This document shows positions 1-64,000 of a DNA stretch of 64,000 nt, one piece after another; the first letter of the stretch is position 1, and each line of letters begins with the position of its first letter. A model generated the notes under the pieces. It was not told the DNA's origin. It searched no databases and worked only from the letters and a program-made list of their open reading frames with translations. The position numbers and the translations under genes are program-made. The DNA is from Hypomesus transpacificus (Eukaryota; Chordata; Actinopteri; Osmeriformes; Osmeridae), in NCBI RefSeq assembly GCF_021917145.1, contig NC_061073.1, forward strand, positions 15,535,507-15,599,506, written 5' to 3'.

Positions 1-386
1 GTGCAGCTTTTATTGAGTACTAGTTGTGCTAATTGTTACATGTACATGTAATGTGTCAAACAGTAGGCACTGCCATTTCAGAAGTTGAACATTTGATTAT
101 TTGTAAACAATGTAAAGTGCAGGAAAGAGGTCAAACATAATATGGAGATAGATAATGTGTATGTCTGTATCAGGTCAACTTTGCTCTACAACAAAAAACA
201 TCACGCTTTGAAAGGATTTATACAGCTAGATGTTCTTGAACCTGGATGTGATTTTAATGTAATCAGTTGTAGCATTACAGATTTTAAAACATACCATTGT
301 AAAATTCCATTTGAAAAGACAAATATTGCTCTATAAATGATCCTTTTCTCCCTTGTATTTTAGTGCATTTCTATTGGAGGATTGAG

Positions 387-1979
387 ATGTATGACCCAAC
401 TCTGGTTATATGTACAGTGCTGCTCAGCATGATGCCCACTATTGATGGAGGGAAGATTCTAGTGTTCCCATTGGATGGGAGCCACTGGGTGAACATGAAA
501 GTCCTCATCGAAGAGCTACACTCTAAAGGCCACGAGATTACAGTGATACGGCCTGAAGATAACTGGTACATTAAGGAGAAGTCCTCTTTCTACACATCTA
601 TCACCATTCCCAACACAGGTGGATTTGAAGAGGAATTCTTTTCTACATTTGTGTCCCGACAACTGGATATACAAAGACAAGGATTGTCTTTTTGGTCCCA
701 GATTTGGTCTCGTATCAAAATTGAGATGGAGGTACACGAGCAGTTCTTCAAGTTTCACAAGAGGATGAGTGAAATGGTTGTTGAGATATTTGAAAACAAA
801 GAACTCATTCAATTTTTTCAGAAAGCCGAGTTTGATGTGGTCTTAACAGATCCGGGCATCGGAGGGGGAACAATGTTGGCTCATCGTCTCTGCATCCCTC
901 TTGTGTACAATGTCAGATGGACAATTCAAGGTGAAGCTCATTTTGTTTCTGCGCCATCACCTCTCTCATATTGTCCTTTCACTGCAACAAAACTGACTGA
1001 CAAGATGACTTTCCCTCAAAGGGTTATAAATGTTTGGGCTTCTACAATGGGGACTTACGTGATGGCCTCCATAACTGAACCTAATTATAAACCGTTAGTC
1101 CACCGCTACTTTGGTCCTGATGTAGATTATTCATGGTTTTTACAGGAAGCTGATATCTGGCTGATGAGGAATGATTTTGTCTTTGAGTTTCCTCGTCCTA
1201 CCATGCCAAACTTTGTTTACATTGCTGGATTTCAATGCAAGCCTGCCAGGCCCCTGCCTCAAGATCTAGAGGAGTTCGTCCAGAGCTCCGGGGAGCATGG
1301 ACTCATCGTGATGTCCTTAGGTACGATAGTGGGACAGCTTCCTTTGGATGTAACTGAGGAGATTGCAGCGGCTTTTGCTGAAGTCCCCCAGAAGGTCATC
1401 TGGAGGTACATTGGACCAAGACCCATTAACCTGGGTAACAACACCTTACTTGTGGACTGGCTGCCACAGAATGACCTGCTAGGACATCCCAAAACGAGGC
1501 TCTTTGTAGCCCATGGAGGCACAAATGGTGTTCAGGAGGCCATCTACCATGGCGTTCCCTTGGTGGGACTGCCTCTCGTTTTCGATCAGCCAGATAACCT
1601 GTCCAGAATGAGTGCAAAGGGAGCTGCTGCTATAGTGGACTTTTCCACATTAGACCGCAACACCTTCCTGTCAGCCTTAAAGGAAGTCCTATACAAGTCA
1701 TCTTATAGGGAGAATATGCAAAGGCTTTCTAGGCTGCACAGGGACCAGCCAATCAAACCACTGGAGCGAGCTGTGTTCTGGATCGAGTATGTCATGAGAC
1801 ATAAAGGTGCTCCTCACCTGAGGACACAGGCCAGCAAACTGTCCTGGATCGTGTATAACTCTGTGGATGTAGTCGTGACTTTTCTGGGAGTGATGTTGTT
1901 TGCGACCCTAGCAGGCATTTCAATCATAAGGTTTTTCTGGAAAGTTCTTTTTTGTACGAGGAAAGTGAAACATGAATGA
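387..1979 (+). CDS. UDP-glucuronosyltransferase, UGT5-like, intronless coding region
   Basis: This gene encodes a 530-residue UDP-glucuronosyltransferase, an ER-membrane enzyme that transfers glucuronic acid from UDP-glucuronate to small lipophilic substrates. Visible features are an N-terminal hydrophobic signal (about residues 4-20), the catalytic-histidine region GSHWVNMK near residue 35, and a DVVLTDP segment that should carry the partner aspartate. The UGT signature runs from WLPQNDLLGHP through HGGTNGVQEA to FDQPDN at about residues 355-410. A C-terminal membrane helix is followed by a basic tail ending KVKHE, which fits the KxKxx ER-retention pattern. The start is the ATG at 387. The frame is open upstream to about 363, but a splice acceptor (ttttag) ends at 363, suggesting a 5'UTR intron. 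The whole coding region sits in one exon, as in fish UGT5 genes. That subfamily label is an inference; the family call is firm. An AATAAA lies at 2010. Confidence 0.93.
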   Translation: MYDPTLVICTVLLSMMPTIDGGKILVFPLDGSHWVNMKVLIEELHSKGHEITVIRPEDNWYIKEKSSFYTSITIPNTGGFEEEFFSTFVSRQLDIQRQGLSFWSQIWSRIKIEMEVHEQFFKFHKRMSEMVVEIFENKELIQFFQKAEFDVVLTDPGIGGGTMLAHRLCIPLVYNVRWTIQGEAHFVSAPSPLSYCPFTATKLTDKMTFPQRVINVWASTMGTYVMASITEPNYKPLVHRYFGPDVDYSWFLQEADIWLMRNDFVFEFPRPTMPNFVYIAGFQCKPARPLPQDLEEFVQSSGEHGLIVMSLGTIVGQLPLDVTEEIAAAFAEVPQKVIWRYIGPRPINLGNNTLLVDWLPQNDLLGHPKTRLFVAHGGTNGVQEAIYHGVPLVGLPLVFDQPDNLSRMSAKGAAAIVDFSTLDRNTFLSALKEVLYKSSYRENMQRLSRLHRDQPIKPLERAVFWIEYVMRHKGAPHLRTQASKLSWIVYNSVDVVVTFLGVMLFATLAGISIIRFFWKVLFCTRKVKHE

Positions 1980-2009
1980 CAAAATCAAACCTGTGGTCAT
2001 TGACAGAGA

Positions 2010-2015
2010 AATAAA
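2010..2015 (+). terminator. poly(A) signal of the UGT gene
   Basis: This is an AATAAA hexamer about 30 bases after the UGT stop codon. It is a likely cleavage signal, giving a very short 3'UTR. Confidence 0.5.
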
Positions 2016-2731
2016 AACAGGGGCAGAATGTTGCCTTTTGACATATTAGTGTATTCTCATAATACAATTAATAATAATACCATAGAGATAGTAGATAATA
2101 GTAGAGGGGTAATCAAAAATGATGAGTATGAATTCATCACACCATTGTTATTGAACCAGGGTTTCTGTTGGTAAAATTGTTTAAATTGTGCGTGCTTAAT
2201 ATTCGGATCTGTCAATATCTCCATGATCATCATTTGACAACAATGGAAAGGAACTGTACTGCAAAGGTAATGCATCTTTATACCGTTTTGTTTATAATGA
2301 GCTTAATTGTGTGACAATTGAAATGCAGCACAAAATACCATATGTCATACAAATCTTGAAAGATATATTCTTACCCTCATTTCTGGTCAAGTAACCTAAA
2401 CACAACTGGAAGTATTGATCAAAATAGAGGAAAAAGATTTTATTGATTTTCTTGTATATCTTATGTACATTTTCTTACTGTATTTTATGATATTCGAAAG
2501 TCTGTCACAGACAGAGAATTTCTAGAACTACAATAAAAAATAAGTAATGAGTATAATTTTTTTGTCATAAAGGTATCACGTCCATGTTTGGGTTACAAGT
2601 TGGGTTAAACATCACTGACGTCACTGCCCCCTATCCCCCAAAAACACATATTCAAACCGCAGTCTTGAGGTATTATGGAGAAAACCTGATCTTTGCATCC
2701 TCTGCAATTTAACAAAAGATGACCAGTACAA
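2016..2731. other. Convergent intergenic / 3'UTR interval
   Basis: This AT-rich stretch lies between the 3' ends of the UGT gene (+) and the CALHM gene (-). It probably holds the CALHM 3'UTR. I see no further coding sequence or recognisable repeat. Confidence 0.5.
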
Positions 2732-3552
2732 TCATGTCATCTCATAAGTGTTGTTGATTTCCTGGATTTCCTCCTCCTGCTGGCAGCTCTCTCTGATCAC
2801 ATACACTATGAGGCCTACGCAGATAAAGATGAGCAGAGCAATGCCAATCACCTAAAGCATGAACCATGGAAAAACACAACAGACTGACTCAGTGTTACAG
2901 GCAAAATACAAAAACGACAATGACTTTGACCTACTTGATATATACCATTGAGATTTGGAACGAGTATTTCAATGGTAGCAATTGTAGATGTAATTTCACA
3001 ACACACAGATGCTAGTTTGAACTTTTAGTTTGATGAATCACACATTAACCCCCAAACCAAAAACAAAACAAACCTGTGTTTTTCTCTCACCTGAGATTCA
3101 ACAAATAATTCCTGAGAGTGAATCATAAGTTCCGGTAATGTGCCATCATCAAGGATTGGCTCACACCACTTCTGAGGCGCAGCTTTGTCAACGATGACAA
3201 ATCTGCCAATCCAATCTGTCATTGCACAGGCAAAATACTGTCCATCGAGGAACAGCAAGATCAGCCACATAATGGGAGGGACGAGGCTTGATATAGACAC
3301 AGTTATTGGACACCCTCTATCATATCTGCATCCTTGTATTATCAGCATTAGCATGAAAGCCATGACAGCGGGAATGACAAAGAACGCAGACGAAAACAGA
3401 CCGTTCCATTTAGGATCGCAAGGGCACTCAAACTCCAACTCCACTAACTTCTCCAAGCCCATGAGTATGAATCCAAAAGCCACATTTGACACAAGAGGGC
3501 TGTTACCAAATTCCCTCTTCAATCTTGAAAGCCATTGTTGTTTTCTTTCCAT
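2732..3552 (-). CDS. CALHM-family (calcium homeostasis modulator, FAM26) channel, short form
   Basis: Two coding exons on the minus strand, 3552-3091 and 2851-2732, are joined by a CAG|GTGAGA donor and a TTTAG acceptor. They give a 193-residue protein. The first exon has an N-terminal amphipathic stretch, TM1 (about 18-38), the family motif ECPCDPKWN with its CxC cysteines, TM2 (about 50-70), a third hydrophobic segment (about 85-102) and a WCEP motif. The second exon supplies TM4 (VIGIALLIFICVGLIVYVI) and a tail of only about 20 residues. The four-helix plan, the CPC motif and the exon split match CALHM/FAM26 large-pore channels. The region around ECPC looks most like CALHM6/5. Human members run to about 310-340 residues with a long cytoplasmic helix region after TM4; here the frame stops soon after TM4. 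A further exon reached by alternative splicing cannot be excluded. Confidence 0.82.
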
Positions 3553-5123
3553 ACTAAATGCTACATAAAAAGAGATTTGTACCACAGAAAAACTCTGAGA
3601 GAAGGTGCACATTTGTGAACATGCAGAGATCAGTGATGCATGACTAAAAGTTTTTGTGGGAAGGTTTGCCCTGCAGGCAGAGGACCACATTTCTGGTATC
3701 ATTGGTTCACATCAAAGGAAGGCGGACCCATTGTGTCTGCACTTATACAAGCGATTGGTTAACTGGGCATGACAGGCATGGGATCCTGTGAAATGTAACC
3801 ATCCTGAAACATGGATGAGGGAGGGCATGAAAGTGGTGGGAAATATAAATACCAAAGCATTTAAATGTATATATGTCATTTAGAGAAATCATAGTGAAGG
3901 TACACTGAAAATGAAATGGGGCTTCAACAATCTTTTTTTTTAAAGCACAACAACATTTTTTTTATGCTATCTCTTCTCATGTAAGCAGTTATCCATGTCA
4001 CACAAACAAATGACCTATTCTATGAGGTATCTCCCATTACAAACTTGAGGCCCTCTCAGGTCATTTCTGAAGTGTCCATGGCGTTATAAATGTCTAAATC
4101 ATTTTGTTTAGTTAGATGTACAGACAATATAGGATGGAAGCAGTTTACAGTCTTAATTGTGTACCATTTCGGGAACATTTCATTTATATTTTTCTATTAA
4201 TCCTTCAACCTTCCAGCCTACATAGTGCCTGGACCTCCTGTGAATCCACAAATCAGGGCATTGGATGTTCATAGATTTGGACAGTAGATGGCAGTATTAA
4301 GCTAACTACAAACTGAACCAAGTAAAGATAAAATGGATAAAATATAAACTAAAATATTGTGGGTTTTATTGGCTTGAACAAAAATAGGAGTGGCATGCTT
4401 TCATATCAGTTAACTGGATCAATGCATAGCAATGCAATGCATCCATGCATAATCATACGGTAACCCTTCAGACTCAGCTCACCTTGCAAAAGCTGATCTT
4501 AGTTGAGCATTCAGTAACAATGAGAAACTATTTCCGGTTATTCATGTTTCAACCCATATACTCATTGTGCATGACTGCTATGTTACCCTATTTGAGTTTA
4601 CAGTGAAATAGGATTATAAATCCAATTGCAGTTTGCGCTGCCGTTGAGGTCAGAGCTAAGCCAGGTGTCTGAATTTAACAGCTTGACCCACAAACCACCT
4701 GGCAATCTGTGACGGCCGTAGTGGCAGAAACAGGTTTTCATTCGCTTATAGACGACCTAAAACCGACCACTCTCGTCTCAATATCATCTTCATCTTGTTC
4801 TCAATCCATAGTAAGACATGAATAAGGCCCTTGCCCCCACGTAATAAGTATACTTCTAGACATGCAGAGTCTCGCGGGATTTGCTAAATTAGAATAGGTT
4901 CCCATTTGATTATTGGGTCGAGATCTCGGTGCACTGGGTACACATTCAACCGCTCAGGTATCGTTGGTACCAGCAGCCTGGTCCATCGACGCATTTTTGC
5001 GTGGCCCAATTGGGATATTGTACGGGTCGCTTCATCAGCTCAGTAGCATCCTCCATCCTGTTCTGCTTTACTCAAGCAACCTCACCCTTTACCCACCGGC
5101 TTTTCGTCCCTTTATCTTTGTAG
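3553..5123. other. Intergenic region between the CALHM gene and nptn
   Basis: This interval separates divergent genes, so it should contain the promoters of both. The reading frame on the minus strand is open upstream of the chosen CALHM start, to 3702, but that extension does not resemble the family. The last ~400 bases before 5124 are less AT-rich and probably form the nptn promoter and 5'UTR. No repeat or RNA gene was recognised. Confidence 0.5.
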
Positions 5124-13557
<8,434 letters not shown>

Positions 13558-14577
13558 ACAGATTGTCAACTAAGTGAGTATTTCATCTCCATTCTTTCTC
13601 ATTAGTGTCAAGAACTGCCGATCACACTGTTTATCCAGTGAACACGGTTTTGTTAAGCATCATGTCAAGTCTTGAGTTCTGTCATATCGCCAGAATGACT
13701 GTATGTCAACATTGAAATGGCTTTGAAATCTGTTTCGACTGACTTTTCTCTGCTCTTCATTTACAGATAGAAACATATTCTCGATGTATTGACCATATGA
13801 AGGTAAACAAGGCGTCGATTCATAGCAATTGTTCATAAACATGTATCTGCCATTAAGTATGGATGAAGAGGAGCCTACTGGCTATAATGTATGGGGCATG
13901 CCTTATGATTTTATTGTTTAAGGTTCATGGACCCAGAGCGGCCCATTCCTTAGAGAGTTGTTACCATTATAACCACTGTTGCTGCATGTCGTTGTGTATG
14001 ATTTTGTCCCAATTATCAGATTATTATATTTTGACTGATTCCAGAGGAGCATGCAAGATATTAACCTTCTGTTTTTTACAGAAATGGCTTTTTGGTTTGT
14101 TCATTTGAGAGTGGCTTTACGTAGATCAACATTTGTGTTCTAGGAGCATCATTGACTTTGCAATGTAAAAGAAAATGACACCAGATATGGTATGACAATT
14201 TTGTACAGTTTCTCATTCCGCTGTATACTATTTTATAAGTTGGTACTTGTTTAACATTTTTAGGGCTTTGCAATGTCCCACTGAATTTGACAGAGGTATA
14301 ATTTAATGGTACTTGTATGTATTTATGTATCAAGATCACCTAATATAACTAAACATGTTGTAATATGAAGGCTATTCATACTGTGTGATACATTTAAAAG
14401 TTGGAAATAATGGAGAATATGTACAAACTTCATTCAGTAAATGTACTCTGATCCTTTAAACATATTGATTTAGATTTTAAGTATGCATATTGTATAGCAT
14501 GGCTATTCTATCCTATGCAATTATTATCCATATTGACATGTATTGAAAACTTATAATAGCTTTTGAGTTCTCTCTGT

Positions 14578-14583
14578 AATAAA
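14578..14583 (+). terminator. nptn: Candidate nptn poly(A) signal
   Basis: This AATAAA lies about 1 kb after the nptn stop codon, in AT-rich sequence that reads as 3'UTR. A possible 3'UTR donor (aactaa|gtgagt) occurs a few bases after the stop. Confidence 0.45.
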
Positions 14584-17052
14584 GCTTTAAAATAGTTGTC
14601 ACTGTTAGAGCTTCAACATAGCTATGACACAACTGCATGGGTTCTTTATAGCTAAAGTGGGAAAAAGTGCAAGAGGGCCTATGTCAGGTTTGAAACTTGT
14701 CAAGCAATCCCCAAATCCTTATTAATTTTTAAGAATAAAAAATCTAAAAAAAACGGATTACTTCTTGAAAGTTGGTTGTGTTTTATAGACTGCAATGTGA
14801 GTGCATCTACACTATAATGCAAGGAATCTCTGGGCACTGTGCAGTAGTTTTCAATTATGGCAGGTAAGACATCAGCTGAAACGAACTTCTCTTCGTTTTT
14901 TTATTGTTGCACATGAAAACAGCACCACCCTATGGACATTCGAAAGATTTACAGTTGACGTCCCAACATGCAGACATCTCCATTGTGAAGTTCTCTTGAA
15001 GAATGCTAAAGCTAAATAAACAAATGTATAGCCCCATGAAGACCATATAAACCCATTATAGGCAACAGTTTCACAAGGTCAGTTTCCTTTAGATCTTGAA
15101 TTGGGTCTTTGCACATGAGCATATCTAGATGTTGCATTTTCGACTACACTCGAAAAGAAAAGTTTTTTGGAATCAGCGACGATCTTGATATTAACAAATT
15201 GAGAATTTTAACTGTCCATTTAAAATAGTGATGACTGTTACCATCCGGTTATTTTCTGTCAGCATTAAGATCAAGGCTGTGTCTAATCAGTGACACCTGG
15301 CATCTCCCCCCCCCCCCCCATCTCTCCGTCAGCAGAAGACGTAATTTGATGAAACTGGAGAGAAGAGTTGAAACTAAGCACATTGAAATACGTCCTTCTT
15401 TTTACGTATTAACCACTAGGAAATGAGTCAACAGGAGAAGGGTCACTTCATAAACAATTGAGATGAGTGCGGGCGTAGCAGTTGAATCCACATGGCCATT
15501 GGACTTTGTTAAATTGGTACGCAACGCATCTGAAACTGCACAAACACACCTAGAGGTGGCACCATTGACTCAGAAAATAAGATGTACAATTAACTGTCAG
15601 GATGTTACACATCAGGATTTAGACTGTTACATTATATATTTCACGTTTCAGTGGCAGGCATTTAAATGATTTTATCAAATGTTTTCACGGATGTTTAGGA
15701 TAGCAGAGAAATATAAACACATAGTTTATACTAAAATCCACATACACTTTTCTATTTAAAAAGTTGGTGATCACATACAGACATCCAGCTATGTAGGCTT
15801 CCAGAAATTTAATGGTCTCTGTTCTGGGCGTGAGTCTATTGGAGATATTCTTCAAAACCATTCCACGAAAGAGAAAAATTAAACGTTATCAGATTAATTA
15901 GACCCATTTAACAGTGAGTGTGCAAAATTACCATCTGTGTGCAGCTATGCTGGGCACTTAACAGTTTTCAGTAATCAGCAGGCCATGGCTTATAAATGAA
16001 CACAGATTTTTGGTGTCTGTCCTTTTCTGGCATTTGGGGTTGAGATTGAATCCAGACAATTTAGCAGGTTAATGTGTTACTATAGATATATTGACATCTT
16101 TTAGTTTCTATATATATATTTTTTACATTCTTTACGTTTTAACCAAATAATGCAATTTCATTGGGTACCCATGCATGCCTACGTAGCCATGTGAGTTAGA
16201 GAGCTATTCAATGTTCAACGAAGTATTCACAGTCAAAGTATTCAGTGTTTCCAGATTGTAAGGTAATTTGAGTTGGAACTAAAGAACACTAATTAATCAC
16301 TTGTCTTTAAAACCAGTTTCAAATCAAACTTGGATGCGGACGTAGCTTATAACAATTAGCTGCACTATAGCCTACAGATACCACTTTTGATTCAGCACCG
16401 AAAACCACAGGCATCTTAAATTCAAAACAGGTGTTTAAAAAACGAGCCATTATGTCAAAATAAGTGACCAACGCAACGGCAAAGATAACATACTTCAATC
16501 ATCCTATAAAATATCCAGACTGGAAAGGGCTAGGCGCATGTGCTGTATTTGCTCCTATGGCAACTCCATTAGCTCCAATAATATTCACGTTAATAGAGAG
16601 CACGAGGATGGTGGAGGATCAGTGATGTCAGTGTTTTTTGAATGCTGGTACGGACTGCGTGAATGCGTGTTATCGTTTGCAATTGACAGGACTCAAATAT
16701 TTGAGCATGAGATGATGCTTTGTCATTGAGGATCTCACACTCTGGTACGTCCTACACCCAGCATGCTGTATCCTGGTGTGGTCTCATGTACACCTTAATT
16801 TTCGCATTTTTACGCATCTCAGGTCTAATATCGTCGGACTGAAGCGGCACGTTTTAATGGAACATCTCAATGGTTGAAACCGGGAGCACGTTCCAAGTGT
16901 CAAAGACTCGACCTGTCCCTGCTGATGCTCCGTCACTGCTTGTTGCATTCTGAACCACTAAGTCTGTAAGATTTATGTTTAGTCATTTCTCCATTTTTTG
17001 CATCCCTTTGTTCACGGAATTTTTCTAAACCACATTTATTTTTATTTTCATA
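14584..17052. other. nptn-hcn4 intergenic region
   Basis: No coding sequence was recognised here. A C run lies at about 15306-15319. The last few hundred bases should include the hcn4 promoter and 5'UTR. In human, REC114 lies between NPTN and HCN4; I see none of its exons here. Confidence 0.5.
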
Positions 17053-26888
<9,836 letters not shown>

Positions 26889-28800
26889 GGCGAAGAAGCG
26901 CCCCCTGCCTGTAATATCTAGAGTCTGGGAAGTTGTCCTTTTATGGCATTGTCTTTTTCACTCCTCGTATTTTATATTAAAGGAGGAGAGTGTGTTAACA
27001 CATCTATATTGGAAGTCACTGACTTAGCTATGTTTTCTACTAAGAGTGAATGAAGGGAGGTAAAGGGTTAGTGGTGAGTGTTTTCTACAGAACATTGCTA
27101 CTTTGAATACAGTGGTGCACAGCAAATATTTATTCATGAATACTGTATATGTAAAACTGCATCAGAAAAGTCATACAATATACTGTACGTATATTGTACC
27201 ACACTCTGTGAATTGTGATACTAAAAAAGATTATCTGAACAATTAAGTTTTACCTCTTGCCCTTTTAGATGAAAGATTTCCAGCAGTTATATGCAGTTTG
27301 GAATTAACCAAAATGCTTTCCTTATATGAACTTTATGACTATATTGTATGTTGTGAAAATGAGGTGAATTCAGTGCCACCCCAAAGAGACTTCATGACAT
27401 GGGGACCTGACTGCACTATGGTTACCTCAAAGAGTACAGGAATTACAGTATATACAATACTTTGTAGTTGAGAGGATGTCTTCCATAATCTGTTTTCAGC
27501 AATACCTGGACATTCTCACAAATTACTTCTTCAGAGGTCAGGAATGAATGGTGGACACAACTTTGGAATAGTTTTAGAAATTGAGTACGTGAGTGAAATG
27601 GTAAAAAAAAAAAAAAAAAAGGAAATGTAACTTTCAGTTGTGGACATTTCTCGCTCTTCCTCCTGTTTCAGATACATTTTTTGTCCGCCAGCCTTCAACA
27701 TCCCATTCAATCAAGAACAATGGCTATTTTCTTTGAAGACCTTGCCCGGGATGAATGTGAATGCCTGTAAGCAGTAGCTAGAGTAGTGTCATTCTGTCAA
27801 GTTAACAGCTCTGCCATTTTGGTCACAGTTGTGCTCTAATTTCAACTGTCGGATTATAAGGTTATGGAACCGACGACTGAAGCCTGTGTGTGCCGTTTCC
27901 ACTTAATGCAATAAGCTGTCTGAATGTATGGGGATAGAGAGATACTAGGGATTGCTGGGGTAGTGGATAATTTAGGTGGTTTCAGGTAGAGATGTCTACA
28001 GACAAGTATTGTTCCAGATTATTTTAAACTGAAAGCAATGTTGATGCACTGAGACTCATATCAGTATTTTTATTGCAACAATCAAAGGGCTAAAAGTGGT
28101 TACCGGGATACATGGTCGATGAGAAACCCTTTAATATTATATTTCAGTGTATTTTATCCATGTGTTTTATTTTAATTTTATGAATGATGAAAGATAATCT
28201 AATGTTCTATCTATTGTTAAATGTCTTTTGTTAAAAACTTTGAAATACTGCTGCTTATGATGCTATGCCGAATCAATAATGAGTCAGTTACTAAACACTC
28301 TTTTGAAAAAGTCTCTTGGTAACACTCAATATATTTGTGTCCTGTTCTTTAATATATATATAAATATCATTTCAGTGTTGTTGAATTGTACAATTATCTC
28401 AACCTTACTTGTCAATGAATAAGATTTGCTGGTCACAATGTCAACGTCGTTGGAGAGTACTCTGTTGCCTAGTGACTGAACCGAGGGGTTAGGTGTTCTG
28501 ATGCGCTGTCGTGTTCTGACTCCAACACTGTTGCTGTGGGAATAGAGATACCATCATGCACTGGTGTCAATCCTACATTACCATTCCTCCACAACCCTCG
28601 TCACAACACCCGCAATGGATCTTGGTTGCAGCTTGACTGCACTTTCATGTGGATGTTGACATAAGGACGCTATGGGATCATATTTAGTATGTGATTTTAT
28701 TTTCATATTGTTGCCTTTTTAATCAACCTATGAAACGATTCCATTACTTATGTTTGACATTTTATTTTTAGGTATTAAATGAAATGCAATAAAATAATTT
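26889..28800 (+). other. hcn4: hcn4 3'UTR
   Basis: The AT-rich sequence after the hcn4 stop codon contains an A run of about 18 at 27603 and ends near an AATAAAATAA cluster at about 28789, a good poly(A) signal. No coding sequence was seen. The exact transcript end is inferred. Confidence 0.55.
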
Positions 28801-29439
28801 ATGGTTGAAGGACTCTCTGGAATTGTTGGTTTTCATATGAGCAGTGCGTATTATAACGTGAGAGAGAATCTGATGAAATACAAGTCACAGAGTTTAAGCC
28901 GGATTAATAATCATTTGTAACTGCATAGTGTCATCTAGTGTTGATATTAAAAAAAGACTGGATTATTTTCTGCAATGTTTTTTTATACAAAGAAAATTAC
29001 CGGGCATGCACATATTAAGTGTCAAGTTAATCCATACTTCTCCACTAAAGAAAAAATAACTGCATGATGATTCTACAAATACTTTAACAACTAATATATT
29101 TTTTGTCCCCAGCTACTTTTGTTTAATAAAATATTAGTAGTTAAAGTAGTTATAATAGTAGTTATAATAGTTATATCTCAATTCTTTCCATACACCTTTT
29201 ATTTGTTATTTTATCAATAAAACATGTATCCTTTTGGCCTGTTTGAATGTACTATTGTATTTTTTTGTTTTGCCTGTAGTTCTTCAAAGTAACACTAGAT
29301 GGTGCACTATTCCACTGCAATTTTTCATATCCGTCAAGAAAGTGTGTCATTTGAGAATTGTGCATGATTTGTTTGGCTGTAGCTAATTTCTACGGATACA
29401 TACATCTAGTCATTTAAAAGATGACAGAACAAAACAAAA

Positions 29440-30008
29440 TGGGTGTCAGGTGTTCATCTCTTTAATGCATGGAATCCCAGATCATTTAACAACCTAGATT
29501 AGCACATAATCTAGTCCCATAACTTTAACGTCAATCGAGCCCAATCTGTCAATACAGGAGGACACATGCTTTACTCTACATTACATTGATATTCCAGATG
29601 AACGTATCAGTAAAGGAGCTGACAGAGTGGTCCTGACATGCTTTAGGTGATAAAAATCTCCTCACACCAGGCAAACTCAAGTCAGTCAGATACATGACAT
29701 GATGCAAGACAGAAGATTTTGCAGCAAAGTGTCAAAGGAGTGCAGCTTCTGGGTTGGATGACTTGGATGATACGGGAGATGAAACATCTGTAGGTTTTTG
29801 GAATCAAGTAGTGTGGAAAGTGACTGTCTTTGTTTGAATGGCCCTGCCAAACGTCCTTTGGAGAAGAGACCTGTCGTTGGCTTCCAGTGGCTGAGGATTC
29901 TGTTTGGGGGGGAGTCTAGAGGGGTGTAGAGGACAGTTGACCTCTATGGGAGTGGAGGGGGGTTACAGGAGAGGGGAGAAGGGGATTGGTAATGTCCTTT
30001 ATTGGTGT
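29440..30008 (-). other. pkm: pkm 3'UTR with candidate poly(A) signal
   Basis: Downstream of the pkm stop on the minus strand, an ATTAAA hexamer occurs at about 29461-29466 (TTTAAT on the plus strand). This would give a 3'UTR of about 560 bases. Between 28800 and 29440 the sequence is AT-rich intergenic DNA with no feature recognised. Confidence 0.45.
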
Positions 30009-33000
30009 TCAAGGCACAAGAACAACACGCATGGTGTTGGTGTAACCAGAACCTGGGCGCCAGCCGGTCACAACAATAACCACATCACCAGACTTGAAGA
30101 ACATGCGGTGCTTGCCTGAGGAGCGGAAAGAAAAAGGATGTTAATGTCCGGACCAGTGTCGGTTAGTGATACTCTCCTATTAAAACATCAGATAACATAG
30201 GGTTTTAGTACTTACCCATCTCCATGGCAAAGTTGACGCGGAGGTCGACATCCTCAGCCCAGACATCATTGGCAGGCTTGGTGTACATCACGGGGTAGAT
30301 GCCGCGGTACAAGTGGGACTGGCGGGCAGTCTGACCGCAACGGGTCACAGCAATGATGGGGGCGCGGGGCCTGTACCTGGACAGCAGCTGAGCAGATCTG
30401 TAGACGCACAACCAGGGGGTTACACACACACACTGGGGCTAAGCGAGAGTGCAAATACCAAAAAATAACAATTATTGAGTTATTGAATTGTGGAACTGTT
30501 GAATGCGAATTTCTAGACCTGGAACATGACAGACTTTTGACAGTGCGTCTGTTAAAAAAGCATTACATTTGACCAGAACGTGAGTACAGTGGTTTAAAGC
30601 ATGCTCGCTCTCTGACATATGTCTCTGAAGGGGAGGGAGAGGAATGAGAAGTTAAAATTAACCTCTGCAAATGTCAGCCCCCCCCCCCCCTTCCCAGCTA
30701 AAAGGTTGGGTGTACATGTTAGATTGACCCTGGTGAAAGGTGGCAGGTTTGGCATGACTTGGCTTGGGCCCTGGTGTAAGTGGAGAGGGGAAAACGCTGT
30801 ATGGGTCCCACCTGCCAGACTTGGTGAGCACGATGATGGCGCTGGCGCAGCACTTGAAGGATGCCTCGACGGCTCCGATGGCGACGGACTCGGTGGGGTC
30901 ACGGGTCAGGTGAGACGTGCGACGAAGCTCCTCAAACATCTGCCTGTGGAACATGGCAGCCTCGGCCTCGCGGGCGATCTGAGCGCGTGCGGACAGACGG
31001 AGAAACAGACGTCACATTCCGGTCGTTCACTTCAACATTTTTTGCGATTAACATTTCACCGTTGCATGCAAAGGTCAGTTTCAAAAGGGCCGATAAGTTA
31101 CGCATCATGCCACATAACAGACACTGAAGGAAGCGGGTAAGAAAAACAGTGGAGGAATATATTCTGCAGGACTGATGGGGTTAGTCTCTGTGTGCGTACT
31201 GTACCTGAGAGGACTCTGAGGTTTGTTGCTAAACAACAGCAGCTCCCTAGTAGCTGTGCTGAAAACCAGAAGACATCCAGAGGCTTGGAGTGTTGGGGTG
31301 CAGGTCCTCAGACACATGCTGCTAGGACAATCTAACCACATGGGTTGACAGCACAATGCAGAGGAGTGGGCCAGATGCAAAAGGGTTGATTATAGGTAGA
31401 GGAGAGGGTTGGGGGTGGAGTTACAGGCAGGTGCACAAGTGAGGTAAAAACTCATTGTAAAAGTAGTTAGTTGATCATGCCAAAAACACACAACAGGCTA
31501 CTTTATGTTCATTTTCTGTACATACTATATGTCTACATTGTCTGTCATTGATATGTTGATATGATTTCATTGATGGCATTAGTTGTAGCTTGACATGTTG
31601 TCTTTGTAATTAGAGTTTTACAACCTGACAAAGACACTCAACAGACTGGTCACTACCACACTGAATCCATGCTCCAAAAAACGCCACTTTTGAGTATGTG
31701 AGCCGAGATTCACCCTGTGCTGTGTGTGGACAGACTCACCCTGTGCTGTGTGCGGACAGACTCACCCTGTGCGGACAGACTTACCCTATGCTGTGTGTGG
31801 ACAGACTCACCCTATGCCGTGTGTGGACAGACTCACCCTATGCTCTGTGTGGACAGACTCACCCTGTGCTGTATGTGGACAGACTCACCCTATGCTGTGT
31901 GTGGACAGACTCACCCTATGCTGTGTGGACAGACTCACACTGTGCTGTGTGTGGACAGACTCACCCTATGCTGTGTGTGGACAGACTCACCCTATGCTGT
32001 GTGGACAGACTCACACTGTGCTGTGTGTGGACAGACTCACCCTATGCTGTGTGGACAGACTCACCCTGTGCTGTGTGTGGACAGACTCACCCTGTGCTGT
32101 GTGGACAGACTCACCCTGTGCTGTGTGTGGACAGACTCACCCTGTGCTGTGTGCGGACAGCCTCCAGTGGGTACTCTCCCTTGGCGGTCTCCCCGCTCAG
32201 CATGATGCAGTCAGCACCGTCCAGCACGGCGTTGGCCACGTCGCTGCCCTCAGCGCGGGTGGGGCGGGGCTTCTTGATCATGCTTTCCAGCATCTGCCCA
32301 ACCACAACCAGTAGCACAGGGTCATTAAAATAGGACTTCACTTTGATTGGGTTTCACAGAATCTATTATTTTCTATTTTATGGTGCACTAATGATGTCAC
32401 AGACCTGTGTAGCGCAGGTGATGGGCTTGCCCATCCTGTTGCTGCGGCCAATCATCATCTTCTGGGCCAGGAAGACCTTCTCTGTGGGGATCTCGATACC
32501 CAGGTCACCACGGGCAACCATGATGCCATCGCTAGCCTCCAGAATCTCATCAAACCTACCAGGAAGCGGGATTACTTAATTGACATTATTAGGAACCATA
32601 AACCATAGGGAGTCAGATGGCTGAGCGGTGAGGGAGTCGGGCTAGTAATCAGAAGGTTGCCAGATCGATTCCCCGCCGCGCCACATGATGTTGTGTCCTT
32701 GGGCAAGGCACTTCGTTGGGAAACGAAGTCCTTGGGCAAACTTACTTACTGTAAGTCGCTCTGGATAAGAGCGTCTGCCAAATGACTAAAATGTAAATGT
32801 AAAATAAACAAAAAGCACTCACAGAACAAGATGATGAAAACGCTCCCAGGCTACAGATAACACTCACCTGCGCACTCCCTCAAGGTTCTCCACCTTGCTG
32901 ATGATCTTGATGTCTTTGCCCTTCTCACCCAGCACCTTCCTGACAGCGTGCACGTCGGCGGCCTTGCGAATGAAAGAGGCGAAGACCATGTCGACGCCCT

Positions 33001-35263
33001 GCTCCACGCCGAACTGCAGGTCCTGAATGTCCTTCTCAGACACGGCGGGCAAGTCCACGGCTGCACCCGGGAGGTTCACTCCCTTCTTGCTGCCGAGCAT
33101 CCCTCCGTTCTCAATCTCACACATCAAGAAGTCGGCGCCTGTGGAACCACACAGGGAGAAAGAGCCGGTGGTTTAACCTACCTGAAAAGGAGAAGGTTTG
33201 AAAGGATGTGGTCGCGGGTTGTGAAGGTGTGCTGTGACACTTACCGACTTCCAACACCTTGAGTGACATGAGACCATCGTCAATGTAGACATGACCTCCA
33301 ACTTGCACAACCTTGGTGATATTCTTGTAGTCGAGCCACAAGGTCTTCTCATCGCAGTTGTCCTTGAATTGTTCATCCAGGGTGAGCTTGATGTTGCCGC
33401 CCTTCTTCAACTCCACCTCAGCGGTGCCGCTCTACACAAAAGAATAAACTTTTGATCTGAGATCTAACACTACCAGACCTATGTTAATGATCAGGTTATA
33501 ATATATGTATATATATAATATCTACAGGTACAGTCCTGTACTTTTTGTGGTTCATGTTGTTTTTAATTTGTAACTTGTATAACTGCATGCTCTTATGGGT
33601 CTTCCCTTTTGGCACTTGTTTCATTTTTTCACAATATATGCTTCATGTTTTGGCTGCTTGCAATGTTTGGGACGACCTCGTTGTTATGATCAGTGACCTA
33701 TGCTCTTTTGTAAAGCTCTCTCTTGCTAAATGCAAAAATGTAAATGTAAATAAATATAATATGCAAAGGTAAGTCTCTATCTCTAAGTGTTTATGATGTA
33801 CTCACGCCTTTGATGAGTCCAGTCCTGATTTCAGGTCCTTTGGTGTCCAGAGCAATAGAAATGGGTCTGTACTCAACGGTTCCAGGTACAAAGCTCTCTG
33901 CGGCTTCACGGACGTTCTTGATGGTTTCAGCATGGTACTGTTCCGAAAACACACCGTTTTTTTTAGGGATCAAACAACGGTATTTTGTTTTTGGTTCACA
34001 CGTAATTATGATACAAATCAGATCATGAAACCCTCCATCCCATCCATGAACAGTAACTGTGTTGGTTACATAACAGACGGTAATGAAGCACTCTCTCTGT
34101 CTCCTGGCAACTGACCCACTTGTTGCTGCAAAGCCTTATGAGGTGCTAAATATGTGGTGTATATTAAGTATGACCTATGACTGCACGTCTGCCATGCCTA
34201 TGATAACCCATGCCAGTATCCATTTCTAACATGCTATAAATAAACGGTCATGGGCTACAGCCTTATCTGTTATGAAAAGCACAATGACACATACTTAAAA
34301 GTGCTTGGCACCAGACAGGCAAAGTCTATCCTTGGTATTCTAAGGAAATTTACAACACAAAAATGTTGTGTTGCTTCTCCTGACCCTATGCCAAGTTTGT
34401 TTGCTTGTTGCTAAACTCTAACCCTTCGAGACATGTAGACTGCCACTGTTTTCTAGATGTAAATGTCGTGCAGGAAACTATGGATTCACACCTTTGTCAC
34501 ACAGGAGGATTCAGTGTTAAAGCAGCAACAAAATGGGTCTCTTCTAATTACATCCTCAGGGAACCTTTACATGGAGTTCATTAAATGAGCCAAGACTAAA
34601 GAGGAGAGGTCAGTCATTTTTAGTCCAGACAGGACAGTTAATGCCAAGAAGCAGGTGTGACTGAGAAGAGAGCTTGTATCAGCTTACAAATAATTACATT
34701 CAAAGGGGATATGCATGAGTGTAGCAGCAGTAACCCTATGTTTAAAAACCTTGCCAAGGAATCTGTTAAGAGGCTTGGCAAGCCATGAAGCATCTAGATC
34801 TTCAAGAAGACTCCCACAGAGGATATAATTGAGGTTTTATGGTTATTTATGCAACTGTCTCAAACTGACCTCATGAGTTCCATGAGAGAAGTTCATTCTT
34901 GCAATGTTCATCCCAGTTTTGATCATCTCCTTCAGCATATTCACAGAGCTTGAGGCCGGTCCTACACAGACAACAGACATACAACTTTAAAGAAATGACT
35001 TCAAAACACAATGTGATTTGGGTTCTAGGCCCAGTGTTAAGAGGACATAATGTACAAAGTTAATTGGATGGGATAAAGGGAGGGGTAAGGTGTTGGGTTG
35101 GCTAACCGATGGTGCAGATGATGCCAGTGTTGCGAGACTTGGTCGGGGTGGAGTCAATGTCCAGCAGACACATGTGCTCGAGGAAGGTATCAGCCATGGC
35201 AGCATGTAACTGCTGGGTCTGGATGAAGGCAGAGCCCATATCTTTATTCTTTCCTTGGGACAT
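30009..35263 (-). CDS. pkm: Pyruvate kinase, muscle-type gene with an M2-like alternative exon
   Basis: Pyruvate kinase converts phosphoenolpyruvate and ADP to pyruvate and ATP in the last step of glycolysis. Coding exons in transcript order are 35263-35107, 34961-34870, 33937-33806, 33431-33245, 33138-32868, 32555-32405, 32293-32141, 30978-30812, 30397-30216 and 30115-30009. They encode 532 residues; human PKM has 531. Seven internal exons (92, 132, 187, 271, 151, 153 and 167 nt) and the 182-nt exon match the human sizes. Visible motifs are [22 protein letters not shown], the active-site region [21 protein letters not shown], the B/A-domain segment [10 protein letters not shown] and the C-terminal VTGWRPGSG. 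The 167-nt exon reads [17 protein letters not shown], so the lysine typical of the fructose-1,6-bisphosphate-activated M2 form is present rather than the M1 glutamate. The start ATG follows a CTGCAG acceptor ending at 35292, so exon 1 is non-coding. The pkma/pkmb paralogue is unresolved. Confidence 0.97.
30979..32140 (-). other. pkm: pkm intron after exon 8, containing a donor-site minisatellite
   Basis: In mammals this interval would contain the M1-type exon 9. I find no second 167-nt exon with a SYKC...TESGR-type reading on the minus strand. The half next to exon 8 is filled by the 31709-32160 tandem array. Confidence 0.7.
31709..32160. repeat. 24-26 bp minisatellite built from the pkm exon-8 5' splice junction
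   Basis: About 18 head-to-tail units follow the pattern ctcaccctgtgctgtg / tgtggacaga on the plus strand. Most units are 26 bp, four are 24 bp (lacking one TG) and one is 19 bp. The unit bordering exon 8 (about 32136-32160) is the real exon-intron boundary: on the minus strand, the last 21 coding bases of the exon (ending CACAGG) followed by GTGAG. Every other unit repeats this boundary with one to three changes, mainly tg/ta and c/t. The array therefore arose from the splice junction or shares its origin. Plus-strand open frames rich in Cys, Gln and Thr across this array are an artefact of the repeat. Confidence 0.95.
32609..32806 (+). mobile_element. tRNA-derived SINE in a pkm intron
   Basis: The element starts with a tRNA-like head (gatggctgagcggtgag as A box, a gatcgattcccc region as B box). 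It continues through a 'tgttgtgtccttgggcaagg' body and ends with the fish tail 'gtaagtcgctctggataaga', then 'aatgtaaatgtaaa'. It lies opposite to pkm transcription. A short internal duplication of 'ccttgggcaa' occurs near 32697 and 32730. The copy at 40032 is very similar. Confidence 0.88.
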
Positions 35264-35291
35264 GATTGGATCAGTGTCTGCTGGTCAACTC

Positions 35292-36837
35292 CTGCAGCAG
35301 ATAGAAGGGGAAGAGGGAGATTTGATTTAGTTGATGTTCAGTTTAGTACCAGAGGAACTCTTTCATGCTCTGTCAATATTTGGACCTATTTTGTTTAAGT
35401 TATCTTTGCATTGATGAATACATTGTGTAGTACAGGGATGAAAAACAGAAAATGTGAAGATTGAAATATCAATTAGGCGGTCTCAAAAGGCGACCAAAAG
35501 TAAACCTAAACCTAACTATTTCTAATAATAGGTGTTTGAGTCTTGTAATGCTTGGAATCCCAGTAATGGATGCCCAGGTTTTTCCAGTCAGCATTAAGAG
35601 CTATACCAAGAGCCCAGCACAAGCCAACTGCAACAAATGTGTGTTTGAATGCGTGACTGCACACACTCACACACCCCTGACACACCCACACACACCCTGA
35701 CACACCCACACACACCCTGACACACCCACATTCCCACAGAGCAGATATGCAGAGGCATCCTCAAGGAGCCACTCACTCTAGTCAGGTGTTTGTGGAGATA
35801 AAACTAGAGATTAAGTGGGAAACTTTCAAATGTATTTTTTGCACAAACATTTTTGCCTCAATTAGGCTTCAACATTTTCATACAAGAAGCCATAATGGGA
35901 ACAGTACTAATCAAAACATGTTTTAAAAGATAAATGCCGCCTTGTCAGACCAATGGGCTTGCTGACAAGTCCACTGCATGACAAATGAGGGTTGTCTCCT
36001 TGGTCTTGATTTAGCCCATCCCACAGCCCAGTCTATGCTATGTAAAAAGACAGAGAACATGTCAGAACATGTACCATGCCAGGTGGTGTGCCAACTTGCA
36101 ACATTCTTTAGGCAGATATAAAGTCACAGCAGCATATTTTTGGCGCTGTCTTTTCTTAGCAAGCACCTGACATACATCCAGACTGCCTCACTATACCATC
36201 TCCACTTCTTGTCATTCATTATTTAGTTTGCAGTATGCAAGCTATAATATGTCCCTTTGGAACACATGTTATCCAATTGTATCAAGTGTTGCACAGCTGT
36301 TCAATTGCACTTGTAACTGGAAGGCTCCTCAACTTAAAACGTTTTTGTCCTGCAGTAATATCAAAAGTTAAACACATAGCTTGAAATAATGTAGTAAATA
36401 TAAATAAGACAGCAAAGACCTTCAAGTTAGGTAGGGCTGCACATTCTATGTCTTACAATACCCCAGAGTAAAAAAATCATAAAAAACAATGAAAATCAAT
36501 AGCACTAAATATTTTTGCCCATCCACAATTGTTAAACTCTGAAACAATACGCATATAAACCTAATTATGTATTTGTGACATATTGCACACATTTGAATCC
36601 TAAATATTGCATTCACATTGACTTTGTAATTAAGATAATGCAACCACCACTTGCAGATAATGCCTTGCCAACTTAATGAATTACCAACAGAGACCCATTC
36701 AAGAATCGTTTCAATCAATATCACATTGATCAATATGACTAGAATATGTTGTGATGCGCAAACTATATTTTGCAATGATTGTTAATTCCAATAGAAAAGT
36801 AGTTATAGAGTAGTCATGTTAAGATGCTAAGACTCAC
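35292..36837 (-). other. pkm: pkm intron 1 with a CA-rich minisatellite
   Basis: This intron lies between the non-coding exon 1 and the first coding exon. It contains a 20-bp CA-rich tandem repeat at 35661-35733 and otherwise AT-rich unique DNA. Confidence 0.65.
35661..35733. repeat. 20-bp CA-rich tandem repeat
   Basis: The unit is roughly cacacccacacacaccctga, present about three times with small differences. Confidence 0.8.
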
Positions 36838-36960
36838 CTTCTGGGTGAACTTTGCAGGACCAATGCACTCTGCTGCTGTGCACCGGCGAAATTAATCTCC
36901 TAACTGACCGGTACTACTTTATTGTGCACAGACTGTGTATCCTTCCAACGAGGTTGGAGT
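36838..36960 (-). other. pkm: pkm non-coding exon 1 (5'UTR), upstream end uncertain
   Basis: A strong donor (AAG|GTGAGT on the minus strand) ends at 36838 and pairs with the acceptor before the coding start exon. The transcription start is not defined. A TATTTAAG motif at 37191-37198 on the minus strand could be a TATA box, which would lengthen this exon to about 37165. Confidence 0.5.
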
Positions 36961-39900
36961 AAGTAGTGCTTCACAGTTTTTCAGTTACAAAATGTTCAAT
37001 ATGTTAAACTAATAAGTAAAACTTTCATATTTGCGTAGAATAATTACACTTAATATCATGAGTGGATTTATTTCAATGATAAATACGTGTATTACAGTCT
37101 GAAATATAATATCCATGGTGGAATGTTACAATGTAGTTGCAGGCGTTCTACGGCACGCTCAAAGACCAAGACCATTGGCCCCTCGCGGTACTTAAATATG
37201 AGCCCTGATGATGAAAACAAATCTTTCCCATGGACAACAGGAGACTAGAATAACACAACAAGCATTTTTATATCCTTAGTTATTTTCCTTTGTAATGTTT
37301 TTCAATTATTATTTTCTACAAAATGTATTAATTAAAAAAGGTTTTCGTTATAAAAGCATGAGTTATTACTAGTATATTTTGTATAAATATTGCCTATTGT
37401 CTACATTTTTGCGGGTGTAACTGGATCGTGCTGCACAGCCCAAGCCTTCTGGGTGGGGGATTAGGTAACTAGAAGAAAACTGAATCGAACAGATGCACAT
37501 TGCTTTCAGCCTCACACTGTACAGTATAGCCTCCAATGCTTTCATGTCAAATACATCATGGTACAGTATGATTATTACCGTACCGTACATGCTGGTTGTT
37601 TACATCATAGATACCCATTTTGAATCTTCATTTTACATTGGTTATGCATTTTCTAAGGTGTTTTTGAACAGAATCTAAATAATGCTAATTTAATGCAGGG
37701 ATTGTATTATTATAAAATATTGGTGTACCTACGAATTTCTATCGTTGCTTTATGTATCATTTTGAGTCTATGTACAGGAGAGTATGCCAAAGAATCTAGT
37801 CCAACCTAAGCCAGATCTGTCATTATTGATGGCCTGGATGAGAAGTGCAGACATGTAGGTCTATATTACATAGACAAAACCAGACCAATGGAACGATTAT
37901 ACAGCATGACATAACATGAAGTTTAGAATCCAACTAATTTCTGTCTTATTTTACTTTCATCTTAAAATATAAAATATTATATATAAGAAATTTAGGATTT
38001 TGCATAGGTATGTCTAGATTTGTCAATATGTAGTAAATCAGGGGTCCTGCAAAATAGTCTTGCAGTGCAACGTGCAACATTTCAAGGCAACAATACCACT
38101 CGTTGAATTTTGCGTTTTATTCATGAAGTTTATCAGTTATGTTTTCTGGCTATACGTGTGCATTCAAGGGGTTACAGGGCAGAGTAGAGAGCCTTTGGCC
38201 AATTGGAAGCAAAAAGGGATAGTTATGAGTATTGGAAGCCAATATGCAAAGTCACCAAGAGACATTATCGTTCAACAAGTATCATGGTGAAATGAATTTG
38301 AGAGTCCAGATCTGTCTTTAGTGTCACAGTCAGCTCAAGTTAACATGATTTTTTCCTATAATACATATATGGTTGTCTAGTTCAGCTGCAGGTATATTTT
38401 AAGAATTGAGTCCCTTGGCTACCACAGATGGACTGTTACAGGATTCCACATGACATGATGTGTAACATGACAAGAACATTCTGTGCCAGTGGATAGATTT
38501 ACATGTGCTTCCATTCCTCTCATGGTGACTACGATCCACACGAAGACTGACCACTGGCGTTATTCCCAAGGCTGGGGCTCTCTCTTAGTCATATGGGAAT
38601 ATGCATTGCTGGTGTATATTGAAATATATGTGGGTCAGGTCATGGATCCCTTCCAGCCTGAAATGGTTTTAACTATGAACCATAACTGTTTATTCCCATT
38701 TCCTCTGAGGGCCTCACAGCACAAACTTTTCATACTATGATCTCCATAAACTTTCAAACTAAGCTAAAGAAGAACGATCCATACTTAGTAGCCTAAATAA
38801 TGTGGAAACAGTCATGTCCAAACTAGATTTTGGCCATTGTTATTTAGTTAGTTTGACAAGTGGGTTGTTGATTGTATTTTGTAAAGCCCAACTTTTGTTG
38901 CCAACCGTGTATGATTCTACATGTGCAACCTAATTTTTTCCTTGTGGCATAGCACAACAATGTTCATCAGCTTTTTTTACCCACATTTCACTGAAGCACA
39001 GTATACTCGAGATGAAAGCTAAGAAGTGCAGAAGCCTGAATATTATCTTCAGACACAACAAATATTTCAGAGTTGAGCAAAGAGGTTAACCGTCTCAGCC
39101 ATCAGCTTGTTAACTTTCTTCATAAAAAATTTCAATGGAGATCTTCATTGCATGTTTTGCTTACTTTAGGACTAGGCTTAATCAATTTCTGGAAAACTAG
39201 GCCTTGATGTTTGATGTCTACATTTTTATGAATCTATAATTGCTTACCATATCAGAATAACACATTATGGAGAAAAAAAGTAGGTGAACAAAGGAAAATG
39301 ATTGTGATATAGTGTCTGACCAGAAGACCAGACACATTAACAAACTTTTACATTTAGTGATGAGACTTTTTTTTGCATTTTCCCAAAGAGAATGTTTTTC
39401 AATTCATCCGACATTAGTCTGTTCCTGTAAATATGAGAATGCGAAAACAAATATACTCAGGGCTGGGGACTGAACTAGTGTTCAATGTGCACACATGGCC
39501 TCCTTATTGTAACATTCAACCCCTCAGCATGTGCTTGACATTTATATAAAATCCATATTTAGTCATAAAAGCAATTTTCTATACAATATAGCAGACATTG
39601 CTACTGACGGTAACACATCAGTGACAGCTAAGTTTAGCACTCAGTGAAGACGGCTCTTTTACAGTTTGCACTTACCAAAGCAGATGGCATTGGCAACACT
39701 CAACAACCTCACTCTCAATCTCTCTAAATATAGTTCAGTTAGGACTGTATTCACTTCTCATTTGATCCTTGATGACATACAATCAAGTACACAGTGACAG
39801 CTTACAGTACTAACTAGGGGCGCAGAAAACACTGTCATTGATTAGACTATTAAGTGTAACCAATACTCCCTAACCCAGGATTAAATGACTAAATTAATAA

Positions 39901-41494
39901 TGTTGGTATTTTTTGTATTTTTAGTGGTAACTTATATTTTATTTTATGACAATTTATATTTTATTGTCCATTTTATTTAATTCTAATTCCACTTAGTACT
40001 GCTAGTTCATGTACCCTATGTATCCTTAGAATGGAGTCAGATGGCTGAGCGGTGAGGGAGTCAGGCTAGTAATCAGAAGGTTGCTGGATCGATTCCCCGC
40101 CGTGGCAAATGACGTTGTGTCCTTGGGCAAGGCGCTTCACCCTACTTGCCACGGGGGGAATGTCCCTGTATTTACTGTAAGTCGCTCTGGATAAGAGTGT
40201 ATGCTAAATGACTACATGTAAATGTAGTATAGATAGTCCACATATTTAAGTTTTAGGTTCCTATATGTTTATGGTATGAAACATACAATCATGCCAAAGT
40301 AAAATCCTTGTCTGTGCAAACTTTCATGGCAAATAAATCTGATGCTGATGCTGATTCTGATTCTGAAATGGATTATACAAAAAGGAGGCACTTGCTGAAA
40401 AGAGTGTGGGCAGCCTGGCCAGATTTATGCCAGTAGAACACGTCAAATCTGACCTGACTGGATAGCAACAGGTGACAGCCAACAAGGGTAACTGCTGATT
40501 AAGGTCACACTGCATCCAACAGGGGGATTTCAGGCTGGTATCCGATCCCAAACATCCATTTGATTTGTTTTCCAGAAACTTGCACAGACAACACAAGTCT
40601 ACGTCGATCAGTAGTCTTTGTGAGAAACATTTATCCCTAATCTGGTCTACAGTCTATAGTTGCTAATCCTAGGTGATAAAAATAGTCCTTGATGGTTTGG
40701 TGCCTCCTTGTCACTAGCCCATCCCTTTCAGATTAAGGCGGTATGATACTAATCACGTTAAACAAGCTTGAGCCTGGAGGTGGCATCTGTCTGTCCATGA
40801 CCCTCGCTCCCCCGTCAGGTGACCCCTCCCCCTGTCTCTGCATGCTGCATATGGAGGTTGGCAAACACAGAGCTGGCTGTATACATCCCTATAAACAACC
40901 TCATACAATACAGAAACATTCAAGCAAATTTGGGTTTATGGCATCACCGGCAAAATGTGTAATTTGTTAACCATGATCTGGTACAAGCATCAAAATGGCA
41001 GTTTAGAAAGGTGGTGGTTCAGGAGACCCATCCCATGCTTGTTATGCCCTTGCCTTTCTCTGGATCTGGGTCAGCTGACCAAGTGCTACCTGGAGATGGT
41101 CATGTGACCCTGAAGCTCAGGACTGAGCATGTGTGGCTGTCCTGTGTGGTTCAGCAAAACTAGTTGTTGCAGGGTGAGAGCCAAGCACCACAAGCTGACC
41201 TACACAAAGACAAATAGTGAGACACCCTCTGAGACACTTTGGAGATACAGGGTCGTATGGGATACCTACGTATCAGTCTTCTTTTTTGTTGTTTTTGGGG
41301 GGCTTCTCTGCTCTCATGTCTCAGCAAAAGACAGATTTGGGAGGTACAAATTATCGTCTTTAAAAGGTAAGGATGTTAAGTGGGTATTTGTTTATTCATG
41401 TGTGGAGGGAACAGATGTCCAAGTTCAAGGAGACCAGAAAAAAACCTGCCATACAATGACAAGAATAAATACATTTCTTCTGACGTTGTTGCAG
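36961..41494. other. Divergent pkm-parp6 intergenic region
   Basis: No coding sequence was recognised in these 4.5 kb. They should hold the pkm promoter at the left edge, the parp6 promoter and upstream 5'UTR exons at the right, and one full SINE at 40032-40226. Short open frames here have no family resemblance. Confidence 0.5.
40032..40226 (+). mobile_element. tRNA-derived SINE, near full length
   Basis: This copy is nearly identical in its head to the one at 32609 (cagatggctgagcggtgagg, then a gatcgattccccgccg B-box region). The body is 'gttgtgtccttgggcaaggc' and the tail 'actgtaagtcgctctggata', followed by 'aatgactacatgtaaatg'. The similarity suggests recent activity of the family. Confidence 0.9.
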
Positions 41495-41641
41495 ATGAAA
41501 TCATCATGGGAGCAGCTAAAGTGGTTATGCTCATTTATCTTGATCAACATAACCTGTTGTTTCATGATGTTAATCATAACTGGAATGGCTGGTATAGACC
41601 GTTGACATTTGTTGAAGAGGTGCAAATGAACTGAGCAAATG
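41495..41641 (+). other. parp6: parp6 5'UTR exon ending in the start codon
   Basis: A TTGCAG acceptor ends at 41494. The exon runs to CAAATG|GTGAGT at 41641, so its last three bases are the ATG. An in-frame TGA lies three codons upstream of that ATG, which fixes the start. Several upstream ATGs in other frames make short uORFs. Confidence 0.75.
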
Positions 41642-44600
41642 GTGAGTTATAAAATCCACAATATTGGCATTTCACCCGAACCCAAATCTCCCTTCTGAAT
41701 CTATCAATTTATTGGTTAAGGTCACTTCTCTTACATAATTTCTTTTGACTGAACTGACTGAGTTAAAGTGACGTAAATACTGTTTATCTTGGAATGGACA
41801 ACTAGGCCTCCCTGTAGAATGTCTTTGTCTCCTACTAGGTTGGTTTTACAGTCTAGAGTACTATCACTGTGTATTTCAGAAGCAGTGTTTGTGTGCTAGT
41901 GACAAAGACATTACGTTATTTTGGCAGACAGACGGGAAGGTTGAGTGGGTATAAGCTGAGGGCACGGTAGATTTAGTGGACCAATCTTTTTCCATTTCAC
42001 TACCAACAGGATATCGAATGCCAGGACTGGACAGACAGCCAATCAGATGAAGACAGTGACCTAGAGGAGTTCCCATACGGAATCCAAGTAAAAATATATT
42101 TTCCTTAAAGTGTTGGAACTTCACGCTAAATCCCTAAATTTAGTTTAATACACTGTATACTTACTTTCCATAATGATGTATTGAATTTAAATACTGCCAT
42201 TGAGTGAGACAAACGTATCCACCTATTGTGTGGGGTATTAGCGTTGCTTTGTGGGGGAGCTAGACAAGGCTAACATATGGCCTGTGCTCGACATCACTAG
42301 CTGATCCTATTGCCTCTTAAGTCAGTTCAAAGCAAAGCTCTCTGTGAGTGATCCATCTTCACACACTTGCACACAGTGCTGCACTCGTACCAAAACTAAC
42401 CCCTCTGAAAGGTCTAATAATGGCACACGTTCCTTCCCATCTCATGTGTGGGCCATCTTTCACATTAGCTGCTGAGAGTATAATTATAGATACACCTCCC
42501 TGTGGTAACGTGTGGTGGAGTGATCGGGCCATCCGTTTGACCGTGTTTGTGTTGTGTGTCTGTAGGAGCGCTTTGATGCTGACCAGTATCGTCACCCCCA
42601 GCTAGACACTGACATAGAGGCAGTCAGAGGCCTTTACTCTGACACAGCAGTCTCCGTCAGGTACGCGACGACCTGTCACTCACTTGAACTAGTCTCACAG
42701 GAACATCTCGCATGCCAGGACGCCGTGTTTTACATTTTAAAATGGCATTTCGTGTTTTTTATGTCAAGTTCTTGTTGCGGAACTCTTTTTTATCTTTCTC
42801 CTTCCCTCCAGAGAGTATGGGACGATTGACGATGTGGATGTGGACTTGCAAATCGATGTCAGCTTCTTGGAAGTAAGTAAAGCAGGCGTGTTCCACACCA
42901 TGACGTGGTAGATAAGTCTAATACCCTAGGTGTCTTCTTTTGATTAGTAAATAATGTAAGTACACAGGAAATCCACATTTCTTCCACAGTGTCCCGTGTG
43001 TCTAGTTTTTGGTGCTGACACTGTCTCCCCAGGGGGAAGTGGCCAGGGCCTGGAAGATCAACCCAACAGAACCCATTATTGTCCGCCTACGCTTCTCTCT
43101 TTCCCACTACCTCGATGGTCCTGGTGAGCAAAATCTCTCTCTCTTTCTTTCACGTTATCCTGCTCGTTCTAATGTGACTCAAATAAATCCAAACTAATCC
43201 GTTGCACCGCAGCACCTTCCGTGGAGGTTTTCCAACCCTCCAACAGAGATGGCTTCAGCCTTGGACTGCAACTTCAGAAGTGAGCATTCAGTACACTCCT
43301 ATCTGGCAGACATATTAGCTGCTGTCTGACTGATTGGAGAGGATTACACTTACATAAACTACAATCTGAAAGATGGTGTCAAGATTTGACTTGTTGTTCC
43401 TCTCCTGCAGGGTCCTCGGCATGTTCATATCTCAACAGTGGAAACGTCTCACTAATGACATCATCACAACCCAGCAGAAGACCAGACATAATTGGTTCAA
43501 ACCCGGAGGAACTATCAAGAGGTTCCGTGCCAGACTCAACATTTGGTCACCCATGTCCAGGTACACAAATATACCCTGCTCTACTACCTTCCAGTACAAA
43601 TACATGCCCCACATACTTACTCTACCACCTAGCAGTACATACATGTACCCTACTTTACTACCTAGCAGTACACATAACCTTCTCGACTTATTTTTCTTGG
43701 TGGGTTGTGTGGGTTACAATCGCTGTTTCATGACTGTGATCCAGGTCAAATACCCAGGAGCAAACGCTGAAGGCGAAGCTACTGGTGCCTGACCTGAAAG
43801 TGAACCGCCTGATGAATAGAACAATATCGTACACGATCAAAAATCCCAATGGAGAGCTCTTTACTTACACACCTAGTGGGAAGGTGAAGCCCAGTCTACA
43901 CTGCACTCTCACACTCAATACCAATCAAGATACATTTGGTTCCATCGTCTTATTTAATCACTGATTATTCAGTCAACACATTCTCCAGTGGTTGTTTGAA
44001 ACCCTCAAATCACGTCTGTTTTGTTGCACTCTTCAGAGAGTGGTGGTGTCCGCGGTCAAGTCTCCAGCCCATGTCAGCACTAAACAACTGTTCGAGCTGC
44101 TCTTTTCATCTCAGGCTATTCAGCACTGCAAGAACACCCCGACACTGCAGCACGGCTTCTTAGTTCAGGTAGAGTCTCATTGTAGTATGTTTTACCACAA
44201 ACCTAGACAACGCACTTTACTACAAAACCAGGCAACGAACGGCAAACTTCAAAAATCAAATAAAAGAAATTGGTACTGACATGCTTTGAAGGCAATGCAA
44301 AGCATCAAAGGTTATATCTGTGTTTTACCATACTAAACCAGTTTGATTCAAACGGTTAAATAGCAGTAGTTAAGTTGTTATAGTGTTTTCATATGTGGTA
44401 GAGGTCCAGTTATATTCCACTCTCTCTATCTCTTCTGTTCATAGATAATGAAGTATGCAGAGCAGAGAATCCCCACACTGAATGAGTACTGTGTGGTTTG
44501 TGACGAGCGACATGTCTTTCAGAATGGCTCCATGTTAAAGGTACACTGATCCAGGAACACAACGGATGTGAGCAACAGTGCAAGTAAAAAAAAAAAAAAA

Positions 44601-47036
44601 GTAACTTCTTGGCAAATGACACCAAATCTGAACCTGGTTCTTCTGTCTCTGTGTCTCCAGCCAGCCGTTTGCACCAGGGAGCTGTGCGTGTTTTCCTTTT
44701 ACACTTTGGGAGTGATGTCTGGGGCTGCCGAGGAGGGGGCCACGGGAGTGGAGGTGGTGGACCTGCTGGTGGCCATGTGCAGGGCGGCGCTCGAATCCTC
44801 ACGCAAGAGCATCATCTTTGAGCCGTACCCTTCTGTGGTTGATCCTTGCAACCCTAAGACTCTGGCTTTCAGTCCCAAGGTACTGAGGAAATGTGTGCAT
44901 TTCAGTTGGAACTGAACTGTTTTCAAATCCCTCAAAACATCATTTAAAAAATAACGGAATATTACACCATTTCTGTTGCAGAGGAAGAGTTATGAAAGGT
45001 TGCAAAAAGCCTTGGACAGCGTCATGTCCATCAGGACGATGACGCAGGTGACTAAAGTAAACATTTGATCCTACACACCTACCCATATTGTCTATCAATA
45101 TATTATCAATTATGATTAACATCGGGTTGTTTCTAATGTGATGGATTGGATTTAGTTTTTTAAATGATTATCAATTTCCAGGGTCCCTATTCTGAAATCA
45201 AGAAGCAGATGGACAAAACCGATCCCCTTGCACACCCCTTACTGCAGTGGTAAGACAGCAACTCAATCCACGTCTCTTTGCATTTCACACTAAGACCGCA
45301 CACACTCTGACCTGTCTGTTTGTATGTTTGATACCAGGATTATATCAAGCAACAGATCCCATATTGTCAAGCTGCCACTAAACAGGGTACGAGAATATAG
45401 CTGTTTCTGTGACTAGTCCATAGTTTGTGATTGTGGGCTAACTGATAGCGGCTAGTTCTAGAAACCAGGCTCCTCTAAAAGGGCTATTTGACTTGACCTT
45501 GATCCATGTCACTCTTGCCAACCTTGTCTCTCCCTGTATTTCTCATTCTTGTGCAACAGTAACAGAAACTAGTGTCCCTCTTTGTTGTATACCAGCAGCT
45601 GCAGTTCATGCACACACCACATCAGTTCCTGCTCATCAGCAGTCCACCTGCCAAAGAGGCTCATTTCCAAGCAGCCAGGAAGCTCCATGGCAGCACTTTT
45701 GCCTTTCAGTGAGTGAAATTACATTTTACACAAACACACACACTTCTCGATTTTCATGATCATTGTCTTGATTTCTCTCCTCAGTGGTTCACACATAGAA
45801 AACTGGCACTCCATCCTCAGAAATGGACTGGTTAATGCCTCCTACACAAAGCTACAGGTTTGTTGCAATCAATATAACAGCATTGGGCAAATTAAATGGA
45901 GTTAATAACTTGGGAATAGTTTACCAAAATGGTAAACTTGACTCTGCTCTGCACTATTGAAGCTACATGGAGCTGCGTATGGGAAGGGCATCTACTTGAG
46001 TCCTATCTCAAGCATATCTTTTGGATATTCAGGTAATGATACCAAAACAGTTTGTTTATACATAGCAGTCCCAGTTCAGGTTTAAACTAATATAATGTTA
46101 GTTACGGTCACCCATCCTTATCCTTGTGTCTAACTGGTTTATCCCTATAACATGATGTTTTTGTTGATAATCAGGGATGGGTAAAGGTCAACACCAGATT
46201 CCCTCCAAAGAAGAGCTGATCAAACAATGTAACTGTCTGAACACAGTAGAACAGGTACAGTGTTGCACTTACAAATACTTGAAGCAAATACAATTTAAGA
46301 CAGAATTGTGGCATATCTTATGGCACTTTTGAGTTGTCATTATTTTCCCCTTTGTTCTTTCAGGAATATTCAGGACAGGCCAGATTTCTCCAGAGCAGAA
46401 ATTTAAACTGCATAGCACTTTGCGAAGGTAAACGATCTGTTTTCTGCTAGACGTTAACATCAGATGATGACAGAGCTAAGTAGCTATTGACTATCAATTT
46501 GGTGATTTGTGTTCCCTCAGTCATAACATCAAAGGACCTTCTAAGACATGGAAACATCTGGGTGTGCCCCACACCAGACCATGTGTGCACACGCTTCTTT
46601 TTTGTGTAAGTACAGCACAGCAGAGAACACAAGCTAAACCTGTGTAGTGACGTACACTGTAGTTCTTAAGTCAACATTGGACATTGGTCTCAACCCAACC
46701 CTGAGTCTGACCCCTCCGAACAACATATTTACATTTACATTGTCATGTAGCAGACGCTCTTATCCAGAGCGACTTACAGTAAGTAGGGACAGTCCCCCGA
46801 GGCAAGTAGGATAAAGTGCCTTGCCCAAGGACACAACGCCATTTTGCACGGCCAGGAATCAAACCGGCAACCTTCTGAGAATTACCCCAATTCCATAACT
46901 ATACCATCTGACCCCCCCCCCACTATATTTCTCTGATAGATACGAGAACGGCCAAGTGGGAGATGCTAACATCAACACCCAAGATGTCGAGATCCAAAAG
47001 GAGATTTTACAAGTGACCGGGACAACAAGCTGCTAA
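41639..47036 (+). CDS. parp6: PARP6, mono-ADP-ribosyltransferase family protein
   Basis: Twenty-one coding segments: 41639-41641, 42010-42087, 42566-42660, 42812-42872, 43033-43123, 43213-43279, 43411-43560, 43745-43883, 44037-44168, 44445-44540, 44661-44879, 44982-45047, 45182-45249, 45338-45386, 45596-45708, 45785-45857, 45963-46032, 46175-46254, 46364-46427, 46521-46605 and 46940-47036. They encode 631 residues; human PARP6 has 630. The N-terminal half matches PARP6 (acidic QSDEDSDLEEF, EYGTIDDVDVDL, RLRFSLSHYLDGP). The middle contains the near-invariant AVCTRELCVFSFYTLGVMSG and RKSIIFEPYPSVVDP. The C-terminal catalytic domain has the donor-binding histidine in HGSHIENWHSILRNGL, tyrosine in HGAAYGKGIYLSP, and ends FVYENGQVGDANINTQ. 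The usual third-position glutamate of poly-ADP-ribosylating PARPs does not line up here, in keeping with mono-ADP-ribosylation. Sequence and linkage to pkm favour PARP6 over PARP8. Confidence 0.96.
43565..43680. repeat. Short diverged tandem repeats in a parp6 intron
   Basis: Three imperfect units of the type 'taccacctagcagtacatac' (ccctac-tttactacc-tagcagtacac) lie just after a parp6 exon. The array is small and degenerate. Confidence 0.5.
46731..46915 (-). mobile_element. tRNA-derived SINE in the last parp6 intron, reversed
   Basis: On the minus strand this reads as the same SINE family: a degraded head, a ggtttgattcctggccgtg B-box region, the 'tgtccttgggcaaggcactt' body and the 'actgtaagtcgctctggata' tail. 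It lies wholly within the 46606-46939 intron. It is more diverged than the copies at 32609 and 40032. Confidence 0.85.
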
Positions 47037-48039
47037 AGGAAACGGTGGATACTGACACAAACATCAGGGACCACTGTGGTGTCGAAGATCATGTATAGAC
47101 TTTAAGATATGGCTGGATTTACCATTTTGATCATCTGTGGCTGATTTCTCTCAGCAATTCATCTTGATCAAAATGTCCTTATTCATTCTGCTCCATTCGA
47201 TTTTTTTCACAAAGGAGAACAATTTACAACAAAGTTACATGTGCTCAATTTTGCAGCATTTAAAATGTTTCCTTGAGTGATATCATTGTGAAAAGATACC
47301 TTTGGAAAGTTGAATCAAAGCAGGACACATAAACAGTTGATCACATATGTAGATCTGCGTTATGTGACATTCTGAGAAAACTGTCTGGCTTTTTATTGGA
47401 TTCCTGGATTTTGGATACAGTGGAGATTTTCTAACTTGAGATTGTTGTGGTCTCTCAAAGAGTGTCTCAAAAGTGTGTCATTGATGACTGAGTTAAATTG
47501 GAGAAGTTTAACTCTGAGATCATGCATTTAGGAACGTGAACATGTGAACCACTATGGATCTCCAGGAGGTTTACCTCCTCTCCTATATATTTTTGTGTAC
47601 ATGGAATTGCCACAGAGCAATTAATTTGACTTGCCTTTAACCTGTTTCACAGTTTCCATGTGATTTGTTTTAAGAGTAATCACTCTTGGCACGACTGAAT
47701 ATGTCTGGTGTATCTAAGATGTTTTGTTTTGACAATTTCTTATCGTTTTTTTTATTAAAGTTTGTCAGAACCCATTGTTTTCGTTCGATGAGTCTACATC
47801 CACACTCACAAGCTTAGTTATCACATCTCCATGACACTTCAGCAAAGTCCTTCCTGTGTTCTGCCACATGGTGGCGATATTTACCACAGACATTCTCCTC
47901 CAACTTGTGCACATGATGTACGTGACTCCCACAGAGCTCTCCTGTTACATGGTATAGTGAAGTGTGGTCAGTGTCCACGGGGGGGTGCCATAGACTCGAC
48001 GGTCTTCAAATTAATATTATTTCATCTTATTCCAAGTCC
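47037..48039 (+). other. parp6: parp6 3'UTR and downstream DNA
   Basis: The sequence after the stop is AT-rich 3'UTR. An ATTAAA at about 47754-47759 is a good poly(A) signal. No gene was recognised between there and the repeat beginning near 48040. Confidence 0.55.
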
Positions 48040-48303
48040 AAGTCCAAGTCTTTTTATTTGTCAGGTGCACAGAGCAACACAAGGTTAGACTGGGCACTGA
48101 AATTCTTAAGACAAGACAACGCAAGCACTTGGCATAACATAACATATAAGTACACAGAACAAATTTACATCTATGCTGAGCTTAGATAAGTGAACTTCCT
48201 AAATATACAGATAGCAATAAATAAACGACTATACTAACCCTAACACTAAAACTTCCTAAATTACAGATAACAATAAATAGTACGCTATACTAACCCTAAT
48301 ACA

Positions 48304-48341
<38 letters not shown>

Positions 48342-48545
48342 TTACAACCCTATAAACTAATCTAACCTAAATGGAGTACAGTGCAGTAGTGCAAATTTAC
48401 AGATCAGTGACTTTGTCAATGACCAAACAGGAGCCTGGTGGCGAGGTACAGTAGTGCAATGTTACTGAAAGAGCAACCAGTAGCTGAAAGTGACAGTGTA
48501 TAAGTGACTAGTGTGCAGTAAAAATGTCCATATCAGTGTCCATAT
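48040..48545. repeat. Dispersed repeat, unclassified, with an A tract
   Basis: It begins with a triplicated 'ccaagt' followed by 'ctttttatttgtcaggtgca', then 'ggttagactgggcactgaaa'. A near copy of this first ~65 bp lies at 49328-49395. The middle contains a duplicated ~55-bp segment (aacttcctaaat...actaaccctaa, twice) and a run of 34 A at 48305-48338. The right end (cagtgcagtagtgcaa...agtagctgaaagtgacagt) has the low-complexity look of a non-autonomous element. The class is unknown to me and the boundaries are approximate. Confidence 0.55.
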
Positions 48546-49327
48546 TTCCTACTCATGGGCATTTGTGTTCATGAATTTAATCTAAATTATGTGTGTGTGT
48601 GTGTCTGGATTTAAACATACAGGTAAAAAAGTAATGTGTAAAATAGATGTTTATAAAAATGGTTGATAAGGAACAGAGTAGAGACATCGATGAGGCAGCT
48701 GTGAGCCTCAGATGGATTCAGTGCACTGTTCTAATGCTGCATTTCTGCTTCACAGAACATGCAATGCCAGCCAGTCACTACCTTTCACAGCTAGGACAAA
48801 TATGCAGTCCCGTAGGGAGAGTAGTTTAAAACAAGCCCAACATTTTGGGTCATGTATACACATACGTGTGTGCATAAATCACACAAGTACACAGACATCC
48901 ACACACACACACACACACACACACAGGCATTGTTCTCACAGTGTGCTTATAGACATTTTAATAAAAGTGCAATGTTTGTGTTTGTGCCTTTAAGAGAATT
49001 TTCCATCACTCATTGTACTAGGCTCTCTTTGAACCTCATGTGTTTGGTTGGCAGCAGCTGTTTTCCATATTCATCAGGGTGAGGGACCTCTTTCCTTCAC
49101 TGTCAGTGAAGAGATTCAAGAGAAGATCCTAACCAAAACTGGAAAGGGAAAAAGTGGATTCTTTAAACTGATTAAAAAGCAGATGCATATGCACTTCGGG
49201 AAGAAATTTTCAAGGATTCAGCGAGGACTCTATACTTTATACAGAGGACAGGAACTTCTCTGAAGAACACAGGATTCGGTATGCTTAAGGTTCAAGTTTC
49301 AAGAGAATAGTGGGATCTACAGTGAGA
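48546..49327. other. Intergenic DNA upstream of rpp25
   Basis: This stretch contains a (CA)n run at about 48899-48924. An open frame at 49048-49263 is basic in composition but not recognised. No gene was supported. Confidence 0.4.
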
Positions 49328-49395
49328 ATAGTTCAAGTCTTTTATTTGTCAGGTACACAGAACAACACAAGGTTAGACTGGGCACTGAAATTCCG
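49328..49395. repeat. Second copy of the dispersed repeat, just before rpp25
   Basis: About 65 bases match the left end of the element at 48040 with only a few differences ('tcttttatttgtcaggtaca', then 'aggttagactgggcactgaa'). The match ends roughly 40 bases before the rpp25 start codon. Confidence 0.75.
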
Positions 49396-49435
49396 CACTG
49401 AATAGTTGAGCTGGTTGATGTATTTAAAAAAAAAC

Positions 49436-50149
49436 ATGTCTCTACCTATTAGAGGAGACATCATCCCCATCTCATGCACCTCTACATGCAATATTGCTGA
49501 CGTAGAAGTCCTTCAGTCTGACCTGTCCACCCCAGCACTCCCATTCTGCCCCTCGGCCACTCAGCAGCACCAGAGAGGCTTCAGGAGAATCAGCGTAACA
49601 GAGGAGCCCCGCGCCTGGCCGTTCCACGGACAAGCTCAAGGAGTGCTCGAGATGCGGGTGAAAGAGGGAAGCAAGATCCGTAACCTCTTGGGATTTGCCA
49701 CAGCTCGCATGCGGGGAGACGGAGGGGATGTAGGTCGCGCCGGAGTTAGACAGGTGGTTTTCACAGGGTCAGGTATGGGAGTTACAAAGACGATCACCTG
49801 TGCTGAGATCCTGAAACGTAAACTCGGGGGATTACACCAGCTGTCTAGGGTCTACTTTAAAACGGTTGAGGAAGTCTGGGAAGACGTGGATCGTTGTGGG
49901 CCAAGGATGAGCATGCAGAAGACTGTCCCTGCCATCAGCATACTGCTTTCTAAAGATCTGATGGATCCTCAGGAGAATGGATATCAGGCACCTAAAGTAC
50001 CCAAAGCACTTTTAGATAACAAGGAAAGAGAGGGCTCTCCTTTTGCTATAAAGATGACACCTTGCAGGCCCTGTTTACAGCATGTGGCAAAAAGAGTCTG
50101 TCTGGAAGACCCCTTACCTCAAACTTCCTCAGTGGGATTCAATTTATGA
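49436..50149 (+). CDS. rpp25: Ribonuclease P/MRP subunit p25, Alba family
   Basis: This single-exon gene encodes 237 residues. Rpp25 pairs with Rpp20 as an Alba-type heterodimer that binds the P3 domain of RNase P and RNase MRP RNA, acting in tRNA 5'-end and rRNA processing. The family core is clear: MRVKEGSKIRNLLGFATARM, VVFTGSGMGVTKTITCAEIL, KRKLGGLHQLSRVYFKTVEEVW and AISILLSKDLMDPQENGYQ, at about residues 65-185. Adjacency to cox5a, as for RPP25-COX5A in human, supports RPP25 over the paralogue RPP25L. The start is uncertain: ATG at 49436 (MSLPIRGD) is chosen, and an in-frame ATG at 49418 would add six residues. The N-terminal region before the Alba core is longer than I recall for human RPP25. 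An AATAAA at about 50334 probably ends the transcript. Confidence 0.93.
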   Translation: MSLPIRGDIIPISCTSTCNIADVEVLQSDLSTPALPFCPSATQQHQRGFRRISVTEEPRAWPFHGQAQGVLEMRVKEGSKIRNLLGFATARMRGDGGDVGRAGVRQVVFTGSGMGVTKTITCAEILKRKLGGLHQLSRVYFKTVEEVWEDVDRCGPRMSMQKTVPAISILLSKDLMDPQENGYQAPKVPKALLDNKEREGSPFAIKMTPCRPCLQHVAKRVCLEDPLPQTSSVGFNL

Positions 50150-50333
50150 GGAATTGCTAATATTTATTTTGTTGTTACTGATAACTGTCATATATATGAA
50201 GTATGTAAGATGGTGATTTTTTGTATATGACTATAGGGCAGTAATATACATATTGTGTGACAAGATAATGATCAAATGTATTTTGACATAACTCTAATCC
50301 TGTGTTCTTTTATGTTATAATCTCAATCACCCA

Positions 50334-50339
50334 AATAAA
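50334..50339 (+). terminator. rpp25: rpp25 poly(A) signal
   Basis: This AATAAA lies about 185 bases after the rpp25 stop and about 270 bases before the cox5a start. The remaining short gap must hold the cox5a promoter. Confidence 0.5.
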
Positions 50340-50608
50340 TCTGTATATGGAATTTATTTTTGTATTCTGTGTTGACTACTTGGCTTTGTAAGTTTTGTGA
50401 TTCATTCACATAATTTGATCCTACTTTATAATTAATAATAGACCCAGTCTAACAATAAACTTTTATACTCCACCAAGTTACACAACTGAAGTTAAATGTA
50501 CAGATTTTATAACCACATGTATGCGCATGCGCAAAGTGTACGCAAGTGGCAATCCAACATTCTGTGCTAGCAAGTTAGCCGGCCGCTAGTACCTGCTTGT
50601 TCCGCATC

Positions 50609-52488
50609 ATGTTCAGAGCTGCCGTCCGATTCTCAGTCTCCGGTGCCCGGAGTTTAACACGGTCACGGCCATTGTATCAAGGTAAGTGTTAATTGTGTGA
50701 GTTATTTGTTCGTTTATTTTTTATTAAAAAGTTCGTGGAGTAGGTTCAAGTTTGAGCGGAAATCTGTGAGGTCTTGAGGAAATCCTAATTTGACAAGCTG
50801 AATGGCTAGCCTAGCTAACTAGCTCTAGGTAGAACAATCCAGTTTACTAGCTCATTGTTATTATGTATTGCGAGTTGAGTAGCTACAGTGGGTGAGGATA
50901 ACAACAATTTATTGTGTGATATTTGATATCAGACTTGTTGTGTGCTGAAAATACGTACGTTGGTGTAGCTAAGCATGTCCTGTCCATTGCATAAATAGTT
51001 GACCAACAGTGTCCTTGCAATGACCCGCTAGTGCTAATATGCTAGGCTTTTCGCCATAGAGCTAGCTACCGTAACGTTACAAGCAATCTAAGGAGCGGTG
51101 CTAATATTCTTGTTTACATGGTGATCATCTCACAAAGCTGAAATGTTGTTAATTGCAGGTAGCTAAGAACAATATAACGGTGGTTAGTACGGTAAACAGT
51201 ATTGTAATGCTAAGTTGTTTATCAGCAGTCGAAATGTACTTTTTATACAGCTACCTCTAGCTCTAACTACAGTTGTAGTACTGTAGCAGTGGATCCTGTA
51301 GTATAAACAGAGCAATGCAGTGTAGTATAAAATATTACTTATATTTAAGTAGTGTCGATGAACCCGGCTTGGTGGGTTGTGGAAGTACACACTGGCAAAG
51401 AGCCAACTAGACTCAACAACCTTTCCCAGTTTACTATCCAGCCATACCCTTGACTGTGTGTAGACGTGCAGTCAGCTCTCTGGCCGTATATATCCTAGTA
51501 AGACCCGATTTAAAATGTCAACATCATCTTTAGCTCTCCAAAAAACACATTAGCAAATATGTTTTCTTTTTTTGGAACGACCACATTAACATAACCAATG
51601 GGTCCTATTGTCTCGCCTTGCAATGCTATTGGATTCATTTGGTCTTTCAAAAAAAAAGAAAGGAACAATTAAAGAGCTAAAGGCAACGTTGTAATTTTAC
51701 AACAAGGGGTCTTACAGGGATATCAAATCTGTAACCTGTTTTCTTTCTTACCCTGTAGCTCCGTTGGTCTCAAGGTGTTACTCTCATGGGAAAGTTGAGA
51801 CAGATGAAGAGTTTGATGCCCGTTGGGTCACGTATTTCAATAAGACAGACATTGATGCATGGGAACTGAGGAAAGGTAAGCAGAAACATTTTCACAGATG
51901 TCACCAAAAATAATTTCCCTAGATTAGTCTGTGTGTTCTATTTCAGGTACAGTATTAAATATAGTGTGGTTTAAAAGTTCATAAAAAATACCATTACACA
52001 GTCGCAAAATGTTTTGCTTATTGGATAGGTTGTGGACACAGACGTAAATTAATCTCAAGTAATCAAGACTTCTAAGTAAAATATGTTTCTGATTTGTCTC
52101 ATCTTTAACTAACATTGTTCTACAGGGATGAACACACTGATTGGGTACGACCTGGTCCCCGAACCAAAAATTATTGACGCAGCTCTGCGGGCCTGTCGAA
52201 GATTAGATGATTTGGCTAGTGCAATTCGGATTTTGGAAGCTGTGAAAGTAAGTTTGTTCACAAAATTTATTTATTGTGACAGCATTTTTCATTATTATTA
52301 TTCCTATTTTAAGTAAATACCGTAAATAACCTTAGTCAGAGCATTTTCCTTACTCTTAAATTATTGTCTCACAGGACAAATCTGGCCCTCACAAAGAAAT
52401 CTATCCATACCTGATTCAAGAACTGCGCCCAACTCTGGATGAGCTTGGGATTTCCACACCTGAAGAGCTTGGCATTGACAAATTATAG
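50609..52488 (+). CDS. cox5a: Cytochrome c oxidase subunit 5A, mitochondrial
   Basis: Coding exons 50609-50681, 51759-51875, 52126-52247 and 52375-52488 give 141 residues; human COX5A has 150. The N-terminus ([20 protein letters not shown]) is arginine- and serine-rich without acidic residues, as expected for a mitochondrial presequence. The mature part begins near [20 protein letters not shown] and is near-identical to vertebrate COX5[78 protein letters not shown] and the C-terminus IDKL. The protein is a nuclear-encoded subunit of respiratory complex IV and binds 3,5-diiodothyronine in mammals. The stop is followed within a few bases by another donor, so a non-coding last exon starts near 52577; AATAAA follows at about 52704. 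Confidence 0.97.
50682..51758 (+). other. cox5a: cox5a intron 1
   Basis: This intron separates the presequence exon from the first mature-protein exon. It is unique sequence with no repeat or gene recognised. Confidence 0.75.
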
Positions 52489-52709
52489 AAGGGTAGGTAT
52501 GAATGCTCACTGCCTGTTTTGAGTTTCCAAAGACAATTACCAACCAGTCTAACCTTTTTCTGAATGTTTCTTCCAGTTTTCTGACAGCGGTTGATGTCGT
52601 TGGGACATTGGAGCTCTGTACTTGTTATTGCTTCGTTTAATCCTGTGTGTGGTATTTAATTTTTACTTTATTAAGTTCTTATGCTTGTAAACTATTGATG
52701 GACCTAATA

Positions 52710-53803
52710 AAGGAAATTATCTGTGTTGAAAACGTGTCTGAAAAAATCTGGTTTCCAACCATTGGTGGAGTCACATTTAATGTTTTTTAACTGTAATTAT
52801 CTCAAGCATTACTTACTGTGACTGTACTGTACTTGAATGAACTGTGGTAGTACTTGTAAAACGCACTGTCTACATTCTTTTGTCAGTTGAACGAATTTAA
52901 ATGGGGAAAAAAACGTGTAATTATGTCAGACCACCAGAGAGCAGAATGGAGCCTTTCATTGAAAAGTGTGTATTTGTGTCCAACCTTGCGTTGTCTTAAG
53001 AATGTATTTTCATGTTAAAATAGCCTTAAGTGATAAAGAAATCTAATCAATATTCGACAGTTAACATTTTACCTTGATGTTGGAACTGCAATATCATATG
53101 AGTAACATTTGAAGACAATAGAGTACAATTATTTGCAAATTTCCAAAATTCCATAGTAGGCCGAGGTTAAAGTTGAACTTTCTCCTAAATTGCTTTCATG
53201 GCGTAGGCCCAATAACCTTGCGCACTATTTGTTAGTTGTAAAACTTAAATGGCGCCTAATGACGAACATTAGTAACAGGTTTCTAATGATTTCACAATAC
53301 TAATGTGGAGTAGGGCCTACCTATTAATCATAAGATTGCCGGTTCGACTCCTGGCCGTGCAATATGACGTTGTGTCCTTAGGCAAGGCACTTCATCCTAC
53401 TAGCCTCTGGGGAATGTCCCTGTACTTAAGCCTACTGTAAGTCGCTCTGGATAAGAGCGTCTTCTAAATGTAAATGTATGAGTATCGCCGTGAATTGCAC
53501 AGGGTAAGGTCAACTAAGTTTCAAGTCTGGGCGGGTCTTCGTGTAGCCTACAATTTGGGGGGTGGGGTATTCTGTAAAGATCAGGCTAGGGATGTTTGAG
53601 TTTCTATACGCTGTGGCCAGGGTAGGTGAGGCGGCTGGGCAGAGCTGTTTACTGCCCTCGCCAGTTTTAATCACCAAGGTTCTGAGGTATTTTTGGTATT
53701 GGTTATTTTTAATTTAATTAGCTGTGGAGAGATATGATCGTGTAAATAGATTTTCAACAAGCAACAGGAAGGCATTGGAAAAGGTGTGACTGGAAGTGAT
53801 CTA
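52710..53803. other. cox5a-arid3b intergenic region and arid3b 5'UTR
   Basis: After the cox5a poly(A) site this stretch holds a truncated SINE at 53309-53478. The last ~200 bases are the probable arid3b first-exon leader. No other gene was recognised. Confidence 0.5.
53309..53478 (+). mobile_element. tRNA-derived SINE, 5' truncated or diverged
   Basis: The B-box region (gccggttcgactcctggcc), the body (tgtccttaggcaaggcactt) and the tail (actgtaagtcgctctggata) of the SINE are clear. The A-box part of the head is not recognisable. This copy is about 330 bases upstream of the arid3b start codon. Confidence 0.83.
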
Positions 53804-56800
53804 ATGATGGACAACTCAAAGCCTGAAATGGTAAGTTCGGCGTTTAACATGTGGAAGTGATCTTATCAAGTAATTGTCACTTTTCAACTATTGGCTACAT
53901 TGCAATTAAACAAAATACAGCGCACCTTAAAAGTTTGTACTGGATCATTTAAAATCTTCATTGCAGCTATTGCAGATCATTTGCGACTTGTTTGTAGCCA
54001 AGTGGCCCGAGATACTTCCGACTAGCTTTGAAACAATGAGTCGTTTTAATATATTACATATCTGTTGTAATTGTTTCCAATTTTAAACACAGACCATATC
54101 CCTTTCGACCAATTTGCCGGGGTTTCAATTATAAATCAAGCTCTCAAATGAACCTAAATTTGACCTGCTCGGGCACGTGTAGGTCAACTGGATCAATTTG
54201 AAATTATTTACTGTAGTCGGCCTACCTTCTATTACTGTTTCTGCGGTTTAAATCTTTACCTGGTGGTTTGAGCACATTCAAGTAAAACGTTTTAATGCAC
54301 AGTTGTATTATTATAACAAATGATACGTTATTGCCCTATTAGTAGTGTATCACGCTTTCTCTGATCCTGAAGTTACAAATAAGTTGTGGCTACGATTTGG
54401 CTCTTCTGTGCCGCCATTTTATTTCCAAGTTAACACATACAGCTGTTGCTGTCTGAGAAGGCTAGGCCTAGAGTTTACGGTAAGACTGTCTTGAGGGTCA
54501 ATTTATTTATGATTTAGCTCCACCTATTTGACGTGTATATGACATAACATATGTCTTGTTAAATCTTATTCCTGCAGGACAGTTTGGGAGCAGGGTGCCA
54601 TGGGAGTCCAGTTGGCGTTAGACTGGGAGCAGTGATGGAACATCTCCAGAGGCAGCAAGAAGCCAAACTGCATTTGGAACGCGAGGAGAAGCACCTTCGT
54701 CAAGCCCAGCTCGCGTTTGCCAAGCATGTGGCGGCAGCAAGAGTCTCAGGTGCCCCACTTGACTCGTCTTTCCGAGGAAAGAGCATCGACAGGACACAAA
54801 CAGAGCAGCAGCAGACTGCCGATCGCTACCAGAGCAGAGCGGGTGTAGGTTATGAGAACGAAGACGACGAACAAGGCTCTGGTGGGGAAGACGATGAAGA
54901 GGATGACGACATGGATGACGAGGAGCACAGTGAGGGTGAAGATGCTTTGGCACTCAACTTAAAGAAGCCCCCACTCCAGCAAAATTCTATTTTTTCTTTT
55001 ACTCCTTTTTCAACATCACTTCCCACTGATCAGCCAGCCACTTCACCTCCGATGACTTTCAAACAAGAACCCGAGGAAAAGGAGCTGTCTCCCTTGGACC
55101 AGCATTCATTCACATCACCCAATGGACTTACTGACTGGAGTTTTGATGAACAATTCAAGCAAGTAAGTTCTACAGTATTGGTGATCATTGTGACCCTGTT
55201 ACTATATTGGCATACCATTGGCCTCTGTCAAATGCGCCAATCATTGAGGATGTTTTTTTTCGAACCATCTACATCCAAGAGATGTTTTTTGCCATTCTTT
55301 CAAACTAACAGGTTGGACAGACTTCTTTTAAAAATAATTATTGCATCAAATGGCTTGCAGATGCAAATGGCAATGGCAGAGATGGAAAGAAATGGAACAT
55401 CATTTCCATCTCTTCCATCCCTTTCCAGAAATTGAAAACAATTCCCCCCCCCCCCCTCCGGCTATTGTATGTGATTTATATCCCACTCTCATTACATTGT
55501 TGACCTGCTCCTGTTGGGGGTGGAGGTCTTATCTCTGGCACGCTGCTCCTGAGGAGGCCTCCTGTTGTGAAGGAAGATGTGAGTCCTCTGGCAGGGAGCC
55601 AACTGCAGCTTATTTCAGCTGCAGTTCCCACCTCAGACTTTTCTTCACCTCATGTGGCTTTTCGGAGCAAGCGTTCTTGGCAGGGCTCAGCGCCGTTGGC
55701 ACCGGTCCAATCCTCCCGTGTTGGGTGTGAACTCTGAAACAGCTGGTAGAGATGTAATAGGGGTGAGGGTGACGTAGAGAACTGGAGAGTGACGTTGTGT
55801 TCTAGTGTAGACTATAGCATGCTGGCTGCATGTTGTGCACGGTATGCAGATTTCAAACTTCAAACTTCACCTACTGACTCAAATTGATGGGGAGTGGTAT
55901 TGCTTTAATACCCTTCTGTACAAAGGACAGCATCAAGACTGACTAACTTGGGTGTGTAATATTTTCTCTTTTATAGGTAAACAAAATGAAGTGATCTTTA
56001 ATAGTTTAATACACATTGATTTAAAGTGCATGCTTTTAGTCTTAAAAGCGTAGGAAAATGTTCAACCTATACTTGTCTGACCCTTGTCTTCATGAGTTGT
56101 TATATATTTGTCTGTATGCAAGCCCAGCCTTTTTATAAGCATGGGTCTTCCTTTTTAAGTAAACCCAATTCAATTCAATCTGAAGCGTCTTGCAGCCACA
56201 CTGGGCAAGGTTTCATCAATGGACACTCCATTGCCGTCTCCAGGCAACGGTTTATGGCGGCAGACCCTGGCACAGCTGCGAGTGATCAATTTACAATTTT
56301 GTAGGAGTGTGTTCTCGCAATGTGTTTTATTTCAACTGATTCGTTTTTTAGTTTGCCTGGGTAGTCGACAAGGATCACCTGTGTGGGTACAAACAATAGT
56401 AAGAGCGTTATGATAACACCAAGATGGTTTACACTTTTGCTTTCCGTTTCTCTGGGAATCTTCTTCTGATTCACTATCCAATGTTGACAACTACAAGCTA
56501 TAATAGGCTCTTTAAAATCGAAAGAATTAACATGGTGTGATAATGCTGATGGTATTGAAGGATCTAAATGCATCCGATAGACGCCTGGATCGAGTCGACT
56601 TGCAGCCTTAAAACGCAGCATGGGGCCAGATACATTTTCACTCGGACAGGAGAATAGAGGCCAAATAATTCAATTTGGATTAAAGATTTGCCCCCTCCTG
56701 CGGCAGTGTCTCTGGGTCTCTGGGTGAGTTACAGGAAACTATCCGAACAAAATTAATCTTATGAGTACATCTCCCCCGCCCTGCCCTGCCCCCCCCCCCC

Positions 56801-59800
56801 CCCCCCCCCCTCCCCCCAAAAAAGAAAAAAACCTTAGGTACTCAATGTACGTTAAGATTTGCTTTTCTTAAGTGACTGTTATTGAGTTGGATGACCTATG
56901 ATATTTGAACATTCTACTGGTTAGATGTAGAAGTAGCAATTAAGGGGGCTCTTTGTCAAGAGATCCACAGTAGGTCTCTGCCTCATCAATGGGGAGGGGG
57001 GGAGGGGTTTATTATTTTCGCTTGATGACTTGAGGGACGAGCCATGTTGATCTCCCTCCACTGTCAATAGCTGCTGGGGAGATGGGCTGCCATTATTCAA
57101 ATTGCTTTGTCGAAGCAATGGGTCAACAGATGTATTCTCAGGGGCACTGTAGGGTGTTTGCAATTGATTGCAATCCGGCCAGAACAATTGAACCCAACGC
57201 CCTGAAAATACGCCGAAAAAATAGGGGTAGATTGTCCAAACGTCACCCTACCACCAATGCTGCTTGGGGTCAATGTGACAGGATTACGTAGACCACTTTT
57301 GGACCAGTTTTTCTTTTTACTAAACTATCTGCCGTTATGGCTCTCGATCAGTGCTGACCAAGACACAAAACATCCCAGTGGGCTTTTCCACACGGTTGCA
57401 CAGCCTCGTGTCCCCCCCCAAGTGTCACATTCTTGGCCCTCTCAACTGTCAGATAGGATATGGACTGGGGGGGGTGGAGGAGAGATGAGTGTTGTATGAA
57501 GGAGCCTAACGAGCAGGGCCCCTTTTTATTAACCCTCGATTTCTAGCATGCTATGCCTTAGACGACCACTGGCCAACCCTCCCCAGATGTAACGCTGGAG
57601 ACTTTTAGCATGTTGCCACCCCAACCCCCCCCCCCAGGCTGGTCTTCACGCTTGGGAATAGAACAGGTTTTTTCGACATCGGGGGTGGAACAAGTCCTTC
57701 GGCCCAAACTGGATGTCTTTTAATCAATCCTTGCAGCTGTATAAAGGAACACAGTCACACAGAGGTCACCCTCTGCAAATAAATGCAAGACCTCCCCCCC
57801 CTCCCCCTCCCCCTCTTTCTTTCCTAACGGCGTTCCTGATATCTTTGCAGCTGCTGGCTGATTTTGGCCAGAGGGTATAGGCCTTGAACACGATGTACCT
57901 AGCGACATGGCTGTTTCATTGAGTGTTCTTTTCCTTGGCTGTTTGTTTCTAGAAAGGTAGCGTGAGCTGGGCAGAGGAGAATGAAGAGCAGAGCCGTGCC
58001 AGAGCAGAGCCGTCCAGAGACTTCGCCAAGGTAACGGAGACGGTCACGCGACGCGTTTTTGAGGCAACAGCAGCTTAATACTGGTTGTACCAGTATTTTA
58101 CCAGTGTTTACCTCCCGTGTTCACAGTTGGTTTCTACCCACAGCTCTACGAATTGGACGGTGACCCAAACCGCAAGGAGTTCCTGGATGAGTTGTTCATC
58201 TTCATGCAGAAAAGAGGTAAACATGGTGTTTTTTGTTGTTTTTTTACAGTCCCAAAACCCACTTTGGCGTGATCAACCGTCCAAGCTTAAGAAGCGGTCA
58301 CCCACACTGTAGTTTCATCAGGTGGATGTCTCCAGCATGCAGAACACTATTTTCAGTTTGGGCTGTTAGAACAGTTGCCTCAAGCTTGAACGCTATAAGA
58401 TTGCCAAGTGCAATTGCGCCCCCCCCGCCCCCCCAAAACCAGATTTGCTACTTGAGGACCCCTCCTTATTTGTGCGTGTGTGTGCGTCTGTGTAGGCAGT
58501 GTTGCGAGGGTGGATTAGGAGGCCCCCACTTGTCTAGCTAAGGATGATGGATGACTGTGTCTCACCCAGGGCCTCTGCTTCAAAACAGGAAGAGAGACGG
58601 GACAAGACTAGCGGCCCTTCATACACAGTTCACTACTCCTCATGTTGGGAGGGGCTAACGTTTTTTATGGCTGGTTAGCCCCTGGGAACAACAGGTGTCA
58701 TAAATATCATCATGACCATTCATGGTGAATGCATCGCCCTTGTTTTCACATCATAGTGTGACGCAGACTGCAGTATTGTTTGGCCACGGTTCACCTAGAG
58801 GGTTTGTTGCTCTGTGGCGCTTCTGAATAGATGTTGTGGAGTTGCCATGGTTGACGGTAAATAGTAGACCCTGCACCTCCCCCACTCCCCAGCATTAGCA
58901 GAGACCTCCCTTCAAGATGTCAGCCTTTCCTAACCCACCCCCGAGTTGTAGACATTTCCAAATCCGAAGCCATGTGTGTTGCACAAATGTCCAAAGGAGG
59001 AAGTAATCTCTCGTCACAACAACTGTTGTTGGAGGCCCTTCCTCATAAATTGGATTTATTTCAAGGTAGGATTGGTACCATAAGCTGTCACTCCTTGAAT
59101 TGACAAGCCATGCTGTGTCTAAAGCTGACCCATGCCTTGCCGTGCAGCCAATGACAGAGAGGGGGGCTGGATTAACCCCCCCGCCACCCACCCAATCTGC
59201 TTTAAGGAGCTTCATTAGAGGGGCCTATCCAAACAGATTAGAATTTTAACCCCATGTTAACCTAATATCACATTGTGCCATTTATCATGCAGGCACTAAT
59301 TGTCTGCCAGCTGCTTGTTCACCTGCTATTTCACCTTCCAATCGTTTTTCAGATAACAGAGAAATATATTTTGGACCTCCATTTCCAATCAGTCAGCCAT
59401 CTTTGTTATCTGGTTGCTCAGTGGCCCCTCTGACCTGCTGTCGCTGTGCTCTCCCAGGCACCCCGGTGAACCGCATCCCCATCATGGCCAAGCAGGTGCT
59501 GGACCTGTACAAGCTCTACAAGCTGGTGACGGAGAAGGGAGGCCTGGTGGAGGTCATCAACAAGAAGATCTGGAGGGAGATCACCAAGGGCCTTAACCTG
59601 CCCACCTCCATCACCAGCGCAGCCTTCACACTCCGCACACAGTCAGTTCACTTCTTATTCACCGTTTTAGTGTCGGTTATATATTCGTTTTCGAGGAGCG
59701 ACCCGGTGACTGAGCAGGCAGAGCGTGTCCCTCGTGGGCTGAGGCCTCGACACGGCTGCCCAGGTTCGGGGGGGGGGGGGGGGGGGGGGAAGGAAGGAAG

Positions 59801-61550
59801 GAATGTCCCTGTACTTACTGTAAGTCGCTCTGGATAAGAGCGTCTGCTATATGTCGAATGTAAAAATGTATTGATTGACTTGCATGCTCTGTGACCTCCT
59901 CGGATGGTCGTGGCCCCTCTCAGTGTTGGGATGCGGGTGTTCAGGCATGCTAGAGGAAACGACATGGAGTTAACAGGGCCACCAGTCTCTCGAGAACAGA
60001 CTGAGTCGGTAGTATAAAACTCCAACAGTCCTAGTTAATGCTCTCTGGACAGACCGCTGACTGCTTGTTGCTAGTGTGCGATAGATCCAAAGACAGAAAT
60101 AGTGCGTGAGTGTTGGTGTCGCCACTCACAGCACGTGTGTTCATCTCCCACGTCTAAATTAAGTCTTCTTCTAGTATGGGTATGTGTAGATAGATAAGTG
60201 CGTATGTAAAAATTTGGCTGTACAGTATCTGTTCCCTCGTGGTCCATGCAGGTATATGAAGTACCTGTACCCGTTTGAGTGTGACAAGAAGGGGCTGAGC
60301 TCCCCAGGCGAGCTGCAGGCTGCCATCGACGGGAACCGGCGCGAGGGCCGGAGGGCCAGCTTCAACAGCAGCCTGTTCCACTACTCGCCATCGCAGGCCT
60401 CGGCCCCCCACTCCCTCCTCTCCTCGCCCAAGATCCACACGCACTCCTCTGGACACAACGGCCTGCACTCGTCCCCCATCCAGGCCCTGAAGAGGAGAAC
60501 AGGTTTGTGGCCCGTCCTGTCGAGGACAGGAAGCGTGGGACACTCGGGGAGTGTTGCTTTCCTGTTGACGTTTGAGGTTATTATATCAAATGAGTCTGTT
60601 TTTAGGCTTGGCATGCATGGCATCTGTGATATCAGCAGTCCCCCCACAAGTGTGCGCACCGCGTGACTAAATGCGACATCGGCGTTCAGGTCGTTGCGCC
60701 CTCTGCTGTCGTAAATGCATTACGACATCCAGGACGTCCATGTGACAGCGGGGCAAGTCGTACAAGGACACCGTCCTTCATCGGATGACAGGAGTTGAAT
60801 CAAAGTCCCCCTCCCTCCCTCCCCTTGTGCCTCCTCAGATGACGCGAGTGGCATGCTGCCCAGCAGGCTCCCCATGGCGCTGGGGCTTGGGCAGCAGCAG
60901 ATGGCCCAGGCTGCCACCCTGGAACACCTGAGGGAGAGGCTGGAGAGGGCCGCGGGGGGCGAGGGGCCAGACAGGAAGATTGCGCGGCTGGCAGAGGAGC
61001 AGCAGCAGCGTCTGATCCAGCAGGCCTTCCAGCAGAACCTGCTGGCCATGGCCTCTCACTTCAACCCTGTGAAGCAGCCAGCAGCAACCAACAACGACCA
61101 TGGTCAGTACCCTGCGATGGTGCAGCGCAATGCTGCACCTAATGGAGATGGAAACTGGAGTGGTTGTGATGCAGGTTATTAAAATTGCCCTTCCTCTTCC
61201 CGCCCCCCCCCAGAGAGCAAACAAGATCTGTCTCTGAGTATTTCCACCAACGGGGCTGCTAGCATCAGTGTGTCAGTGGAGGTGAATGGCACTCTTTACT
61301 CAGGTGGGTCATCTTTGTTCTCTCTACATGGGTTTGTTGTCCCCATGGTGACCCCCCCCCCCCCCCCCCACACTCACACACACAAACACATTTATCGATC
61401 TGCTCTCTAGGAATGCTGTATGCCCAGAAGTCCTCTGCAGCCTCGTTGGTGTCCATGACAACAGCTGGTCAGAGTGGGTTTGGCAGCATGTCGTCGACAC
61501 ACAGCCCGACCTCCTCCTCATCTCCCTCGTCCTCAAAGGGTCCCAACTGA
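53804..61550 (+). CDS. arid3b: ARID3B-type AT-rich-interaction-domain transcription factor
   Basis: Nine exons (53804-53830, 54578-55162, 57953-58030, 58144-58216, 59458-59641, 60252-60502, 60839-61102, 61214-61303, 61411-61550) give 563 residues. The N-terminal half has a Gln/Glu-rich helical segment (MEHLQRQQEAKLHLEREEK), an acidic stretch at about 54861-54947, and a possible sumoylation site (FKQE). The extended ARID follows (about 230-330): LYELDGDPNRKEFLDELF, TPVNRIPIMAKQVLDLYKLY, KKIWREITKGLNLPTSITSA, then YMKYLYPFECDKKGL. Exons 7-9 hold the REKLES oligomerisation region (LEHLRERLER, RLIQQAFQQNLLAMA, SISVSVEVNGTLYSGMLYAQK). The extra exon WAEENEEQ...PSRDFAK before LYELDGDP matches ARID3B rather than ARID3A, and ARID3B shares the human 15q24 neighbourhood. 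The protein binds AT-rich DNA in the nucleus. Two in-frame ATGs (53804, 53807) are adjacent. Confidence 0.94.
53831..54577 (+). other. arid3b: arid3b intron 1
   Basis: This intron separates the eight- or nine-residue start exon from the large acidic exon. It is AT-rich and unique, with nothing further recognised. Confidence 0.75.
55163..57952 (+). other. arid3b: arid3b intron 2, largest intron, with C-rich tracts
   Basis: This 2.8-kb intron contains C runs at about 55443-55456 and 56789-56811, and others near 57410 and 57624. No coding sequence or transposon was recognised. Stretches near 55500-55720 and 57000-57200 look less degenerate than their surroundings and could be conserved non-coding elements, but I cannot test this. 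Confidence 0.6.
58217..59457 (+). other. arid3b: arid3b intron 4
   Basis: This intron splits the ARID coding region. It has a C run near 58419-58435. The 59220-59400 part, just before the acceptor, reads as unusually information-rich unique sequence. No gene was recognised. Confidence 0.6.
59642..60251 (+). other. arid3b: arid3b intron 5 with a SINE-like element
   Basis: The first third of this intron is occupied by a rearranged SINE copy with a long G run. The remainder is unique sequence. Confidence 0.65.
59698..59870 (+). mobile_element. SINE with a different head and an expanded G tract
   Basis: The tail ('actgtaagtcgctctggata', then 'agagcgtctgc') is the shared fish SINE tail. The head (cccggtgactgagcaggcag ... 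gcccaggttcgggg) retains A-box- and B-box-like segments but differs from the other copies. A run of about 22 G at 59768-59789 follows the B-box region, then a short GGAA repeat. Confidence 0.7.
60503..60838 (+). other. arid3b: arid3b intron 6
   Basis: This short intron ends in a CT-rich tract before the exon carrying the REKLES part. Nothing else was seen. Confidence 0.7.
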
Positions 61551-62650
61551 GTGCATCACTTCTCTCAGCTCAGATGGATCTGTCAGAATGCATCTAACAG
61601 CTAGATACATCAGCCAAATTCTACTGTGGAAACGTATCAATTGCCTTCCCTTGCCATACACCTCCTGCTTGACGATAATATTATCCGTCGCACCCACGAG
61701 TTGCGCACAGTGGTTCATCACGTTGTGTGTTACAGGTGAAAACTATTTTTTTTTGTGTCTTTCATTTTCCTTATGTCAACTGTGAATTCAAACTGAGTTT
61801 GGTATTTGTGAATTTCTTCCTCATTAACTGTTTGTATTAGCATTAGTCATATCAAGATGGTCTGTAGACTTGATTTTAATTTCTTTATGAAAATATTTAG
61901 AATTGCAGAAATGGTAAAGGAGTCTTGTACAAATGCAGCTTTTAAGACAGTAACGCTGTATGATAGTTGGGTGGGTATCTACCTCCTCTGTGGACCAATG
62001 AATACAGAATATCACTTGTTTACATGTTCGTCTCTAGCAATAAGACAAAATCATCTGTCTTTGTAACCATTTTGTGTCCATGCATATTTATGGAAAACCC
62101 TAAAAAAAAGCCTTGGATACATTTGGCTGCAGTTCAGAAGGGGGCGAGATGTTTATAATCAATCAACTTCTTACCTCATTTACTTTTCCATGTTTTGGGA
62201 AAGGGTCTTTCTCAGGAATGTCTTAGGCCAAGATGGATTCCCTGATTACAGTGGCTGTTCATTCTGTTCCATAACACACCCACACCTTTTTGTGTTTTCA
62301 AAAAAATGTTCATTAATCTTTTGCAATGATCTGAAGAATATCAGAGGGACGTTCAACCAGGTCTACCTCACTTTCTAACAAAAGAGTTGCTTGTGTTGTA
62401 ATTTAGTAGTTTAATTTCATTTTTAGATGGAGTGTTTGAATCAGTGCAGGAAGCATATGGCCTGTCCTTATTTAATACTGCTGTATGCAATCAGAGAATC
62501 AATATCCTGTACACCTCTCACACTACGCAGAATGACTTGGGAATGCTACAGCAGACAACCAAAGACCTGTTTTGTATTGTAGGAAACAAATCGTCTTTTT
62601 GATAATCACCCAATGTATTTCCTATGTGGACATTGCCTTGAGGAAATAAA
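61551..62650 (+). other. arid3b: arid3b 3'UTR with poly(A) signal
   Basis: About 1.1 kb of AT-rich sequence follows the stop and ends at an AATAAA at about 62645. No coding sequence was recognised. Confidence 0.55.
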
Positions 62651-63797
62651 ATCTGATGTGAAAACCTGTATTAAAGCCTGTTTTTTTTGTTGTTGCCATC
62701 AATTCGTCAAGTGACGTGTGCATCGAACTTACAAAGCCAGATGGTGGTGCTAGCACCCTCTTCTCAGAGACTACTCTGGAAAATAGTGCATCGTTGTATT
62801 TGTCTGTCTGTGCCATTTGTAATCATTCAAATTTCTAGTGTCATTGATGTGAGAGCATTGGAATAATTTAATGGATTGATAGTGAGAGTGCACGGAGGAG
62901 AATCAGTTTGTACGTTTAACCGTGGATAGAGAAGAGTTTATCCCTGAACTCTGGTTTCTACCAGACAGATGACTGAGGACGCACTAATGTATGAGACAGC
63001 TTGTGTGTGTGGGGGGGGGGGGGGGGGGGGGTGTAAGGGTTTTCACTGTTGTGGATGTGTACCAGTGTCTGTGCTGGACGGGCATCTGGAGCACAGGAGC
63101 AGCGGGAGGTGGAGCAGCGGGAGGTGGGAGTTATCAGGAGCTGTGTCTCCGCCCACGGCCCCCCGCCTTCTCACAGAACAACCACTGATGGTGTCAGCAG
63201 GTGGAGCCCGTCTGGATAGATCTCGTAGACTCGCTAGATAGAACCTATCCTTTCCCAGTGTTCAGAGAACAGTCAAATATCTTTCTTTCAACAGACTTTT
63301 TATTATACTTTTTTTGTGTTTTGGGATGATGAGCTTAGCGAAGATGCTTTAACACTGAGGGTGCGCCCATCTGCGTCAGTAGTGAAATGAGCAGGTTGGA
63401 TGCTTCCAACTACTTTGTCATGTCATCAAGACTACAACAGAATTGTGATGTTGAACGCTTTCATTGGAACACAAGCAGAGATTTGGCTTGTGTGCCCCAG
63501 TGACATCAGCACTCTGAACAAACACCGGGCAACCAAGAGACTTCTGAAGAGGAAATCTAAAGAAGAGAGAAAGGGAGTCCTCGGATTTATCAGGAAACAA
63601 CAACAAAAAAGCGAAGAAAAACTGGAGAATCAAATCTGCAGAATTTAATTTTGGGTTAGTGCGGACCAAAAACGTTTTTGGTCCTTGTAAGAAAGAGAAC
63701 AATACTACTCCAGATGGAATCATGGAATCTGCACTGAACCACTGAGCACTTTCAGTATGGAGTGAGCTCATCTTGTGTTCCATAGTTTCTGCTACAG
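62651..63797. other. Intergenic DNA upstream of the last exon, with a G tract
   Basis: This stretch contains a GT-then-G run of about 22 bases near 63003-63031. Open frames at 62969 and 63400 have no recognisable family. It may include an intron and upstream 5'UTR exon of the next gene, whose acceptor ends at 63797. Confidence 0.4.
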
Positions 63798-63818
63798 GAG
63801 GGCACAACGGCAGGCACC

Positions 63819-63963
63819 ATGCCGTACCACGACGAAGAGTACCCCGGCCAGTCTCTCTGCCAGTCTGTGGTGCTGTTTTGCTGCAAGGGGATGATCGAAG
63901 GCATCATGGTCTTACTTTTCTTCTGGCTGCTTATCCAGGTGTTGTTCACCAAACAACTAGAAG
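63819..63963 (+). CDS. First coding exon of a small membrane protein, unidentified (partial)
   Basis: A CTACAG acceptor ends at 63797. The exon runs to GAAG|GTAAAG, with donor at 63964, and is cut off from later exons by the window end. From the ATG at 63819 it encodes 48 residues: an acidic start (MPYHDEEYPGQS), a cysteine-rich stretch (LCQSVVLFCCKGM), then a membrane helix (GIMVLLFFWLLIQVLF) followed by TKQLE. The paired cysteines beside the helix are candidates for palmitoylation. I do not recognise the family. A real exon is likely because acceptor, start codon, open frame and donor all agree, but nothing downstream is visible to confirm it. Confidence 0.6.
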
Positions 63964-64000
63964 GTAAAGCCCCCTTGCATCTTCTTTTAGGTGACAGAAA

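Follow-up and report, generated by a model that had tools for sequence, protein, structure and literature searches.

When an exon is followed by 17 further copies of its own 5' splice site, which of the 18 donors is used, and does the array matter to the gene? This question is raised by a pyruvate kinase (pkm) gene of Hypomesus transpacificus, which lies in the stretch of 64,000 nucleotides analysed here (the window). On the minus strand, at 31706–32164, 18 splice donors are arranged in tandem, and the first of them is the end of pkm exon 8.

Anatomy of the donor array

Exon 8 (153 nt) occupies 32141..32293 on the minus strand. It ends with ...GTC CGC ACA CAG CAC AGG, followed by GTGAGT. Based on the reading frame and the alignment to human PKM, this GTGAGT (32135..32140, first G at 32140) is the canonical donor of exon 8, donor 1. 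The initial annotation proposed that this proximal site gives an exon of 153 nt, and the exon boundaries agree; the next exon starts at 30978. The first unit of the array carries the canonical donor of the adjoining exon, and the last 20 nt of exon 8 are the coding part of unit 1. Each array unit corresponds to this 20-nt coding tail joined to the intron's first 6 nt, CTGTCC(G/A)CAC..CAGCA(C/T)AGG + GTGAGT.

Tandem Repeats Finder reports the array at 31706–32164 with a period of 26, 18.2 copies and a score of 687; periods of 50 and 76 are also reported. About 18 copies of the exon 8 donor junction, in units of 24–26 bp, had been described. Splitting the array at its donors yields exactly 18 of them, exon 8's own and 17 extra. 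The range of unit length applies to 17 of the 18 units: in the exon-tail register, 13 units are 26 bp and four are 24 bp, while one is 19 bp. The 17 extra donors lie at 31708..32114 (minus strand). The first G is at 32114, 32090, 32064, 32040, 32014, 31990, 31964, 31938, and 31914 for donors 2–10, and at 31888, 31862, 31836, 31810, 31784, 31765, 31739, and 31713 for donors 11–18. As expected from the description of AGG|GTGAGT or near matches, all 17 read GT[GA]A[GA]T, and AGG|GTRAGT is kept in 14 of them. The GTAAG unit is real; it had been placed near 31770 but corresponds to donor 15, at 31784.

The donors are very similar to one another. The 9-base sequence is AGG|GTGAGT in 14 of 18 donors and AGG|GTAAGT in one (donor 15). 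Three donors are weaker: donors 6 and 9 with AGT|GTGAGT, and the last donor (18) with AGG|GTGAAT. Fifteen of the 18 score as strong as donor 1 or slightly better, on a donor frequency table rather than MaxEntScan, so that only comparison between sites is meaningful. The earlier view of decoys of similar strength is thus right for most of the donors. Among the seven scored donors of this gene (exons 3–9, with exons 2 and 10 left out), the exon 8 donor ranks second when scored with the frequency table; U1 duplex energy places it fourth. Because 14 donors are identical 9-mers, site strength alone cannot pick donor 1.

The donor array is not a product of chance. Within 481 nt around the array, 18 donor-like sites equal or exceed the weakest array donor in score. 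Shuffling this stretch 500 times with dinucleotides approximately preserved (shuffles reaching 95% of the length were accepted) gave a mean of 3.05 such sites and a maximum of 8. The rest of intron 8 (30979..31705, 727 nt, minus strand) contains none.

Relationships among the units suggest how the array arose. Units 6–8 (31959..32034) and units 9–11 (31883..31958) are identical blocks of 76 bp, and units 2–3 differ from units 4–5 at 1 base in 50. Unit 17 (31734..31759) is the same as unit 1 at 26 of 26 bases. A change from CCG to CCA is common to 15 of the 17 intronic units, while exon 8 keeps CCG. Duplication and unequal exchange would leave such a pattern. From this anatomy it can be inferred that the minisatellite was seeded by a tandem duplication of the exon 8/intron 8 junction (20-nt tail plus GTGAGT), and that the array then grew and was partly homogenised by block exchange. 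An origin from a dispersed element carrying the unit is unsupported by an exact-match search. In the assembly (437,198,280 bases in 376 contigs), the 23-mer spanning the exon tail and donor is seen as an exact match only twice, at units 1 and 17, both within the array.

One further resemblance is seen outside the array. The 12-mer GTCTGTCCGCAC, which starts array units 16 and 17, recurs at 30987–30998 (minus strand), just upstream of the exon 9 acceptor. Of 2000 approximate shuffles of the remaining intron, 13 have any 12-mer in common with the array. This extra copy may be due to chance or be a trace of exchange.

The host gene

The peptides of exons 8 and 9 match PKM in the Protein Data Bank. 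Pfam assigns three of four PKM pieces to PK or PK_C; the exon 9 piece, taken alone, has no match. The coding exon next to exon 8 (30812..30978, minus strand; 167 nt as judged by its reading frame and donor) is of the 9/10 type and is the only copy found in the window. A tblastn search with it over the window gives one match at 8.7e-35, and the next best has E = 1.0. This single exon sits between exon 8 and the following coding exon. For exons 8 and 9 together (107 aa), the best Protein Data Bank rows reach 186 bits, the printed row being of the M2 kind, against about 170 bits for M1-type rows, which we take to be rabbit M1. The 9/10-type exon shares 42 of 56 residues with the printed human M2 row, and its first part (38 aa) fits M1-type rows best, at 57 versus 55 bits. 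It starts M1-like and ends M2-like.

A zebrafish study (PMC6177464, 2018) describes teleost pkmb as an 11-exon gene that clusters with PKM2 and lacks alternative splicing; the exon pair is present in zebrafish pkma. As in teleost pkmb, and unlike in the alternatively spliced zebrafish pkma, there is a single 9/10-type exon here. With one such exon in the window the gene looks like pkmb, which is its most likely identity on present sequence evidence, and no choice between PKM1 and PKM2 exons is at stake. A role of the array in the PKM1/PKM2 switch is rejected, as the window yielded no second exon of this type. The donor array seen here goes unmentioned in the excerpted text of PMC6177464.

Exon 8 differs from the printed human PKM row at 3 of 51 residues. 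At 32141–32160 (minus strand) its final residues are VRTQHR against VRMQHL in human PKM, and the M-to-T and L-to-R changes both fall within the repeated 20 nt. Two of three differences in the last 7 of 51 codons have a hypergeometric chance of 0.046, a post hoc value against human only. Since most of each unit is coding sequence, it could be speculated that the array and the exon tail swap sequence by minisatellite conversion and that the last seven codons, one of them partial, co-evolve with the repeat; the coding sequence of a core glycolytic enzyme would then be evolving together with an intronic repeat. Such co-evolution is doubtful, and the CCG retained in the exon, against CCA in most intronic units, counts against frequent exchange.

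Several other features are seen in the window. A SINE-like element is present at 32609–32800 (plus strand) in the intron before exon 7, and a similar translated stretch is found at about 40030. Its head is tRNA-like by reading of the sequence rather than by a tRNA scan, and at 32738–32791 it has a UnaL2 LINE 3' tail (Rfam, 64.4 bits). Rfam finds further UnaL2 tails at 46737–46790 (minus strand) and 59807–59860 (plus strand). Twenty bases after the latter, at 59880–60030 (plus strand), there is an Rfam match to the H/ACA snoRNA U109 (46.7 bits, cutoff 43). The end of a convergent neighbour gene lies at 24770–26888 (plus strand), presumably the end of an HCN-type channel gene. Its piece at 24770–25027 has a weak cNMP-binding match (21.4 bits, short of the Pfam cutoff, 27.5), and Pfam gives no match for the piece at 25197–26888.

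Consequences of distal donor use

Use of donor 1 keeps the reading frame. Reading past it gives VSLSTHSTG and then TGA, as the initial annotation stated; however, this TGA (nucleotides 181–183 from the exon 8 start) falls in the donor 2 hexamer, so splicing at donor 2 escapes it. The donor 2 isoform is instead shifted in frame by the added 26 nt, and its stop ends 73 nt into the next exon, 94 nt before the end of that exon. Donors 3–18, which are 16 of the 17 distal donors, include the TGA, and the whole 167-nt exon and later junctions lie downstream of it; counting this next exon, the stop is at least 187 nt before a later exon junction. An mRNA whose stop precedes a later exon junction by more than 50 nt is a target of nonsense-mediated decay (NMD), and by this 50-nt rule all 17 distal donors are predicted to give a premature stop in an NMD-competent position. 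None of the 17 gives a full-length frame. The claim that any distal donor truncates the protein is therefore correct, by frameshift for donor 2 and by TGA for the others. The units might be considered for recursive splicing, but most of them carry AG|G|GT rather than AG|GT.

What could favour donor 1 among such equal sites? Its enforcement by position or exonic signals, as the initial annotation inferred, is plausible. A stable RNA structure hiding the distal donors is unlikely. Exon 8 plus the array (594 nt) has a fold z-score of +6.1, and not one of 100 shuffles folds less well. Regarding trans-acting factors, SRSF1 is cited as favouring the intron-proximal (downstream) one of competing donors, and hnRNP A1 the intron-distal one (PMC5585400). 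In the same source, a DOK7 minigene preferred the downstream donor, which is also the stronger one.

A close guide to what may happen at such an array is the VNTR in intron 18 of human ABCA7, whose 25-bp unit starts at the exon 18 donor (PMC5954066, 2018). There the first donor is the canonical one, and splicing also occurs at the next unit's donor, with a shift in frame. Two frameshifting ABCA7 isoforms are reported, at 14 ± 6% and 2 ± 1%, both unaffected by VNTR size (PMC5954066). From the order of listing in the text, in our reading, the value of 2 ± 1% is that of one-unit (+25) retention.

The probable reading of the locus is a minisatellite born from the exon junction, in which donor 1 is dominant, distal donors are used little, and the array is tolerated. 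Donor 1 would serve nearly all productive mRNA, presumably because it ends a 153-nt exon with its own enhancers. By analogy with ABCA7, a small share of splicing would use distal donors, above all donor 2, and the resulting frameshifted or stop-containing mRNAs would be cleared by NMD. The array would be tolerated and not selected. If it has any functional effect, this is more likely to come from its length, through recognition of the next exon or transcript level, than from an ordered ladder of decoys. Against this reading, given the work on competing donors (PMC5585400), equal donors and an unusually unstructured stretch, leakage could exceed 2%, more than in ABCA7.

Rather unlikely, although the best of the alternatives, is an effect of array length like that in ABCA7, in which longer arrays would weaken recognition of the 167-nt exon or lower the transcript level. 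Skipping of this exon would shift the frame (167 mod 3 = 2). The geometry is that of ABCA7, where longer VNTRs are associated with reduced expression and next-exon skipping (PMC5954066), and the exact duplication of the 76-bp block suggests a recent change in copy number here. The variation in unit number between individuals that the initial annotation expected is plausible. However, ABCA7 arrays span 298 to 10,678 bp (PMC5954066), and the 459 bp seen here is close to the lower limit.

It is still less probable that the donors form a decoy ladder for regulated unproductive splicing, tuning the level of pkmb through NMD. The predicted NMD-competent stops from every distal donor and the many donors as strong as donor 1 would suit such a function. 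Yet an out-of-frame intronic donor yields the same outcome by default, and the constancy of extra-unit retention across ABCA7 array sizes (PMC5954066) weighs against the decoy-ladder regulation first proposed. CACA occurs 51 times in the 459 nt of the array against 4 times in the other 727 nt of the intron. These CA-rich runs overlap the units, and CA-rich RNA is bound by hnRNP L, which can repress splicing (review, PMC8150589). Binding of hnRNP L to the runs is a guess from the motif and this review, and motif enrichment follows trivially from the repeat.

The weakest alternative, an assembly artefact or a wrong copy number, might be considered since the array comes from a single assembly and the length of tandem arrays is often wrong in assemblies, but with 12 distinct sequences among the 18 units, a clean exon at one border, unique intron at the other, and no N run in the window, it is highly improbable.

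Comparison with known minisatellite donors

A minisatellite that holds splice donors is of a kind already known from human genes, although the arrangement is unusual. Searches of open-access papers found no fish donor array, and none is seen in the excerpted text of a sea bream paper with intronic minisatellites (PMC3045353).

The gene offers a natural test of 5' splice-site choice, with 18 competing donors, 14 of them identical 9-mers, and similar upstream sequence. The array donors differ mainly in position, and junction reads would measure positional preference without a designed construct. If the array varies within this fish, it would offer an animal system in which to follow the effect of such VNTRs on splicing.

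Another human precedent is the minisatellite of IFI6 (G1P3, 6-16), in which two downstream repeat units serve as donors (PMC4526556; the source is Turri et al. 1995, Nucleic Acids Res 23:1854, as cited in PMC4526556 and PMC2572611). In both cases a minisatellite supplies several splice donors. The alternative donors of IFI6 are said to give protein isoforms, whereas no distal donor of the fish array leads to a full-length frame.

The near-exact precedent is ABCA7. Both arrays adjoin an exon, carry its canonical donor in the first unit, and shift the frame when the donor of the next unit is used. The unit is 25 bp in ABCA7 and 26 bp here, and the human reference has 23.7 units against 18 here. 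The ABCA7 VNTR starts at GT, and the excerpted text of PMC5954066 describes no coding sequence in its unit, whereas in the fish array the copied coding tail makes up 20 of the 26 nt. Both polymorphism and splicing were measured for ABCA7, while the fish array is known from the sequence of one assembly. The likeness suggests that an arrangement of the ABCA7 type occurs outside humans, in a glycolytic gene.
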